Part shown: piece by piece, positions 1 to 64,000 of the stretch
Numbering within the stretch: the stretch's first letter is position 1
Layout of the letters: each line of letters starts with the position of its first letter
Source of the DNA: a virus
Reading direction: 5' to 3' (one strand)
DNA length: 64,000 nt
Virus record (IMG/VR): IMGVR_UViG_3300043409_001491
Location: 41,902-105,901 of that record
Notes under the pieces: generated by a model
Seen by the model: the letters and a program-made list of their open reading frames with translations, nothing else
What the model was told of the DNA's origin: nothing
Database searches by the model: none
Position numbers and translations under genes: made by a program

Positions 1-348
1 AAGCAAGATAGGCTACAGGCTGCAGTGGCAAGCGGTCTTCCAATTACTGGAATGATCTTGACTCCTTATAAGTGGTCAGCAACAAATGGTGCAACTTTTA
101 ACGGTACAGAATTTACTGGAGGAAGCCAATCTCCTGTTCCACAAGACAATGATTGGTCATCAGTTAATACATTTGGGTATATTTGTGATAATGTGATTAT
201 TGGTGCATTTATAACAAGCACTGGCACTGTAATGTGTAATCAATATAATGCAATATTTGATGATGAAACAACAATAATTAAAGTTCCAGAAAGCCAGACA
301 GCCAACATTGGCGATATCTGGGATGGCGAAAACATAATTAATAGATAG
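1..348 (+). CDS. Partial unknown phage protein (5' end outside window)
   Basis: The frame is open from the first base of the window (KQDRLQAAV...) and stops at TAG 346-348, so this is the C-terminal 115 residues of a gene that starts upstream. A GTG at 25 could be mistaken for the start, but there is no reason to prefer it. The segment is Asn/Thr/Gly-rich (for example GATFNGTEFTGG) with no transmembrane segment or catalytic motif I recognise. It sits 17 bp before a small Cys-rich gene and upstream of the glycan-modification cassette. Its composition is compatible with a small beta-rich virion or accessory protein, but no function can be assigned. Confidence 0.7.
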   Translation, partial: KQDRLQAAVASGLPITGMILTPYKWSATNGATFNGTEFTGGSQSPVPQDNDWSSVNTFGYICDNVIIGAFITSTGTVMCNQYNAIFDDETTIIKVPESQTANIGDIWDGENIINR

Positions 349-365
349 TAAAAGTGGGGGTAGAT

Positions 366-593
366 ATGTCAAAGTGGGAAGAATGGAAAGAAAGTCTTGG
401 GGAAACAAGACCTTGGCATTTATTAGATCATAGCAAGTTGGTAGACGACAAGTCTATATCTGATGCTAGACTAAACATATGTAAAACATGTCCAGAGTTA
501 ATTAAACTTACAACAACATGTAAAAAATGTGGATGCTTTATGGCAGCAAAAACAAAACTACAAGGGGCAGCATGTCCAATAGGGAAATGGTAA
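366..593 (+). CDS. Small Cys-rich putative zinc-binding protein
   Basis: A 75-residue protein. The cysteines are arranged as CKTCPEL, then CKKCGCF, then a C-terminal ACPIGKW, so three clusters could bind zinc. The same layout, ending in CPIGKW, is familiar from small uncharacterised proteins of marine and freshwater phages (DUF6171-like, from memory). The ATG at 366 is preferred over the in-frame GTG at 354 because the G-run at 356-360 then lies just upstream as a ribosome-binding site. It is followed after 10 bp by the first oxygenase, so it is probably cotranscribed with the modification cassette. The function is unknown; a structural zinc ribbon is likely. Confidence 0.75.
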   Translation: MSKWEEWKESLGETRPWHLLDHSKLVDDKSISDARLNICKTCPELIKLTTTCKKCGCFMAAKTKLQGAACPIGKW

Positions 594-603
594 AGGGGCC
601 AAA

Positions 604-1203
604 ATGATAAAAGAAGAAATAGCACCAGGAATAGCCGTATATAGCGATGTAATTCCAAATAGTAATACACTATATCAAGACATTGAAGAAGGAATGGCTT
701 CTGCGGGACTAAAATGGAATGAAGCAAGTGTTAAAGAATCAACAGATCCAATGGTAAACAAAAATACAAGAGACACAAGTACTTTTGGAGTTCAATATGC
801 AGGACAAATAAAAGATCTAACAACAACAGATCCAAGAGAAGTTTTTGGCTTAAGCCTAAATAATATCTTCTTTGAGCATTTTGACCCAGTAGAAAAAGAC
901 TACATGGCAACATATGGAATAGGCTCAGACTGGCATGATGTTTACGGAATTTTAAAATATGGAGCAGGCCAGCAATTTACTAACCACATTGATGACCATC
1001 CAAGTTATCACAGACGAGTATCTACTGTCTACTATTTAAATGATAACTACACGGGTGGAGAAATTAACTTTCCTCGTTTTGGAATTACCTTTAAACCAAA
1101 GGCTAATCAAATGATTGTGTTTCCTTCAACATATGTTTATAATCACTCAGTGTCTCCAGTTATTGAAGGTGAAAGATATGCCGTAGTTAGTTGGTTACGA
1201 TGA
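604..1203 (+). CDS. 2-oxoglutarate/Fe(II)-dependent oxygenase, prolyl-4-hydroxylase type
   Basis: A 199-residue protein with the complete facial triad of the P4H-type double-stranded beta-helix: His128 and Asp130 in TNHIDDHP, His181 in YNHSVSP, and Arg191 in GERYAVVSW as the 2-oxoglutarate ligand. Family members use O2 and 2-oxoglutarate to hydroxylate a substrate, often a prolyl residue in a protein, and related enzymes are common in T4-like cyanophages. The substrate cannot be read from sequence. Its stop overlaps the start of a second oxygenase by 4 bp (ATGA), so the two are translationally coupled. Glycosyltransferases and a GDP-sugar epimerase follow in the same run, which suggests that hydroxylation prepares acceptor sites on a protein or glycan. 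Confidence 0.85.
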   Translation: MIKEEIAPGIAVYSDVIPNSNTLYQDIEEGMASAGLKWNEASVKESTDPMVNKNTRDTSTFGVQYAGQIKDLTTTDPREVFGLSLNNIFFEHFDPVEKDYMATYGIGSDWHDVYGILKYGAGQQFTNHIDDHPSYHRRVSTVYYLNDNYTGGEINFPRFGITFKPKANQMIVFPSTYVYNHSVSPVIEGERYAVVSWLR

Positions 1204-1760
1204 AAGAGCCATTGCTAGTTAATGATGTTTTAAGTCCAGAAGACTATGCAATTCTTACTAGTGCCGTTTCAAATCCAAAATCTTTTGAATATCAAGAAGG
1301 TTTTTCAAGATATGTTGTTGCAGATAATAATCTTGCAATACTGGCAGAACTTGCAAATAAATTAATTCCTACCGCAAGAGAAGCATTTGGAAGCGATACT
1401 TTACTTCCAACATATACATTATTTGCACACTATGAAGGACAGAACCCTGCTCCAAGTCTTTATAAGCACAAGGATGATAATGCTTGCACATACACTTTAG
1501 ACATGTGTGTTTATCAGAATGAGTCTTGGGATCTGTTTGTTGAAGATAAGGCTTACACGCTTTATCCTAATCAAGCCCTTGCATACTATGGTAATGATCA
1601 GATGCACTGGAGAGAAGAATTTCCTAATCCAGAAACAAATCATGTTGCAATGGTCTTTTTTCATTTTGCAGAACCAGACCACTGGTACTTTACAGAAGGT
1701 CCAGAGTATCTTCACACTCATATTCGTGCAAATAAAGATTCTATGGCTAAAGTCATGTAA
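1200..1760 (+). CDS. Second, divergent 2OG-Fe(II) oxygenase-like protein
   Basis: A 186-residue protein. A plausible metal triad is His90 and Asp92 in LYKHKDDN with His136 in QMHWREE, spaced as in 2OG-Fe(II) dioxygenases. The usual distal Arg is not obvious near NHVAMVFFHF, so the co-substrate site is less certain than in the preceding gene. Tyr- and Trp-rich strands (WYFTEGPEYLH) fit a beta-helix fold. The ATG at 1200 overlaps the previous stop by 4 bp; the upstream in-frame TTG at 1191 is less likely. Its own stop overlaps the next ATG by one base. It may hydroxylate a different position or substrate from its neighbour, or act as a partner subunit. Confidence 0.65.
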   Translation: MKEPLLVNDVLSPEDYAILTSAVSNPKSFEYQEGFSRYVVADNNLAILAELANKLIPTAREAFGSDTLLPTYTLFAHYEGQNPAPSLYKHKDDNACTYTLDMCVYQNESWDLFVEDKAYTLYPNQALAYYGNDQMHWREEFPNPETNHVAMVFFHFAEPDHWYFTEGPEYLHTHIRANKDSMAKVM

Positions 1761-2779
1761 TGAAACCTATCTTTTTTAAACTTTGGAATGCTGGATTGTT
1801 TAACCAAGTGCTAAGTTTAGAGTTAGCAGCAGGGCTTGCTCACGAAACTAAAAAACCAATAATAGTTCATTTTTTTTGTCATGATCCAAATAGAAAAATA
1901 TATATCTCTACACCAAGTATACATTTTAATGATCAAAGAAATAATTTTACAGATCGCTCTTTTAAAAATAACCCTCACCTTTTAGACTTGTTTGATGTTA
2001 GTGCAGATCTAATTATTGTTAATGAAAAAATAGATTCATTTAAACAAGAAGAATTTGTTATAGATGAATTAGCAACTAAATATTATTATAGCAAAGAAAA
2101 AGAAATATCTGATGATGAATTATTGTTTGCAGAAGGCAGAGAAAGACTTACTTTTAATAAAAATATACATTTAAAAGGTACTTTAGGAGTCTATTCAAGA
2201 TTTTTTTATAATAGAAGTCCTGAGTTAAATGAAGTTTTGTCTTCAGTTAAGCCTAAGCAGATCTATCGGGATTTGGCTAAAAAAATATCAGAATCTCTTG
2301 GTAATTTCCAAGGAATGCATTTAAGGTTGTCAGATCATCTTGTAAGCACAGACTATCACAAAGAAGAAATAGTCAATGAATGGATAACAAAATATGAAAA
2401 TAATGGTATTCCTATTGTTTTATCTACAGATGAACCAAGTCACCGATTAGTAAATAAAAATAAGCATAGGTTTATTTTATTGGATGAATACATAGTCAAT
2501 AATTTTAAAGATGATTTTATGTCTTTGCCGTTTCAGGATGAGGTAGTTTTTGGCCTTATTTGTAATTTAGTTTTACATGACTCAGTAAATTTTGTAGGAA
2601 AATCAGGAACTACTTACACATCATATATTCACAGAAACAGGAATCAAAAAAATATTGAAACTTGGGATTTCTTTGATAATCCACCAAAAGCAGAAGGTCT
2701 TCCATATTCTTGGAATAATTATCCTAGACCAAATGATCAAAAAATGTGGTGGAGAGAGTGGCCAGAATCAAAATGCTAA
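1760..2779 (+). CDS. Fucosyltransferase-like glycosyltransferase (GT-B, HLR motif)
   Basis: A 339-residue protein that begins MKPIFFKLWNAGLFNQ, the N-terminal strand/turn seen in fucosyltransferase-like GT-B enzymes that bind an acceptor near the Asn. A central FQGMHLRLSDH resembles the His-x-Arg nucleotide-sugar-binding motif of O-fucosyltransferases and GT11 enzymes, and the C-terminal VGKSGTTYTSYIHRNR resembles the family's donor-binding Ser/Thr segment. These enzymes usually transfer L-fucose or a related sugar from a GDP donor. The epimerase two genes downstream would make GDP-L-galactose, a close analogue of GDP-L-fucose. TAATG coupling to the preceding oxygenase and a 7-bp overlap with the next transferase place it in one operon. 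Confidence 0.65.
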   Translation: MKPIFFKLWNAGLFNQVLSLELAAGLAHETKKPIIVHFFCHDPNRKIYISTPSIHFNDQRNNFTDRSFKNNPHLLDLFDVSADLIIVNEKIDSFKQEEFVIDELATKYYYSKEKEISDDELLFAEGRERLTFNKNIHLKGTLGVYSRFFYNRSPELNEVLSSVKPKQIYRDLAKKISESLGNFQGMHLRLSDHLVSTDYHKEEIVNEWITKYENNGIPIVLSTDEPSHRLVNKNKHRFILLDEYIVNNFKDDFMSLPFQDEVVFGLICNLVLHDSVNFVGKSGTTYTSYIHRNRNQKNIETWDFFDNPPKAEGLPYSWNNYPRPNDQKMWWREWPESKC

Positions 2780-3717
2780 GAAACAAAGTAATTATAAATG
2801 CCTGGACAGGAATGTTTGGAATTAGAATGCACGAATATGCATTTGCTAAAACTTATGCACACAAAAACAATATGGACCTTGAATTATTGTCAAACTGGGA
2901 AGGTTCTGTTATGTTTAAAAATGCAACAGAGTCCTTGATAGAGTTTCCAGAGTTACAAGAATATTTAAAAAATGGCGGAAGACCATTAGAAGAAAGAAAT
3001 AATGAAACATTAAAGTATTATCCAGGATCAATATACTGGAACGGTAATTGGCATCCAGAAGATCCGTATAAAAATAATAACTGCTCGATTGTTACTAATG
3101 ACACCAACGCATATCAGGAGTCTATATTTGACCAAATGGAACTTTCCTATATAAAACATATTTTTGAGTTAAGCGATTTAATAAAAGAATCAGAAGTTTA
3201 CAAGCATTGGGAATCAAAAGCAGGAACATACGATGTTGCTCATCTTCGTAGAGGAGATATTGCAGATATTAATTATAATCTTAATAATGAACAAGGCTAT
3301 TCTGTGGTATCAAAAGATTCTTATTTTTCTGCTTTTGAAAAGTTTGGGTATGACAAAGATAAAATTGAATGGATATCAAATGATCATACTAAGAAGTGGC
3401 ATCAAGATAGACCAGACATGATCTTTTTGCCATGGTCTTATCCACAGGGTGCTCAGTTTGATGAAAAACTAGGCTTTGATTTTCTTGATGATTGGTTAAA
3501 GATGTATTTTGCTAGAACAATATTTAGAGGAAATAGCAGTTTTTCTTTCTGGGCAGGACTACTGTCTCCAACAGCAAAGGTTTATTCTCCAGTAGTTGAT
3601 AAACAACTAATCTATGGCCGTGATGGTTTAACAGAAGAATTATTCTTAGATTTTACTGAGGGCAATGAAAATCATTGGATGTATTCTGGCACAGATAGAA
3701 AGATAAGGATAAGATAA
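2773..3717 (+). CDS. GT11-like fucosyltransferase family protein
   Basis: A 314-residue protein. It shows the GT11 (alpha-1,2-fucosyltransferase) donor motif as AHLRRGD, and later FRGNSSFSFWAGLLS, the family's C-terminal 'S-FS-WA-LLS' block. The N-terminus INAWTGMFGIRMHEYAFAKTYA matches the usual 'GLGNQ...YA-A' opening but with the GNQ altered. I use ATG 2773, which overlaps the previous gene by 7 bp; the in-frame GTG at 2746 would give a long overlap. The likely donor is a GDP-L-sugar. One base separates it from the epimerase start, so donor supply and transfer are coexpressed. The acceptor is unknown. Confidence 0.7.
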   Translation: MLRNKVIINAWTGMFGIRMHEYAFAKTYAHKNNMDLELLSNWEGSVMFKNATESLIEFPELQEYLKNGGRPLEERNNETLKYYPGSIYWNGNWHPEDPYKNNNCSIVTNDTNAYQESIFDQMELSYIKHIFELSDLIKESEVYKHWESKAGTYDVAHLRRGDIADINYNLNNEQGYSVVSKDSYFSAFEKFGYDKDKIEWISNDHTKKWHQDRPDMIFLPWSYPQGAQFDEKLGFDFLDDWLKMYFARTIFRGNSSFSFWAGLLSPTAKVYSPVVDKQLIYGRDGLTEELFLDFTEGNENHWMYSGTDRKIRIR

Positions 3718-3718
3718 A

Positions 3719-4741
3719 ATGAAAACAGCACTAGTTTTAGGAGCAGGAGGCTTCATAGGAAGCCATATGGTAAATAGGCTTAAGTCAGAAGGATATTGGG
3801 TTAGAGGTGTTGACTTAAAACATCCTGATTTTTCTAATACACAGGCAGACGAATTTATTGAGAGAGATCTATCTGTATATGAAAATGTTGAAAAAGTTAT
3901 TAAGTTTAAAGGATATCAAGGAAACTTTTACCACGAGATTCCATATCGTTCCATAGATTCATTTGATGAAATATATCAGTTCGCTGCAGATATGGGTGGA
4001 GCAGGATATATTTTTACTGGTTTAAATGATTCTCAGATTATGGAAAACTCTGCTCTAATAAACCTTAATCTTTTAAGAGCACAGTCAAGACTTAATGAAA
4101 AATATGATATAAACAAAACCAAAATATTCTATTCAAGTTCTGCCTGCATGTATCCTGACTATAAGCAGTTAGATGTTAACAATCCTGGATTGAAAGAGTC
4201 TGATGCATACCCTGCAGATCCTGACAGCGAGTATGGCTGGGAAAAACTCTTTAGCGAAAGAATGTTCTTAGCATTTAACAGAAACAATAAGATTCCTGTA
4301 GCAATTGCCAGATACCATAATATTTATGGACCAGAAGGAACTTGGGACGGTGGAAAAGAAAAGGCTCCTGCTGCAATGTGTAGAAAAGTTATACAAGCAG
4401 ATGGTTTTATAGAAATTTGGGGGGACGGAGAACAAACCCGCTCATTCCTATATATAGACGAATGCATAGAAGCAACAAGAAGACTTATGGAGTCAGACTT
4501 TACTGGACCTGTTAATATTGGATCTGAGGAAATGGTTACTATCAATCAGTTGGTAGACATTGCTTGTAGTATTGAAGGCAAGGTTTTAAGCAAGATGCCT
4601 ATTCCTGGACCTTTAGGAGTTAGAGGCAGAAACTCTAATAACGATTTGGTTAGAGAAAAGTTAGACTGGGACTATTCAATGTCTCTTAAGGATGGAATTC
4701 AAAAAACTTATGATTGGATTAAAAATCAAATAAATGAATAA
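3719..4741 (+). CDS. GDP-mannose 3,5-epimerase
   Basis: A 340-residue extended short-chain dehydrogenase. It has the Rossmann loop GAGGFIGSH (residues 8-16), ADMGGAGYI, active-site SSSACMYP with Cys143, the YxxxK pair Tyr172/Lys176, and GGKEKAPAA with Lys215. These positions match the catalytic Cys145, Tyr174, Lys178 and Lys217 of Arabidopsis GDP-mannose 3,5-epimerase with a constant offset of two, and the C-terminal GPLGVRGRNS block is diagnostic. The enzyme converts GDP-D-mannose to GDP-L-galactose (and GDP-L-gulose). I see no reductase or dehydratase of the GDP-fucose route, so L-galactose is the predicted product. Transferases with GDP-sugar motifs flank it on both sides; the next one overlaps by 8 bp. 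Confidence 0.9.
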   Translation: MKTALVLGAGGFIGSHMVNRLKSEGYWVRGVDLKHPDFSNTQADEFIERDLSVYENVEKVIKFKGYQGNFYHEIPYRSIDSFDEIYQFAADMGGAGYIFTGLNDSQIMENSALINLNLLRAQSRLNEKYDINKTKIFYSSSACMYPDYKQLDVNNPGLKESDAYPADPDSEYGWEKLFSERMFLAFNRNNKIPVAIARYHNIYGPEGTWDGGKEKAPAAMCRKVIQADGFIEIWGDGEQTRSFLYIDECIEATRRLMESDFTGPVNIGSEEMVTINQLVDIACSIEGKVLSKMPIPGPLGVRGRNSNNDLVREKLDWDYSMSLKDGIQKTYDWIKNQINE

Positions 4742-5570
4742 AACTGAAGTTGTAAAAGAATGTTTTATGCCAGATGGAATTGGCGCACAACTTTGGAGAA
4801 AAATTTATGTAATGTCATATGCAAAATATTATAATCTATTGTTTGAAGACACACCAATTACAGATTTTTTAATTCATGAATCTGATAAAGTTTACAGCGA
4901 AGAGGAAAAAATTAAATTTATTGACAAGTTTAATACAATATTAAAAAATCCTTGGAAAGGTATAGATTTTTCTAATAAGGATCATTTTTTTCTTTCTGAA
5001 AAGGTAGGCTTGGGCTATTCTAACCTATATGGACACGCAGGGCTAATAAACCCCCCACATCCATTTTTAGAAGTTGCAAAAGAGTTTAGCACTATAGAAA
5101 AAACTGAAAATAATGTAATTATTCATATACGAAGAGGAAACGTGATTCCAGAAAACCCCAGGTGGGTAGAAGAATCTGTCTATATTGATATGTTACAACT
5201 TTTGCCACATTTTTTAAACAAGTTAAAAATTGTACCAGACAGAGTAATAATTTTTACAGATGCTTCAGATACAAATAAAAGATATAAACCCATAAATCAA
5301 ACCCAATTAGATAAATGGCAACAGGGGCATTTGTATAAAGACGAAAACGATTCTTTTGAAACTACTTCTATAAATTTTGAATTATTTAGAAATTCGTATC
5401 CAGGTATTGAGATTTTAAATAATTTAGATACTTATACGGCTTTTAATATGATGGTTATGGCAAAAGTGCTAATAACATCAAAATCTGCATTTAGCCAGGC
5501 TGCTGGATTGCTATCAAAAAACACTGTTGTGCCAATTGATAACTATGACAGTTGTTTTAAAAATATATAA
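4734..5570 (+). CDS. GT11-like glycosyltransferase, last gene of glycan cassette
   Basis: A 278-residue protein, a third fucosyltransferase-like enzyme. The donor motif reads VIIHIRRGNV (a GT11-type HxRRG) and the C-terminal block is LITSKSAFSQAAGLLS. The N-terminal MPDGIGAQLWRKIYVMSYAKYY corresponds to the GxGxQ...YA region. The start at 4734 overlaps the epimerase stop by 8 bp. A strong bidirectional hairpin terminator follows directly. It could extend the glycan begun by the two upstream transferases or serve another acceptor. The family is assigned with moderate certainty; donor and linkage are not known. Confidence 0.68.
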   Translation: MNKTEVVKECFMPDGIGAQLWRKIYVMSYAKYYNLLFEDTPITDFLIHESDKVYSEEEKIKFIDKFNTILKNPWKGIDFSNKDHFFLSEKVGLGYSNLYGHAGLINPPHPFLEVAKEFSTIEKTENNVIIHIRRGNVIPENPRWVEESVYIDMLQLLPHFLNKLKIVPDRVIIFTDASDTNKRYKPINQTQLDKWQQGHLYKDENDSFETTSINFELFRNSYPGIEILNNLDTYTAFNMMVMAKVLITSKSAFSQAAGLLSKNTVVPIDNYDSCFKNI

Positions 5571-5606
5571 AAAATACCCCCAAGGATTTCTCCAAAGGGG
5601 TATTTT
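5571..5606. terminator. Bidirectional intrinsic terminator
   Basis: A perfect 10-bp stem, AAAATACCCC (5571-5580) pairing with GGGGTATTTT (5597-5606), with a 16-nt loop. The A-tract/T-tract flanks make it work on both strands. It lies between the convergent ends of the last glycosyltransferase and the minus-strand lysozyme gene. Confidence 0.88.
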
Positions 5607-5617
5607 ATTACCTAAAA

Positions 5618-6163
5618 TTACTTAGGAAATTTGCTCATCCACATTCTGGTCTTAGGCGTAATGCCTTTCCAAGAAGACCAGTCGTTTCCACCATTGGACA
5701 TGTAGTATGCAATCTCCGCATTTTTGACGGGATTGAATAGTTCAGCGTTAGAGTCAAGATCAAACTTATCTCGTCTATCTGGACCCAGTGTATCAATCAT
5801 ATTAATTTGGAACATCCCGTAGGAGGAGTCCCCAGTCTTATGGTTTCCGTTAAATGCTAAGGGACGACCATTAGATTCTTTCTTAGCAATAGCCCATGCT
5901 ACTACTAAGTCGTTGCCTTTGAATCCCACCAAAGAAAGCAACTTCTTTAATTCAATATCTGTAAGATTTGTTTTGTTTTCATAACGTTCTAACATTTTTG
6001 CTTTAGAAACAACAAAAGCCACCTTGTGGGTGGCAGCAGAGTTTTCAGCGTGTTTAGTTAGTAAGTTGTTTTCCGTAGTTGATGCATTGGCAAAGTTGCT
6101 AAAGGGTGCTACAACTCCGACCATTGCGAGGATTCCAATCCAAGCCTTCTTGTCTCTTCTCAT
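5618..6163 (-). CDS. Secreted lysozyme/lytic transglycosylase-like muralytic enzyme
   Basis: A 181-residue protein and the only convincing minus-strand gene. The signal peptide has MRRDKK as n-region, a hydrophobic core, and AxA at Ala25-Ala27 before Ser28. The catalytic core resembles SLT/goose-lysozyme folds: Glu96 in AIAKKESNGRP, then GDSSYGMFQIN at 111-121, and a C-terminal NAEIAYYMSNGGNDWSSW helix/Trp motif that recalls actinobacterial transglycosylase-like domains. It would cleave peptidoglycan glycan strands outside the membrane. The AGGAGG at 6168-6173 (minus strand) fits the ATG at 6163. It has its own promoter and shares a terminator with the glycan cassette. It is probably the lysis enzyme, exported by Sec; a role in entry is the alternative. 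No clear holin is adjacent. Confidence 0.8.
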   Translation of the reverse strand: MRRDKKAWIGILAMVGVVAPFSNFANASTTENNLLTKHAENSAATHKVAFVVSKAKMLERYENKTNLTDIELKKLLSLVGFKGNDLVVAWAIAKKESNGRPLAFNGNHKTGDSSYGMFQINMIDTLGPDRRDKFDLDSNAELFNPVKNAEIAYYMSNGGNDWSSWKGITPKTRMWMSKFPK

Positions 6164-6186
6164 AATAGTAACCTCCTAGAGAACAA

Positions 6187-6206
6187 ATGCTACCTGTTGG
6201 TAGCAT
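6187..6206 (-). other. Inverted repeat in the leader of the lysozyme gene
   Basis: ATGCTACC and GGTAGCAT form an 8-bp perfect inverted repeat with a 4-nt loop. It lies between the minus-strand -10 box and the ribosome-binding site, so it would be in the 5' leader or near +1. It could be an operator or an mRNA hairpin. Confidence 0.5.
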
Positions 6207-6212
6207 GTATTA

Positions 6213-6242
6213 ATTATAACACGAATTTGCCATCAAAGTCAA
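6213..6242 (-). promoter_or_regulatory. Promoter for the lysozyme gene
   Basis: On the minus strand, TTGACT (6242-6237), an 18-bp spacer and TATAAT (6218-6213) form a near-consensus sigma70-type promoter about 50 bp upstream of the start codon. Confidence 0.8.
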
Positions 6243-6288
6243 ACTTTAGATAACATTTTGGTAAACTTTTAGTTTTTACGGGGGAAAG

Positions 6289-6297
6289 TGGTATAAT
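6289..6297 (+). promoter_or_regulatory. Extended -10 promoter almost abutting the ATG at 6308
   Basis: TGGTATAAT ends 10 nt before the start codon, which leaves a leader of only a few nucleotides and no room for a ribosome-binding site. The -35 region is weak. Confidence 0.75.
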
Positions 6298-6307
6298 AAT
6301 AAGTACT

Positions 6308-6835
6308 ATGGCTACTGGTGCAACTACAACTTATGATCTTCCTTATCCCGTTTTAAGTGACCCTGTAAATGTCCACGAGGATATTCAATCACTTGCAGAA
6401 CGCATAGAAGATGTTATTTCAAACATTGGACTTCCTTTTATTTCACTAGAAGTTAGAAATATAACTGTATCAACAATTGCAAAAGGAACACCAGTTTATA
6501 TTTCAGGGTATACATCAAAACCAACAGTTGCAAAATGTGATTCAAATGACCTAACAACATTTCCAGTAGTTGGAATAACACAAGCAGCAATGACAAGTAA
6601 TTCTGATGGTGTAATAATTATCTCTGGCGTATTTGAAAATATAAATACTGCATCCTACACTGCTGGAGATATACTTTATGTTGCTGATGGTGGAGGTTTG
6701 ACAGATACAGTTCCTACTGATGGATCAGGTGCTGTAGCAGTGGTTGCTAAATCAAATGCCTCAACTGGTGTTATTATTGTTGGACAGCCAAAAGGTAATG
6801 GATCTTGGGGGGCATTGAAAAATGGACTTGCTTAA
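6308..6835 (+). CDS. Virion decoration/fibre-associated protein (inferred)
   Basis: A 175-residue, Gly/Ser/Thr/Val-rich protein. The N-terminus carries DLPYPVLSDPVNVHEDIQSLAERIED, a short helical segment of the kind found at the start of phage fibre and appendage proteins. The rest (KGTPVYISGYTSKPTV, YTAGDILYVADGGGLTDT) looks like the beta-roll decoration domain found in phage structural proteins. It has no Cys cluster or enzymatic motif. It is first in the fibre region, directly behind an extended -10 box, and is probably translated from a leaderless or near-leaderless mRNA. The role is inferred from composition and position. Confidence 0.6.
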   Translation: MATGATTTYDLPYPVLSDPVNVHEDIQSLAERIEDVISNIGLPFISLEVRNITVSTIAKGTPVYISGYTSKPTVAKCDSNDLTTFPVVGITQAAMTSNSDGVIIISGVFENINTASYTAGDILYVADGGGLTDTVPTDGSGAVAVVAKSNASTGVIIVGQPKGNGSWGALKNGLA

Positions 6836-6844
6836 TGGTATAAT
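6815..6844 (+). promoter_or_regulatory. Promoter giving a leaderless mRNA for the gene at 6851
   Basis: TTGAAA (6815-6820), an 18-bp spacer ending TGG, and TATAAT (6839-6844). The ATG at 6851 lies exactly where +1 is expected, so the transcript should start at the start codon. Confidence 0.8.
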
Positions 6845-6850
6845 TTAACA

Positions 6851-7309
6851 ATGGCCGTATATAGAAACCCTAATGAAACCCCCCTAGAAGGAGTAACTGC
6901 TCCATCTACCTATAACATTGGAAATAAACCTCCACTTGTTAACTGGACCGTTGTAATTGGAGATAGTGCTTCTTTTAGAATTTATGTTGAAGATGATCTT
7001 GGAAATGAATTAGATTATACATTCCCTGTTAGTGGTGACGATGCTGGTTGGGATATTTCTGGAGAGTTTAGACGATACTCTGATAATACTGGAGATGATC
7101 TGTTGTTTACGATTTATCCAAATCAAGTACCAGGGCTTGATGAGCCTGGAGAGTTTACAGTTACAGTATCACCTGCACAGTCTAAGATTTTAAGAACAGG
7201 CGATGTCTTTGATATTCAATTAAGAGATGGTGCCACTCGTGTTTGGACTGTTTGTCAGGGTGAGATGACTATGATTGGCGAAGTCACAGAGCAAGATACA
7301 GTAAGTTAA
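6851..7309 (+). CDS. Baseplate/fibre-associated Ig-like protein (inferred)
   Basis: A 152-residue protein. The segment VVIGDSASFRIYVEDDLGNELDYTF, followed by ISGEFRR and later FDIQLRDGATRVWTV, has the strand pattern of BppU-N-like domains, which describe material 'added' to baseplates in other siphophages. That comparison rests on pattern, not on a search. It has no signal peptide or catalytic motif. Its ATG sits 6 nt after a TATAAT box with a TTGAAA -35, so the mRNA is predicted to be leaderless. It lies among fibre genes and is followed after 2 bp by another small virion-type gene. Confidence 0.55.
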   Translation: MAVYRNPNETPLEGVTAPSTYNIGNKPPLVNWTVVIGDSASFRIYVEDDLGNELDYTFPVSGDDAGWDISGEFRRYSDNTGDDLLFTIYPNQVPGLDEPGEFTVTVSPAQSKILRTGDVFDIQLRDGATRVWTVCQGEMTMIGEVTEQDTVS

Positions 7310-7311
7310 TT

Positions 7312-7647
7312 ATGGCAACAACCAATATAACCAATATTGGCAGAAGCCAAACCATCTCTGATATAAAACCAACAATAACAGCAGAAAATATATCTACCCA
7401 CTCTTCAATAATTTCAAGCATTGCTTTTTTAGTTACAGCAGCAACAATTGCAATCTCTCCAACAATTGAAGACATATCAGGCTCTGTCGGATCTTTGGTA
7501 ACTGCAGACTATCCTAAAATAACAACGGTAACAGAGATACTACCATTTAGACTAACCATAACTAATATTGGCATTGAGGGGTACAGTCCTTCAAATCCCC
7601 CAGGAATTGGAATTCAAATGATTGGTTTTTCTAACTATATACTTTAA
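7312..7647 (+). CDS. Small conserved-type phage protein of unknown function
   Basis: A 111-residue protein rich in Ile, Thr and Ser, with two-residue spacing from the preceding gene and probably cotranscribed with it. The C-terminal segment LTITNIGIEGYSPSNPPGIGIQ then MIGFSNYIL looks conserved and strand-rich. I recall similar endings in uncultured phage proteins beside fibres, but cannot name a family. There is no clear ribosome-binding site, so translation may be coupled to the upstream stop. A virion or fibre-accessory role is inferred from location only. Confidence 0.55.
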   Translation: MATTNITNIGRSQTISDIKPTITAENISTHSSIISSIAFLVTAATIAISPTIEDISGSVGSLVTADYPKITTVTEILPFRLTITNIGIEGYSPSNPPGIGIQMIGFSNYIL

Positions 7648-7652
7648 CAATA

Positions 7653-7661
7653 TGATATAAT
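7653..7661 (+). promoter_or_regulatory. Extended -10 promoter giving a leaderless mRNA at 7668
   Basis: TGATATAAT is followed by 6 nt and then the ATG at 7668. No ribosome-binding site lies between them. The -35 region is poor, as expected for an extended -10 promoter. Confidence 0.75.
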
Positions 7662-7667
7662 TCAAAC

Positions 7668-8120
7668 ATGGCGAAAATATCATTATCAAGCGTAAAAGCC
7701 CTGTTTCAGACAGGCGACAGACCAACTCAAGAAAACTATGTTGATTTAATTGATACGGCGTCTGCTCAGGCAACAGATTTGGGTAGTGCAGGTAGCAACG
7801 AAGACACAAATGAAATAACCGTAACAGGTATTGAGAACAGCACACTCTTTGATAGTTTTTCAGCCACAGAGTGGAGATCCATTAAGTATGTGGTCTCATT
7901 AAAAAAGAATAGTGGAGATAAGTTCTTTACAACAGAATTGACCATAGTCCCTGACGGTACAAATGATAATGTTAGTGAATATGGAACAGTAGACAATAAT
8001 GGGAATATTGGCACCATTAACGTCTCTAGAACAGGAAGCACAGTCTCACTAACTGTAGTTCCTGTGTCAGGTCAGACCCCCATCACCTTACGCTATATGC
8101 GTACAGGCTTGAAGGCTTAA
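7668..8120 (+). CDS. Fibre-associated protein sharing a C-terminal module with the next gene
   Basis: A 150-residue protein. An N-terminal helix (ISLSSVKALFQTGDRPTQENYVDLIDTA) resembles short attachment segments of phage fibres. The remainder (FDSFSATEWRSIKYVVSLKK ... VSEYGTVDNNGNIGT ... LRYMRTGLKA) matches in layout the C-terminus of the fibre encoded next ([19 protein letters not shown] ... LTEYANVQ ... IHRTYIEA). The two genes therefore share one beta-sandwich module of a type also found in cyanophage structural proteins. The predicted transcript is leaderless. A role as a small fibre or fibre cap is likely. Confidence 0.6.
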   Translation: MAKISLSSVKALFQTGDRPTQENYVDLIDTASAQATDLGSAGSNEDTNEITVTGIENSTLFDSFSATEWRSIKYVVSLKKNSGDKFFTTELTIVPDGTNDNVSEYGTVDNNGNIGTINVSRTGSTVSLTVVPVSGQTPITLRYMRTGLKA

Positions 8121-8135
8121 CCAAGGAGATAACAA

Positions 8136-10256
8136 ATGGCAACAATAACAAAAGATTTTAGAGTAAAGGCAGGACTGGTAGTTGAAGGATCAACTGCGAC
8201 TGTCAACACACATGATATAGTTACAAAAGAAATTTTTGATGCAAAAGGTGATTTGCTGGTTGGAACAGGTTCTAATGCTGGAACAAGAGTTGCCGTTGGA
8301 ACAAACGGACATATTCTCATGGCAGATTCCAATGAAACAAATGGACTTAAATGGACATCACCACCTGCAGTCGGTGTATTCGATACACAGATTAGTTTTG
8401 AAGGTTCTACAGTAGATACTGCTGAGACAACACTTACAATAGTAGACCCAACAGAAGACCGCACAATTACACTTCCTAATGCAACTGGAACAGTTGTTCT
8501 TAAAGATTCAACTGATACACTAACAAATAAATCAATTTCACTAACAACAAATACTATTACTGGCACAAAAGCAGAGTTTAACTCAGCAATGTCAGATGCA
8601 GATTTTGCATCACTTGCTGGTAGCGAAACACTAACTAACAAAACAATTAACTTATCAGATAATAGCCTAAGTGGAACGGTTGCACAATTTAATACTGCTC
8701 TTAGTGATGACAACTTTGCTACCCTCACAGGTTCAGAGACTCTTACAAATAAGACACTTACATCACCAACAATGACTTCTCCAGCACTTGGTACTCCAGC
8801 ATCAGGAACTTTAACTAACGCAACAGGTCTTCCAGTTAGTGGAATCGTTGACTCAACATCTGAGGCTCTTGGCGTTGGAAGTATTGAATTAGGCCATGCA
8901 TCTGATACAACTATTGCTAGATCTGGCGCTGGTGTTGTAACTATTGAAGGTGTTGAGGTTACTACAAATACCGCAACTCAAACCTTAACAAACAAAACTT
9001 TAACAAGTCCAACAATGACTACTCCAGCACTTGGAACCCCCGCTTCTGGTGTTTTAACCAACGTAACAGGTCTTCCAATCTCAACTGGTGTAGACGGACT
9101 TGGATCAGGGGTTGCAACTTTCTTAGCAACACCTTCTTCAGCAAACCTTGCAGCAGCATTAACCGATGAGGCAGGATCTGGAACAGTAGCATTTACTACT
9201 AGCCCAACTTTTGTTACACCAGTTCTTGGTGTGGCTACTGCTACATCTGTTAATGGTACAACTATCCCGTCATCAAAAACACTTGTTGTAACAACAGATA
9301 CCTTAGCAGTTCACGCTGCTACAACTTCTGCTGAATTAGCAGGAGTTATCTCAGACGAGACTGGTACTGGAGCACTTGTTTTTGCTAATACCCCAACACT
9401 TGTAACACCAAACATTGGTGCAGCAACTGGAACATCTTTGGTTCTTTCAGGGGACCTAACAGTTAACGGTACAACAACTACAATTAACTCAACAGAAATT
9501 ACAATTGATGACAAGAACCTTGTTCTTGGTGCAGTAACATCTCCAACAGATGCAGGCGCAGACGGTGGTGGTATTACTCTTAAGGGTGATTCAGACAAGA
9601 CTTTCTCATGGATAGATGCAACTGATGCATGGACTTCTTCAGAACACCTTAATCTTGCTTCTGCCAAGGTATTAAAGATTGCTGGAACTGAAGTTCTATC
9701 AGCAACACAGTACACTGGAAATGCTGCAACAGTAACAAATGGTGTTTATACAACAAGCAAGATTTCAGCACTCGCTGCAACATCTTCTGCAGAACTTGCA
9801 GGAGTTATCTCAGATGAGACGGGAACTGGTGCTCTAGTATTTGCTAACACACCAACTCTTGTTACTCCAGTAATCGGAGCAGCAACTGGTACATCTTTAG
9901 TTCTTTCAGGCGTACTAACTGCAACAGCAATCACACTAAATGATTCATCAGTAGGTTCTGCAACAGCAACTGCTGGAACATCAGCAACTACAATTGACTC
10001 ATTCCCATCAGCAACATATTCTTCTGCTAAATACATTGTTCAGATGAAAAAGGGAACTGACATTGAAGTAATTGAAGTTCTTGTTACAGTTAACTCAGCA
10101 AATGACGTATATCTAACAGAGTATGCTAACGTACAAAGCAATGTACAACTTGGAACAACAAATGCTGTCCATGACGGAACAAACGTTCTTCTTCAGGTAA
10201 CTGCTGCAGCAGCAGATACTGCTGTTAAGATACACAGAACTTATATTGAAGCATAA
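8136..10256 (+). CDS. Repetitive tail fibre protein
   Basis: A 706-residue protein starting [18 protein letters not shown], an N-terminal tag shared with the gene at 10278. It is built from repeats of the 'SETLTNKT...' and '[15 protein letters not shown]' type typical of phage fibre shafts. A roughly 46-residue unit ([18 protein letters not shown]...) occurs twice, at about 9331-9450 and 9790-9910. The last ~100 residues are the beta module shared with the upstream gene. An AAGGAG ribosome-binding site precedes the ATG. It most likely forms a trimeric fibre that contacts the host. Confidence 0.85.
9331..9912 (+). repeat. Two near-identical protein repeats with diverged codons
   Basis: Coding repeats at about 9331-9450 and 9790-9912 give almost the same peptide ([15 protein letters not shown]...) but differ at many synonymous third positions. 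They are internal modules of the fibre gene, not a mobile or non-coding repeat. Confidence 0.75.
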
Positions 10257-10277
10257 CTAATAGAATAGAGTCTGGGA

Positions 10278-10919
10278 ATGGCAACTGTAAATAAAGACTT
10301 CAGAGTAAAGCATGGGCTCGCCGTAGCCGAAGGCGCTACTTTTGGAGGAACTGTTACAGTTGCCGCCCCTACTGAAAACCTACATGCTGCTACTAAAGCA
10401 TATGTAGATAGCCAATCAAATGCATTGGAAGTTTCAGCAACTGCTCCAGTATCTCCAAGCAATGGAGATTTATGGTTTGACACAGTAACAACTAGAGTCT
10501 ATGTTTATTATAGTTCTGAGTGGATTGCTTTGGCTACCCTTGCAGATGCAGAGGTTTTACAAGAGCATATTCACGATACTACTCCTGGCGGAACAGGCAA
10601 AATTGCAACTATATTTGTAGATGCAGAATATTATTATAGTGCAGGAAATCTTGTAAGTGCTGGATTTTATAATACAGCAAGTTGGGATTCCACCTTTAAT
10701 GATGAAGATTGGTACATACTAGAACTGCAATCTGAAACTGTTGAGATTGCTCAACACATCCACAATACATCAATTGATGGAACTGGGCTTATTGTAACTA
10801 CGTTTGTTGATGCTGGATATTATTATGAGATCAGCCCATTAGAAGACGCGGGTTCTTATAGTACAGAAAGTTGGAGTTCAACGTATAACGGTGGGCTTTC
10901 ATATGACCTGTATAATTAA
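10278..10919 (+). CDS. Short tail fibre with internal twofold repeat
   Basis: A 213-residue protein. The N-terminus MATVNKDFRVKHGLAVAEG matches that of the long fibre upstream and probably binds the same virion site. The next segment (AAPTENLHAATKAYVDSQS, then APVSPSNGDLWFDT) is a common fibre motif. The C-terminal half is a tandem duplication: EHIHDTTPGGTGKIATIFVD ... YYYSAGNL ... SWDSTFNDE and QHIHNTSIDGTGLIVTTFVD ... YYYEISPL ... SWSSTYNGG. The EHIH/QHIH histidines could bind metal in the fibre, as in other His-containing fibre tips; that is inference. It is probably an alternative or second receptor-binding fibre. Confidence 0.75.
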   Translation: MATVNKDFRVKHGLAVAEGATFGGTVTVAAPTENLHAATKAYVDSQSNALEVSATAPVSPSNGDLWFDTVTTRVYVYYSSEWIALATLADAEVLQEHIHDTTPGGTGKIATIFVDAEYYYSAGNLVSAGFYNTASWDSTFNDEDWYILELQSETVEIAQHIHNTSIDGTGLIVTTFVDAGYYYEISPLEDAGSYSTESWSSTYNGGLSYDLYN

Positions 10920-10924
10920 AGATA

Positions 10925-10933
10925 TGATATAAT
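10925..10933 (+). promoter_or_regulatory. Extended -10 promoter before the giant fibre gene
   Basis: TGATATAAT lies 29 nt before the ATG at 10963. A GAAGGAG ribosome-binding site at 10951-10957 is placed normally, so this unit has a conventional leader. Confidence 0.7.
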
Positions 10934-10962
10934 TTGTTTATAATGCTACCGAAGGAGCAAAA

Positions 10963-13900
10963 ATGGCAACAAGAATGCAACAGCGTAGAGGCACTGCAGC
11001 GCAGTGGACCTCTACAAATAGCGGCGCTGGTCCAATCCTAAATGCTGGAGAAATCGGCTGGGAATCAGACACCAATAAATTTAAAATAGGTGATGGAACA
11101 AACACTTGGGCTGCCCTTGACTACTTTATAGACGCCGACTCAACTGTAAGTCCATCCTTTGGAACAAGTATTACCTTTGAAGGTAGCACTAACGACGGTA
11201 ATGAAACAACGCTAATTGTTGTTGATCCAACAGCCGATAGAACAATCTATCTTCCAAACGCATCAGGTACAGTTATTACAACTGGTAATCTTTCAGATAT
11301 TACAGACATTGGAGTGTTTACTTCAACAATCGTAATGGAAGGCTCTAGCGCAGACGCCTCTGAACTTACGCTATCAGCAGGAAACCCAACAGCAGACCGC
11401 ACAATTACATTCCCTGACGTAACAGGAACTGTTGCTTTAGCAGAAACAGTAGCCTCTTCTCTTTCAACGGCTTTAGAATCTTATGTTTTAACATCAAAGG
11501 TTGGTGCGTCAACAGATGGCGTTGCAGGTCTAAATTCAGACTCTAACTTGCTTGTTCCAGGAACAAAGATTATTTTTGAAGGTACTGTAGATGGATTTGA
11601 AACTGAATTTTCAGTAACAAACCCTACAGCAGATGTAACTTTAAGTTTTCCAAATGCTACAGATACAATAGTTGGAAGAATAACAACCGACACACTTACA
11701 AACAAAACTCTAACATCGCCAAAAATTAATGAAGATGTTATTATGTCGGCAACCGCCACAGAACTTAATATTCTTGATGGAGCAACACTATCAACAACAG
11801 AACTTAACTATGTTGATGGAGTAACTTCTGCAATTCAAACTCAAATAGATTTAAAATCTCCTCTTGCATCACCTACTTTTACAGGAACAGTAAATGCAGC
11901 AGCAATTACTACTTCTGGAGATGTAGTAGTTGGAGACCAAGCATTTGTAGGTACAGGGGCTTCAACATTCTCAGGTGCTGGAGATGGAAATTTAACAAAT
12001 CCAGCAATGGTAGTTAGATTTGCTAATGGAGCAAGTGAAGCCTCATTTGCCCAAATGGCATTTCAAAACAATGACCCAACATCTTCTACTGACATAATTG
12101 CTTATGCAGATAATGGAAATGACACTTCTGGTTGGACCGATATGGGTATGACTGGAAGTACTTTTAGTTCTGCAGACTATACAATTACAGCCGCAAACGA
12201 TGGATACATGTTTGTTCAAGCACCACTTGGAAACTTAAGGTCTATTAATAACAAAGTACTTGCTAGCAACGTAGCAACACTTACAACATCTGCTGCTCAC
12301 GGATATGCTATTGGAGATGAAGTTGTTGTAAGTGAAGTAGATGCTACATTTAACGGTACCTTCATAATTACAGCAGTAACTTCAACTACTTTTAGTTATG
12401 CAAAATCAGCAGGAAACGTTGCTTCAGCAGCAGTTTCTCCAGTTGGATCAGCAAAGGTTGCAACAGGTAATGGAAACCTTGTTTTAGCAACAGGTGAGAA
12501 TGGTACAAGAAATAAGATTGTATTTGCTGCTGGAGGTCTTTCTACTAGCAACACGCAAATGGAAATTACACCAGATGAAAGTGTGCACATTGAAATAGCA
12601 ACACCATCAACATCACCCACAACAGGAGCACTAACAGTAGTTGGTGGAGTTGGTATTACTGGAGATATGAATCTTCAAGGAGACCTAGATGTAAACGGAA
12701 CTGTAGACTTCTCTGGAGTTACAACTCTTCCAATTGGTACAAATGCTAATACATTCTTAGCAACCCTTACTAACCCAGTCGTAGTTGTTGATACAACAGC
12801 AAACGACTTTGCACAAATTGCTTTCCAGAACCGTAGCGCACACGCAGATGCCTCTACAGACATCATTGCTTATTCAAATACTGGAAGTGATACCGCTGGT
12901 TATATTGACATGGGTATTACATCTTCAGCATTTTCTGATGTGGACTTTACAATCACTGGACCTGGTGACGGATATATATTCGTAACTGGTGCAACTGGTG
13001 GATCAGATGGAGGTAACTTAGTCTTAGCAACAGGTGATACAGGTTCAACAAATAAAATCATCTTTGCTGCAGGTGGATTAGCATCTAATAATGAACAGAT
13101 GACAATTACTCCAGATGACAACGTTAAGATTTCTATTGCTACTCCATCAACTTCTGCTACTACTGGTGCTTTACAAGTAGTCGGCGGCGTAGGTATTCAA
13201 GGAGACATGAACGTTGATGGTAATGTTAATATTGAAGGAACAATCACATTTGGTGGAGCAGGAACTACTGTAGAAACCGCAAACCTTAATGTTACAGATC
13301 CTGCAGTCTTTGTTGGAACTAACAACCAATCAGATATTGTTGACCTTGCTTTTATCGGAGAGTATGCAACAACAATTGGTACAATTACAAAGACTGTTTC
13401 AAATAAGGCTCTTACATCAAATGTTGCAACACTTACAACATCAACAACACATACTTATCTTGCTGGAGACGTTGTAGTTGTTTCTGGTGTAGACGCTACA
13501 TTTAACGGTACTTATAACATTATTGCAGTACCAACTACAACAACATTTACATATGCTAAGACAGCAACAAATGTATCCTCAGCAGCAGCCTCTGGCTCTG
13601 CAGCGGTATCAGCCAGACGTAAATTTGCTGGTATTGCAAGAGATGCATCAGATGGGGTAATCAAAGCATTCAAGGATGCAACAACTAAGCCAACTAGCAC
13701 AGTTAACTTCTCTGAGGCTGGATTAGCATACTCTGATCTACAGGTTGCTGGAATTACAGCATCATCAATTACTGTTGGAGATGTAACTAATACAGAGTTT
13801 GGATACTTAGATGGAGTAACTTCATCAATCCAGACTCAAATTGGTACAAAGTTAGACTCAACAACTGCTGCTACTACATATGCTCCTATTGCAAGCCCAG

Positions 13901-14634
13901 TCTTTACTGGAATTGTGTCTGTTGCAACTTCAATTGAATTTGAAGGCTCAACAGCAGATTCTTTTGAGACAACGTTAACTCTAACAGATCCAACTGCTGA
14001 TCGTACAATAACTTTGCCAAATGCTACTGGAACAGTATCTTTGGTTTCAAATGCCGAAACTCTTACTAACAAGACTATGGCATTTTCTTCAAACACAATT
14101 ACTGGAACAATCTCAGACTTTAATACAGCGCTAACAGATCAAGATTTTGCAACATTAGCAGGTACAGAAACTCTTACAAACAAGACTCTTACACTTGGAA
14201 ATAATACTATAAGCGGTACTATTGCACAATTTAATACCGCAGTAACAGATCAAGATCTTGCAACTCTTGCAGGCACTGAAACATTAACTAACAAAACCAT
14301 AACAGCACCAGTAGTCAATTTGGCTATTAATGCTCAGACTGGAACAACATATACATTTGTCCTAACAGATAACGGAAAGTTTGTTACTGCATCTAATGCA
14401 TCGTCTCAGACTTACACTATACCGCCTGCTGCCTCAGTTGCCTATGCTATTGGTGCACAGATCAACTTAGTCCGTAAGGGTGCAGGAGCGGTTGCTTTTG
14501 CTGCAGGCGCAGGTGTAACTATTCGTTCTACTGGTGCAACGCCTGCCGCACCAACATTGCGTGTACAATATTCAACTGCTACTTGTATCTATGAAGGTTC
14601 AGATATTTGGTATGTAGTAGGAGATATTTCATAA
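10963..14634 (+). CDS. Large modular tail fibre, Mtd-N-like N-terminus
   Basis: A 1223-residue protein. The first ~50 residues (MQQRRGTAAQWTS, then LNAGEIGWESDTNKFKIGDG) are the classic N-terminal domain of phage tail-fibre and tropism-determinant proteins (Mtd_N-like). Shaft repeats of the 'TLTNKT' and '[14 protein letters not shown]' types follow. Two large paired modules occur: the 'STDIIAY...GNLVLATG...KI-FAAGGL...ATPSTS-TTGAL-VVGGVGI-GDM' block twice, and the 'VATLTTS...GD-VVVS-VDATFNGT' block twice. The C-terminus (QTYTIPPAAS ... INLVRKGAGAVAF ... STGATPAAP) is a known fibre tip-like domain. It is likely the major fibre, trimeric, at the tail tip or side. Confidence 0.87.
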   Translation: MATRMQQRRGTAAQWTSTNSGAGPILNAGEIGWESDTNKFKIGDGTNTWAALDYFIDADSTVSPSFGTSITFEGSTNDGNETTLIVVDPTADRTIYLPNASGTVITTGNLSDITDIGVFTSTIVMEGSSADASELTLSAGNPTADRTITFPDVTGTVALAETVASSLSTALESYVLTSKVGASTDGVAGLNSDSNLLVPGTKIIFEGTVDGFETEFSVTNPTADVTLSFPNATDTIVGRITTDTLTNKTLTSPKINEDVIMSATATELNILDGATLSTTELNYVDGVTSAIQTQIDLKSPLASPTFTGTVNAAAITTSGDVVVGDQAFVGTGASTFSGAGDGNLTNPAMVVRFANGASEASFAQMAFQNNDPTSSTDIIAYADNGNDTSGWTDMGMTGSTFSSADYTITAANDGYMFVQAPLGNLRSINNKVLASNVATLTTSAAHGYAIGDEVVVSEVDATFNGTFIITAVTSTTFSYAKSAGNVASAAVSPVGSAKVATGNGNLVLATGENGTRNKIVFAAGGLSTSNTQMEITPDESVHIEIATPSTSPTTGALTVVGGVGITGDMNLQGDLDVNGTVDFSGVTTLPIGTNANTFLATLTNPVVVVDTTANDFAQIAFQNRSAHADASTDIIAYSNTGSDTAGYIDMGITSSAFSDVDFTITGPGDGYIFVTGATGGSDGGNLVLATGDTGSTNKIIFAAGGLASNNEQMTITPDDNVKISIATPSTSATTGALQVVGGVGIQGDMNVDGNVNIEGTITFGGAGTTVETANLNVTDPAVFVGTNNQSDIVDLAFIGEYATTIGTITKTVSNKALTSNVATLTTSTTHTYLAGDVVVVSGVDATFNGTYNIIAVPTTTTFTYAKTATNVSSAAASGSAAVSARRKFAGIARDASDGVIKAFKDATTKPTSTVNFSEAGLAYSDLQVAGITASSITVGDVTNTEFGYLDGVTSSIQTQIGTKLDSTTAATTYAPIASPVFTGIVSVATSIEFEGSTADSFETTLTLTDPTADRTITLPNATGTVSLVSNAETLTNKTMAFSSNTITGTISDFNTALTDQDFATLAGTETLTNKTLTLGNNTISGTIAQFNTAVTDQDLATLAGTETLTNKTITAPVVNLAINAQTGTTYTFVLTDNGKFVTASNASSQTYTIPPAASVAYAIGAQINLVRKGAGAVAFAAGAGVTIRSTGATPAAPTLRVQYSTATCIYEGSDIWYVVGDIS
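12000..13610 (+). repeat. Duplicated ~200-residue fibre modules
   Basis: Within the giant fibre gene two copies of a module occur, at about 12000-12690 and 12775-13260, each with FAQ-AFQN, STDIIAY and GGVGI-GDM landmarks. A nested 'NVATLTTS' insert occurs at about 12265-12460 in the first copy, and again after the second copy at about 13420-13590. The copies are diverged, so the duplication is old. Confidence 0.7.
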
Positions 14635-14652
14635 ATATAGCGTTTTAACACA

Positions 14653-14661
14653 TGCTATAAT
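14653..14661 (+). promoter_or_regulatory. Extended -10 promoter before the Gly-rich adhesin gene
   Basis: TGCTATAAT lies 22 nt upstream of the ATG at 14684, with AAAGGAG as ribosome-binding site in between. Confidence 0.7.
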
Positions 14662-14683
14662 TATATAAGAAAAGGAGTCTTAG

Positions 14684-15994
14684 ATGCCAGTACTTGGAAT
14701 TGTTTCATCATCAGCCAAAGGTGCACCTGGAACACCAATATCTGTATCTGCTACAAATGTCGGTTCTGGTCGTGCTTTCAATGATGGCAGAGCAGATGTT
14801 TCCTTTACTACAGGCCCAGGCGGATTGGCCACTTCCTTTACTGTTACTTCTAGTCCAGGCGGATACACTGGCACTGGTTCTTCATCTCCAATAACCGTTA
14901 CAGGCCTACAAAGTGCCACTGCTTATACATTTACAGTTGTGGCAACTAACGCTGCTGGATCATCGGCTGCATCTTCAGCATCTGCCGCTATTACAGCAAC
15001 AACCGTTCCAAATGCGCCTACTGTTGGAACATTTAGTAGATCAAGCAACACCGTAGGTTCACTTACATTTACTGCACCTTCTACGGGCGGTACTGCAATT
15101 ACTTCTTACGTAGCATCAACAAATCCATCTATTGCTATAACTACAGCCAATTCATCTAGCCCAGTGACCCTTACTGGTTCGTATGTTCAAGGCACGACAT
15201 ATACAGCACGTCTCCTTGCGGTCAATGCAAATGGTTCATCTGCAAACTCTTCTTATTCTAACGGAGTTATTATAAGTCCTACTCCTGTTACCGTATCATA
15301 TGTAATAGTTGGCAGCGGCGGCGGCGGCGGCACTGGCGGCGGCGGAGCAGGCGGACGAGTTGCATCATCATTCACAGCATCTGGAAGTTATGCAATTAGC
15401 ATCGGCGGCGGTGGCGGTGGCGGCACTGGCGGCACTGGAGGTGCAAACGGTGGCACAGGAAGCGCAGCCAGTATTGCAGGAATTAACACTGGCAACGGCG
15501 GAGGCGGAGGCGCCTCTGGCGGATCAGGCGTAGGTGGAGGTTGCGGCGGCGGCGGAGGTTACACTTATCCAGGCTCCACATCAGGAGGCGCAGGTAATCA
15601 AGGCGGCAACGGCGGCACTGGTACTGGAAATGATGGCCGAGGAGGCGGTGGTGGTGGTGTTGGCGGAAACGGAACAAACGCTGGTGGATCAAATGCTGGC
15701 AACGGCGGTGCTGGCATAAGCGGTGTTGGCGGCGGTGGCGCTGGAGGCGCTGTTTGGAATCCTGGTAGCCCTGGCCCAGGCGGAGGCAGTGGAGGCAGCA
15801 GAAACATTGGCGGAGGCGGCGCTGGCTCTGGCGGAACTGGCGGCGGCGGCGGTGGCGGCGGCGAGAACGGCGGCGGTTCAGGAGGAAGTGGAATAATTAT
15901 TTTAACGGCATCGGCTGCAGCAACAAGTTCAAGCGGTGCATCGGTATCAGGAACAACTTACACATTCACAGGAAGCGGGAGTATAACTTTCTAA
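14684..15994 (+). CDS. Fn3-containing, glycine-rich adhesin/fibre-tip protein
   Basis: A 436-residue protein. Two fibronectin-III-like domains come first: roughly 12-108 (ITVTGLQSATAYTFTVVATN is a textbook Fn3 strand) and 110-205. The sequence VSYVIVGSGGGGG then opens a Gly-rich domain of about 200 residues with long poly-Gly tracts broken by short Asn/Thr/Ser/Pro loops. This resembles phage Gly-rich receptor-binding tips such as the T2/T6 gp38-type adhesins, in which poly-Gly helices form a sandwich and the loops set specificity. That match is by pattern. The domain's GGC/GGT-rich DNA makes a local GC-rich island. It is probably the host-recognition tip attached to a fibre. Confidence 0.8.
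   Translation: MPVLGIVSSSAKGAPGTPISVSATNVGSGRAFNDGRADVSFTTGPGGLATSFTVTSSPGGYTGTGSSSPITVTGLQSATAYTFTVVATNAAGSSAASSASAAITATTVPNAPTVGTFSRSSNTVGSLTFTAPSTGGTAITSYVASTNPSIAITTANSSSPVTLTGSYVQGTTYTARLLAVNANGSSANSSYSNGVIISPTPVTVSYVIVGSGGGGGTGGGGAGGRVASSFTASGSYAISIGGGGGGGTGGTGGANGGTGSAASIAGINTGNGGGGGASGGSGVGGGCGGGGGYTYPGSTSGGAGNQGGNGGTGTGNDGRGGGGGGVGGNGTNAGGSNAGNGGAGISGVGGGGAGGAVWNPGSPGPGGGSGGSRNIGGGGAGSGGTGGGGGGGGENGGGSGGSGIIILTASAAATSSSGASVSGTTYTFTGSGSITF
15307..15895 (+). repeat. GC-rich low-complexity poly-Gly coding tract
   Basis: Dense GGC/GGT/GGA runs (such as 15311-15350 and 15835-15865) encode the Gly-rich domain. The tract is in frame and coding; local slippage is a plausible source of length variation. 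Confidence 0.8.
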
Positions 15995-16362
15995 TGGCAC
16001 ACTTTGCACAACTAGATGAAAACAACAATGTACTTCAAGTGCTTGTTGTTAGAAACGAAGATATTGATTCTTCAAACGAAGAAGCCTCTGGTATCGCATA
16101 TCTGACCGATATATTTGGTGGTATTTGGAAACAAACCTCTTATAATAATAACATTCGTAAAAACTATGCAAACATTGGATCTACATATAATCAAGATCTT
16201 GATGCATTTATTTCTCCACAACCCTATCCTTCTTGGATATTAAATGAAATTACTTGTAAATGGGAAGCCCCCATCCCTATGCCAACAATTGAATATGATG
16301 ATAGATTTACCTATGTGTGGAAAGAAGAAACTGTTTCTTGGTTTAAAGTTAATTTTGAATAA
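15994..16362 (+). CDS. Conserved-type protein of marine/freshwater phages next to fibres
   Basis: A 122-residue protein. The sequence MAHFAQLDENNNVLQVLVV at the start and later FGGIWKQTSYNNNIRKNYANIGSTY, FISPQPYPSWILNE and WEAP form a pattern I recall from small proteins of T4-like cyanophages and other aquatic phages; the function is unknown. It is Trp- and Tyr-rich with no membrane segment. It starts on the last base of the adhesin stop codon (TAATG), so it is translationally coupled to the adhesin. A fibre-tip assembly factor or small fibre subunit is reasonable but unproven. Confidence 0.65.
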   Translation: MAHFAQLDENNNVLQVLVVRNEDIDSSNEEASGIAYLTDIFGGIWKQTSYNNNIRKNYANIGSTYNQDLDAFISPQPYPSWILNEITCKWEAPIPMPTIEYDDRFTYVWKEETVSWFKVNFE

Positions 16363-16451
16363 ATACAGTAGACTAAACAAAAAACAAAGCACTTAACCAT
16401 AAACCTAACGGTTAGTGTACGTTTTATGCGTATTTATATTTTATAAAGTTG

Positions 16452-16460
16452 TGATACACT
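16452..16460 (+). promoter_or_regulatory. Probable extended -10 promoter for nrdJ
   Basis: TGATACACT fits TGnTAnnnT and lies 54 nt upstream of the nrdJ start, in the only gap between the fibre region and nrdJ. There is no good -35. Confidence 0.45.
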
Positions 16461-16488
16461 AGTACTACTTCCGATTTTCTGAAGTACT
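16461..16488 (+). other. Hairpin in the nrdJ leader
   Basis: AGTACT...TTC (from 16461) can pair with GAAGTACT (16481-16488) around a small bulge and a ~9-nt loop. It lies in the predicted 5' leader, upstream of the GAAAGG ribosome-binding site. It is too small for a cobalamin riboswitch. Confidence 0.35.
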
Positions 16489-16514
16489 CACTTAATTTTA
16501 TGAAAGGTAAATAA

Positions 16515-18545
16515 ATGTCAGATGTTTTTTCGTTTCGCTTGCTAGAAGATTTTGTAAATAAATATAACAATGTTCCAGCACCCTTTGGTTTCTCAGATGC
16601 TGGATCTAACTCTTTGGGAGAGGTTACATTTATACGCACATACTCACGCATGAAGGAAGACGGTACAAAAGAACGTTGGCACGAAGTTTGTCGTCGTGTA
16701 ATTGAGGGTATGTATTCAGTACAAAAAAACCATGCTAAAGATAATCGTCTACCATGGAATGATAACAAGGCTCAGAAATCTGCACAAGAGGCATTCCAAA
16801 GAATGTTTGAATTAAAGTGGACACCACCAGGCCGTGGTCTATGGGCATTTGGAACTCCTATGACTATGGAGAAACGTAATTCTGCTTCCCTTCAAAATTG
16901 TGCAATGGTTTCAACTCGTGACATTGATCGCAATGATCCAGGTGCTTTATTTGCTTGGGTAATGGATGCATTAATGCTGGGTATTGGGGTTGGATTTGAT
17001 ACCCTTGGAAAAGACAAGCAGATGTCAATTTATGCACCTACAGAGCCAGCAATAGTTTATGAGATACCAGATACTCGTGAGGGTTGGGTTGAATCTGTTA
17101 GACTTTTAATAAATTCATACCTTCGTCAAAACCAGCCTATTCAAGAGTTTAACTATGACCTTATCCGTCCTCTAGGAGCACCCATTAAAGGCTTTGGAGG
17201 GGTTGCCAGCGGTCCAGCACCATTAATTGAACTACATATACGTATTAGAAATGTAATTGGCTCTAGAGCAGGGCAAGAATTTGATTCTCGTGCAATAGTA
17301 GACATTGTTAATCTTATTGGTACCTGTGTTGTTTCTGGAAATGTTCGTCGTTCTGCTACCCTTGCACTTGGGGCACCAGAAGATGAAGGTTTTATTAATT
17401 TAAAAAATCCAGAAGTATTCCCAGAACGTAACTCCTATGATCCAGAAAAACCAGGATGGGCTTGGATGTCTAATAATTCTATTTCAGCAACAGTTGGAAC
17501 AAAATATGAAGACTATGTAGATTTAATTGCAGACAATGGAGAGCCAGGATTTATTTGGTTAGATGTTGCAAGAGAATACGGAAGATTAAAAGATGCACCA
17601 GATTATAAAGATTCAAGAATTATGGGATTTAATCCATGCGCTGAGCAACCCTTAGAGTCTTATGAATTATGCACACTAGTAGAAGTTCATTTAAACCGTC
17701 ACGAATCTAAAGAAGATTTTTTGCGTACACTTAAGTTTGCATATCTTTACGGAAAAACCGTTACTCTTATGCCTACACACTGGCCACAAACAAATGGCAT
17801 TATGCAACGTAATCGTCGCATTGGCACATCTCTTACTGGTATTGCATCTTTTGCAGATACTAGCGGTCTTCCAGCATTGCGTGAGTGGATGGATGAGGGA
17901 TATACTAAAATTCGTCACTATGATCATAAATATTCAGAGTGGCTTTGTGTTCGTGAATCAGTTCGTGTAACTACCGTCAAACCTTCAGGATCTGTTTCTC
18001 TTCTATCAGGTGCAACTCCTGGAGTTCACTGGGGACCTGGTGGAGAATTTTATCTTCGTGCTATTCGTTTCGGTAATACCGATCCAATGATGTATTTATT
18101 TAAAGCAGCGGGATATAAAATTGAAGACGATGTTGTATCAGCAAATACCTCAGTGGTTTATTTCCCAGTTGCATCAGGACACAAACGTTCTGAAAAGCAG
18201 GTTAGTTTATTTGAAAAAATTGGTTTGGCAGCAACAGCCCAAAAGTATTGGTCTGATAATGGCGTTTCCGTTACTCTTTCATTTGATAAAGAAGAAGAGA
18301 CAAAGTTTATTGCTCCAGCCCTAAACATGTATGAGGGTCAACTAAAGGCAGTCTCATTTCTCCCAATGGGTAACAAGACTTATCTTCAACAGCCATATAC
18401 AGAGATTACAAGAGAAGAGTACAACTCTTACGTTGGGACAATTGGCAAGATTGACTGGTCTGCAATTTATGATGGCAAAGATAATTTAGATGCAGAATCT
18501 GAGAAGTACTGCTCAACAGATGCTTGTGAGATTAAATTATATTAG
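16515..18545 (+). CDS. nrdJ: Class II (B12-dependent) ribonucleoside-triphosphate reductase
   Basis: A 676-residue monomeric RTPR-type enzyme that reduces ribonucleotides to deoxyribonucleotides using adenosylcobalamin. The active site reads FNPCAEQ with Cys375 (thiyl radical) and Glu377, then ELCTLVE with Cys386. The spacing of 11 between the two cysteines equals Cys408/Cys419 of the Lactobacillus enzyme. Cys129 in LQNCAMVS is the partner redox cysteine. The C-terminal CSTDACEIKLY has the CX4C pair that shuttles electrons from thioredoxin. It is somewhat shorter than the 739-residue prototype. It needs no oxygen or second subunit but depends on host cobalamin. The SD GAAAGG is 8 nt upstream. 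It supplies dNTPs for phage replication. Confidence 0.95.
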   Translation: MSDVFSFRLLEDFVNKYNNVPAPFGFSDAGSNSLGEVTFIRTYSRMKEDGTKERWHEVCRRVIEGMYSVQKNHAKDNRLPWNDNKAQKSAQEAFQRMFELKWTPPGRGLWAFGTPMTMEKRNSASLQNCAMVSTRDIDRNDPGALFAWVMDALMLGIGVGFDTLGKDKQMSIYAPTEPAIVYEIPDTREGWVESVRLLINSYLRQNQPIQEFNYDLIRPLGAPIKGFGGVASGPAPLIELHIRIRNVIGSRAGQEFDSRAIVDIVNLIGTCVVSGNVRRSATLALGAPEDEGFINLKNPEVFPERNSYDPEKPGWAWMSNNSISATVGTKYEDYVDLIADNGEPGFIWLDVAREYGRLKDAPDYKDSRIMGFNPCAEQPLESYELCTLVEVHLNRHESKEDFLRTLKFAYLYGKTVTLMPTHWPQTNGIMQRNRRIGTSLTGIASFADTSGLPALREWMDEGYTKIRHYDHKYSEWLCVRESVRVTTVKPSGSVSLLSGATPGVHWGPGGEFYLRAIRFGNTDPMMYLFKAAGYKIEDDVVSANTSVVYFPVASGHKRSEKQVSLFEKIGLAATAQKYWSDNGVSVTLSFDKEEETKFIAPALNMYEGQLKAVSFLPMGNKTYLQQPYTEITREEYNSYVGTIGKIDWSAIYDGKDNLDAESEKYCSTDACEIKLY

Positions 18546-18554
18546 GCCGTATCC

Positions 18555-18563
18555 TGCTATAAT
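18555..18563 (+). promoter_or_regulatory. Extended -10 promoter before the LamG-like protein gene
   Basis: TGCTATAAT is followed by a TAGGAG ribosome-binding site and the ATG at 18581. Confidence 0.7.
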
Positions 18564-18580
18564 AAGGGGATAGGAGAACC

Positions 18581-21500
18581 ATGTCTAACCCATCCAATTT
18601 GTATGCAGAGAAGATCTTTAGTGAACACCCTCTGGTTCTTTGGGCACTAGACGATAAACTTGATTATATAAGTTTAATCTCAGAGGCACAAAGAAATATT
18701 CTTGGTCTTTGGTCTGCAACAAATTGCACCGCTTACTCTGGCACCTCTTTTGCAGGGGAGCCATTTCCAGCCAGTTATAATACAAAGATTAGATGTACCG
18801 TACCAGTAGGACTAACAAATGAGGCAACATTAATAAGTCCTGACATTATAAATTTTCAAGATCTAGATTCAAGCCTTAAAACATTTTCTATAGGTACTCA
18901 TTTTTATTCAAATAGTCCATACCTTGAATCAGTCTCTATTGGATACGAATACACAGATACAACAACTTCTCAAATAATTCAAAATTTAAAAACATTTCAA
19001 ACATCTATATTCCAGCAATGGGGTTTTGTGTCAGAAACATTTCAAATTCCAGATGAAAGTACAGGTTTAAGAATAATCATAAAACTTGTAACAACTGATG
19101 GAGGGGCTGTTGCAGCAGACTACGAATTTTATTTAAATGGAATAACCCTTGGTCAGTGGTCTGAAGAGTTTAATGTTTCATCTTTAGGTGTTGACTCACA
19201 GCCTTTCCCAGATGATATCACTTTAGAAACAACAAGCAGAGTTGTTCCTGCATCAGCCTATGGAATTTCATCAGACACTGGCTACTACCTTGTAAACAAT
19301 AAATCCTTGGTTGCAAAAAATACTGGCATCCCACTAGTCTTTGGTGCATCTGGAATTACAAAACTTACACCAAATAATGGTAGTCCGTCAGTTATTTTTC
19401 CTGGAAAAGGATTCTTGCATGAAGTTGGAAGATACAATAACTACACTGTTGAGTTTTGGACAAGAATAAGTTCAGAGTCCACTACGGCTAAAAAAATATT
19501 TGGTCCAATTGGAAGTAGCGATGGCTTGTATGTAGAAGATGGATTCTTGACACTTTTAATTGGTGAAAGTTTTAATTCTCATTTTGTTTCTGAGTGGTTT
19601 AGGCCAATGTTGATACACATTGCAGTAGTAAATAACAGTGCAGTTGTTATGATAAATGGAGAGCAGGTTATTTCTTTAGATTTTAGCACTGCTTCTATGA
19701 GCCTTCCAGATGGAGTTGATGAAGATTGGGTTGGGTTCTATTCTTATGAAGATGTTACACCAATTGAGATTGATTGTTTTGCCATTTACTCTTATCGCGT
19801 TCCAGATGTTGTTGCAAAAAGAAGATGGGTATATGGTCAGGGAGTCGGATCATCAGAATCAATTGACTCTGCATATTCAGGAACCTCTGCTGCAATTGAC
19901 TATACATTTGCAGACTATACAGCCAACTATACTTATCCAAGTTTTGCACAATGGCAACAGGGAAGTTTTGATAATTTAGCAACTACAGAAAAATACTTAA
20001 AAACCCCAGACTACTCCTTGCCAACAATTTTTACTGGAACAAAAACATTACAAGACATGTACGACGAATCAGAAACACTGTTTGATAACCTTACTAGTGG
20101 AAACATAGGAACTGATTATAGGTTTATATCTTTAAATCCTAATTCGACTTGGGATAATGAAGGAGCCTATATATATTTTACAAACTTTAATGTTTTAAAT
20201 GATCAAGTCGCATCTCTCTATGGAGTTTTTGAAATAGGAAATGAAGGAAGCGGAACAGATCAAGAAGAAAAAATATTATTTAAGGTTTACAGTCAAAGTA
20301 CTGGAAACTATTTTATAGTTAAAGTTGATGGACTTGAGATTGTATACTCTTTAAATTATGGAGGAACCGAAGAAGAAATTTATCGTGTAGAGAATATTTC
20401 TTTAAATGAACCATTTCCAGCAGGGTTTAATATTGAAACACTTGTAGGAGCGTTTGGAGGAAATCTTTCAACATTCTTTGGTAATCAAAACTCTTTAAGC
20501 CTTTATGTTGGAGGCGACAATAATGGAGATAAGACATTTAATGGATACATATATTCAGTTGGATTTTCAACAAAGTCAAATTTAAATTTAATATCAGGTG
20601 TCTTTAATTCTTCTGGCGTTATAGTTAATGAAAATGATACAACATTAAGTGATATAGTAACAGCAGGGCTTTATAATCAAGATGGGGACCTAGTTGATGC
20701 TGAATTTTATAACACTGAATTTTGGGCTTACCTCTACGATGGCGGAACAGTAAAATCAAATTCTACAATTCTACTGGAGCATATGGCAAGTTATACACTC
20801 CTGCCAACATTTTCATATAACAAACTATTCTTAGATATTGGTATTGCTGGTCATTGGGAAGATTATCTGCCGTTGTCTTATTTTGGACAATATGTTGAAA
20901 ATGAGGCTGGAAATTCTTTTTATGATTTAGATTTTTTACAGTTTAACTTGGGATATCCATCACCAGATACATTGCTAGAATCAACGGCACAAGGAACAAT
21001 AACTTATGAAGACTTAATGAATAGTTATAAAACACCAGTCAGTAAAACGTATGCTCAACTGCAAAATATAATCCTTACTGGATGGAATAACTATGTAGAT
21101 ATGCTAGAAAATTCTTTAAAATATTATGAATACAATACCGAAAATGAATCTATTAGAAGTTATGTAACTTTCCAGTATGTGGATGAAGGTGCAAATGCTT
21201 TGTCAAGTTATTTCACAGAGACTGTTTCTCCACAAGAAAGTTCTGTTATTGATGTGTCCGATTACCCCTCTTGGCAAAGTACAAAGTTTGAAATTATTGA
21301 TAATACATTAGTTTATCCAAGAAAAGATATAGATTTCAATAAACTGGCAGTTGTTTATAGCATTGATTTTAATGTTAGTGGAATAATTAAAAAACCAGTC
21401 ATTCTAAAAAAGTTAGAGATTGCCTCTCAATCACTTAATGATAACTCCTTTAATCCAATTGGAACAAGATTCGGTTCTGACCTTTTCCCATACAAGAGGT

Positions 21501-22315
21501 CTGGACTTTACTATGATTATAAATCAAAGAATCCATTTAGCATTTATAAAGGAAGCACACCTTACTTATATACAAACCGTACATCTGGAATCCAGGTTCG
21601 TGGAGATTTTGATTTAAACGAAGATCGTGGTATCTCTATGCCAGTAAATCAGTCTGTTGCAGATAACTATAGAGTAAGCGCCTTTCAATCATGGGTCAAG
21701 TATGAGCAAAGGGTTTTTCCACTAACCCCAATAGCATTATTTGAGGTTGAAAATAAAAATAATACAATTGTATTTTATGTTGTTGCAAATGACAAATTTG
21801 GTAAAAGAGGGGTTGTTTATGCAAAAAACAAAAATGATAACTCTGATTTCAATGAAATTGCATATTTTATAAATGGAAAGGCTGTTCGTGAACCAGTATT
21901 AACAGTTAAAGAGTGGTCTGTCTTGGGAATTAATTTTACAACAGATTTAAACTTTGACTTGTTCTTAGGCTCTATAAATTTAAAGGGGCCAGCAATCTTT
22001 AATAATATCTCATATTATCAAGCAAATAATCTTCAACAGTTACAATCAAAGATTAATAGACCATGGAACAAGGTTAAGCAAGATGGTGCTATAGATTATG
22101 ATTGGTCATACTGGCTAAATAACTATACTTGGGATGGAGTCTTGTCGGTATCTTCTTCTCCTCTATATGGCGTAAACTCCCAAGATGTTTATAATAATTA
22201 CATGGGAACTAATAAGATTATCATTGATGACGAAGAAGGTATGGTATTTGATGCCGATAAGATGAGAGTATATAATGACACTACTTGGTCAGTATCAGTG
22301 GGGGCTCCAGTATGA
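18581..22315 (+). CDS. Large LamG-like (concanavalin-fold) virion/minor tail protein
   Basis: A 1244-residue protein beginning MSNPSNLYAEKIFSEHPLVLWALDD, the opening of phage proteins in which a laminin-G/concanavalin-like sandwich follows. A LamG-type pattern is visible at about residues 285-400 (YTVEFWTRISSE ... DGLYVEDGFLTLLIG ... MLIHIAVVNNSAVVMINGEQ ... AIYSYRV). Weaker repeats of the same fold lie at about 600-700 (LYVGGDNNGDKTFNGYIYSV) and 1050-1170 (FQSWVKYEQRVFPLTPIALF). Such folds bind carbohydrate or pack as structural domains. It has no signal peptide. It lies immediately upstream of the portal block and is probably a tail or head appendage; the location inside the virion is unknown. 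Confidence 0.7.
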   Translation: MSNPSNLYAEKIFSEHPLVLWALDDKLDYISLISEAQRNILGLWSATNCTAYSGTSFAGEPFPASYNTKIRCTVPVGLTNEATLISPDIINFQDLDSSLKTFSIGTHFYSNSPYLESVSIGYEYTDTTTSQIIQNLKTFQTSIFQQWGFVSETFQIPDESTGLRIIIKLVTTDGGAVAADYEFYLNGITLGQWSEEFNVSSLGVDSQPFPDDITLETTSRVVPASAYGISSDTGYYLVNNKSLVAKNTGIPLVFGASGITKLTPNNGSPSVIFPGKGFLHEVGRYNNYTVEFWTRISSESTTAKKIFGPIGSSDGLYVEDGFLTLLIGESFNSHFVSEWFRPMLIHIAVVNNSAVVMINGEQVISLDFSTASMSLPDGVDEDWVGFYSYEDVTPIEIDCFAIYSYRVPDVVAKRRWVYGQGVGSSESIDSAYSGTSAAIDYTFADYTANYTYPSFAQWQQGSFDNLATTEKYLKTPDYSLPTIFTGTKTLQDMYDESETLFDNLTSGNIGTDYRFISLNPNSTWDNEGAYIYFTNFNVLNDQVASLYGVFEIGNEGSGTDQEEKILFKVYSQSTGNYFIVKVDGLEIVYSLNYGGTEEEIYRVENISLNEPFPAGFNIETLVGAFGGNLSTFFGNQNSLSLYVGGDNNGDKTFNGYIYSVGFSTKSNLNLISGVFNSSGVIVNENDTTLSDIVTAGLYNQDGDLVDAEFYNTEFWAYLYDGGTVKSNSTILLEHMASYTLLPTFSYNKLFLDIGIAGHWEDYLPLSYFGQYVENEAGNSFYDLDFLQFNLGYPSPDTLLESTAQGTITYEDLMNSYKTPVSKTYAQLQNIILTGWNNYVDMLENSLKYYEYNTENESIRSYVTFQYVDEGANALSSYFTETVSPQESSVIDVSDYPSWQSTKFEIIDNTLVYPRKDIDFNKLAVVYSIDFNVSGIIKKPVILKKLEIASQSLNDNSFNPIGTRFGSDLFPYKRSGLYYDYKSKNPFSIYKGSTPYLYTNRTSGIQVRGDFDLNEDRGISMPVNQSVADNYRVSAFQSWVKYEQRVFPLTPIALFEVENKNNTIVFYVVANDKFGKRGVVYAKNKNDNSDFNEIAYFINGKAVREPVLTVKEWSVLGINFTTDLNFDLFLGSINLKGPAIFNNISYYQANNLQQLQSKINRPWNKVKQDGAIDYDWSYWLNNYTWDGVLSVSSSPLYGVNSQDVYNNYMGTNKIIIDDEEGMVFDADKMRVYNDTTWSVSVGAPV

Positions 22316-22317
22316 TC

Positions 22318-22326
22318 TGGTATACT
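22318..22326 (+). promoter_or_regulatory. Extended -10 promoter giving a leaderless mRNA at 22334
   Basis: TGGTATACT is followed by 7 nt and the ATG at 22334. The earlier in-frame ATG at 22328 would lie before +1. Confidence 0.7.
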
Positions 22327-22333
22327 TATGGTT

Positions 22334-22732
22334 ATGGATTCTCTATTTAGCCCAAAAACTGGCAAACCAATTGTTGAAAATGTACGACGTAAGGTCATTG
22401 ATAAGCATTATGACTGGGGTCTGTACGTATACAAGAAGTCAAACGGAAAGTGGTTTACTGATGGAACTGGTTCTGTATTAAACATTCCCGCTCAAAAAGG
22501 TGACATCTCAAAGATTGCAGAACTTAAAAGGGCTGCAGTATTTAATGGTGACGATGGAGAAGGCACAGCACATTTTGTTGCTGGATTAACAAGGATATCT
22601 GAAGAAGAATACTCAGAACAAAAAGACAGAATGATCCAAGGATTAATTCCAAACGTGAATGATCTAGGAGCAATTGCAGATGCACAGAAAACATTAAAAA
22701 CATATGGAAAGGATGCGTACGAAAGTGACTGA
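22334..22732 (+). CDS. Portal-adjacent protein of unknown function
   Basis: A 132-residue protein (MDSLFSPKTGKPI...). It is basic at the N-terminus (ENVRRKVIDKHYDWGLYVYKK) and acidic in the middle; the C-terminal half is helical. I see no known domain. I place the start at 22334 rather than 22328 because a TGGTATACT box ends 7 nt upstream, which makes 22334 the first base of the mRNA. The end overlaps the portal gene, so the two are cotranscribed and probably coordinated in head assembly. It may be a head-tail or portal-associated protein. Confidence 0.65.
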   Translation: MDSLFSPKTGKPIVENVRRKVIDKHYDWGLYVYKKSNGKWFTDGTGSVLNIPAQKGDISKIAELKRAAVFNGDDGEGTAHFVAGLTRISEEEYSEQKDRMIQGLIPNVNDLGAIADAQKTLKTYGKDAYESD

Positions 22733-24332
22733 TGATGATAACTTCCAGTATGTTAGGGCAAGTCTAAACACTCAAGAACAAGAGGATAGCCAGTTTAAGG
22801 GCAGCGACCCATTTAATAAAAACTGGGAAGAGTTAAAAGAATACTCTGGCCTAGATCAAAACTTTCGCCGTCGCATAGTAAGACAGATTAGCAAAGCGGT
22901 ATCTCCAACAGCAGCATATCTAGACTCTGCAAATGCAGTGCCTGCTGGAGTAGACGATGCTGGATCAAAGGCTCTTAATCCTGGAACTGTATACAGAAAT
23001 GGATACGGTCTATTTGATGTAATTACACCACCATACAACATGTATGAACTAGCAAATTTTTATGACACATGTTTTTCAAACCACGCTGCAATTGATGCAA
23101 AGGTAGAAAACATTGTAGGTCTTGGTTATAGGTTTGATGTTACAGATAGAACTTCACTAAGACTAGAAACTTCAGAAGATGAGGGCGCAACTGGTAGAGC
23201 AAGAAGTAGAATTGAAAGAGCAAAGATTGAACTTCGTGATTGGCTAGAAAACCTAAACGATGATGATAGTTTTACAAAAATCATGGAAAAGGTTTATACC
23301 GATGTTGAGGCAACAGGTAACGGGTTTATTGAAGTAGGTAGAACACTTAAGGGCGACATAGGTTACATTGGTCATATACCAGCAACAACTGTTCGTGTTC
23401 GTAGACTTAACGATGGCTACCTTCAAATTATTGGTCAGGCCGTTGTTTACTTTAGAAATTTTGGTGCAACCAATCCAAACCCAGTAACAGCAGATGGCCG
23501 TGCAAATGAGATTATTCACCTCAAGTCATACTCTCCATTAAATACTTATTATGGAATTCCAGATATTGTTTCTGCAATGCCGTCATTGATTGGTGATCAA
23601 CTAGCATCAAGATATAACATTGATTATTTTGAAAACAAGGCTGTACCACGATATATCATTACCTTAAAAGGTGCAAAACTTTCTGGAGACGCAGAAGATA
23701 AAATGTTTAGATTTTTACAGACTGGGCTTAAGTCACAGTCTCACAGAACCCTTTATATTCCACTTCCTGGAGATACAGACCAGAACAAGGTTGAGTTTAA
23801 GATGGAGCCAATTGAAAACGGTATCCAAGAAGGATCTTTCAAGGAGTATCGTAAACAAAATCGTGACGACATTCTGATTGCTCATCAGGTTCCTATATCT
23901 AAACTTGGTGGTTCAGATTCTGGTTTGGCAGCAGCACTCTCTCAAGATCGTACATTTAAGGAGCAGGTTGCTAGACCAGCACAACATCATTTAGAGAAGG
24001 TCGTTAATAAGATTATTAAAGAAAAAACAGATGTCCTTGAACTTAAGTTTAATGAACTAACTCTTACAGATGAAATTGCTCAATCACAGATTCTTGAAAG
24101 ACTTGTTAAGACTCAGATTATGATGCCAAACGAGGCTCGTCAGGCTCTTGATTTGCCACAACGTAAAGATGGAGATGAACCATTTGTAATGACTCCAAGA
24201 GAAGCAACTGATGCTAGAGCAAACGCTTCTGGCAACAGAGAAAGAGATACAGAAAGAACAAACAACAATTCTGACTCCCCAAGTACAGTTGCTGGACGCA
24301 ATCCTGCGGGTGAGGGTAGATCGTCTCAGTAA
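22713..24332 (+). CDS. Portal protein (HK97/PBSX type)
   Basis: A 539-residue protein. Portal hallmarks are the early PPYNMYELANFYDTCFSNHAAIDAKVENIVGLGY, then EVYTDVEATGNGFIEVGRT, HLKSYSPLNTYYGIPDIVSAMPS, and DILIAHQVPISKLGG. These are arranged as in the Phage_portal (PF04860) family, whose dodecamer forms the DNA channel and head vertex. Start choice is uncertain: ATG 22704, ATG 22713 and GTG 22725 are all in frame, and a GGAAAGG run lies just before 22713. The C-terminal ~60 residues are Asn/Ser/Arg-rich and probably disordered. It is followed by the protease-scaffold and capsid genes. Confidence 0.92.
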   Translation: MRTKVTDDDNFQYVRASLNTQEQEDSQFKGSDPFNKNWEELKEYSGLDQNFRRRIVRQISKAVSPTAAYLDSANAVPAGVDDAGSKALNPGTVYRNGYGLFDVITPPYNMYELANFYDTCFSNHAAIDAKVENIVGLGYRFDVTDRTSLRLETSEDEGATGRARSRIERAKIELRDWLENLNDDDSFTKIMEKVYTDVEATGNGFIEVGRTLKGDIGYIGHIPATTVRVRRLNDGYLQIIGQAVVYFRNFGATNPNPVTADGRANEIIHLKSYSPLNTYYGIPDIVSAMPSLIGDQLASRYNIDYFENKAVPRYIITLKGAKLSGDAEDKMFRFLQTGLKSQSHRTLYIPLPGDTDQNKVEFKMEPIENGIQEGSFKEYRKQNRDDILIAHQVPISKLGGSDSGLAAALSQDRTFKEQVARPAQHHLEKVVNKIIKEKTDVLELKFNELTLTDEIAQSQILERLVKTQIMMPNEARQALDLPQRKDGDEPFVMTPREATDARANASGNRERDTERTNNNSDSPSTVAGRNPAGEGRSSQ

Positions 24333-24363
24333 TTGAGAAATCTAATAAAACATTTGGTATAAT
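24333..24363 (+). promoter_or_regulatory. Promoter for the protease/scaffold/capsid unit
   Basis: TTGAGA (24333-24338), a 19-bp spacer and TGGTATAAT ending at 24363. The ATG at 24374 follows after 10 nt, and the ATG at 24362 overlaps the -10 box itself, so it cannot be used from this promoter. Confidence 0.72.
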
Positions 24364-24373
24364 GGACTCTGAT

Positions 24374-25672
24374 ATGATAATAAATAAGGCAAACTGGACA
24401 ACAGACAAGGATAGCCTACGTCTGTCAATGCCTATTGGCAAGGTAGACGTAGAACGCCGTATGGTTTCTGGTTTTGCATCTTTGGATAATATTGACAAGC
24501 AAGATGACATTGTTACAGCAGAAGCAAGTGTTCAGGCATTTAAAAATTTCAAGGGTAACCTAAGAGAAATGCATCAGCCATCAGCAGTAGGAAAGATGAT
24601 CTCATTTAAAGAAGATCGCTATTTTGACCCAAATTCAAAAAAGTTTTATAACGGAGTTTATGTCTCTGCTTATGTTTCAAAGGGTGCACAAAATGCCTGG
24701 GAGAAAGTCCTAGATGGCACATACACTGGTTTTTCTATTGGTGGCAATATCAAGGTTTGGGATGATGCATATAATGCAGACTTAGACAAGTCAATTCGCA
24801 TTATTAAAGATTATGACCTTTATGAATTGTCATTAGTTGATAGCCCAGCAAATCAATTTGCAAGCATCATATCTGTTGAAAAAGTAAATGGTCAGAGTGT
24901 TGTAACTGGAACATCCGCAGACACTGTTATTGAAAATGTTTTTTACGATTCCGAAAACGGTATTGTATTAGTTTCTGACTCAGAAACAGAAGCAAGCCCA
25001 GTCAGTGGTAAGAACATGGAAAACATTGGTTTCGTAGAAAAGAATGATGAAGAAAAAGCAAACATGATAAAGTTCTTAGTTGATAGTGCTAAAGGCATTA
25101 GTACAATTAAGATTACCAAGGAGGTAAATAAAATGACAGAAGCAACAGAAGCAGCAGTAGATGCTGTAGTTGAAAATGTTGAAATTACTCCAGAGGCACA
25201 GCCAGCAGAAGTAGAAACTCCTGCAGTCGTTGAAGCAGCAGCAACAGATACTGTTGTTGAAAAGTCAGACGATGGTGGTGCAGTTCCTTCTGCTCCAGTA
25301 GTAGAAGAAGAGAGCGTTGCTCCAGCAGTTGAAGCCGAACTTGCTGTAGCAAAGTCAGATGAATCAGTTGCAGATGCAGTTGCTGAAATCAAGAACTCTC
25401 TTACTAATGCCTTTGGCGATCTCGCTACAACCATTAAGTCTCTTAATGAGCAGGTTGCAGCACTTAGCAAGTCCGTTGAAACTGTGTCTACAGAAGTAAC
25501 ACAGGTCAAGGGTCAGTTCAATGAGTTTGGAAAGAGAGTAGATGCCGTAGAGCAAGATACCGCTTTCCGCAAGTCTGGCGATCTAGGCGAGATCGTGCAG
25601 TTTGAGCCTGTAAAGGTTCAGAAATCCCTATGGGGCGGACGTTTCCTCAAAAATTCCGACCTATTTAATTAA
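24374..25672 (+). CDS. Prohead protease fused to a scaffold domain
   Basis: A 432-residue protein. Residues ~15-170 form a prohead protease of the HK97/XkdF group: GFASLDNIDKQDDIV, His67 in LREMHQPS, TGFSIGGNIKVWDD, and Ser153 in YELSLVDSPAN. It would mature the capsid by cleaving the scaffold and the capsid N-terminus. From ~residue 250 the sequence turns into an acidic Ala/Glu/Val-rich region and a coiled coil (AEIKNSLTNAFGDLATTIKS ... KRVDAVEQD), as in scaffolds. An internal start at 25133 can make the scaffold alone. The start at 24374 is chosen because the -10 box ends 10 nt upstream and overlaps the alternative ATG at 24362. Confidence 0.85.
   Translation: MIINKANWTTDKDSLRLSMPIGKVDVERRMVSGFASLDNIDKQDDIVTAEASVQAFKNFKGNLREMHQPSAVGKMISFKEDRYFDPNSKKFYNGVYVSAYVSKGAQNAWEKVLDGTYTGFSIGGNIKVWDDAYNADLDKSIRIIKDYDLYELSLVDSPANQFASIISVEKVNGQSVVTGTSADTVIENVFYDSENGIVLVSDSETEASPVSGKNMENIGFVEKNDEEKANMIKFLVDSAKGISTIKITKEVNKMTEATEAAVDAVVENVEITPEAQPAEVETPAVVEAAATDTVVEKSDDGGAVPSAPVVEEESVAPAVEAELAVAKSDESVADAVAEIKNSLTNAFGDLATTIKSLNEQVAALSKSVETVSTEVTQVKGQFNEFGKRVDAVEQDTAFRKSGDLGEIVQFEPVKVQKSLWGGRFLKNSDLFN
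25118..25125 (+). promoter_or_regulatory. Internal ribosome-binding site for the nested scaffold
   Basis: AAGGAGGT is a near-perfect Shine-Dalgarno sequence inside the protease-scaffold gene, 7 nt before an in-frame ATG at 25133. Such a match inside a coding region is unlikely to be chance. Confidence 0.8.
25133..25672 (+). CDS. Nested in-frame scaffold protein (internal start of the protease gene)
   Basis: A predicted 179-residue product of the same frame as the protease, starting MTEATEAAVDAVVENVEITPE. The acidic, Ala/Val/Pro/Glu-rich first half and the coiled-coil second half are scaffold-like; the C-terminus KSLWGGRFLKNSDLF is basic/hydrophobic and could contact the capsid. The AAGGAGGT at 25118-25125 gives a strong independent start. 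The layout matches phage lambda C/Nu3, in which a protease gene contains an internally initiated scaffold that is made in excess. The capsid gene begins 27 bp downstream. The existence of the separate product is inferred from the ribosome-binding site and frame. Confidence 0.75.
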   Translation: MTEATEAAVDAVVENVEITPEAQPAEVETPAVVEAAATDTVVEKSDDGGAVPSAPVVEEESVAPAVEAELAVAKSDESVADAVAEIKNSLTNAFGDLATTIKSLNEQVAALSKSVETVSTEVTQVKGQFNEFGKRVDAVEQDTAFRKSGDLGEIVQFEPVKVQKSLWGGRFLKNSDLFN

Positions 25673-25698
25673 CAATATATTCACTAGGAGGTGAAATA

Positions 25699-26865
25699 AT
25701 GTCAGAACAAGATAAAGATATAGCCAAGAACTATCCAGGTTCAGGTGGCTCAGGAGCAGAACTTAACTCCCAGGGCTCACTCGTATCAGGTGGTGTTGGT
25801 AGTGCTACAGGTCTAGACTCAGCAGCAGCGTCTGTTGGATCACAACTTGGTAACACAGCAACAGCAAACTTTGGTGTAACAACTGGAGCAAATGCTGTAA
25901 ACCCAACTGGGGCAGCAGGTGGTATTCTTGCACCAGAACAGGCTCGTCGCTTCATCGACTACGTGTGGGATGCAACAGTACTCGCCAAAGATGGTCGTAA
26001 AGTTACAATGAGAGCAAACACAATGGAAATCGAAAAGGTTAACGTTGGAGAGCGTGTCATTCGTGCAGCAGCGCAGGGTAGTCCAAACTACACAAACGCT
26101 GGTGCAACATTTACAAAGGTAGAACTTACTACAAAGAAGATTCGTCTTGATTGGGAAGTTTCTACAGAATCATTAGAAGACAATATTGAAGGTGGAGCAC
26201 TTGAAGATCATCTAGTTCGCTTGATGACAAATGCATTCGCAAACGATATTGAAGACCTTGCCATTAATGGTGATGGTGCTACAGGTGATTTCCTTTCAAT
26301 CATGAACGGTTTCGTAAAGCAGACTACAGATTCTGTATACACAGGTGGACAGTATGTAAACGATGCTCATGAGTCAGTTGTTACTGTAACAAGTGATGCT
26401 TGGACACCAACGGTAATGCAGAATATTATTCTTGCAATGCCACGTAAGTATCGTGCAGTTAAGTCGAACCTAAAGTTCTACGCTGGTACAGATGCTTTCC
26501 AGGGTATCGTTGCAAACAACGGTACACTTGGCGACGCAATTGCAGAAGCATTTGCTGGTCGTCCAGCAGGTACACCTGCAAACCGTCAAGACTACCTTGA
26601 TGGAAACGCACAGACAATTGGTAATGCACGTACAACTCGTGTATTAGGAATTGATGTAATGGAAGTTCCTTACTACCCAGATGGTTTCGTCGACTTGACA
26701 TTCCCATCAAACCGTGTATGGGGATTCCAGCGTGATATTACTGTAAACCGTGAATACAAGCCAAAGAAGGATACAATTGAATACACAGTATTCGTCCGCT
26801 TTGGTATTCAATGGGAAGAACTAGATGCAGTTGCTTATGCAGATGCAAACTCTACTTCTGAGTAA
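25699..26865 (+). CDS. Major capsid protein (HK97 fold)
   Basis: A 388-residue protein. A Gly/Ala/Ser-rich N-terminal ~75 residues (GSGGSGAELNS...) is followed by the folded part from ILAPEQARRFIDYVWDATVLAKDGRKV. Then come VELTTKKIRLDWEVSTESLEDNIEGG with NAFANDIEDLAINGDG (E-loop/spine-helix signature), MPRKYRAVKSNLKFYAGTD, RVLGIDVMEVPYYPDGF and a C-terminal strand FVRFGIQWEELDAVAY. This order is typical of HK97-type major capsid proteins. The N-terminal segment may be removed by the upstream protease. The ribosome-binding site is CTAGGAGGTG. A strong terminator follows, which fits high-level capsid production. Confidence 0.92.
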   Translation: MSEQDKDIAKNYPGSGGSGAELNSQGSLVSGGVGSATGLDSAAASVGSQLGNTATANFGVTTGANAVNPTGAAGGILAPEQARRFIDYVWDATVLAKDGRKVTMRANTMEIEKVNVGERVIRAAAQGSPNYTNAGATFTKVELTTKKIRLDWEVSTESLEDNIEGGALEDHLVRLMTNAFANDIEDLAINGDGATGDFLSIMNGFVKQTTDSVYTGGQYVNDAHESVVTVTSDAWTPTVMQNIILAMPRKYRAVKSNLKFYAGTDAFQGIVANNGTLGDAIAEAFAGRPAGTPANRQDYLDGNAQTIGNARTTRVLGIDVMEVPYYPDGFVDLTFPSNRVWGFQRDITVNREYKPKKDTIEYTVFVRFGIQWEELDAVAYADANSTSE

Positions 26866-26886
26866 TACTCATAACTAGTTGATTTG

Positions 26887-26917
26887 GGGGGGCGGTGTAA
26901 CAACTGCCCCCCTTCTT
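26887..26917 (+). terminator. Intrinsic terminator after the capsid gene
   Basis: GGGGGGC (26887-26893) pairs with GCCCCCC (26906-26912), with the loop closed by extra G.T/G.C pairs, followed by TTCTT. The T-tract is short, so some read-through is likely. Confidence 0.75.
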
Positions 26918-26924
26918 CACATTC

Positions 26925-26933
26925 TGGTATAAT
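26925..26933 (+). promoter_or_regulatory. Extended -10 promoter restarting transcription after the capsid terminator
   Basis: TGGTATAAT lies directly behind the terminator and 16 nt before the ATG at 26950; AGGAGG (26939-26944) is the ribosome-binding site. Confidence 0.72.
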
Positions 26934-26949
26934 AACTTAGGAGGATATG

Positions 26950-27285
26950 ATGATTACAATTGAGGAATTAGTTACAAAAACAGTTTTTGAGTTAAAGTCC
27001 TATGCCAAAAAGAATAATATTAATCTAGATGGGGCAACAACAAAAATACAGATATTGGAAACAATAGGAAGTTTTATTCCAGATCCCAACAAAGAGGTTA
27101 TTGAGCCAAGCAAAACAAATGAGAAAATTGCAATACATTCAAGTAAAAGTATGCATTGGGTAAAGGTTGGCCAACTAACCCCAGGTTATAATATTGTAAC
27201 CAAAGAAGCATCAGAAAAATGGCTAACACGTAAGCAGGTCCGCCTTGCGACACCTGAAGAATTAGCGAATTATTACGGTAAATAA
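26950..27285 (+). CDS. SAP/Rho-N-like small head-completion protein
   Basis: A 111-residue protein. The first ~45 residues (IEELVTKTVFELKSYAKKNN ... GATTKIQILETIGSFIP) form the helix-turn-helix of SAP/HeH/Rho-N-type small domains that pack against DNA or partner proteins. The C-terminal part (HWVKVGQLTPGYNIVTKEASEKWLTRKQVRLATPEEL) looks like a globular tail often found in genes just after phage capsid genes. The ATG at 26950 is preferred over 26947 because it is 5 nt from AGGAGG. The stop overlaps the next ATG (TAATG), so it belongs to the neck operon. A role in head completion or connection is inferred. Confidence 0.6.
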   Translation: MITIEELVTKTVFELKSYAKKNNINLDGATTKIQILETIGSFIPDPNKEVIEPSKTNEKIAIHSSKSMHWVKVGQLTPGYNIVTKEASEKWLTRKQVRLATPEELANYYGK

Positions 27286-28262
27286 TGCAAATACTTAGAC
27301 TTCCCCCATATCCATTAACCCTTTCTTATACAGTTCCAGATGCATCTACAGAGTATATTATTGTAATTGATGATCTATTGGAACAGACAGAACTTGAGGT
27401 TATTCGTGTTTCTAATGCTCAAAAGGTTTTAACTTATACCCTTACTGACAATTTTCTTAAATATGACAAGTCTTATCCCGTTACAATTTACGAAAGCATT
27501 ACAGTATCTGGAGTTCAAGATATTCGTGGAGATATTGTTCTAGAAGACAATCTAGACATTGTAAGACCATATGTAGATCCAGCAACACTTGGAACAACTC
27601 CAACAGAAATTACAGAATATACAGAGTATGAGAATCTTGCAAGAGCAATAATTGATTCAGTTGTGGGTGGCTTTTATTATAAGAGAACCTACCTAGAAGT
27701 TGTTGGCCAAGGAACTGACTACATTCCGCTATGGGATAAAGTACATAAAATTTTAACGGTACACGAAAATGCAGAACTGGTATATGACTCATCAGAAACT
27801 CCAGCAGCATTAACTACATATAACTATTTAATAACAAAAGACAAGACTGCAATTACAAAGGATCCTGTAGAAACAGTAGATGCTTTAAACCGTGCAGAAA
27901 GAAAACCCGCAAGAATACCATTAGGATACTCAGACTCAATCTCTTTATTTGATACAGAAGACAGCGGAAACGTTCAAACGGTTAGTGGTGGAGTAGCATT
28001 TTCTGAGGGAACAGATTATATTATTCTTCTAGAAACTGGATATAAGGTAGTACCATATGATATTCAAGACGCAACAAAGATGTTAATAAATGATATTAAG
28101 TGTGGAAGACTTGATTATTATAAGAGATACGTAAAAGCCTATAGCACAGAGCAATTTAAGATTGAATATGATAAGAGATTGCTTGATGGAACTGGTAACA
28201 TTCTAGTAGATAAGATTTTAAACAAGTACCTTAATAACATTGTCAAGCCTGGGATTTTATAA
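27285..28262 (+). CDS. Head-tail adaptor/neck protein (inferred)
   Basis: A 325-residue protein. The N-terminal ~95 residues look like an Ig-type sandwich (LSYTVPDASTEYIIVIDDLL ... YPVTIYESITVSGV). After TEITEYTEYENLARAIIDSVVGGFYYKRTYLEVVGQG the sequence fits an adaptor core, with an alpha-helical end (DATKMLINDIKCGRLDYYKRYVKAYSTEQFKIEYDKRLL). This is the first large gene after capsid and SAP-like genes and before three further small neck-type genes, so it probably sits between portal and tail. Overlap with both neighbours (TAATG at each end) shows translational coupling. The family is not recognised with certainty. Confidence 0.6.
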   Translation: MQILRLPPYPLTLSYTVPDASTEYIIVIDDLLEQTELEVIRVSNAQKVLTYTLTDNFLKYDKSYPVTIYESITVSGVQDIRGDIVLEDNLDIVRPYVDPATLGTTPTEITEYTEYENLARAIIDSVVGGFYYKRTYLEVVGQGTDYIPLWDKVHKILTVHENAELVYDSSETPAALTTYNYLITKDKTAITKDPVETVDALNRAERKPARIPLGYSDSISLFDTEDSGNVQTVSGGVAFSEGTDYIILLETGYKVVPYDIQDATKMLINDIKCGRLDYYKRYVKAYSTEQFKIEYDKRLLDGTGNILVDKILNKYLNNIVKPGIL

Positions 28263-28708
28263 TGGAATCATGCGAAGATACAGACTTCATGTATCCCATG
28301 AAAGCAGATGTCTACTATCCAATAGTTGAACAAGGTGCTTATGGCAATGTTCAAAAAACTTGGGTTTTTAATAAAACAATAATTTGTAATTTTTCTAAAG
28401 ATGGAACGGTAGACGAAGAAGTAAAGCCAAATGTAAACATAACATTAAAAAAAGTCTTAATGGGAAGAACAAAAAAAGACATTAGATTCTCACAAGAAAA
28501 CAATGCAGACGCAATAACAAACGTAGTCATAACAAACATTAGAACAAGAACAGATGTTCCCCTGTATATAGAGACTTCTGGAGTTAGGGCTGGTAAATCA
28601 ACAATATACGAGATAGAGTCTCAGTCTCCAATCATAGGACCATTTGGAGATCCAGACTATTATGCTTTGGCTATCCGCCGTTCAGAGAATCAGGCATCGG
28701 ACATATAA
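28262..28708 (+). CDS. Head-closure/stopper-like neck protein (inferred)
   Basis: A 148-residue protein. Strand-rich (MKADVYYPIVEQGAYGNVQKTW ... TIICNFSKDGT ... TNVVITNIRTRTDVPLY ... STIYEIESQSPIIGPFGDPDYYALAIRRSE). Its size, place and final 'residue-rich strand' resemble the small beta-barrel head-closure proteins of siphophages. Its ATG overlaps the previous stop by one base, and its stop overlaps the next gene likewise. The role is inferred from synteny only. Confidence 0.55.
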   Translation: MESCEDTDFMYPMKADVYYPIVEQGAYGNVQKTWVFNKTIICNFSKDGTVDEEVKPNVNITLKKVLMGRTKKDIRFSQENNADAITNVVITNIRTRTDVPLYIETSGVRAGKSTIYEIESQSPIIGPFGDPDYYALAIRRSENQASDI

Positions 28709-29385
28709 TGAGAGTATCCGTAAACACTAAGCAATTTACAAAAGAAATGAACAACATTGTTGAATATTCTTTAGGATATCTAGATGGAGTAAAAGCAGGG
28801 AAGTCAGTGTTTTTTAAAAACCTTGGACTAAATGTAAAAGAAGTATTAGAAAAGTATATTGACTCAAATGCAAGGGTAAACCCTCAAGCACTCCACCACA
28901 TATATGAGTGGTCTAAAGTTGGAAGTCCAGAAGCAAGATTATATGATATAAACTATACAGTAAGCAATTTAGGATTATCATTTATGACAAACTTTAAACA
29001 ATCTTCATCAATTAAGAATGGGTCAAATGTTCCATTCTATGATAAGGCAAGAATTATGGAGCAAGGCATTTCAGTTGTGATTACTCCAAAAGATTCTAAT
29101 GTTTTGGTTTTTGAAGAAAATGGAGAAACGGTTTTTACTAAAGGTAGCGTTACGGTTGATAGTCCAGGAGGAGATGCAACCACTGGTGGTTTTGAAAATG
29201 TAGTTGATTCTTTCTTTACAAAGTATTTTACTCAAGCATTTTTAAGATCAAGCGGAGTAGCCGCATATTTAGAAAATCCAGTATTATACAAAAACAATAT
29301 TCGTGCAGGCAAAACTTCTGGAAGATCAAAGGGAGTGTCCGTAGGATATAAATGGATAACAAATGCGGGGCTAATAAATGGCTGA
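28708..29385 (+). CDS. Neck/tail-completion protein (inferred, HK97 gp10-like position)
   Basis: A 225-residue protein. The N-terminal half is helical (KQFTKEMNNIVEYSLGYLDGVKAGKSVFFKNLGLNVKEVLEKYID) and contains LHHIYEWSKVGSPEARLYDINY, which resembles the helix-and-strand layout of HK97 gp10-type neck proteins. The C-terminal half has repeated helices (FENVVDSFFTKYFTQAFLRSS). It overlaps the preceding and following genes (1 bp and 8 bp). There is no catalytic motif. It is probably a head-tail joining component; the assignment rests on order between stopper and tail-terminator. Confidence 0.55.
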   Translation: MRVSVNTKQFTKEMNNIVEYSLGYLDGVKAGKSVFFKNLGLNVKEVLEKYIDSNARVNPQALHHIYEWSKVGSPEARLYDINYTVSNLGLSFMTNFKQSSSIKNGSNVPFYDKARIMEQGISVVITPKDSNVLVFEENGETVFTKGSVTVDSPGGDATTGGFENVVDSFFTKYFTQAFLRSSGVAAYLENPVLYKNNIRAGKTSGRSKGVSVGYKWITNAGLING

Positions 29386-29965
29386 TACAAACATATTAAA
29401 TACTCCATTAATTTGGATTAATAAATACTTACAGGCAAAAGTTTCTGATGCTGCTGATTTAGATATGATTCCATTTTTCCCAACAGCGCCAACAGCAATT
29501 GATGATTTAACTGAGTCGTTTCCAGAAGGCGCACTGTGCGTATATGACAGATTGTCAAGAATGAATAAGAGTAAATTTCCACATATAAAAACAGAACAAG
29601 TTTTATATTATTTTTATGCTACAGCAGCAGACTCAGTAGTAACTATGATAAAAATACAAGAGGCTGTTTTAAGGTTAATGGATAGACTAGATGAGACAGC
29701 AGAAGAAGTAAATAATTGGTGCTCTATCCGTAAAGTTAACCTAGGTACAGCAGACAATCCCGACTTTATAAATAACATGTTCTATTTCCATAGATTTAGG
29801 GTTTACCAACTAGAAGAGGCAAGAGACATTATTGACTTTGGTACAGCAAGAACCTATGGCGGCAATAAGTTTATTATTGAGTTTGATTATCACCAAATGC
29901 CAGGGATAAATACACATACCTGGACCCCAGAAGGACTTCCAGTAGGCGGAAAAATTACTATATAA
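29378..29965 (+). CDS. Tail terminator-like protein (inferred)
   Basis: A 195-residue protein with the helix/strand mix expected of tail terminators: LIWINKYLQAKVSDAADLDMIPFFPTAP, QVLYYFYATAADSVVTMIKIQEAVLRLMDRLDETAEEVNNW, and FHRFRVYQLEEARDIIDFG. It is the last gene before the predicted tail-tube gene, the usual place of the terminator. The 8-bp overlap with the previous gene continues the operon. No domain can be named from sequence alone; the assignment is by synteny. Confidence 0.58.
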   Translation: MADTNILNTPLIWINKYLQAKVSDAADLDMIPFFPTAPTAIDDLTESFPEGALCVYDRLSRMNKSKFPHIKTEQVLYYFYATAADSVVTMIKIQEAVLRLMDRLDETAEEVNNWCSIRKVNLGTADNPDFINNMFYFHRFRVYQLEEARDIIDFGTARTYGGNKFIIEFDYHQMPGINTHTWTPEGLPVGGKITI

Positions 29966-29970
29966 AAAGA

Positions 29971-29979
29971 TGTTATAAT
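29971..29979 (+). promoter_or_regulatory. Extended -10 promoter before the tail-tube gene
   Basis: TGTTATAAT begins a 70-nt gap upstream of the tail-tube gene, which has its own AAGAGGTG ribosome-binding site. Confidence 0.68.
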
Positions 29980-30041
29980 TGTGTCTGAGGAAACAAAAAC
30001 GCCAAAATAACTTAATATCTATTTAAGAAAGAGGTGAATAA

Positions 30042-30677
30042 ATGGCTTATAGTCGTGGAACATCAACCAACATTATCGTTGGTGCTGCAGCATTCTTTAT
30101 GGCAGACTCAACTTTAGTACCAACAGTAACTCCATCATTCGTATCATCAGACTCATATAGAGAGACTCTATCTGCATCTGCAACATATGACAATGTGGGC
30201 TACACAACCAACGGACTTGAAATGCAGTTCCAACCAGACTTCGGTGAAGTCCAGGTAGACCAGATTCTTGACGTTGCGAAACTTTACAAGCAGGGAATGC
30301 AAGTTAGCGTTGCAACTGCTTTTGCTGAAGCCACTCTAGAGAACCTTCTATTGGCTCTAGCAGGCAGCAATGATGATTTGACTGGAACAAAGTCTTCATC
30401 TACTGGACGTATCTTGAACCTTTCTGCAGGAGACTTGGGCGAATGTCCAGTTGAGCGTGGTATCGTTGCGGTAGGACCAGGAACAGGCGACTGTGAAGAT
30501 TCTGCTGCAGTAGAGCGTGTATACATTGGATACCGTGCTCTATCAATTGAAAACGTAACAGTTTCAGCAAAGCGTGATGAGGCTTCAATGTTTGAAGTAT
30601 CATTCCGTCTTCTACCAGAAGACACATCAGGTGCATACGGCAAGATCATTGACCGTACACACACAGTTACATCATAA
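30042..30677 (+). CDS. Major tail tube protein (inferred)
   Basis: A 211-residue protein with the length and strand pattern of siphophage tail-tube subunits: an N-terminal segment MAYSRGTSTNIIVGAAAFFMADS, then repeated strands (TNGLEMQFQPDFGEVQVDQILDVA ... VERGIVAVGPGTGDC ... RVYIGYRALSIENVTVSAKRDEASMFEVSFRLLPE). Its codon choice looks more biased to GGT/CGT/ATC than that of its neighbours, as in abundant proteins. It has a private promoter with a conventional leader and a private terminator, which also fits high output. It precedes the two chaperone-like genes and the tape measure, the canonical position of the tail tube. Confidence 0.8.
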   Translation: MAYSRGTSTNIIVGAAAFFMADSTLVPTVTPSFVSSDSYRETLSASATYDNVGYTTNGLEMQFQPDFGEVQVDQILDVAKLYKQGMQVSVATAFAEATLENLLLALAGSNDDLTGTKSSSTGRILNLSAGDLGECPVERGIVAVGPGTGDCEDSAAVERVYIGYRALSIENVTVSAKRDEASMFEVSFRLLPEDTSGAYGKIIDRTHTVTS

Positions 30678-30681
30678 TAAT

Positions 30682-30710
30682 GTTGTAATAATCTAGTTTT
30701 AGATTACAAC
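30682..30710 (+). other. First of two tandem hairpins after the tail-tube gene
   Basis: GTTGTAAT...CTA and AGATTACAAC pair with a small bulge around a TTTT-type loop. It precedes the stronger terminator hairpin and may stabilise the mRNA 3' end. Confidence 0.5.
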
Positions 30711-30713
30711 TAG

Positions 30714-30743
30714 CCCACTTCCTTAATTGGAGGTGGGTTTTTT
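30714..30743 (+). terminator. Intrinsic terminator after the tail-tube gene
   Basis: CCCACTTCC (30714-30722) pairs with GGAGGTGGG (30729-30737) with one G.U pair, a 6-nt loop and a TTTTTT tract at 30738-30743. Confidence 0.9.
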
Positions 30744-30748
30744 GTTTG

Positions 30749-30757
30749 TGGTAGAAT
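30749..30757 (+). promoter_or_regulatory. Extended -10 promoter next to the chaperone start codon
   Basis: TGGTAGAAT is followed by 8 nt and the ATG at 30766, with no ribosome-binding site between. It stands directly after the terminator and predicts a near-leaderless mRNA. Confidence 0.65.
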
Positions 30758-30765
30758 TAAGTATA

Positions 30766-31476
30766 ATGGCAACCAGAATATACAAAAATCAAACAATATC
30801 TTTGTTTAATGGGAAAGAATTAGAAATCATACCATTAAAGATAAGATATCTTCGTGAATTTATGGAAGTATTTAAAGATATCAAACAGGCCAAAGATGAT
30901 GATGAATCTATTGCTGTATTAGTAGAGTGTGTTCGTATATGCATGAAACAATATTACCCAGAAATATCATCTAGCACTGCAGACATAGAAGATAATTTTG
31001 ATATGCCCACCATCTATAAAATACTAGATACCTCTGCTGGAATTAATATTAATGAAAAATCAGAGGAGCCCGTAAAAAATCAAGCAGAAAAAAGTGGGGA
31101 AACCTGGGAAACATTAGATTTAGCAAAACTTGAGGCAGAGGTATTTTTGCTGGGTATCTGGAAAGATTATCAAGAACTAGAAACGTCTTTATCAATGCCA
31201 GAACTAATGATGACCCTTGAAGTAATTAGAGAGTTAGATTACTCAGAAAAGAAGTTTCTTGCAGCAATTCAAGGCGTGGATTTAGACGGGGATAAAAATC
31301 AAAATAAAGGTCAAAAAGAATGGGAAGACATGAAAGCAAGAGTCTTTAGTGGTGGTAAAGCAACAGATAGCAATGATGTCTTGGCTTTACAAGGAGTTAA
31401 TGCTCAAAAAGCAGGGTTTGGAATTGGCATGGGGCTAGACTATGGCGATCAAAGAGACCCTAATGTGATGAAGTAA
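30766..31476 (+). CDS. Tail assembly chaperone, long form (GT-like)
   Basis: A 236-residue protein. Residues 1-95 (LFNGKELEIIPLKIRYLREFMEVF ... LVECVRICMKQYYPEI ... PTIYKILDTSAGI) are clearly homologous to the next, shorter gene. After ~100 the sequence becomes a charged, helical extension (ETWETLDLAKLEAEVFLLGIWKDYQELETSLSMPELMMTLEVIRELDYSEKKFLAAI). This is the architecture of the longer tail chaperone product (lambda gpGT), which recruits tail-tube subunits to the tape measure. Here the two versions are separate genes. The in-frame GTG/ATG region upstream to 30727 lies inside the terminator and is not used. It is positioned directly upstream of the tape measure region. Confidence 0.75.
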   Translation: MATRIYKNQTISLFNGKELEIIPLKIRYLREFMEVFKDIKQAKDDDESIAVLVECVRICMKQYYPEISSSTADIEDNFDMPTIYKILDTSAGININEKSEEPVKNQAEKSGETWETLDLAKLEAEVFLLGIWKDYQELETSLSMPELMMTLEVIRELDYSEKKFLAAIQGVDLDGDKNQNKGQKEWEDMKARVFSGGKATDSNDVLALQGVNAQKAGFGIGMGLDYGDQRDPNVMK

Positions 31477-31508
31477 AAAAATGAAACAACTTAAAAATAG
31501 CCTATTTG

Positions 31509-31517
31509 TGCTATAAT
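31509..31517 (+). promoter_or_regulatory. Extended -10 promoter before the short chaperone gene
   Basis: TGCTATAAT is followed by TAGGAGG (31530-31536) and the ATG at 31542; the short form is thus made from its own promoter with a strong ribosome-binding site. Confidence 0.72.
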
Positions 31518-31541
31518 TAACATAACTTATAGGAGGAACAA

Positions 31542-31859
31542 ATGTCAACAACCGTACATGAGACTGAAAAAGTCAAACTCATTGATGGAACAGAGATAAC
31601 CGTTCGCCCCCTTAAGATCTCACTTCTTCGTCCTTTCATGAAGAAGTTTGAAGGGGTGGCAAAAGTTGCGGAAGATAACGAGAAGTCTATGACTCTTCTT
31701 GTTGAGTGCGTCCAGATTGCTATGCAGCAATACAAGCCAGAATTGGCTGGAGACGTAGCAAAGTTGGAAGATCTACTTGATTTACCAACAGTTTACAAAA
31801 TTGTAGAAGCAGCATCAGGTATTAACCTGACAGCAGTTTCTGATATTCTGGCAAACTAG
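31542..31859 (+). CDS. Tail assembly chaperone, short form (G-like paralogue)
   Basis: A 105-residue protein almost entirely collinear with the N-terminal domain of the preceding gene. Shared features include PLKI-LLR-FM, D-E-S---LVECV-I-M-QY-PE, ED--D-PTVYKI and ASGIN. It ends where the homology ends, so it corresponds to the short (G-like) product that most siphophages make in excess over a frameshifted long form. I looked for a slippery sequence near its 3' end and found none obvious. It has its own promoter and AGGAGG site, which fits a higher output than the long form. The tape measure gene begins 31 bp downstream. Confidence 0.75.
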   Translation: MSTTVHETEKVKLIDGTEITVRPLKISLLRPFMKKFEGVAKVAEDNEKSMTLLVECVQIAMQQYKPELAGDVAKLEDLLDLPTVYKIVEAASGINLTAVSDILAN

Positions 31860-31890
31860 TCATATAGGCATACTAGAAGAGGTGTGAAGC

Positions 31891-34800
31891 GTGGCTGATG
31901 TCAATGCTAATATTGATATAAACATTGACTCGTCCAATGCGATATCGCAACTTAAGTCTTTACAAAGACAGATATCTCAGTTTCACACCTCTATTGCAAA
32001 ATCTAGCGAGTCGGCAGCATTAGCCCAAAGAGGTCTAGAAAAAAATCTACTTAATAGCATAAACTCTATTGGGTCTTTTTCTGCAGAATTACGCACAGTA
32101 AAAACAACTGCGGAGTCTTTTACTACAGCCCTTGAAGGAAACAAATTCTCAATGCGAGAATACTTCCGTTATGCGGGGGGATCAACTAAAACTTTTGGTA
32201 AATTATTTAGATCAGAATTTGACACAATTGGCAAGGTAGCAGAAGAGCGAGTAAAGAAACTACAAACCCAGTATATTAAAATGGGGCGTGACACTACTGG
32301 AGCAATGAAGGCAATTGCAGTAATGCCAAAATCTTTGGACATGTCAGATTACAATACAAAGATACAGGTAGCAGCACAAAAACAAGCATTATTTAATCAA
32401 TTAATGAAACAAGGTTCTACCAACCTATTGAACTTTGGTAAGAATACACAGTGGGCAGGCCGCCAGTTAATGGTTGGTTTTACAATTCCTTTGACTATTC
32501 TTGGAAGCACTGCATCAAAAACATTTATGGAGATGGAAGCCCAGGCACTTAAATTTAAAAAGGTTTATGGAGATCTCTTTACCCCACAAGCAGAAACTCA
32601 AGCAGCATTAGATGGCATTACAGAACTTGGGCAGATGTTTACAAAGTATGGGGTGGCAGTATCTTCTACTGTTGGCTTAGCAGCAGAAGCCGCTGCCGCT
32701 GGTTTCCAGGGATTAGACTTACAACGTCAAACAACAGAAGCAACAAGACTTTCTATCCTGGGTCAAATAGAAAATACCAAAGCCCTTGAAACAACCATAT
32801 CACTTCAAAATGCCTTTGGCATGTCCTCTGATAAACTTGCAGACTCAATTAACTTTCTTAACGCAGTAGAAAACCAGACAGTTGTATCACTTGATGATAT
32901 TACAACTGCAATTCCAAAAGTTGCTCCAGTTATTCAGCAACTTGGTGGAGACGTAAAAGATTTAACATTCTTTATTGCAGCAATGAAAGAGGGTGGAATT
33001 AATGCATCAGAGGGCGCTAACGCACTTAAGTCTGGCCTTGCAGCATTAATTAATCCAACCAGAAAAGCCAATGCAATGCTTTCTCAATTTGGAATTAACG
33101 CTAGAGAGATTGTTGTAAAAAATAAAGGTAACTTAAAGGCAACAGTCGTTGAATTTGCAACAGCATTAAATCAACTTGATCCACTCAATAGAGCACAGGC
33201 AATTGAACAGATGTTTGGTAAGTTCCAGTTTGCTCGTTTATCAACTCTGTTTGCAAACGTGGCTAAAGATGGAAACCAGGCTTCTCGCGTTCTTGATTTG
33301 GCAAACTCATCTGTAGAGGAACTTTCAGCCTTATCTGAAAGAGAATTAGGCATGACCGCTGAATCTTCAATGAACAAATTTAAAAAGGCTGTTGAAGATT
33401 TAAAGTTTGCTCTTATCCCAGTTGGCAAGGCATTCCTAGAAGCCGTAACCCCAATTGCAGAATTTGTTGGAAACATACTAAGTAAATTTAATGACTTGTC
33501 TGCTGGATCAAAAAAAGCAATCACACTTCTTGTTACAGTAATTGGTGGTTTAGGTCCAGTACTCCTTATGACATTTGGTTTGCTTGCAAATGGTGTTGCT
33601 AATATAATTAAACTATTCTTGACTCTTCGTCAAGGGTATCAAAGGTTAACTGGACAGTCTCAAGTACTTGGTGAACAAACACAATACTTAACAATGGAGC
33701 AATTAGATGCTGCCGCCGTTGCTCACTCACTTGATCAGGCACATGCTAAATTAACTCAAAGATTTACTCTTGAAGCAGAGGCTTTAAATAAATTAATTAT
33801 TGCTTATCAGTCTGCAGCAACAGCGGGACAAAGATTTGCAATGAACAACCCAGGCATGATGTTGCCACCTAGAGCCCCAAAGAAATTAGCAAGCGGTATT
33901 GTAAGTGTTCCAGGCAGCGGTAATAAAGATACAGTTCCTGCAATGCTTGCTCCAGGAGAAGCAGTTATCCCATCAAAATTTGCAAAGAAGTATGCTCCAC
34001 TAATTCAAGGAATGGTTGCTGGAAACATACCTGGGTACAAAGAGGGAGTCGTAAGAGACCCTGGATCTGGATCAGCAGGAAGAGTTGGAAAAGTTGTTCC
34101 AACAGTTGTTCGTCCATATTCTTCAAACGTTGGAGCCACTAAAGGTTTGGTTGACTTTTTAAATATTGATCCAGGAAATACAGCAGACGTTGTTAGTCTT
34201 TATACAAAACAAATATTAGAAGAAGCAAAAGTATCAGCACAATCTGTAGTTGTTGAAATTAACAAATGGAGACAAAACAACATGGCTGCTTTACAAAAAG
34301 CAGCAGCAGCAGTAAATGCTGGAGCAGATGCAACAACAGAGTTTGGACCATTGGTAAGCAAATTTAATCAAGATATGGAAACCGCACAGGGCCCATTTAG
34401 TCAATTTGCTAAAACTGCACAAACAATGGCTCCTAAATTATCAAAAGATTTAGTTGAAGCACAACAAAAAGCAAAAGAATTAAATTTAAATGTTAAAAAT
34501 GCTGCAGATGCTGTCAAACTTTCACAAGAATTACCAAACAATGTAATTGCTTCTAATTTGTCAAAACCAGGAAATTTTTCACAATACTCAAAAATTAGAG
34601 CAGGAGCAGGTTCTAGATTTGGAGATGACAAAGGCATTGAGTCTATGGGAATTCCTAGATTTATGTTGCCAGATATGCACCCTAGCGAAAGAGCATACAA
34701 GTTGGGAACATCTCAAGAACACGTAAGTTCTTCTGTTCAACAACAAGAGCAAGCCATAAGATTAAAAGCAGAAAGAAGCGCAAGAAAAAATGCTAGTGTG

Positions 34801-37800
34801 TATCAATCAGAAGTTGAAAAAAATACAACAGATATTTATCCTGCAACAAGAGAAAGAACTAGCCCACACAAACTTGCAGCACAAGACGGCAAAGATGATG
34901 CAAATGCCTATGAGAATGCAAAACAAACTGCAACCAAACAAAGACGACGTTCTGATAGACCACAGGGACCACCATCAATAGGTCTTGGAGCAATTGGACC
35001 TGGAGCAACAATTAGCCCAGCAGGATTGCAATCAGTTGTAAATGAAACAAGAGCAAGACAGACTGCTACAGAAAAACTTGGTAAACTTAATGGCGCAATT
35101 ATGGGCGGTACCTTTGCATTAACATCCCTTGCCAGCGCGGGATCAATGGCTTCAGGACCACTAGGAGACTTATCTCAACAGGTAATGAAATATTCAGGAT
35201 TGCTTTTTGGATTAATGTCTATAACTCAGTTACTTACTCAAGCAAAGGTTACAGACTTAGTTGCAACAAGAGCAGGCACTGTTGCAACAGCAATGGGCGG
35301 AACTGGTTTTAAATCCTTGTTTTCTAAAGGCGGAGGCCTTGCTGGATTTGGTAAAAACTTATTAACTGCTGGCAAATTTCTTTTAAGATTCCTTGGACCA
35401 ATTGGACTTGTAACAACAGGATTACTTGCTGCATATTCAGTTATTAAAATGGTAAATGCCGCTAGAGAGCGTGAAAGATTAGCGATTGAGGGCCTTGGCG
35501 ATGCCATGGCTACAACAACCTCTCAAGTAAAAACACTTGGAGAGTTTTTTGGTGTGCTTCCCAAAAAGTTACCATTTGATCTTCGTCAAACAGAAATAGT
35601 TTCCGCACCCGTTAGAACACAAAGAGAAAACTTAAAAGCAAGTCCAGAATTTCAAAAAGAGTTTAAGTCAACGATTGAGTCATTAAGAAAAGCAACTAAT
35701 GAAGAAGCAAAGATTGTTTTTTCTAGTTTAGCACTTAACCTTCAAGCACAAGGATTTGCAAAAGATCAAGTTCAAGTAATTGTTGATGCTCTTCGTGAAG
35801 AGTCATCGCAAACCGATGTAACCTTAGATGTAAAATCTTTAAATCTTTCTAAAGAATCTCTTGATAAATTAAAGAAAGATTTTGATCCACTGCTAGTTAG
35901 TTTAAATAAAGCATTAAGTGATGGTATAACTAAAAAACTTGTAGGTGGCGGTGGTGCTAAAGGTGCTTCAGCGCCTCTTCAAGAGATTATACTATTAAAT
36001 AAAAACGCACAAAAACAACTTGAAACTACATCTCAGTTTATATCCGAGACATCAAAGTCTGCATCAGGAATGTTTCAACTTGGATTAATTGATGGAAAAA
36101 CATATGAAGCAACTATAAGTGCAATTTTAGAAAGAACAAATGGACTAGACGAAGCACAAAGAAAAATTCTTTTAAATGATGTTTTTAAAAAACTTGGAGT
36201 ATCAGCAACTGCGCTTAATGGTGTTTTAGGGGACACTGTAAAAGAAATGAGACTTCTTGCCTTAATGTCTTCTGGAATCCTTGGTAAAGATAGTCCAGTA
36301 TTAAAAGGACTTCAAGCACCAAAAGGAACAAAAGAATACCAAAATGCTTTAATTCAAATAACAAGATTATACGATAAAATGTTTGGAGCAATTGAAAAGG
36401 CTTCTAAGGTAGAACCTAAACCCTTTAATCCAAATGCTGGAGGGGCAGCAGGTGAACTATCTGAAATACAAAAAGCAATCAATAGCCTTAAAGAAAAAAC
36501 TAAACAAATTCTTGATCAATCAGCAGCATATAAGATTCTTAGGGATAACAACTATGATGCAGCAACAGCAGCAGAGTTAGCAGCAGACTCTTTAGTTGCT
36601 GCAGCCCTTGCTTCAGGCGCAATCAAGGCTGGAACAGAAAAATGGAAAGAATTTTTAGAAGCAATTAAAAAAGCAAAGAATGCCCTAGCCGTAGAGCCAG
36701 CAAACAAAGCAAGTCAAAAATTTGATACAGACAAACTAGCAATAGAGGCACAGACAAAGGCAATGAGAACCTTGCTTGCTGCTGGGTATGATGCAGCAGA
36801 AGCATTAGACATTGTTGGAGATGCAGACCTTGTAGCGTTAATAAATAATTCAGAAGCAGCGGGTCTTACATTTGATCAGGTAAAAGAAAAAATTGACAGT
36901 GCTGCAGAAGCCATTAAGAATCTTAAAAACCTTGGTAATCCATTTGCCGCAATTGAAGAACAAACTGAAAAATTTGAAAAAGCCTTTGCTGCAGCCATGG
37001 AAAAATTTAGAATTGAAGAAGAAAAGGCTAAAAAGAAATTTCAGCCAGGCATTGATCGAGCACAGGCTGAAGTTGATAGAATACAAAAAATAATTGATGG
37101 CATTAATAAAACAATTGATGGATTACAAACAAAAATTAAAGACAAACAACGCGGCATTGAAGAAAATATAACTAGAGAAGTTGAAAAATTTGAAGATAGT
37201 ATTAAGGTAATTGAAGATAAGATTAAAGCAGAATTTGATTCCCCACTTGAAAAACTTTCTAGTGAGTCAGAGGTTTTATCTCACAACCTTGAATTAATAG
37301 ACCATCAATCAGAAGCAATTAACTCTAAGTATGACCTGCAAGCAGAAGCCCTACAAAAAGTCTCTGACATTAATTCAGATATAGCAGATCAACAACAGAA
37401 ACAACTTGGCCTTGCAGATGCTTTATCTCGTGGAGACATTTCTGCAGCAGCAGCAGCAGCGCAAGATATGAGGGCAGGATCTGCTGCAAGGGCTGCATCT
37501 GCTCAAAGCGGATTCCTTGATTCTGGACGTAAAGCAGAGTTGGCTGCCCTTACTGCTGGCGGTATGACAAGACTAAAAATTGAAGAGCGTCAATATCAAA
37601 TAGGACAAGAGCAATATAAACTTGAACAAGGTCGCAAACTTTTACAAAAAGAAATTTCAGATATTCAAGAATTTAAAATAGAGCCATTACTTGAAGAGCA
37701 AAAAAGAATAGAACTTGATATTCGTGATATTGAAGATGAAATCTATAAATTAGAAAATGCTCAAACAAACAGTTTAAGATCAAATAACATTGAATTAGAT

Positions 37801-38634
37801 GCTGCAAAGATTGCATTAGATGAAGCAAATGGAAAACTTCAAGAGGCTCTTGATAAAATTGCTGATCAAAAAAAGGTTTGGGAAGATGCTAAGTTTGGAA
37901 TTGATGAAGCAAAAAATTCTGTTGATATTTTAAATACATCTTTAGAAGAAACACTTAGGCTTGCAGAGGCAATCGCTGCAGCGTATGCAAGTATGGGCAG
38001 TGGAGATTTCTCAACAAGTGGATCATTTACTTCAGACGATAAAGCATTTGAAAGTTTTATAAGTATAGTTGAAGCACTTGATGCAGCACAAGCAGCATTT
38101 GATGCAGCAGTTGAAAGTGGAAACATGTATGCAGTTAGAAATGCTGGAGTAAGACTTGCAGCAGCACAAGCGGCCTACGACGCAACCCTTCCAACTGGAG
38201 GCGGTGGTGGTGGCGGTGGCAACAGTTTGCTTATGATGTCTTCTGGCGGTATGGTTCCAAAATATATGGCATATGGTGGAATGTCTATGGGGTCAGACAC
38301 AGTTCCAGCAATGCTAACTCCTGGCGAGTTTGTAATGAATAAAAAAGCAACTAAGGCTTTTGGCCCAGCACTTGCTGCCATGAATTCTTCTAAATACCCA
38401 TCAATGATGACTAAAGGTTTAAGTTCCCCTACCTATCAAACCTCAGCAACTAATATTAGTGCCCCCTCAAATGTATCAAACTCAACTTCTGTAAACAACA
38501 ACTCCAGTTCAGTGTATAATTATAGTGTAGGAATTAATGTTGGTGGATCTAATGCAAACCCTCAAGATATTGCAAGGGCCGTTATGACACAGATTAAAAA
38601 TGTTGATTCACAGAGAATTAGGACGCAGAGGTAA
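31891..38634 (+). CDS. Tape measure protein
   Basis: A 2247-residue protein starting at GTG (MADVNANIDINIDSSNAISQ), with GAGGTG upstream. Residues ~175-460 match the PhageMin_Tail-type tape measure domain (TVGLAAEAAAAGFQGLDLQRQ ... VAPVIQQLGGDVKDLTFFIAAMKEGGINASEGANALKSGL). Hydrophobic segments lie at ~543-577 and ~1162-1188. Long coiled coils fill much of ~1690-2020. A 'DTVPAML-PGE' motif occurs twice, at ~676-700 and ~2133-2155. At ~1.5 angstrom per residue the length predicts a tail of about 330-340 nm. The protein sets tail length and is ejected with the DNA. Confidence 0.93.
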   Translation: MADVNANIDINIDSSNAISQLKSLQRQISQFHTSIAKSSESAALAQRGLEKNLLNSINSIGSFSAELRTVKTTAESFTTALEGNKFSMREYFRYAGGSTKTFGKLFRSEFDTIGKVAEERVKKLQTQYIKMGRDTTGAMKAIAVMPKSLDMSDYNTKIQVAAQKQALFNQLMKQGSTNLLNFGKNTQWAGRQLMVGFTIPLTILGSTASKTFMEMEAQALKFKKVYGDLFTPQAETQAALDGITELGQMFTKYGVAVSSTVGLAAEAAAAGFQGLDLQRQTTEATRLSILGQIENTKALETTISLQNAFGMSSDKLADSINFLNAVENQTVVSLDDITTAIPKVAPVIQQLGGDVKDLTFFIAAMKEGGINASEGANALKSGLAALINPTRKANAMLSQFGINAREIVVKNKGNLKATVVEFATALNQLDPLNRAQAIEQMFGKFQFARLSTLFANVAKDGNQASRVLDLANSSVEELSALSERELGMTAESSMNKFKKAVEDLKFALIPVGKAFLEAVTPIAEFVGNILSKFNDLSAGSKKAITLLVTVIGGLGPVLLMTFGLLANGVANIIKLFLTLRQGYQRLTGQSQVLGEQTQYLTMEQLDAAAVAHSLDQAHAKLTQRFTLEAEALNKLIIAYQSAATAGQRFAMNNPGMMLPPRAPKKLASGIVSVPGSGNKDTVPAMLAPGEAVIPSKFAKKYAPLIQGMVAGNIPGYKEGVVRDPGSGSAGRVGKVVPTVVRPYSSNVGATKGLVDFLNIDPGNTADVVSLYTKQILEEAKVSAQSVVVEINKWRQNNMAALQKAAAAVNAGADATTEFGPLVSKFNQDMETAQGPFSQFAKTAQTMAPKLSKDLVEAQQKAKELNLNVKNAADAVKLSQELPNNVIASNLSKPGNFSQYSKIRAGAGSRFGDDKGIESMGIPRFMLPDMHPSERAYKLGTSQEHVSSSVQQQEQAIRLKAERSARKNASVYQSEVEKNTTDIYPATRERTSPHKLAAQDGKDDANAYENAKQTATKQRRRSDRPQGPPSIGLGAIGPGATISPAGLQSVVNETRARQTATEKLGKLNGAIMGGTFALTSLASAGSMASGPLGDLSQQVMKYSGLLFGLMSITQLLTQAKVTDLVATRAGTVATAMGGTGFKSLFSKGGGLAGFGKNLLTAGKFLLRFLGPIGLVTTGLLAAYSVIKMVNAARERERLAIEGLGDAMATTTSQVKTLGEFFGVLPKKLPFDLRQTEIVSAPVRTQRENLKASPEFQKEFKSTIESLRKATNEEAKIVFSSLALNLQAQGFAKDQVQVIVDALREESSQTDVTLDVKSLNLSKESLDKLKKDFDPLLVSLNKALSDGITKKLVGGGGAKGASAPLQEIILLNKNAQKQLETTSQFISETSKSASGMFQLGLIDGKTYEATISAILERTNGLDEAQRKILLNDVFKKLGVSATALNGVLGDTVKEMRLLALMSSGILGKDSPVLKGLQAPKGTKEYQNALIQITRLYDKMFGAIEKASKVEPKPFNPNAGGAAGELSEIQKAINSLKEKTKQILDQSAAYKILRDNNYDAATAAELAADSLVAAALASGAIKAGTEKWKEFLEAIKKAKNALAVEPANKASQKFDTDKLAIEAQTKAMRTLLAAGYDAAEALDIVGDADLVALINNSEAAGLTFDQVKEKIDSAAEAIKNLKNLGNPFAAIEEQTEKFEKAFAAAMEKFRIEEEKAKKKFQPGIDRAQAEVDRIQKIIDGINKTIDGLQTKIKDKQRGIEENITREVEKFEDSIKVIEDKIKAEFDSPLEKLSSESEVLSHNLELIDHQSEAINSKYDLQAEALQKVSDINSDIADQQQKQLGLADALSRGDISAAAAAAQDMRAGSAARAASAQSGFLDSGRKAELAALTAGGMTRLKIEERQYQIGQEQYKLEQGRKLLQKEISDIQEFKIEPLLEEQKRIELDIRDIEDEIYKLENAQTNSLRSNNIELDAAKIALDEANGKLQEALDKIADQKKVWEDAKFGIDEAKNSVDILNTSLEETLRLAEAIAAAYASMGSGDFSTSGSFTSDDKAFESFISIVEALDAAQAAFDAAVESGNMYAVRNAGVRLAAAQAAYDATLPTGGGGGGGGNSLLMMSSGGMVPKYMAYGGMSMGSDTVPAMLTPGEFVMNKKATKAFGPALAAMNSSKYPSMMTKGLSSPTYQTSATNISAPSNVSNSTSVNNNSSSVYNYSVGINVGGSNANPQDIARAVMTQIKNVDSQRIRTQR

Positions 38635-38636
38635 AA

Positions 38637-39281
38637 ATGGCCACAGCAGGGTATTTAACAGGTAGACGTAGGTATGAACGCCCCCAGGCCCTGTTGTGGT
38701 CTGAGAACCCTGGTACGCTCTCCAATGGGGTATACCTGCCCACTGGCTATGAAGTACAAGGTAACTTTGCTGCATCTACAGATCCAGATCTAATTAATCA
38801 ATTTATAATTCTTTCAGACCATAATCGTGGGGAATTAAATTTTACACCAACAAGAATAGAACAAAGACAAAGAACCATTAATGGACGTATGCGTTCATAT
38901 CACATAGCAGACAAACTAACAATGTCCGTTTCCTGGAATAATCTTCCATCAAGGTCATACTCTCAGGATGCAGGGTTTTTGGCTACTGGTTTGTCCCCTG
39001 ATAAAAATACTCCAGGTGAATTTACAACAGATGGTGGAGCAGGCGGAGTAGAACTGCTTGACTGGTATGAAAACCATACAGGACCTTTTTGGATGTTTTT
39101 AGCATACGACAAGTACTCAAACTTTGGTGAAGAACTTACCAGTGGTGGAGACTATGGGCATCTTGCTCAATACAATCAAATCATTCAGGTTTATATTGCA
39201 GATTTTAATTATTCTGTTGTCAAACGTGGTGGCTCAAACCACGATCTTTGGAATATTTCGGTAACACTGGAAGAGGTCTAA
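38637..39281 (+). CDS. Distal tail/minor tail protein (inferred)
   Basis: A 214-residue protein in the place of the distal tail protein: it follows the tape measure after 2 bp and precedes the large tail-tip protein. Its sequence has aromatic, Arg-rich strands (QALLWSENPGTLSNGVYLPTGYEVQGNF ... FTPTRIEQRQRTINGRMRSYHIADKLTMSVSWNNLPSR) and a compact end (FWMFLAYDKYSNFGE ... IQVYIADFNYSVVKRG). This fits the beta-sandwich tail-tube-like fold of distal tail proteins. No catalytic motif is seen. The assignment rests on gene order and composition. Confidence 0.68.
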   Translation: MATAGYLTGRRRYERPQALLWSENPGTLSNGVYLPTGYEVQGNFAASTDPDLINQFIILSDHNRGELNFTPTRIEQRQRTINGRMRSYHIADKLTMSVSWNNLPSRSYSQDAGFLATGLSPDKNTPGEFTTDGGAGGVELLDWYENHTGPFWMFLAYDKYSNFGEELTSGGDYGHLAQYNQIIQVYIADFNYSVVKRGGSNHDLWNISVTLEEV

Positions 39282-42200
39282 ATGTTTGTTAGTGAAACAT
39301 TAAAGACACATTTAGAAACATCGTCAACGATAAGTCTTCAGTCATTAGTTTTGGCTGAGTGGAATATGAATATGCCAGATAATATTTATAAACTTGGCAA
39401 CTATAGATATAGACCTCTAGACTCAGATGTTACATATAAGACACTTCCTTTAGCATTTGATAACTTGGATGCTGGAAATTATTATACTGGTGCAACAGAT
39501 GCAGACGTCGTTATTGATGGCGGATATACAAATTTAGAAGTCCCACAACTTTTTACATCAACTAAAGAAAAAGTTAAAATACTTTATTCTTTAGAAGATT
39601 GCGTAAAACCTTTTAGACCTAGATCTGGAATTAACAAAGCCTCCTATTTTAATAACAGATACCTTGCAAACTCTGGAGCATCAATGACTCTTAGACCAAG
39701 GTATTACATGCCATCACGATATGATGAATTTAAATATTGGTCATCCTTTAGAACTGAAGATAATATTGAAAGAGGAGTTGCAAAAAATATATTAAACTCC
39801 CTAAACTATATTGACGATGCAGTTCCTTTTGTTGTTTATAAAAATGCTGTTCCAGCAAATAGGCTTGTTGTAAAAATGCAAACAAATGTTGGAACTGTAA
39901 ACATGGGAACTATGATAACCCAGGCTGGATCTTTGGGTGATCCACTATACGGAGTAACAAATAAGACAACTCCAGTTAGGTGGAAGATTCAATATTTAAG
40001 GGGTAATGACTGGAGTGATGCTTACTCATTTGATGAAAACTCTCTTAGAGATGATGATACAGCAATTATTCCAGAAGATGGCTATGTTGAGTTAGAGTAT
40101 GGACTCAAGATTCCAGATCAATATAAAACAAACTTTACATTTGCAGAAAAACTATCATCTAGTACCCTGCTTCCAGAAGATTCAATTAATGGATACGCAT
40201 ATCTTGTAGTTGAAAATGAAAACGAACGTGGTTTATTTTATATTTGGGATGAAGCAAATACAGAATATGATACATTTATTCCAGAATACGGATGGATCCT
40301 TGGGGCTGGAGTTTTAAATCGTTCAACAAAACTAGTTACAGACCTAACAAACCCAGAATTATTCACTAACGACTCAAACAATTTAACAACATACAGAGAG
40401 TTTGCTTATATTCGTGGCATTAGAGTTGTTGTAGAAACTATGAATAAGTTTGATTGTACTTTTGATTTAATTGAAATGTCCCCTAGACTTGTTGTAGATA
40501 TTTCAAATAAAGTAATTGATTTTAATATAAAGAAAATTTTATCAGACATAGGCACGACATCTTTGCCAGTAGGACAACTACTTGCCTCAACTGGATCCTT
40601 GTCTTTATTTGATGATGACCAAGCGTTTAATGAAAATAACACGGCTAGTATTGTATCTAGTTATATTAGAAAAAATATTAAGTTTCTTTTTTATGAGTCA
40701 ATTTTTAATGTTCAAGGAGATGAATACTCAGTTCCTATTAAAACATTATACTCAGAAGGATTTCCACAGGCAGATGTTACTGGTGCAACTCTTTCTTTAG
40801 AGTTAAGAGATTTTTATTTTTTCTTAGAGTCAATGCCTGCTCCAAGGCTTTTGACTACTCAAACATCTTTAAGTTATGCAATATCGCTTTTACTTGATTA
40901 TATTGGATTTAGCAACTACACTTTTAAGAGAGTTGACGAAGAGAATGATCCAATTATTCCGTACTTCTTTATTGCTCCAGACCAAAACGTTGCAGAGGTT
41001 TTAAATCAACTAGCCGTTTCAACACAAACAGCAATGTTCTTTGATGAGTACAATAATTTTGTTGTAATGAGCAAAGACTACTTAATGCCTACTTTAGCAC
41101 AAAGAGCAACAGACTTTGTTGTTTCTGGATCAAATAACCAAACAGACTCTGGCATAACAGAAAATGCTACATCTGGTAAACTTCCAAACATTTTATCTAT
41201 TGCATCACAAGATAAGAAAATTTATAATGATGGGAAAATTAACTACACAACAAGATATATTCAAAGATCCTATGGTTCAATAAAGCAGTCAAGCATGATT
41301 GATAAAGAAAAAACATGGATATATAAACCATCACTTTTGTGGGAAGTTGCTGGAACAGATTCTACAAAAACTATAAATGAGTTAGCATCAAAGCAGGGTA
41401 GTTATGTTCTTGGAGCCATGCCTTTAAACTCAAATATTCCTGCTGTGGCTCCTACAGTTTTAGGGAATGTAGTAATAAACAATATCATTGATCTTGGAGA
41501 AAACATTTATTGGCTAACACGATATAACGGATACCTGTATTCTAATGGCGAGATTATTAAATACGATGCCGCACAATTTAGCGTAACAGGTGTGGGAAAT
41601 GTATGGATTAGTAGTAACCAAGAGTATCAAAAATATTTTGCATCTATTCCCTTTAATGGAAAAATATATCCAACGGGATTGGTAAGAATATACTCAACCC
41701 CATACTATGAAACAGTTAATGGAATAACTAGACTTCAAAATGGAGCGGTTGTTGACCATGGTCGCGGTCAGTTTGGAACAAAGATAACAGATCACTATGC
41801 TGGAATAAATACTTATTGGACTGATAACAGTAATGTCCGTGGTGTTGACATGAAAACTCAGTACTTGTTTACAACTACGCTAGATGAAGACATAAGTTTG
41901 CCAGCAACAACAACAGGTGCAGCAGGCGTTAACAATACAGTTGCAGGCCAGTCAACAAGAAATAGCATAATTAAAAACTTTATGGCAACAAGCGACTTAA
42001 CAGACACAGACATTAATGGTTTACTATCAACACAAACTGGAACAATCCAGTCATCTGCTTTGGTCTTTAACGGACCGTCATTTAAAACTACAGAAACACC
42101 ATTAAACTTTGTTTCATATGTTTATAAAAATCTAGACAATGCTTATAGACATTTTGGAACAAGAATGCGTATTGTGGGTAAAATTGAAAACAATATTTCA

Positions 42201-43598
42201 TCAACGCAAACAGCACTGGGCAGCATTCCTTACTATCAGGTTAGTGGAAGCCAGCCAGACCAAAACGTAAACATCGGCGGAGGCTCTGGAGGTCTTGCAG
42301 TTTTATTAAATCCAGAAACAAATAATGGATATTATTTTGAAATAATTGCTTTAACTGAAGATAACATTACTCCTTATTTAAAATTAAATAAAGAGAATCA
42401 GGCAGAGGTATCAATTAACAATGTTGTGTTTTATAAAATTAAAAAAGATTCTAGCAACACCAATGCAATCCCAGTTAAACTTTGGGGGGGCTTGGCAAAA
42501 ATACTTGTAGATGATGGTAAATTTTCTGGACAACAAAGAATGGCTTCTGAAGAAAACTCAACGGTTTATGATTTATCAGTAGAGTATCAAGACATTGGAA
42601 AAACTAGAAGGTTCTATTTATATATAAATAATCAACTAATTAAGATAGTAGATGACAAAGATCCTCTTCCAGTCTATAACAATATGGCTTTATTTGTTCG
42701 TGGATCTTCTAAGTGTATGTTTGAAAACATTTATGCTTTATCACAAAACTATAGCCAAAATACATCTTTCGTTGTAGGAGAAACATTATCAAAGCAGTTT
42801 GGTGACTCCCAGGTTGATGTCAATGAGTCTTTTAGAAAATATGCAATGAGCGGCGTTGTCCAATCAACATACCTATCGGGTATAAGTTCTCAGCAGCCAC
42901 CAAACTACAATATGTATTTTGAAGAGTTTGGTTCTATTATGCGTGAGTGTGCATATTTTGATATTAAATATGATCGTGCATACCCAGCACTTTATGCACA
43001 ACTATCTCCAACGTTTAGCAACACAAAGGGCTACACAACTTCTGGGTTTTACGCAGACTCTTATGGTGCTGAGTTCTTAATTTTTAACTCAACAGACAAA
43101 GCCTTAAACTTAGATGAGACAACTGGAAACTTTTTAAGAATTCAAGGCATTACATTTACACAAGACACAACGCATGAACTAACTGTAGATGAGTTTTTTA
43201 AAAAACGTGGCAATTTATCCGATCCAGAATTAGTAGGTAGCACTCTCACGTACTCACCTCTGGTTGAAAAATCAAGGTATGACGAAATTAGATTAAGTAG
43301 ATCAACCTATGGTAAAAACGAATTTAGCATTGATAGCATATACATACAAACACAAGATGATGCAGAAGCAATGATGAATTGGATTATAAATAAAGTTATG
43401 GTTCCCAAAAAGTCTATGGGTATTAATTTATTTAGCATACCAACCCTACAACTTGGAGATATTGTAACGGTAGACTACAAGGATTCATCAGGTCTTGATT
43501 TAGTGACATCAGATTCTTCAAGGTTTGTTGTTTATAATATAGAGTACTCTAGGTCTGGTTCTGGACCAAGCATGACTGTTTATTTGAGTGAGGTATAA
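39282..43598 (+). CDS. Large tail-tip/baseplate hub protein
   Basis: A 1438-residue protein that starts on the base after the preceding stop. Its beginning (MFVSETLKTHLETSSTISLQSLVLAEWNMNMPDNIYKLGN) and later ISYAISLLLDYIGFSNYTFKRVDEENDPIIPYFFIAPDQNVAEVLNQLA look like the hub domains of siphophage tail-tip proteins that cap the tube. The end (MNWIINKVMVPKKSMGINLFSIPTLQLGDIVTVDYKDSSGL) matches the closing domain of large minor tail proteins. The middle ~900-1200 has concanavalin-like strands (RRFYLYINNQLIKIVDDKD). It probably forms the tip through which DNA leaves. I cannot name one domain with certainty. Confidence 0.75.
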   Translation: MFVSETLKTHLETSSTISLQSLVLAEWNMNMPDNIYKLGNYRYRPLDSDVTYKTLPLAFDNLDAGNYYTGATDADVVIDGGYTNLEVPQLFTSTKEKVKILYSLEDCVKPFRPRSGINKASYFNNRYLANSGASMTLRPRYYMPSRYDEFKYWSSFRTEDNIERGVAKNILNSLNYIDDAVPFVVYKNAVPANRLVVKMQTNVGTVNMGTMITQAGSLGDPLYGVTNKTTPVRWKIQYLRGNDWSDAYSFDENSLRDDDTAIIPEDGYVELEYGLKIPDQYKTNFTFAEKLSSSTLLPEDSINGYAYLVVENENERGLFYIWDEANTEYDTFIPEYGWILGAGVLNRSTKLVTDLTNPELFTNDSNNLTTYREFAYIRGIRVVVETMNKFDCTFDLIEMSPRLVVDISNKVIDFNIKKILSDIGTTSLPVGQLLASTGSLSLFDDDQAFNENNTASIVSSYIRKNIKFLFYESIFNVQGDEYSVPIKTLYSEGFPQADVTGATLSLELRDFYFFLESMPAPRLLTTQTSLSYAISLLLDYIGFSNYTFKRVDEENDPIIPYFFIAPDQNVAEVLNQLAVSTQTAMFFDEYNNFVVMSKDYLMPTLAQRATDFVVSGSNNQTDSGITENATSGKLPNILSIASQDKKIYNDGKINYTTRYIQRSYGSIKQSSMIDKEKTWIYKPSLLWEVAGTDSTKTINELASKQGSYVLGAMPLNSNIPAVAPTVLGNVVINNIIDLGENIYWLTRYNGYLYSNGEIIKYDAAQFSVTGVGNVWISSNQEYQKYFASIPFNGKIYPTGLVRIYSTPYYETVNGITRLQNGAVVDHGRGQFGTKITDHYAGINTYWTDNSNVRGVDMKTQYLFTTTLDEDISLPATTTGAAGVNNTVAGQSTRNSIIKNFMATSDLTDTDINGLLSTQTGTIQSSALVFNGPSFKTTETPLNFVSYVYKNLDNAYRHFGTRMRIVGKIENNISSTQTALGSIPYYQVSGSQPDQNVNIGGGSGGLAVLLNPETNNGYYFEIIALTEDNITPYLKLNKENQAEVSINNVVFYKIKKDSSNTNAIPVKLWGGLAKILVDDGKFSGQQRMASEENSTVYDLSVEYQDIGKTRRFYLYINNQLIKIVDDKDPLPVYNNMALFVRGSSKCMFENIYALSQNYSQNTSFVVGETLSKQFGDSQVDVNESFRKYAMSGVVQSTYLSGISSQQPPNYNMYFEEFGSIMRECAYFDIKYDRAYPALYAQLSPTFSNTKGYTTSGFYADSYGAEFLIFNSTDKALNLDETTGNFLRIQGITFTQDTTHELTVDEFFKKRGNLSDPELVGSTLTYSPLVEKSRYDEIRLSRSTYGKNEFSIDSIYIQTQDDAEAMMNWIINKVMVPKKSMGINLFSIPTLQLGDIVTVDYKDSSGLDLVTSDSSRFVVYNIEYSRSGSGPSMTVYLSEV

Positions 43599-43599
43599 T

Positions 43600-44436
43600 A
43601 TGAGATTTAATCCAGATCGCATGTCTACTGATGATGGAAGTTATATTGAACCAACGCAAACTGTAGCAACTCAAACAAATGACATGCAAACATCAAAAGT
43701 AGTAGATGAAACAGATGAGCGCCAAACATCAATATTAGAAGCAAAGACTAGCAATGGGAATTTAATTAAAGCCCTTGAGGCTTTAGCAACAAAAGATATT
43801 ACCCCTACACCCACTCCAACCCCCACTCCAACCCCCACTCCAACCCCTAAGCCGCTCACCAAGCCAGCCACCCCCACACCAAAAGTAGTTAAACAAATAA
43901 TTTCAACTTCTGATTTAATAACATCAAACCCTTCAACTCCAAGGCCTATTCCAATAACACCAAACCCATCTCCTGTTGTAAAAACACCACCACCTCCTCC
44001 AGTAAAAACAGCACCAATAGACACAGTTTTATTTAATGATGACTCCATGTCTATTGAAATAATGGCTGATTTAATTTTTGAAGATATTGGGGGACATGAA
44101 TTAATAAACATTGCTAGAAACGACATTATTAATGGACAGCAAATATCTTATACACCAATCAAAAACCTAGGCTTAATTCAGCAAAAGTATAACCCAAACA
44201 ATATTCTTGGATTACAGGCTACCTCTGAAAAGTACTTTGCTAACTTTCCTATAAAGTTTGAAGAGAAGGTGCCTATTGAGGGCAATGGTCCCAACGGGTT
44301 AAATGTTTATTTTGAAGATGCAACTGGAGATCTAATTATTGAGGGAGTTAATTTAAATAAAGATGAACTTTTTGAGGTTGAAGTGTCGTTAAATGGTACA
44401 ATATATGAAGCAGACTTTGGAGCAACTACATCATGA
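43600..44436 (+). CDS. Tail protein with Thr-Pro/Pro-rich linker
   Basis: A 278-residue protein. Residues ~1-65 are acidic and helical. A (Thr-Pro)n tract follows at ~69-82, leading into a Pro-rich linker up to ~145 (including KTPPPPPVKTAP). The C-terminal ~120 residues form a beta-rich domain (YFANFPIKFEEKVP ... NVYFEDATGDLIIEGVNL ... LFEVEVSLNGTIYEADF). It looks like a rigid spacer that holds the C-terminal domain away from the tail tip. The ATG at 43600 is chosen with GAGG six bases upstream; the in-frame GTG at 43588 would overlap the hub gene. It lies in the tail-tip operon, and its stop overlaps the next start (ATGA). The Pro tract is a candidate for hydroxylation. Confidence 0.65.
   Translation: MRFNPDRMSTDDGSYIEPTQTVATQTNDMQTSKVVDETDERQTSILEAKTSNGNLIKALEALATKDITPTPTPTPTPTPTPTPKPLTKPATPTPKVVKQIISTSDLITSNPSTPRPIPITPNPSPVVKTPPPPPVKTAPIDTVLFNDDSMSIEIMADLIFEDIGGHELINIARNDIINGQQISYTPIKNLGLIQQKYNPNNILGLQATSEKYFANFPIKFEEKVPIEGNGPNGLNVYFEDATGDLIIEGVNLNKDELFEVEVSLNGTIYEADFGATTS
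43801..43848 (+). repeat. 12-bp tandem repeat encoding Thr-Pro-Thr-Pro
   Basis: ACCCCCACTCCA and a close variant are repeated four times in frame. They produce the (TP)n linker in the tail protein gene; the copy number could vary by slippage. Confidence 0.85.
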
Positions 44437-45590
44437 TAACTAATAAAGGCAAGGGCATTATTGGAAAATATATGCTTGGTCAGGCACCAGCCTATGCCTC
44501 ATATTTAGCCGTTGGCTGCGGACCTACCCCGCTTCAAACAGAAGATGTTGCCGATAACTTTGCAACAAAAGAAAACCTTGACTTTGAGATGTTTAGAGTT
44601 CCAATTTCTTCAAGAGGTTTTGTAAACGAAAACGGTATTGATAAAATTGTACTTACCGCAGAACTACCTACAGAAGAAAGATATGAAATAACAGAGGTAG
44701 GATTATACTCAGCAGGATCTAACCCATCTGCTGGAGCACAAGACAGCAAAACAGTTTTTGCATTTACACAGGGAGAAAACTGGGAATACCATACGGCCAC
44801 TTCTTCAGTAGCAATTCCAGTAATTTCTGTACCACTAGATGCCAACGATGACGATATAATAAACGCAACAGGAACGGCAAATGGTGTATTTCAGACTAAT
44901 GCAGATAACTCTATTTTTTATAATACAGACCGTGTAGACAGATACGAGAGACCAAGGTTTTTAAACAATACAATTTTAATGCAAGGAGATGACTCAGACT
45001 TAAGCATAGGTGGCGGAGGCTCTGGAGGAGTTGATCACTTTGTTGTTGATTCTGGAAATCATATACACCTTACTTCTCCAAATGTTGACTTTTCACAAAA
45101 CTCTCCTTTAGATGAGTTAAGGTTTGCATTTTCTTTAGTAAACAGAGATGGCACATCAGCAGCAAATCCAGATACAGTAAGAATCCTAATTGACTTTGCA
45201 GCAACTGACAGCAACAATCCATCAACATATGCTAGGTTTGAAATTAATATTGAAGATGGCGTTGATGGCTATGACTTTTCAACAAACAGATACTTTGTTG
45301 TTTCAAAACAATTACAAGAATTATATAAGAGTCAAAACTTTACTTGGAATGCAGTCACTGTAGTAAAAATATATGTTTCTATTTTTGATAGTGGAAGTGG
45401 TATTTATTTCCCAACATCAGATTATTACATTGCCTTAGATGCGTTAAGACTTGAAAATATAGCAACCGTTAATCCGCTATATGGTTTAACAGGATACTCT
45501 GTCATTAAAAATGATGATGCTACAACAATCATTAAATCTCCTAATACAAACAATTATGTTGAATTTAGATTTTCTATTGGGGTAACCTAA
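44433..45590 (+). CDS. Minor tail/baseplate protein (inferred)
   Basis: A 385-residue protein. The first ~135 residues (MITNKGKGIIGKYMLGQAPAYASYLAVGCGPTPL ... RVPISSRGFVNENGIDKIVLTAELPTEERYEITEVGLYSAG) show a fold frequent in phage tail-tip/fibre genes: a strand-rich 'tail collar' like domain ending in the 'EITEVGLYSAG' motif. From ~200 on, a second beta-domain (DHFVVDSGNHIHLTSPNVDFS ... LDALRLENIATVNPLYGLTGYSVI) resembles a jelly roll. It has no signal peptide. It overlaps both neighbours by 4 bp and 1 bp. It probably helps to build the tail tip or to anchor fibres. Confidence 0.65.
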   Translation: MITNKGKGIIGKYMLGQAPAYASYLAVGCGPTPLQTEDVADNFATKENLDFEMFRVPISSRGFVNENGIDKIVLTAELPTEERYEITEVGLYSAGSNPSAGAQDSKTVFAFTQGENWEYHTATSSVAIPVISVPLDANDDDIINATGTANGVFQTNADNSIFYNTDRVDRYERPRFLNNTILMQGDDSDLSIGGGGSGGVDHFVVDSGNHIHLTSPNVDFSQNSPLDELRFAFSLVNRDGTSAANPDTVRILIDFAATDSNNPSTYARFEINIEDGVDGYDFSTNRYFVVSKQLQELYKSQNFTWNAVTVVKIYVSIFDSGSGIYFPTSDYYIALDALRLENIATVNPLYGLTGYSVIKNDDATTIIKSPNTNNYVEFRFSIGVT

Positions 45591-46015
45591 TGGTTGATGC
45601 AAACATAAAGAAATTCCGTATTTTAAAGTCATCCCTTCCACCAATTGATCACGATACGTTAAAGTATAATTTAAGATATAGAATTGTTTCTGACGATAGA
45701 AACAGAACTTCTCATTGGTCTCCAATTTATAACATTTCTGGAGAGTCAATAACGTCAGTCAGCGGCGCAGTTTCCAAGACGGGGAACGTTGTTACAGCAG
45801 TGTGGGGAGACACAAATAATTTTCCAGAATACGACGTTTTTGTTAAATTTGACTCAGGCCAATTTTTCTATCACGGGACATCAAAAGTACACTCATATTC
45901 ATTTTTAAAAACTGGTACTACATCAGTTACAGTAAAGGTTCAAATAGTTTCATCAAAAAAAGAAATCAAGGCAGCACTAAATATCTTTGACTCTGGTTCA
46001 GTGTCTTTGGTATAA
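45590..46015 (+). CDS. Small Fn3-like tail-tip protein (inferred)
   Basis: A 141-residue protein. The segment YNLRYRIVSDDRNRTSHWSPIYNI has the strand and Trp pattern of a fibronectin-III domain. Residues ~50-120 (GNVVTAVWGDTNNFPEYDVFVKFDSGQFFYHGTSK ... SVTVKVQIVSSKKE) repeat the same beta-pattern, as in an Fn3/Ig tail protein. It is translated from a TAATG overlap with the preceding tail gene. The role is probably structural, on the tail tip or as a fibre connector. I could not name the closest family. Confidence 0.58.
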   Translation: MVDANIKKFRILKSSLPPIDHDTLKYNLRYRIVSDDRNRTSHWSPIYNISGESITSVSGAVSKTGNVVTAVWGDTNNFPEYDVFVKFDSGQFFYHGTSKVHSYSFLKTGTTSVTVKVQIVSSKKEIKAALNIFDSGSVSLV

Positions 46016-46016
46016 T
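45987..46016 (+). promoter_or_regulatory. Strong promoter at the end of the tail operon
   Basis: TTGACT (45987-45992), an 18-bp spacer ending TGG, and TATAAT (46011-46016). The downstream AGGAGG (46022-46027) fits the ATG at 46034. Confidence 0.85.
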
Positions 46017-46033
46017 TAAATAGGAGGAATAAC

Positions 46034-46474
46034 ATGGCAAAAATACCATTACCCGAAAGAGGGCAGCCGCTTGATGTAACATACATCTATCAGGTAGTCG
46101 ATGCTTTAAACAGTCTATCAACACAGGTTTCTGATGCAACCTATAATTATACTGATATTGATGTAGTCGGAGCAGAGAAGCAGAGTCTAAAAACTTCTAA
46201 CACAAAGTTTATTGGAAGGTTTAAGTCAATTGCAAATAACGAAACTGTAACTGCTGGACAGGAAAAGTCTTATTCTATTGATTATTCTAACTTTAAATAT
46301 CCGCCAATTATAACTTTGTCAGTTGTAAATACTAGCGGAACAACTGCTGGATCTAACACTACGGTAGTTTTAACATCAGTAACGACTACACAGGCTGGAT
46401 TTACAGTAAGGTATGGGGTTTCTGGAACTGCAACCATTGGCGTAAATCTTATTGCTATTGGTGTTCCAAATTAA
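46034..46474 (+). CDS. Small virion/tail protein with own promoter
   Basis: A 146-residue protein. The N-terminal ~40 residues (LPERGQPLDVTYIYQVVDALNSLSTQVSD) look like a short helical anchor, and the rest (FKSIANNETVTAGQEKSYSIDYSNFKYPPIITLSVVNTSGT ... FTVRYGVSGTATIGVNLIAIGV) is a beta-sandwich like those of fibre-tip and decoration proteins. It is served by the best-matching promoter of the window and an AGGAGG site, which predicts high expression. It marks the boundary between tail and replication genes and is likely an abundant virion component. Confidence 0.6.
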   Translation: MAKIPLPERGQPLDVTYIYQVVDALNSLSTQVSDATYNYTDIDVVGAEKQSLKTSNTKFIGRFKSIANNETVTAGQEKSYSIDYSNFKYPPIITLSVVNTSGTTAGSNTTVVLTSVTTTQAGFTVRYGVSGTATIGVNLIAIGVPN

Positions 46475-46475
46475 T

Positions 46476-46664
46476 ATGACATGTAAAAGATGCGAAGGAA
46501 AAATGTTTGTAGATAGGATTCATTCAAATATAGATCATCTAGAAACATACTGTGTTAAGTGTGGGAACAGAAAGTTTTATCATCCACCTAGCGAGTCTGC
46601 GGAGGGAAAATGGTTACTGCAAAAGGAAAAATTCAGAGCGAAGAGTATAATAGCGAGCCTATAA
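46476..46664 (+). CDS. Small zinc-ribbon protein
   Basis: A 62-residue protein. Two CxxC pairs, MTCKRCEG and YCVKCGNR, are separated by ~27 residues and form a classic zinc ribbon. A basic tail follows (KEKFRAKSI). It starts at ATG 46476, just after the preceding stop; earlier in-frame TTG codons lie inside that gene. Its 3' end overlaps the next gene by 55 bp. Such phage ribbons often bind DNA or RNA polymerase, but nothing here shows which. Confidence 0.65.
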   Translation: MTCKRCEGKMFVDRIHSNIDHLETYCVKCGNRKFYHPPSESAEGKWLLQKEKFRAKSIIASL

Positions 46665-47152
46665 TTCCTGGTGGTAAAAAAATATGGTTTCTTAATGGAG
46701 ACTTGGTAAGACTTCATCATAGTTCTAGATCAACAGGAATGGTAACAGTTTATAATATTAACAAAGATAGACTAGAAACATGCCTGCGTTCTGACTTTAG
46801 AAGAAATAGAAAAAAGGCTTACACTGTTGCAGAGACTGCTAAGTTAGTTAATCGTCATAGAAAGTATATGCCAAGATTAATAAAACGAGGAGTCATTCCT
46901 GCACCAGTTGGATCAAGTATTGACGGTAAAACTGGGTGGCAAATTAGATCTTATTATTCAGAAGACCATGTTAAAGAGATTTGTGCTATACTTGCAACTA
47001 TACATATTGGACAACCAAGAAAAGACAAATTAATAACAAATAACATGACTCCTACAAGCCAAGAGTTGACAAGGCGAATGGGAGACGGTATACTTACATA
47101 TACAAAGACAGAAGATGGACGATTTATTCCAGTGTGGAGTGAGTCTATTTAA
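46610..47152 (+). CDS. MerR-like helix-turn-helix DNA-binding protein
   Basis: A 180-residue protein. The central KKAYTVAETAKLVNRHRKYMPRLIKRGVIPAPVG is a winged-helix (MerR/HTH_17-like) DNA-binding element: a helix-turn-helix followed by a 'wing' with a Pro at the strand. The N-terminal ~60 residues (IWFLNGDLVRLHHSSRSTGMVTVYNI) are beta-rich. The GGAGGG site at 46602-46607 supports the ATG at 46610. It may regulate phage genes or act in replication initiation. Its position at the head of the replication block suggests a control role. Confidence 0.65.
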   Translation: MVTAKGKIQSEEYNSEPIIPGGKKIWFLNGDLVRLHHSSRSTGMVTVYNINKDRLETCLRSDFRRNRKKAYTVAETAKLVNRHRKYMPRLIKRGVIPAPVGSSIDGKTGWQIRSYYSEDHVKEICAILATIHIGQPRKDKLITNNMTPTSQELTRRMGDGILTYTKTEDGRFIPVWSESI

Positions 47153-47170
47153 TTATTGAATGGGTGGATA

Positions 47171-47377
47171 ATGGAAAACGATAATACAAAGGTATCTGTA
47201 ACACTTGGATATACTCTCAATCTAGGAAATTTTCAATCACTACGCCTTGATTTAGGAATTGTAGATTCAAAGCGTGATGGCGAAAATGTAGATGAGGCTT
47301 TTAGTCGTGTCTATAAGTTTGTAGAAGATAAACTTACAGAAAAGATTCAAGAAGCAAAGTCTGAAATAAACGAATAG
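47171..47377 (+). CDS. Small phage protein of unknown function
   Basis: A 68-residue protein, MENDNTKVSVTLGYTLNLGNFQ then LRLDLGIVDSKRDGENVDEAFSRVYKFVEDKLTEKI. It consists of a beta-hairpin and a long helix with acidic and basic residues. I choose the ATG at 47171, with GGGTGG just upstream; the in-frame TTG at 47156 is unlikely. It is located between an HTH protein and the helicase genes. I recognise no family. Confidence 0.6.
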   Translation: MENDNTKVSVTLGYTLNLGNFQSLRLDLGIVDSKRDGENVDEAFSRVYKFVEDKLTEKIQEAKSEINE

Positions 47378-47379
47378 CA

Positions 47380-47688
47380 ATGGCTGATCGCAAAGACCGA
47401 ATGGCTTTGCTTAGCAGGTTTAATAAGTTTTACCTGCAGAAGTACGGTCAGAAGTCTAACATGAACCTAAACGTTGAGCAGTGGGCTGCTGACGGCCTTG
47501 TAGAGTCATATGGAGTTGCTCAATGCTATGACCTGCTAGAGTATTACTTTTCTATTGCACAAGAGCCTTCTTGGAATTATTTTTCATATAATGCAGAAAA
47601 AATATTAAACGGTAAGGCAGAAGTAGAACAAGATATTAAAGATAGAATAGTCCGTAGGCAATTAGCAAAGGAGTGGTTGAGTGAATAA
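47380..47688 (+). CDS. Small protein upstream of the helicase; possible helicase-loader role
   Basis: A 102-residue protein. It is mostly helical: RMALLSRFNKFYLQKYGQKSNMNLNVEQWAADGLVESYGVAQCYDLLEYYFSIAQEPSWNYFSYNAEKIL. The end DIKDRIVRRQLAKEWLSE overlaps the helicase start by 8 bp, so the two are translationally coupled. Coupling to a DnaB-like helicase is the usual place of a loader or partner protein. No ATPase motif is seen, so it would have to act as a non-ATPase loader. The function is inferred only. Confidence 0.55.
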   Translation: MADRKDRMALLSRFNKFYLQKYGQKSNMNLNVEQWAADGLVESYGVAQCYDLLEYYFSIAQEPSWNYFSYNAEKILNGKAEVEQDIKDRIVRRQLAKEWLSE

Positions 47689-48901
47689 TACAGAGGCAAA
47701 GGTTATTTCTGCATTATTACAAGACAAGCAGATTCACGTTTTGCTACAGGCCAATGTTGAAAACCTTTTAAGAACCCACAACGATGTCTGGAATTTTATT
47801 CGGCTTTATTCAGAAAACAATCAATGCATTCCACCAGCAGATTTAGTAAGAGAAAAGTTTAGAGACTTTGAGCCAGTTGCTGGGGTTGGAGCAACTAAGC
47901 ATCATCTAGCAGAGTTACAGGTAGAATATCTTAACGATAGCCTAAAAGATATTTTACGTAATGCCGCAGGGGAAGTTCAAAGCGGTAATGGCGGAGAAGC
48001 ACTTGAACACCTTATAACAAAGACATCTGAATTAAAAAAGAATACATCTGCTATTCGTGATATTGATGCAACAGATCTTGACTCTGCCGTTGCATACTTT
48101 GAAAATGTACAGAAGCAAAAAGAACTTGGGCATGTTGGTATTAAGACTGGTCTTCCAGGGTTTGATAATTATCTACCTTCTGGAATTATGCCAGGGCAGT
48201 TGGGTGTATTCCTTGCATATCCAGGAATTGGAAAGTCTTGGCTTGCACTTTATTTTGCGGTTCAAGCATGGAAGCAAGGTAAGTCGCCAATGATTATTTC
48301 ACTTGAAATGAGTGAGACAGAAGTTCGTAATCGTGTTCTTGCTATTATGGGTGAAGGTCTTTGGTCACATAGAAAATTATCTAATGGCGAAGTAGAGATT
48401 GATATGCTAAAGAAATGGCATCACAACAAGGTTGAGGGTCGTCCAGAGTTTCATATTATTTCTAATGATAGTGGTGGAGAAGTAACACCCTCTGTTATTC
48501 GTGGAAAGATTGATCAATACCGTCCAGACTTTGTGGTTGTTGACTACCTACAACTTATGTCACCAAACCAAAAGGCTGATTCCGAAACGGTACGAATGAA
48601 AAACCTTTCAAGAGAACTTAAACTAATGTCCATTAGCGAAGAGGTGCCCATCATTGCTATATCTTCTGCTACACCTGATGATGTAAAAGATCTTTCAAGT
48701 CCTCCAACACTTGGACAAACCGCTTGGTCAAGACAGATTGCCTACGATGCTGACTGGGTCATGGCTTTAGGTCGTGCAACTAATAGTGATATTATTGAAT
48801 GTGTATTTCGCAAGAACCGTAATGGTTACATGGGTGATTTCTTAGTTCAAGTAGATTTTGACAAAGGATACTACAGGTATAAAGACTATGAAGACAAGTA
48901 A
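47681..48901 (+). CDS. DnaB-like replicative helicase
   Basis: A 406-residue protein starting at GTG. The N-terminal helical domain is present (~1-130). The RecA-like motor domain has Walker A AYPGIGKS (179-186, Gly1 replaced by Ala), Walker B PDFVVVDYLQLM, and a C-terminal FRKNRNGYMGDFLVQVDFD typical of DnaB. It unwinds DNA at the replication fork. The GTG start overlaps the previous gene by 8 bp. The primase begins inside its last 14 bp, so helicase and primase are made together, as in other phages that carry both. Confidence 0.9.
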   Translation: MNNTEAKVISALLQDKQIHVLLQANVENLLRTHNDVWNFIRLYSENNQCIPPADLVREKFRDFEPVAGVGATKHHLAELQVEYLNDSLKDILRNAAGEVQSGNGGEALEHLITKTSELKKNTSAIRDIDATDLDSAVAYFENVQKQKELGHVGIKTGLPGFDNYLPSGIMPGQLGVFLAYPGIGKSWLALYFAVQAWKQGKSPMIISLEMSETEVRNRVLAIMGEGLWSHRKLSNGEVEIDMLKKWHHNKVEGRPEFHIISNDSGGEVTPSVIRGKIDQYRPDFVVVDYLQLMSPNQKADSETVRMKNLSRELKLMSISEEVPIIAISSATPDDVKDLSSPPTLGQTAWSRQIAYDADWVMALGRATNSDIIECVFRKNRNGYMGDFLVQVDFDKGYYRYKDYEDK

Positions 48902-49814
48902 TATCTATACACAAGAACAGATCAAGCGTGTTCTTGTAGGTGCAGGGGTAGATATTGAGGCAGAGTTTGGTAATGACTACATAATCTTTTGCCCATATCA
49001 CAACAACAACAGAACCCCTGCTGGAGAAGTTGCAAAGGATAGCGGACTATTCTTTTGTTTTGGATGCCAGACAACAAAGAACCTAGAAGAGTTTATTATG
49101 CACATGTCTGGACGAACATATTTTGAAGCAGTTAGATATATTAAAAGCAAAGAAACAGAAAACGATATTGAAAAACTTGTCAACAAAACATTAGTTGCAC
49201 CACCAGAATTTGTTCCATATGATGAACTAATCTTAAAACGTTTATATAATCAATTGGTAGCATCAGATAAGGCAAAGAATTATCTTAGATATAGAAAAAT
49301 TGAAATGGCATCATGGTCAAAGTTTTCTTTAGGATATTCAGAAAAACAAGATTCCGTTACAGTACCAATGCATTCTCCAGATGGAATGTGTCTTGGTTTT
49401 GTTGCAAGAACTATTGAAGGAAAAGATTTTAAAAATACTCCAGGATTACCAAAGGGTAAGATATTATTTAATTTACACAGAGTTAAATCATCTGGTACAG
49501 TATATGTAGTTGAATCATCTTTTGATGCAATTCGGCTAGACCAAATAGGATTCCCAGCAGTTGCAACTCTTGGGGCTAATGTATCTAATTCACAAACTAG
49601 ATTATTAGAAAAGTACTTCACAAATGTTGTACTAATTGCAGACAACGATGAGGCTGGTGGCATAATGAAAGATAAGTTAATTGAAAAACTTGGATCTTTG
49701 ATTACTGTCATTAGACTTGATAAAAACTATAAAGACATAGGCGATATGGAAGATGCAGAAATAAAGAAACTTGAGTTTCAATTTGACAAATCTATATCAT
49801 CTATGCTAAACTAA
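48888..49814 (+). CDS. DnaG-type primase
   Basis: A 308-residue protein. The zinc finger is Cys35-x-x-His38 (CPYH) with Cys57 and Cys60 in FFCFGC, i.e. CHC2 type. The TOPRIM core shows VYVVESSFDAIRL (catalytic Glu) and later LIADNDEAGG, with the Asp-x-Asp of metal binding. It makes RNA primers for DNA synthesis. It lacks the long C-terminal helicase-binding domain of bacterial DnaG. The ATG at 48888 overlaps the helicase stop by 14 bp; the more upstream in-frame start at 48858 would replace the helicase's own C-terminus. Confidence 0.88.
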   Translation: MKTSNIYTQEQIKRVLVGAGVDIEAEFGNDYIIFCPYHNNNRTPAGEVAKDSGLFFCFGCQTTKNLEEFIMHMSGRTYFEAVRYIKSKETENDIEKLVNKTLVAPPEFVPYDELILKRLYNQLVASDKAKNYLRYRKIEMASWSKFSLGYSEKQDSVTVPMHSPDGMCLGFVARTIEGKDFKNTPGLPKGKILFNLHRVKSSGTVYVVESSFDAIRLDQIGFPAVATLGANVSNSQTRLLEKYFTNVVLIADNDEAGGIMKDKLIEKLGSLITVIRLDKNYKDIGDMEDAEIKKLEFQFDKSISSMLN

Positions 49815-49840
49815 TATAAACAACACGAAGGAGATAAAAT

Positions 49841-50497
49841 ATGAGCATTGTAAAGGGATTAAAGAATATAGAAACCCTGCTCGAAAAGCCAAAGTATGAA
49901 AACGATGGACCAAAAGTAAAGTGGTTAAAACTTGCAGACGGTCAATCAGTAAAGATCCGATTTGTTGAGGAGTTAGATGAAGACTCAGCAAACTATAGCG
50001 AAAAACGTGGCTTGGCCCTAGTCGTCAAGGAACACACAAATCCAAAAGACTATAAGCGCAAGGCTGTAGACACAATGGAATCAGAAGGTCGTGACTGGGC
50101 AGAAGAAATGCACCGCAAAGACATGAAGGCTGGCTGGAGGGCCCGTCTACGTTTCTATTGCAACGTACTTGTTGATGATGGAATTGAGGCACCATATGTT
50201 GCAATTTGGAATATGGGAATTAGCAAGCAATCATCATTTAATACTATTCGTGAGTATGCCCTTGAAACAGGAAGCATCTCAAATGTATTGTGGAAGTTAA
50301 AGCGTAATGGTCAGGGTACTGAAACAAATTACACATTAATTCCTTCAGCACCAGACAAAGAGCCATTCAACTGGGGAACAGTTGAACCATATCCATTGGA
50401 GTCAGCACTAAAGAAGATTCCATATGCGGAACAAGAAGCGTTCTACTTGGGCTTTGATGGCCCTTCTACCACCTCAGCAACCAACGCTGATTGGTAG
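49841..50497 (+). CDS. ssDNA-binding protein (inferred)
   Basis: A 218-residue protein between primase and polymerase, the place of many phage ssDNA-binding proteins. The pattern (VKWLKLADGQSVKIRFVEELDEDS ... WRARLRFYCNVLVDDGIEAPYVAIWNMGISKQSSFNTIREYALETGSI) fits an OB-fold with a metal-free core, as in actinophage SSBs of the gp32-like group, followed by an acidic/Ser-rich tail (GPSTTSATNADW). It would coat ssDNA and coordinate helicase, primase, polymerase and RecA. The AAGGAGAT ribosome-binding site gives good expression. Identity is by context and composition. Confidence 0.68.
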   Translation: MSIVKGLKNIETLLEKPKYENDGPKVKWLKLADGQSVKIRFVEELDEDSANYSEKRGLALVVKEHTNPKDYKRKAVDTMESEGRDWAEEMHRKDMKAGWRARLRFYCNVLVDDGIEAPYVAIWNMGISKQSSFNTIREYALETGSISNVLWKLKRNGQGTETNYTLIPSAPDKEPFNWGTVEPYPLESALKKIPYAEQEAFYLGFDGPSTTSATNADW

Positions 50498-50498
50498 T

Positions 50499-53400
50499 AT
50501 GAATTACGTAGGCTTACATGTCCATACCCATTTTAGTTTGTTTGATGGGATTGCTACTCCAGAAGAATATATAGACCGAGCAGTTGAACTTGGTATGCCA
50601 GCATTGGCTATTACAGATCACGGGACACTATCTGGGCATCGGGAACTGTACCGAGTTGCAAAAGCAAAGGGCATTAAGCCAATTCTAGGTCTAGAAGGAT
50701 ACATGTGTGCAGACATCTCTGATACAAGAGATAAGTCTGAAAGAGAAGGTCAACAAGATCTTGTCTATAACCACATTATCCTTCTAGCCAAGAATAAAAT
50801 AGGTCTAGAAAACCTTAACAAGATTAGCGAACTATCTTGGACAGATGGATTCTTTAAGAAACCAAGATTTGACTTTGCTATATTGGAAAAGTATAAAGAA
50901 GGAATTATTGTTTCTTCTGCATGTCCAAGCAGCGTTCTTGTAAAAGCGTTAGAAGAAGAAGAGTTTGCTCTTGCCAAAAAATATATTACTTGGTTTAAAG
51001 AACGCTTTGGCAGTGATTATTATATTGAGGTAATGCCACACACAGAAGCACACATTAATAAATATCTTATAGAACTTGCAGATGAGTTTGATATTAAAGT
51101 TATTGTTACTCCAGATTGTCACCATTCTGATCCATCACAAAAAGAAATTCAAGAGTTTAAACTTTTAATGAATACACACGCTAAAGTTGTTAAAGAAACA
51201 ACATTTGCAAAGGCATCAAAGCATTCTTCTATGATGGATAGACTTGATTACCTTTATGGTGAAGACCGCCAGATAACATTTAATAAGTTTGATATTCACC
51301 TTCTTTCCTATGAAGAGATTAAAACAGCCATGGAATTGCAGGGTATTGATCGACCAGACATCTACTCAAACACTTTATTACTAGCAGACACAGTAGAAGA
51401 CTATGACATTCAAGAAGGCCTAAACCTTTTGCCAGTACAGTACAAGAGCCCTGACAAAGAACTTGCAAAGGTTGCACTGGAAGGTTTGGTAGAGAGAGGT
51501 TTGTCAGAAAATCAAGAATACCTTGACAGACTTCAGGAAGAGTTGCAGATTATTAAAGATAAAAAGTTTGCACCATACTTCCTTGTTGTAAGCAATATGA
51601 TTAACTGGGCAAAGAAAGAAGGCATTATGGTTGGGCCAGGTAGAGGCTCTTCTGCTGGATCTCTTGTTTGTTATGCTTTAAAGATTACAGATATTGATCC
51701 AATTAAGCATGGACTTTTGTTTTTCCGTTTTATTAATCCAGATCGTAATGACTTTCCCGATATTGACACTGATATTCAAGATACTCGCCGTGATGAAGTT
51801 AAAGATTATTTAGTTAGACAGTACAGACATGTTGCATCTATCGCCACGTTCTTACAATTTAAAGATAAAGGAGTTGTACGAGATGTTGCACGAGTTTTAG
51901 ATATTCCGCTAACGGATGTTAACAAAGTTTTAAAGTTAGTAGATACTTGGGAAGATTTTTGTAGTTCTAAGTCAACAAGAGAGTTTAGGGAAAAATATCC
52001 AGAGGTGGAGGTTTATGGTGAACAGTTACGTGGTCGTATTCGTGGTACTGGTATACACGCTGCTGGTGTGGTCACTAGCAAAGATCCGATTTTTAGGTTT
52101 GCGCCGTTGGAGACGAGATCTTCTCCTGGGTCTGATGAACGTATACCTGTGGTTGGTGTCGACATGGAAGAGGCTGAACGCATCGGGCTTATAAAAATTG
52201 ATGCACTAGGACTTAAGACTCTTAGTGTTATTCAAGATGCAGTTGCTATGATTAAAGAAAATCATTATAAAGATATCGAATTGTTATCTATTGATATGGC
52301 AGATCCAAAAGTTTATGAAATGCTTTCTGATGGTTACACAAAAGGTGTCTTTCAGTGTGAAGCAACTCCATACACAAACCTTTTAGTTAAAATGGGTGTA
52401 AAGAATTTTGATGAACTTGCTGCATCAAATGCATTAGTTCGTCCAGGTGCAATGAATACAATTGGTAAAGACTATATTGCTCGTAAACATGGAAAACAAA
52501 ATGTTTCATATAGTCACCAGATTATGAAGCCATTTACTTCTGATACCTATGGATGTATTTTATATCAGGAACAAGTTATGCAGGCTTGCGTACACCTTGG
52601 TGGTATGTCAATGTCGGATGCAGATAAAGTTAGAAAGATTATTGGTAAAAAGAAAAATGCAAAAGAGTTTGATGCATACCAAGAACAGTTTGTTTCTGGT
52701 GCCTCTGCTTATATTGCACCAAATGATGCTCGTGATCTATGGCATGACTTTGAGGCTCACGCAGGGTATTCATTCAACAAGTCTCACGCAGTAGCATATT
52801 CAACCCTATCATATTGGACAGCATGGCTAAAGTATTATTATCCACTTGAGTTTATGTTTGCCCTTTTAAAAAATGAAAAGGACAAGGATGCAAGAACAGA
52901 GTATTTAATTGAAGCAAAGAGAATGAACATTCCAATTAAACTGCCACACATTAATGATTCTGATTTAGATTTTAAGATTGAAGGCAAAGGCATTCGTTTT
53001 GGCTTGACTGGTATTAAGTTTATATCAACAAACATTGCAGAAAAATATATTGCTGCTCGTCCATTTACATCTTATAAACAACTTGAAGAGTTTACCTTTA
53101 CAAAAGGCAATGGTGTCAATAGCCGTGCATTAAATGCATTGCGTGTTATTGGTGGAGCAACATTCTCAGATCAACCACGAAATGATGCAGAGATTAAAGA
53201 AAACCTGTATGAGTTCTTAAATCTTCCAGAGTTTAACATTAGTATACCTTCCCACTATTATGCATTTATACAAGACGTTGATTCTTTTGAAGAGAAGGGG
53301 TCTTTTATTTTAATGGGAATGGTTAAGGCAATTAAAAGAGGAAAGGGTTGGTCACGAGTTGAAATTTTGGACAAGACTGGTAGTGTTGGTATATTTGATG

Positions 53401-53771
53401 AAGAGTCTACGACTATTGAGACTGGTCGTACTTATCTTATTCTTGCAAATGATAATAGGATTGTTTCTGCAATACCTGTTGATGAAATAAAAGCATCTTC
53501 AAACGCTCTTGTTAGATTCTTAGGATATAAACAATTACCGTATAAAGATGATGAAATGTTTGTAGTTTCTTTTAAGCCTAGAATTACAAAGGCTGGCAAG
53601 AAGATGGCTTCATTAACCTTAGCAGATACCAGCAGAGACTTGCACTCTATCACTGTATTCCCAACGGCATTTCCAAAAGCATACATGAATATTGAAGAAG
53701 GTAAGGCATATAAGTTTAGTTTTGGTAAAACAAAAGATGGAACAATAACACTGGAGGATGTAAATGGTTAG
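50499..53771 (+). CDS. DNA polymerase III alpha subunit (DnaE type) with intact-looking PHP domain
   Basis: A 1090-residue C-family polymerase, the phage replicase. The N-terminal PHP domain holds the metal ligands that are often lost in E. coli-type enzymes: His7, His9, Asp16, His41, Glu66, His92, Cys142, Asp206 and His208, the same nine as in mycobacterial DnaE1. It may therefore proofread 3'-5'. The palm domain has Asp421/Asp423 (PDIDTDI) and Asp568 (KIDALGL). The C-terminal ~150 residues contain an OB fold (FILMGMVKAIKRGKGWSRVEILD). I start at ATG 50499, one base after the previous stop; the in-frame 50424 start would overlap the SSB gene by 74 bp. Confidence 0.93.
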   Translation: MNYVGLHVHTHFSLFDGIATPEEYIDRAVELGMPALAITDHGTLSGHRELYRVAKAKGIKPILGLEGYMCADISDTRDKSEREGQQDLVYNHIILLAKNKIGLENLNKISELSWTDGFFKKPRFDFAILEKYKEGIIVSSACPSSVLVKALEEEEFALAKKYITWFKERFGSDYYIEVMPHTEAHINKYLIELADEFDIKVIVTPDCHHSDPSQKEIQEFKLLMNTHAKVVKETTFAKASKHSSMMDRLDYLYGEDRQITFNKFDIHLLSYEEIKTAMELQGIDRPDIYSNTLLLADTVEDYDIQEGLNLLPVQYKSPDKELAKVALEGLVERGLSENQEYLDRLQEELQIIKDKKFAPYFLVVSNMINWAKKEGIMVGPGRGSSAGSLVCYALKITDIDPIKHGLLFFRFINPDRNDFPDIDTDIQDTRRDEVKDYLVRQYRHVASIATFLQFKDKGVVRDVARVLDIPLTDVNKVLKLVDTWEDFCSSKSTREFREKYPEVEVYGEQLRGRIRGTGIHAAGVVTSKDPIFRFAPLETRSSPGSDERIPVVGVDMEEAERIGLIKIDALGLKTLSVIQDAVAMIKENHYKDIELLSIDMADPKVYEMLSDGYTKGVFQCEATPYTNLLVKMGVKNFDELAASNALVRPGAMNTIGKDYIARKHGKQNVSYSHQIMKPFTSDTYGCILYQEQVMQACVHLGGMSMSDADKVRKIIGKKKNAKEFDAYQEQFVSGASAYIAPNDARDLWHDFEAHAGYSFNKSHAVAYSTLSYWTAWLKYYYPLEFMFALLKNEKDKDARTEYLIEAKRMNIPIKLPHINDSDLDFKIEGKGIRFGLTGIKFISTNIAEKYIAARPFTSYKQLEEFTFTKGNGVNSRALNALRVIGGATFSDQPRNDAEIKENLYEFLNLPEFNISIPSHYYAFIQDVDSFEEKGSFILMGMVKAIKRGKGWSRVEILDKTGSVGIFDEESTTIETGRTYLILANDNRIVSAIPVDEIKASSNALVRFLGYKQLPYKDDEMFVVSFKPRITKAGKKMASLTLADTSRDLHSITVFPTAFPKAYMNIEEGKAYKFSFGKTKDGTITLEDVNG

Positions 53772-54774
53772 CATGGAAGAAGCATTAGCACAACTTGACC
53801 CAAAGTTAAGAAAAAAACTTGGTAACGGAGTTGGTATTAATTATGAGTACCAAGCAACACCTAGTTTTGGTTTAAACCGTGCACTAGGAGGAGGCCTTCC
53901 TTATGGTAGGCAAGTTCTTATCTGGGGCTCCAAGTCCTCTGCAAAGTCCTCTATGTGCCTTCAGATGATTGCTCTAGCACAAGCAGAAGGAAAACTATGT
54001 GCTTGGATTGATTCAGAAATGTCATACTCAGAAGACTGGGCTAGAACTCTTGGGGTAGATCCAGAAAAACTAATTTATTCACAAGCAAGAACTATTAGCG
54101 ATATGGTGGACGTTGGAGTTGGACTAATGAATGCGGGAGTTGATTTAATCGTGATAGACTCTATTACATCGATGCTTCCTGCTATCTACTTTGAAAAAGA
54201 TACAGATGACATGAAGGCTTTAGAGAATACCAAGCAGATTGGAGCAGAATCCCGTGACTTTAGCAATGCATGGAAAATGCTTAACTATGCTAATAATAAA
54301 GTTAAGCCTACTCTGCTTGTGCTTATTAGCCAGTCTCGTAATAATATTAATGCTATGTATACTAGTCAGCAGCCTTCTGGTGGTCAGGCTACTAAGTTTT
54401 ATTCCTCTTGCATTATTAAATTATTTAGTTCCGAGTCCGACAATCAAGCGATTAAAGGAAAGATTAAAGTAGGGGATAAATTAATTGAAGAAAAAATTGG
54501 TAGAAAGATTCGTTGGGAACTCCAGTTCTCTAAAACCTCTCCAGGGTTCCAAAACGGCGAGTATGATTTTTATTTTAGAGGTGACGATATTGGTATTGAT
54601 GCTATTGGTGATTTAGTTGACACAGCAGAAGCAGTAGGCCTAGTTAATCGTACTGGTGCTTGGTATCAACTTGATGATGGCACAAAGGTTCAAGGTAGAG
54701 AAGGTTTTATTAGTCGTGTTAAAGAAGATCTTGACTTACAAAAAAGTCTAAAGGACAAACTTGCCAATGGCTGA
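53764..54774 (+). CDS. RecA-like recombinase
   Basis: A 336-residue RecA fold: IWGSKSSAKSS (Walker A, residues 55-63), WIDSEMSY (catalytic Glu), LIVIDSITSMLP (Walker B), LLVLISQSRNNI (Gln switch), PSGGQATKFYSSCIIKLF, and the C-terminal DNA-binding region GEYDFYFRGDDIGIDAIGDLVDTA. It would pair DNA strands in recombination-dependent replication or repair. The canonical P-loop glycine (G in GxxxxGK) is Ala60 here, which is unusual. The GGAGG site six bases upstream fixes the ATG at 53764. It overlaps polymerase and the next zinc-ribbon gene by 8 bp each. Confidence 0.87.
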   Translation: MVSMEEALAQLDPKLRKKLGNGVGINYEYQATPSFGLNRALGGGLPYGRQVLIWGSKSSAKSSMCLQMIALAQAEGKLCAWIDSEMSYSEDWARTLGVDPEKLIYSQARTISDMVDVGVGLMNAGVDLIVIDSITSMLPAIYFEKDTDDMKALENTKQIGAESRDFSNAWKMLNYANNKVKPTLLVLISQSRNNINAMYTSQQPSGGQATKFYSSCIIKLFSSESDNQAIKGKIKVGDKLIEEKIGRKIRWELQFSKTSPGFQNGEYDFYFRGDDIGIDAIGDLVDTAEAVGLVNRTGAWYQLDDGTKVQGREGFISRVKEDLDLQKSLKDKLANG

Positions 54775-54952
54775 AACAAATTTTAAGGTTTTTACTGGTG
54801 AGTTTATTTGTCAAAAATGTAAATTGCCTGTTACATCTTTAAGGCTTTGGACAGAAACGGGTGATGCTACGTGGATGTGCACATCAAAACATGTATCAAG
54901 AGTTGGTCTTATTCCATCTAAAAAGAAAAAAAGGGACTTTGAAGATGAGTGA
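54767..54952 (+). CDS. Small zinc-ribbon protein
   Basis: A 61-residue protein: FICQKCKLPVTSLRLWTETGDATWMCTSKH, with CxxC and a later Cys/His pair that could complete a zinc site. A basic tail (KKKKRDFEDE) follows. Its ATG lies within the last 8 bp of the RecA gene. It is too small for enzyme activity and may be a nucleic-acid or partner-binding accessory of recombination. Confidence 0.6.
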   Translation: MAETNFKVFTGEFICQKCKLPVTSLRLWTETGDATWMCTSKHVSRVGLIPSKKKKRDFEDE

Positions 54953-55256
54953 AAGATCAGAATCTAAAAGAATGGGTGCTAAGCAACATAAAAACAGTGG
55001 CCGCAACAACACTAAAGGCGATGCTTCCTGGAATAATTTTGTAATAGACTTTAAAGAATGCTCAAAATCTTTTACATTAAACCAAGATGTTTGGGCTAAG
55101 GCCACAACTGATGCATTAAAGAAAAGCATGGACCCTGCTTTAGTTATTGTACTTGGCGAGGGTACGCAAAAGGTACGCCTTGCTATAATAGAATTAGATA
55201 TGTTAGAACAATTAATAGAGGAGAATAATAATGGAACCAACAAAGACAACACTTGA
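54945..55256 (+). CDS. Putative PD-(D/E)XK-type resolvase/nuclease
   Basis: A 103-residue protein. SERSESKRMGAKQHKNSGRNNTKGDASWNN is followed by VIDFKECSKSFTL and ALVIVLGEGTQKVRLAIIELD. GD...DFKE and the basic N-terminus look like the minimal nuclease core of small phage Holliday-junction-resolvase-like proteins (GD, then D/E-x-K on the next strand). That match rests on pattern only. Its location between RecA and a Cas4-like exonuclease supports a recombination role. The true start is ATG 54945, overlapping the previous stop by 8 bp. Confidence 0.55.
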   Translation: MSERSESKRMGAKQHKNSGRNNTKGDASWNNFVIDFKECSKSFTLNQDVWAKATTDALKKSMDPALVIVLGEGTQKVRLAIIELDMLEQLIEENNNGTNKDNT

Positions 55257-55536
55257 GCAGGTCAATGGATTAGCAGAAATTGCAGAATTTATGGATGATG
55301 AAGAGTTGACGGTAGCGTTGACAATGATTGCTAAGATAATCATTAAGCCAGATATTCCTATACAGGTTGCAAGTCTAGAAATTGTTAGACTCCAGGCTAT
55401 AGCCGCTAAGATGGCTTTAAAGGCTACTTGGATGGCCAACGTAGACAAAAGTAATAGAGCAAAAAAGAACATTTACTATACTGCAGCAGAATCAATTAAC
55501 TCTCTTGTTTCAGCACTCAAGTATTTAATACGATAA
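55231..55536 (+). CDS. Small helical phage protein of unknown function
   Basis: A 101-residue, almost all-helical protein: GLAEIAEFMDDEELTVALTMIAKIII, then SLEIVRLQAIAAKMALKATWMANVDKS, and a closing AAESINSLVSALKYLIR. The charge pattern suggests a coiled or bundled adaptor. It has a GAGGAGAA-type ribosome-binding site inside the previous gene. It is located in the recombination cluster; no family is recognised. Confidence 0.6.
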   Translation: MEPTKTTLEQVNGLAEIAEFMDDEELTVALTMIAKIIIKPDIPIQVASLEIVRLQAIAAKMALKATWMANVDKSNRAKKNIYYTAAESINSLVSALKYLIR

Positions 55537-55544
55537 GCGTAACC

Positions 55545-55553
55545 TGCTATACT
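55545..55553 (+). promoter_or_regulatory. Extended -10 promoter before the Cas4-like nuclease
   Basis: TGCTATACT in the 37-bp gap upstream of the nuclease gene; AAGGGGAT then precedes the ATG at 55574. Confidence 0.6.
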
Positions 55554-55573
55554 TATATAAACAAGGGGATATA

Positions 55574-56359
55574 ATGACAAAAAATTTACTACATACAATA
55601 ATGATTAGAGAAGTTGAAACACCAGAACAAATAGATGCAAAAGAATTAGTTAATGTTATTCAGCAAGGGTATCTTGTAGGCAGAGATCCTGAGCATAAGC
55701 AGAAAAAAACTTTTGGTCCATCTACAATTGCATACGGTTATGGAGAATGTCCAAGATACTGGTATCTTGCTTTTGAGGGTGCAGTTTTTGAAGATAACTC
55801 AGATGCCTACGCAGTAGCAAACATGACTAATGGTACTCTTTCTCATAGCCGAATTGAGGCAGCGTTTAAAAACTCTGGCATTTCAATTAACTCTGAATTT
55901 AAACTGTTCCATGATGATCCACCAATTTTTGGGTATGTGGATAACTTTATTCAATGGAAGGGTGATGAGATTGTTGTTGAAGTTAAGACAACAAACAATG
56001 AGGTATTTGAATATCGTAAGCGCACAAACAAGCCAAAGATGGGTCACGTAGTTCAGTTGCTTATTTATATGAAGGTCCTTAAAAAATCTAAGGGTATTTT
56101 AGTTTATGAAAATAAGAACAATCACGAACTACTAATTATTCCAGTAGAAGTAAACGATCACTACAGAGCCTGGATTGATATGGCTTTTCAGTGGATGCGT
56201 GACGTTCGTAAGGTTTGGGAAGATAAGACTCTTCCTACAAAAAACTATAGATCTAATTCAAAAATTTGCAAGACCTGTCCTGTTAAAAAGGCTTGCGGAG
56301 AAGCAGGGGTGGGCGTAATAAAAATAGCATCCCTGGAGGAACTGCGTGAAACTATGTAG
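55574..56359 (+). CDS. Cas4/RecB-like Fe-S exonuclease (PD-(D/E)XK)
   Basis: A 261-residue protein. Catalytic positions are His91 (LSHSRIE), Asp123 (GYVDNF), Glu136 and Lys138 (VVEVKTT), and Gln161 (HVVQLLIY), the RecB-nuclease order. Cys59 (ECPRYW) with Cys232, Cys235 and Cys241 (ICKTCPVKKAC) would hold a 4Fe-4S cluster, as in Cas4 and AddB. The family resects DNA 5' to 3' or processes ends. No Cas1/Cas2 or CRISPR repeat is nearby, so it is a phage recombination nuclease, not adaptation machinery. It lies among RecA, resolvases and SSB. The GTG start of the next gene overlaps its end by 14 bp. Confidence 0.85.
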   Translation: MTKNLLHTIMIREVETPEQIDAKELVNVIQQGYLVGRDPEHKQKKTFGPSTIAYGYGECPRYWYLAFEGAVFEDNSDAYAVANMTNGTLSHSRIEAAFKNSGISINSEFKLFHDDPPIFGYVDNFIQWKGDEIVVEVKTTNNEVFEYRKRTNKPKMGHVVQLLIYMKVLKKSKGILVYENKNNHELLIIPVEVNDHYRAWIDMAFQWMRDVRKVWEDKTLPTKNYRSNSKICKTCPVKKACGEAGVGVIKIASLEELRETM

Positions 56360-56636
56360 CATCTGCCACTCATCTTTTAAGGCTGCAGTAAGTTATCAAA
56401 TTTACTGTGGCAAGGTTTGTAGAGACCTTGCAACTAAAGAAAAAATTGCAGAAAGATATGCTGTTACAAAAAGACAAAAAAGAAAAAACAAGATACGTCT
56501 TTGTCTTGGAGGATGTGGTCAAGACCTATCTATATATAACGATTCTGGATTTTGTGCTAACTGCAATGTTAGCGAAAAAGCAGTTGCAAAAATGTTAAAA
56601 GAACTGAAAGGTTATATTGATTATGAGCAAGAATAA
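56346..56636 (+). CDS. Small multi-cysteine zinc-finger protein
   Basis: A 96-residue protein starting at GTG; GGAGG six bases upstream supports this start. Four Cys-pair or Cys-rich knuckles are visible: LCSICHSS, YCGKVCRD, LCLGGCGQD, FCANCNVS. The middle is very basic (KRQKRKNKIRL), so it probably binds nucleic acid. It overlaps the nuclease by 14 bp. The RuvC-like gene begins after its end. It may be a recombination or transcription accessory. Confidence 0.62.
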   Translation: MKLCSICHSSFKAAVSYQIYCGKVCRDLATKEKIAERYAVTKRQKRKNKIRLCLGGCGQDLSIYNDSGFCANCNVSEKAVAKMLKELKGYIDYEQE

Positions 56637-56649
56637 ATGGGGATTAGAG

Positions 56650-57219
56650 ATGATGCCTAAAACTATTTGTGCTATTGATGCTAGTACTAATAGTCTTGCT
56701 TTTGCTTTGTTTGATACCGAACAAAAAACGTTGGGCACTATTGGAAAGATTAACTTTGAAGGTAAGGACACATACGAAAAGGTTATGGATGCAGGGCAAA
56801 AGGTTAAGGCTTTCTTTGATTACTATAATGGTTTTGAAGCAATCGTAATTGAGCATACTGTCTTTATGAATAGCCCTAAGACCGCTGCAGATCTTGCATT
56901 GGTTCAGGGTGCTATTCTTGGGGCAGCAGGTCAATCTGGAACAAAAGCCATTGGCAAGGTTGCCCCAATTACTTGGCAAATATTTTTAGGGAATGGTAAA
57001 TTAACTAAAGATGAAAAGTTTTTAATAAGATCAAAGAATCCAGGTAAGTCAGAAGCCTGGCATAAGTCAAATGAAAGAGAAATAAGAAAACAAAAAACTA
57101 TTAGGTTTATTAATATGCAATATGATAGAAATATAGTTGATAATGATGTTGCAGATGCCTGTGGTATTGGGCATTGGGCAATAAAAAACTGGGACAAAGC
57201 AATAGGAGATAATAAATAA
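56650..57219 (+). CDS. RuvC-like Holliday junction resolvase
   Basis: A 189-residue RNase-H-fold protein. The first acidic residue is in TICAIDASTNSLAFALFD, then AIVIEHTVFM with the second, and DNDVADACGIGHWA gives the third Asp pair. These match the DEDD set of RuvC-type resolvases. It would cut four-way junctions before packaging or resolve recombination intermediates. I prefer the ATG at 56650, with GGGG seven bases upstream; ATG 56623 would overlap the previous gene and lengthen the N-terminus. It is the second resolvase-like gene in the cluster. Confidence 0.8.
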   Translation: MMPKTICAIDASTNSLAFALFDTEQKTLGTIGKINFEGKDTYEKVMDAGQKVKAFFDYYNGFEAIVIEHTVFMNSPKTAADLALVQGAILGAAGQSGTKAIGKVAPITWQIFLGNGKLTKDEKFLIRSKNPGKSEAWHKSNEREIRKQKTIRFINMQYDRNIVDNDVADACGIGHWAIKNWDKAIGDNK

Positions 57220-57863
57220 TGGCAGAGTTAAATGCAAACATACCACCAATAAACTGTTATGTAAGAGGAAACTACTTAAGAAACCATCAAGATAGCCACG
57301 ACAAATATTTTGAGTGCGTAGTCTTTGGTGTTTCAAGTTTAAAGTCTAGAAGTCCACTATTTCATATTTTGATGCCAGACGGTGGCCTTTGGTGGAGGCT
57401 TCCAATTTCTGCCTTCTGTACTGAGCCAGGAGTCCCAGAAGTTGATCTACACAACCTGGTGCTATGGAATTCTTTTAGTCACCATATTGCGGTAACAAGA
57501 TTTGAAAATTTAACAAACCTTAGAATGTCCTATATTGATAGAACAAAGACAATGCATAAAGGAACATATCTATTTACATTAGACTGGCATAACCCAGATA
57601 GCAATGTCTTAGATGATGGATATTCTGAAAGTCCTGCAGACCATAAATGTGGGCATGTCATTCAAAGAGATGATGGCAATTTTGCAATTCAACCTAATAA
57701 CAGGGTCAGGGTATACGAACCTTCCTTTACGCTAGAAAAAGAGTATTTGATTGAAAGAATAATCAATGAAAAGAAGTATGACGTAGAAAATCAAGATAAG
57801 TGGATGATGGAAAACTCTAATAGGTTTAACTATGATATTGACTTAAACCAGGTTGACAAATAG
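57219..57863 (+). CDS. Conserved phage protein of unknown function
   Basis: A 214-residue protein: YFECVVFGVSSLKSRSPLFHILMPDGGLWWRLPISAFCTEP, LVLWNSFSHHIAVTRFENL, and GTYLFTLDWHNPDSNVLDDGYSESPADHKCGHVI. The His-rich SHH, HNP and HKCGH positions could bind metal. I recall similar aquatic-phage proteins without known function. TAATG coupling to the RuvC gene indicates a nucleic-acid or late-assembly role. No firm family. Confidence 0.6.
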   Translation: MAELNANIPPINCYVRGNYLRNHQDSHDKYFECVVFGVSSLKSRSPLFHILMPDGGLWWRLPISAFCTEPGVPEVDLHNLVLWNSFSHHIAVTRFENLTNLRMSYIDRTKTMHKGTYLFTLDWHNPDSNVLDDGYSESPADHKCGHVIQRDDGNFAIQPNNRVRVYEPSFTLEKEYLIERIINEKKYDVENQDKWMMENSNRFNYDIDLNQVDK

Positions 57864-57867
57864 CCAT

Positions 57868-58023
57868 ATGACTGCTAAACTGTATACATCAGAAGTCTAT
57901 ATGCGTAAGCGTTATCTTATGGATAAAAAGACTCCAGAGGAAATTGCTAAAGAATGCGGAGCCAGTGTTGAGACTATCTACGTATATCTTGCAAAATTTA
58001 ATCTAAGGAAAAGCAAACGATGA
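57868..58023 (+). CDS. 51-residue HTH protein
   Basis: A short reading frame: MTAKLYTSEVYMRKRYLMDK then KTPEEIAKECGASVETIYVYLAKFNLRKSKR. The segment TPEEIAKECGASVETIYVYLAKF is a helix-turn-helix of the resolvase/sigma-region-4 kind, and the protein is very basic. It lies 4 bp after the preceding stop and overlaps the next short gene by 4 bp (ATGA), so the spacing is exactly that of real genes in this operon. It may be a small DNA-binding regulator or terminase helper. Confidence 0.72.
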   Translation: MTAKLYTSEVYMRKRYLMDKKTPEEIAKECGASVETIYVYLAKFNLRKSKR

Positions 58024-58154
58024 AAAGATTTAAACAGTTATTGTTTACATTAATGCTGATTGGCTCAGCAGGACTTGCCTACGCTATTTTTACCATTAAA
58101 AATATTCCAGAGATTTTTGATTGGAGTTTAGATGAAGAGGTTGATGATGAGTAA
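58020..58154 (+). CDS. 44-residue single-pass membrane protein
   Basis: MKRFKQLLFTLMLIGSAGLA then YAIFTIKNIPEIFDWSLDEEVDDE. It has a basic N-terminus, a ~20-residue hydrophobic segment, and a very acidic end. It starts in the stop of the HTH gene (ATGA) and overlaps the DUF3310 gene start by 8 bp. It could be a small membrane-associated phage protein; a holin-like role is possible but not supported by location or second TM helix. Confidence 0.6.
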   Translation: MKRFKQLLFTLMLIGSAGLAYAIFTIKNIPEIFDWSLDEEVDDE

Positions 58155-58389
58155 TGATCTTAACATTACTGTTGATCAGGTAAACCACCCTGTACATTAC
58201 ACAACAGACCCATCTGGAATTGAATGTCTTCAGATTACTAGACATCGCAATTTTAATATTGGAAATGCTTTTAAGTACTTGTGGAGAGCAGGAATTAAAG
58301 ATGAAGCAAAAACTATTCAAGATTTAGAAAAGGCCATCTTTTATATTAAAGATGAAATAAATAGACTAGAGGGAAAGTATGTCAACTGA
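58147..58389 (+). CDS. DUF3310 family protein
   Basis: An 80-residue protein with the full DUF3310 signature: VNHPVHYTTDPSGIECLQI, then NIGNAFKYLWRAGIKDEAKTIQDLEKAIFYIKDEI. The family is widespread in phages near nucleotide metabolism, and its role is not established. I use ATG 58147, six bases after GAGG; ATG 58132 and 58144 are also in frame but poorly spaced. The end overlaps the terminase small subunit by 11 bp. Confidence 0.85.
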   Translation: MSNDLNITVDQVNHPVHYTTDPSGIECLQITRHRNFNIGNAFKYLWRAGIKDEAKTIQDLEKAIFYIKDEINRLEGKYVN

Positions 58390-58915
58390 GACAGAACTTA
58401 TTCAACATCTTGATCAAGTAAATCAAGTAGTTACAGAATACCTAAAAGGTAATGATCCAACAGTTATTTCTAAAGAGTTAGACATTCCACGTACTCGTGT
58501 TGTGTCTTTAATTAATGAGTGGAAGGTTATGGCGTCTGCAAATGATGCTATTCGTGCCCGTGCAAAAGAGGCTTTGGTTGGTGCAGATACACACTATACA
58601 AAGTTAATTACAAAAGCATATGAGGTTATTGATGAGGCAAGTCTATCAACAAACCTTAGTGCCAAAACTGCTGGAATTAAATTAGTATTAGACATTGAAT
58701 CAAGAAGAATTGATATGCTACAAAAGGCTGGTCTTCTTGAGAACAAAGAACTAGCAGAAGAGATGATTGAAATTGAAAGACGACAAGAAGTTCTTGTTGG
58801 AATCTTAAGAGACATTGCCTCAGAGCATCCAGAAGTACGTGACATTATAATGAAGAGACTTTCTGTTATTGCAAAAGAAGGAGAAGTGATTACTGTTGTC
58901 CACGATGTTCAATGA
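58379..58915 (+). CDS. Terminase small subunit
   Basis: A 178-residue protein. The N-terminal ~50 residues contain an HTH (DPTVISKELDIPRTRVVSLINEWKVMA) that would recognise the packaging site. A long helical region follows (LSAKTAGIKLVLDIESRRIDMLQKAGLLEN ... AEEMIEIERRQEVLVGILRDIA), as used for oligomerisation. It overlaps the large subunit start by 11 bp, the usual pairing. GAGGGAA upstream of the ATG gives the ribosome-binding site. Confidence 0.82.
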   Translation: MSTETELIQHLDQVNQVVTEYLKGNDPTVISKELDIPRTRVVSLINEWKVMASANDAIRARAKEALVGADTHYTKLITKAYEVIDEASLSTNLSAKTAGIKLVLDIESRRIDMLQKAGLLENKELAEEMIEIERRQEVLVGILRDIASEHPEVRDIIMKRLSVIAKEGEVITVVHDVQ

Positions 58916-60680
58916 TTTTCTTGAAGTATTAAAAGAAAATCACTTTATTGAAACTCCAGTTGACGTAAAGACATTTGTCCAGTCACCTGACTATCTTGGT
59001 CAACCAATTTTATCTGACATTCAATACGAAATTGTTGAAGCAATGAGTCAGATATATCGTAAAGAAGATTTAATTGACATCATGGGTGATGTTGAAGGCT
59101 CAAGACATTTTGCCAAGTACACAAAAAATGAACTAATCCTTCAACTTGGCAAGGGTAGCGGTAAAGATTTTATATCAACAGTAGCCTGTGCATACGTAGT
59201 GTATAAACTGTTATGCCTTAAAGACCCTGCAATATATTATGGTAAGCCTGCTGGAGATGCTATTGATATTATTAACGTTGCTGTTAACGCACAACAAGCA
59301 AAGAACGTTTTCTTTAAAGGTTTTAAAACAAAGATTGAGAAGTCCCCTTGGTTTGCTGGAAAGTATAATGCCAAGGCTGACTCAGTTGAGTTTGATAAGG
59401 CAATTACCGTTTATTCTGGACACTCAGAAAGAGAATCGCATGAAGGTTTAAACTTGCTTATGGCAGTCCTTGATGAAATTTCTGGCTTTGTAAGTGAAGT
59501 TGCATCTGGCAATGAGCAGGGTAAGACTGCTGATAATATTTATAAAGCATTTCGTGGATCAGTAGACTCTCGTTTTCCAGACCTTGGAAAAGTTGTTTTG
59601 CTTTCCTTCCCTAGATATCAGGGTGACTTTATTTCACAAAGGTATGAATCAGTTATTGCAGATAAAGAAACAATTGAACGAACACATACCTTTATCATGA
59701 ACGAAGACTTGCCCCACACTGATCCAGGAAATCAATTTCAAATTTCGTGGGACGAAGATAACATTCTTCAATACAAAATTCCAAGGGTATACGCATTCAA
59801 AAGACCTACATGGGAAGTAAACCCAACCCGTAAGATAGAAGACTTTAAACTAGCATTCTATACTGACCTTGGCGATGCAATGATGCGTTTTGCCTGTATG
59901 CCAACATACTCATCTGATGCTTTCTTTAAGCAAATTGACAAGGTTGAGAAGTGTATGAACACTAGAAACCCAGTAGATTCATTTAGAAGGTTTGACGAAA
60001 CATTTGTACCAGATCCAGAAAAAACATACTACATTCATGCTGACCTTGCACAAAAGCATGACAAGTGTGCAGTTGCAATTGCTCACGTAGATAAGTGGGT
60101 AAATATTCAGGTAATTAAAGATTACGAACAAGTAGCACCAATAGTAGTAGTAGATGCAGTTGCCTGGTGGGAGCCAAGAGCAGAAGGCCCAGTTAATTTA
60201 TCTGAAGTAAAACAGTGGATTATGAATTTACGTAGACAAGGTTTTAATATTGGGATGGTTTCTTTTGACCGTTGGCAGTCATTTGATATCCAAAATGAGT
60301 TGCAGGCCGTTGGAATTAGGACTGAGACAGTCTCTGTTGCCAAGAAGCACTATGAGGATCTTGCTATGATGATTTATGAAGAGCGTGTTTCTATTCCAAG
60401 AATCCCTATCCTATTAGAAGAAATGTCAGAACTTAAAATCATGAAGGGCAATCGTGTTGATCACCCCCGTAAAAAATCTAAGGACTTGGCAGATGCCGTT
60501 ACTGGTGCGGTATTCGGAGCGATATCACACACACCAAAGAATAATAATACAGAGATAGAAATTCATACCTGGTCATCATCTGCGCGAGTTGCAGAAAGGG
60601 ACGAACGTATGGTAGAATTAGATAATCGGAAAATGCCTGACGATGTTAGGGATTTTTTAGATGGTTTTAATTTAATATAA
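58905..60680 (+). CDS. Terminase large subunit
   Basis: A 591-residue packaging motor. The ATPase has Walker A LGKGSGKD (81-88) and Walker B LMAVLDE with Asp190/Glu191. The RNase-H-like nuclease has HADLAQ (first Asp), SFDRWQS (second), and SKDLADAVTG (third), as in terminase large subunits that cut concatemers. I prefer ATG 58905 over the in-frame TTG at 58896. It is located far from the portal in this window, which may reflect the break point of a circularly permuted map. The following genes are secreted proteins of host-like character. Confidence 0.92.
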   Translation: MFNDFLEVLKENHFIETPVDVKTFVQSPDYLGQPILSDIQYEIVEAMSQIYRKEDLIDIMGDVEGSRHFAKYTKNELILQLGKGSGKDFISTVACAYVVYKLLCLKDPAIYYGKPAGDAIDIINVAVNAQQAKNVFFKGFKTKIEKSPWFAGKYNAKADSVEFDKAITVYSGHSERESHEGLNLLMAVLDEISGFVSEVASGNEQGKTADNIYKAFRGSVDSRFPDLGKVVLLSFPRYQGDFISQRYESVIADKETIERTHTFIMNEDLPHTDPGNQFQISWDEDNILQYKIPRVYAFKRPTWEVNPTRKIEDFKLAFYTDLGDAMMRFACMPTYSSDAFFKQIDKVEKCMNTRNPVDSFRRFDETFVPDPEKTYYIHADLAQKHDKCAVAIAHVDKWVNIQVIKDYEQVAPIVVVDAVAWWEPRAEGPVNLSEVKQWIMNLRRQGFNIGMVSFDRWQSFDIQNELQAVGIRTETVSVAKKHYEDLAMMIYEERVSIPRIPILLEEMSELKIMKGNRVDHPRKKSKDLADAVTGAVFGAISHTPKNNNTEIEIHTWSSSARVAERDERMVELDNRKMPDDVRDFLDGFNLI

Positions 60681-60721
60681 TATTCTGGTCAAAGTATCAG
60701 ATAAAACTAACAAGGAGAAAA

Positions 60722-61858
60722 ATGAATTCATTTAAAAAGATTAGTCTAGTCCTGGCTGCAGCCTTGGCTTCTACGGTTCTTGGTACGGCAACTGCACAAG
60801 CAGTTCCTACTATTGCAGTATCTGTCAGTACAGTTGCAGATACAGATGCAAATACATTAGCAGGTGCGGCAGTAGTAACTGTTCCGTCTGACAACAAGGT
60901 AGACGCTGCGGATGCAGTTAAGTTTGCCCTAACAGGTGTTGACACAGGAACAGTAGTTTCTGTTGTAACATCGGGAGCACTTATTGTTCCAGCACTGTGG
61001 GCATCAACTGCCCCAGTCACATCTGCTTCAGGAGTAACATCATACTCAGTTAATACTGGAACAGGTACAACAGCAGAATTTTATGTTTACACAAAGTCAA
61101 CTGCTACAGGCACTGTAACAATTACCAATGGCGGAAACACATATGTATACTACGTAAAGGGAACCGCTGGTCCTGCATACAACATCTCACCAGTAGTTGC
61201 TCTATCAGCAAATACTTCAAGCGTTGTTGAATACTCAACTACAGTTACAGATATTTTTGGAAATGTACCAGCAGGAACTACACCAGTAGTTACTGTTGTA
61301 GGCGCAACAGTTTCTGTATCATCTGGATCTTCGGATGCCTCTGGCATTTCTAAGGTATCTGTTACATATCCAGTAACAGCAGGTAATGCTGCAATTGGTT
61401 TTGCTATTACAGCAACAGATGTTGATGGACTTCCAGTAGCAGTTAAGTCTGTTACAAAGTTTGTTACAGTTTCTGATCTTGCTACAAGCAATGCATCACT
61501 TACTGCACAACTAGCAGCCTCAGTCGCTGCTCGTGCAGCAGATGCAACAGCAGCAGCAGCAGCAGCCACTGCTGCTAAAGCAGTAGCAGATGCAACACTT
61601 GCAACAGCAACTGCAGCACTTGCAACAGCAAATGCATCACTGGCTAAGGCAACTGCAGACGCGGCCCTTGTAAAGGCAGCGGCAGACAAGGCACTTGCCG
61701 ATGCAAAGGCAGCAGCAGATTCAGCAACAGTTACCGCTAAGGTAGCATCTGATCTAGCAACAGCAACTGCAGCAGCAAAGTACAAAGCGGAATACAATGC
61801 ACTTGCAACTAAGTGGAACAAGAAGAATCCAAAGGCTAAGGTTACTCTAAAGAAGTAA
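60722..61858 (+). CDS. Secreted Ala-rich surface protein with Ig-like region
   Basis: A 378-residue protein. The signal peptide is MNSFKKISLVLAAALASTVL then GTATAQA, with cleavage after Ala27. Residues ~28-250 are Ser/Thr/Val-rich and beta-type; a bacterial Ig-like domain is probable around 155-250 (YNISPVVALSANTSSVVEYS ... VTDIFGNVPAGTTPVVTVVG ... GISKVSVTYPVTAGNAAIGF). Residues ~255-350 form an Ala-rich helix, and the end KYKAEYNALATKWNKKNPKAKV is basic. The architecture is that of actinobacterial surface or envelope proteins, rare in phages. An AAGGAG ribosome-binding site and a strong terminator isolate it. It could be shown on the infected cell or block adsorption. Confidence 0.8.
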   Translation: MNSFKKISLVLAAALASTVLGTATAQAVPTIAVSVSTVADTDANTLAGAAVVTVPSDNKVDAADAVKFALTGVDTGTVVSVVTSGALIVPALWASTAPVTSASGVTSYSVNTGTGTTAEFYVYTKSTATGTVTITNGGNTYVYYVKGTAGPAYNISPVVALSANTSSVVEYSTTVTDIFGNVPAGTTPVVTVVGATVSVSSGSSDASGISKVSVTYPVTAGNAAIGFAITATDVDGLPVAVKSVTKFVTVSDLATSNASLTAQLAASVAARAADATAAAAAATAAKAVADATLATATAALATANASLAKATADAALVKAAADKALADAKAAADSATVTAKVASDLATATAAAKYKAEYNALATKWNKKNPKAKVTLKK

Positions 61859-61875
61859 CTTAACCTAATAAGTTA

Positions 61876-61911
61876 GAGGGTTGGCTAAGTGCCAGCCCTC
61901 TTTCTTTTTAT
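61876..61911 (+). terminator. Intrinsic terminator after the secreted Ala-rich protein
   Basis: GAGGGTTGGC (61876-61885) pairs with GCCAGCCCTC (61891-61900) with one G.U pair, a 5-nt loop, and TTTCTTTTTAT after it. Confidence 0.92.
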
Positions 61912-61918
61912 ATAAAAA

Positions 61919-61927
61919 TGGTATAAT
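61919..61927 (+). promoter_or_regulatory. Extended -10 promoter for the large secreted protein
   Basis: TGGTATAAT stands 8 nt behind the terminator and ~48 nt before the predicted AUC start, with AGGGAG (61963-61968) as the ribosome-binding site. Confidence 0.75.
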
Positions 61928-61974
61928 AAACTTATTAGTCATATCCACCACTACGACTATATAGGGAGAAAAAT

Positions 61975-64000
<2,026 letters not shown>

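Follow-up and report, generated by a model that had tools for sequence, protein, structure and literature searches.

Two adjacent genes in the window (the whole 64,000-nucleotide stretch analysed here, which is part of an IMG/VR virus record of 105,901 bases) very probably encode the phage tail assembly chaperones GT and G, with an excess of G that is probably set by expression signals and a ratio that we infer from them. The products, LONG and SHORT, are homologous, and their genes lie between the major tail protein gene and the tape measure gene. The slip site has been lost, the expression signals are conserved and the two-gene state is a derived one. Both open reading frames sit where an earlier note on this DNA had placed them, and the features of the locus are as follows.

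30042..30677, + strand: major tail (tube) protein gene, the upstream neighbour (phrog_2175, E 6e-35; phrog_885, major tail protein, E 2e-4)
30712..30739, + strand: intrinsic terminator hairpin in the gap between the major tail protein gene and LONG (11 bp stem and T tail)
30749..30757, + strand: extended -10 promoter TGGTAGAAT of LONG, ending 8 nt before the ATG, with a leaderless mRNA predicted
30766..31476, + strand: LONG, in-frame G=T tail assembly chaperone, the gpGT equivalent (236 aa; phrog_10504 and phrog_10474)
31074..31080, + strand: A AAA AAT heptamer at the G/T junction of LONG and in its reading frame, unconserved and probably incidental
31102..31473, + strand: T domain of LONG (alignment and tblastn matches to Streptomyces phage T ORFs)
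31509..31517, + strand: extended -10 promoter TGCTATAAT of SHORT
31531..31536, + strand: AGGAGG Shine-Dalgarno of SHORT
31542..31859, + strand: SHORT, G-only tail assembly chaperone, the gpG equivalent (105 aa; phrog_10504, E 7e-21)
31891..38634, + strand: tape measure protein gene, the downstream neighbour (PF10145, E 5e-25; phrog_10030, tail length tape measure, E 1e-100)

That the domain of the short protein forms the N-terminus of the long one had been claimed before, and the two N-termini are clearly homologous: residues 1-100 of LONG align with residues 1-101 of SHORT at 42% identity and 72% positives (E = 1e-30). The same family, phrog_10504, is matched by LONG (E 1e-22) and by SHORT, and a second domain in LONG (residues 131-215) matches phrog_10474 (E 8e-14). 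SHORT shares 39-41% identity with Streptomyces phage proteins annotated as tail assembly chaperones, and the T part of LONG is homologous to the T ORF that these phages carry in the -1 frame (35-56% identity by tblastn). Between the T frame of phage EGole and the C-terminal region of LONG and its relatives, identity is 40-44%. The upstream neighbour likewise has an orthologue in Streptomyces phages that is annotated as "major tail protein". AF2 models, built on alignments of relatives, are of moderate confidence (mean pLDDT 72 and 63), and at that confidence they predict the same order of secondary structure in both N-domains, two strands followed by helices. The Foldseek neighbours of the LONG model include a viral tail assembly chaperone (E 2e-5) and GT of phage N15 (E 8e-3, probability 0.82); a fold search of the PDB with the AF2 models gave no match among solved structures. 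Matches of the profile to prion chains (E 0.2 to 1) and a weak match of LONG to the lectin family PF03388 (E 0.026) were put down to chance. LONG is not a sequencing or frame artefact, as the frame is open in about 140 distinct LONG sequences and dN/dS is 0.07; with a dN/dS of 0.10 for SHORT, both genes are under purifying selection.

A tblastn search with SHORT found relatives of G in 124 phage records, all from Streptomyces phages, and one with LONG found 131 records; in the Streptomyces records listed, G and T are separate pieces. In EGole, Bmoc, DekoNeimoidia and others, the G gene overlaps a downstream T frame at -1, and three of the records examined (Sham, Emma1919 and TunaTartare) have the frameshift join in their annotation. 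For classification, G- and T-domain HMMs were applied to every open forward frame of 333 loci, mostly from IMG/VR; since many of these are near-copies, counts of signals and slip sites are given on unique sequences. An in-frame G=T gene followed by a separate G gene, the order seen in the window, was found in 204 of the 333 loci, and a single G with T at -1 in 121. The remaining classified loci are cut by contig ends or by a split match. LONG without SHORT does not occur in any intact locus among the 333. The single-gene relatives with a slippery site that the earlier note proposed to look for are these 121 loci, which include a dozen cultured Streptomyces phages; the G relative is present in more than 120 records from cultured phages.

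The Stanwilliamsviridae (EGole, Bmoc, Sham, Emma1919, DekoNeimoidia and others) resemble the window in their homologous G and T, in the placement of these between the major tail protein and the tape measure, and in a terminator and a promoter/Shine-Dalgarno leader ahead of G. They differ in having a single G, with T at -1 behind CCCAAAY or CCCGGAA; the former site is that of Loccivirinae and freshwater relatives, the latter that of Boydwoodruffvirinae. In many deposited genomes of this family (L001 3001-3644, L168 1501-2153 and others) T is annotated as a gene of its own, either hypothetical or a chaperone, that begins at an internal start; the alignment favours a -1 frameshift instead. The G protein of Rhodococcus phage Francesca (L167 1471-2315) is longer, at 174 aa, and contains an internal insertion; a G GGA AAA stretch precedes the -1 T frame. 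What appeared to be a tandem G domain in this phage is one domain, split by the insertion into two HMM matches. Pseudomonas phage KT1 (L336), with a G-like ORF after a tail protein gene and no T-like match, proved too distant.

Among 66 unique overlaps from phages of the frameshift type, 57 carry CCCAAAC, CCCAAAT or GGGAAAC in frame, close to where the overlap begins; CCCGGAA takes this place in the remaining nine. By contrast with this lambda-type arrangement, in which T stands in another frame behind a conserved slip site, T is in frame in 204 loci; the layout is that of two-gene (T4-like) expression, with the short form and the in-frame long fusion on separate genes. No canonical in-frame heptamer is present at 108 of 123 unique G/T junctions of LONG (the 15 that occur are scattered), nor is a heptamer found at 109 of 123 unique 3' ends of SHORT. 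The earlier statement that no slippery site is obvious therefore stands in part: neither gene has a conserved one, but LONG of the window does hold A AAA AAT. This sequence fits the canonical X XXY YYZ pattern and lies in frame at the G/T junction, and it might send some ribosomes to the -1 frame and a nearby stop, yielding a second product of G length. We regard such residual frameshifting in LONG as very improbable, because most relatives read GTA AAA GAT at this position, because the separate SHORT gene already provides G in all of them, and because chance heptamer runs are to be expected in the A-rich junction region. Given the absence of conservation, A AAA AAT was rejected as a working slip site.

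Phylogenetic analysis of the G domain placed all LONG proteins in one clade (support 100/99) and all SHORT proteins in another (100/97). SHORT is nested among the single G proteins, beside those of loci L269, L273 and L291, and LONG, SHORT and the nearest single proteins group together (100/94), apart from the other single ones, including those of Streptomyces phages. Both the T tree and the combined tree of the major tail protein and the tape measure also place the two-gene phages inside the frameshift phages. The G, T and flanking-gene trees thus argue that the frameshift was lost rather than gained, and the idea that it had been replaced by two genes is upheld in that the two-gene state derives from the frameshift state. 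A single origin of the two-gene type is not rejected (p-AU 0.49). It might be argued that LONG was acquired laterally from another phage and settled beside a resident G gene, instead of arising by duplication in place. Its long branch would fit this, and a sister relationship of LONG and SHORT is neither favoured nor rejected (p-AU 0.38). However, the T domain of LONG falls with the frameshift phages closest to it in its own lineage, and the group that unites LONG and SHORT with those single G proteins is the well-supported one just mentioned, so that we consider lateral acquisition improbable. Locus L215, of the frameshift type, groups with the two-gene loci L136 and L310 by its neighbouring genes and not by its chaperones, which is likely to reflect module exchange. 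As L215 stands beside two fused loci only in the tree of the major tail protein and tape measure, some recombination is likely and a second event is possible.

The near-leaderless promoter reported for LONG is present: TGGTAGAAT, with TAGAAT (30752-30757) as its -10, lies 8 nt from the ATG, and there is no Shine-Dalgarno. A TATAAT at 30762-30767 was dismissed as the promoter of LONG, since it overlaps the ATG and so could not serve it. TA[AGT][ATG]AT ending 5-12 nt before the ATG is found in 78 of 100 unique LONG upstream regions (5.0 +/- 2.2 in shuffles) and the extended form TGnTAnnAT in 83; the Shine-Dalgarno is missing, with a median anti-SD pairing of -2.9 kcal/mol. In Mycobacterium tuberculosis, TANNNT has its centre 7-12 bp ahead of the transcription start and one gene in four is leaderless (PMC3898074), and the region upstream of LONG has the layout expected of leaderless genes there. 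The leaderless start of LONG is predicted from the -10 element. SHORT, as had also been reported, has its own promoter and AGGAGG. TGnTAnnAT occurs in 102 of 103 unique SHORT upstream regions, and AGGAGG is perfect in 85 of 101 (median pairing -10.2 kcal/mol). The TATAAT of SHORT mostly lies 23-28 nt before the ATG, as in single-G relatives, and its leader is that of the single G gene in freshwater frameshift phages, with the ancestral TATAAT and AGGAGG kept. A terminator-like hairpin precedes LONG in 99 of 100 unique loci and the single G gene in 75 of 77.

In each of 124 loci, SHORT scores above LONG in codon usage, measured as likeness to the major tail protein versus likeness to the tape measure. 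Together with the contrast between leaderless and Shine-Dalgarno starts, this suggests that the G excess is probably set by expression signals, with much SHORT and little LONG made. Control would then probably be translational at least as much as a matter of promoter strength. Leaderless mRNAs can be well translated in actinobacteria, and for this reason the ratio of SHORT to LONG may not be large. Elsewhere in the window, two further extended -10 boxes on the + strand, TGGTATAAT (6836-6844) and TGATATAAT (7653-7661), end about 6 nt before an ATG; leaderless genes may thus be usual in this phage, beside AGGAGG-led ones (26925, 46008).

Taken together, these features would be explained by the following course of events. 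In the ancestor, a single G gene would have carried a -1 slip site and been overlapped by a T frame, yielding much G and little GT. A tandem duplication in one freshwater lineage would then have copied G together with its promoter/leader. The upstream copy would have been fused in frame to T, giving LONG, and have lost its Shine-Dalgarno, to be read as a leaderless mRNA, while in the downstream copy, SHORT, the strong leader would have been retained and both T and the slip site lost. The order would be tandem copying, in-frame fusion, loss of the Shine-Dalgarno and loss of the slip site. The excess of G over GT would be set by a leaderless start and poor codons in LONG versus a strong Shine-Dalgarno and better codons in SHORT. 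By analogy with lambda, G would coat the tape measure and T would recruit the tail tube protein.

The two proteins may also have ceased to be a G/GT pair with a single job, the G domain of LONG having taken a different partner and SHORT alone coating the tape measure. The branch that leads to the LONG G domains is indeed long (0.88 changes per column), these domains have invariant residues of their own, and the G domains here are 42% identical, whereas in a frameshift phage they are necessarily identical. Yet LONG and SHORT both retain the domain layout and the family match, and their genes always co-occur; we therefore think such a loss of the shared job unlikely. A further reading is tentative and less likely than not: freed from the frameshift, the G domains may have specialised, SHORT as the abundant coat of the tape measure and LONG as a low-copy initiator with a partner surface of its own. 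If so, this would be a natural experiment in which identity of the G domains is dispensable for tail-length control.

A similar solution is known from T4. Its gp26 and gp51, which we take to be the T4 tail chaperones, both match PF12322, making them paralogues of one Pfam family, and their genes are on opposite strands. According to the passages of PMC10885494 that cite Vladimirov et al. 2022, some T4-like phages have a gene for the short form and another for a long fusion; the same report is also cited in PMC12859696 and PMC12846349. As far as these passages describe it, the likeness to the window consists in the lack of a frameshift and in a short form and a long fusion each having its own gene. 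T4 differs in belonging to a contractile-tailed group and in its protein family (neither LONG nor SHORT matches PF12322 at E up to 1); the genes of the window, unlike those of T4, are in tandem, with leaderless and Shine-Dalgarno starts and an identifiable frameshift ancestor. With gpG and gpGT of lambda and N15, the window shares a common N-terminal G domain, a longer product with a T domain and an adjoining tape measure gene, and the predicted fold of LONG matches N15 GT. In lambda, however, both products come from a -1 frameshift, at about 30:1 (PMC5009743), where the window uses two genes; a SHORT-rich, LONG-poor output, as suggested by the signals of the window, would give the same relation. 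A literature text search, with most subscription papers beyond its reach, found no such pair described for phages of actinobacteria. The kind of arrangement is thus already known from T4-like phages, and the case of the window is a separate, independent and more traceable variant.

It is a standing question why nearly all long-tailed phages retain a programmed frameshift for producing GT alongside G. The frameshift is widely conserved except in T4 (PMC5009743), and T4-like phages are the published exception that we found. Here, a large natural clade has exchanged the slip for two genes, its frameshift ancestor can be traced and relatives of that ancestor are in culture. The conserved signals suggest how this clade keeps the G:GT ratio, and also that selection keeps the ratio and not the frameshift itself. 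As free-standing proteins, LONG and SHORT can be expressed and tested apart. For annotation, the slip site should not be the sole thing sought when looking for chaperones.

A scan of genome contigs returned a single match, on a contig in a cyanobacterial MAG, which was uninformative as to the host. Locus L334 (contig CAINGU010000031.1, from a cyanobacterial MAG) bears a T domain of this family and is possibly a misbinned phage contig. The virus record that holds the window also encodes, outside the window (G000:C1:10285-10458), a WhiB-like protein (PF02467, E 3e-12). Along with structural genes related to those of Streptomyces Stanwilliamsviridae phages, it makes an actinobacterial host likely, and the two-gene group, a large set of freshwater viruses, probably has actinobacterial hosts.
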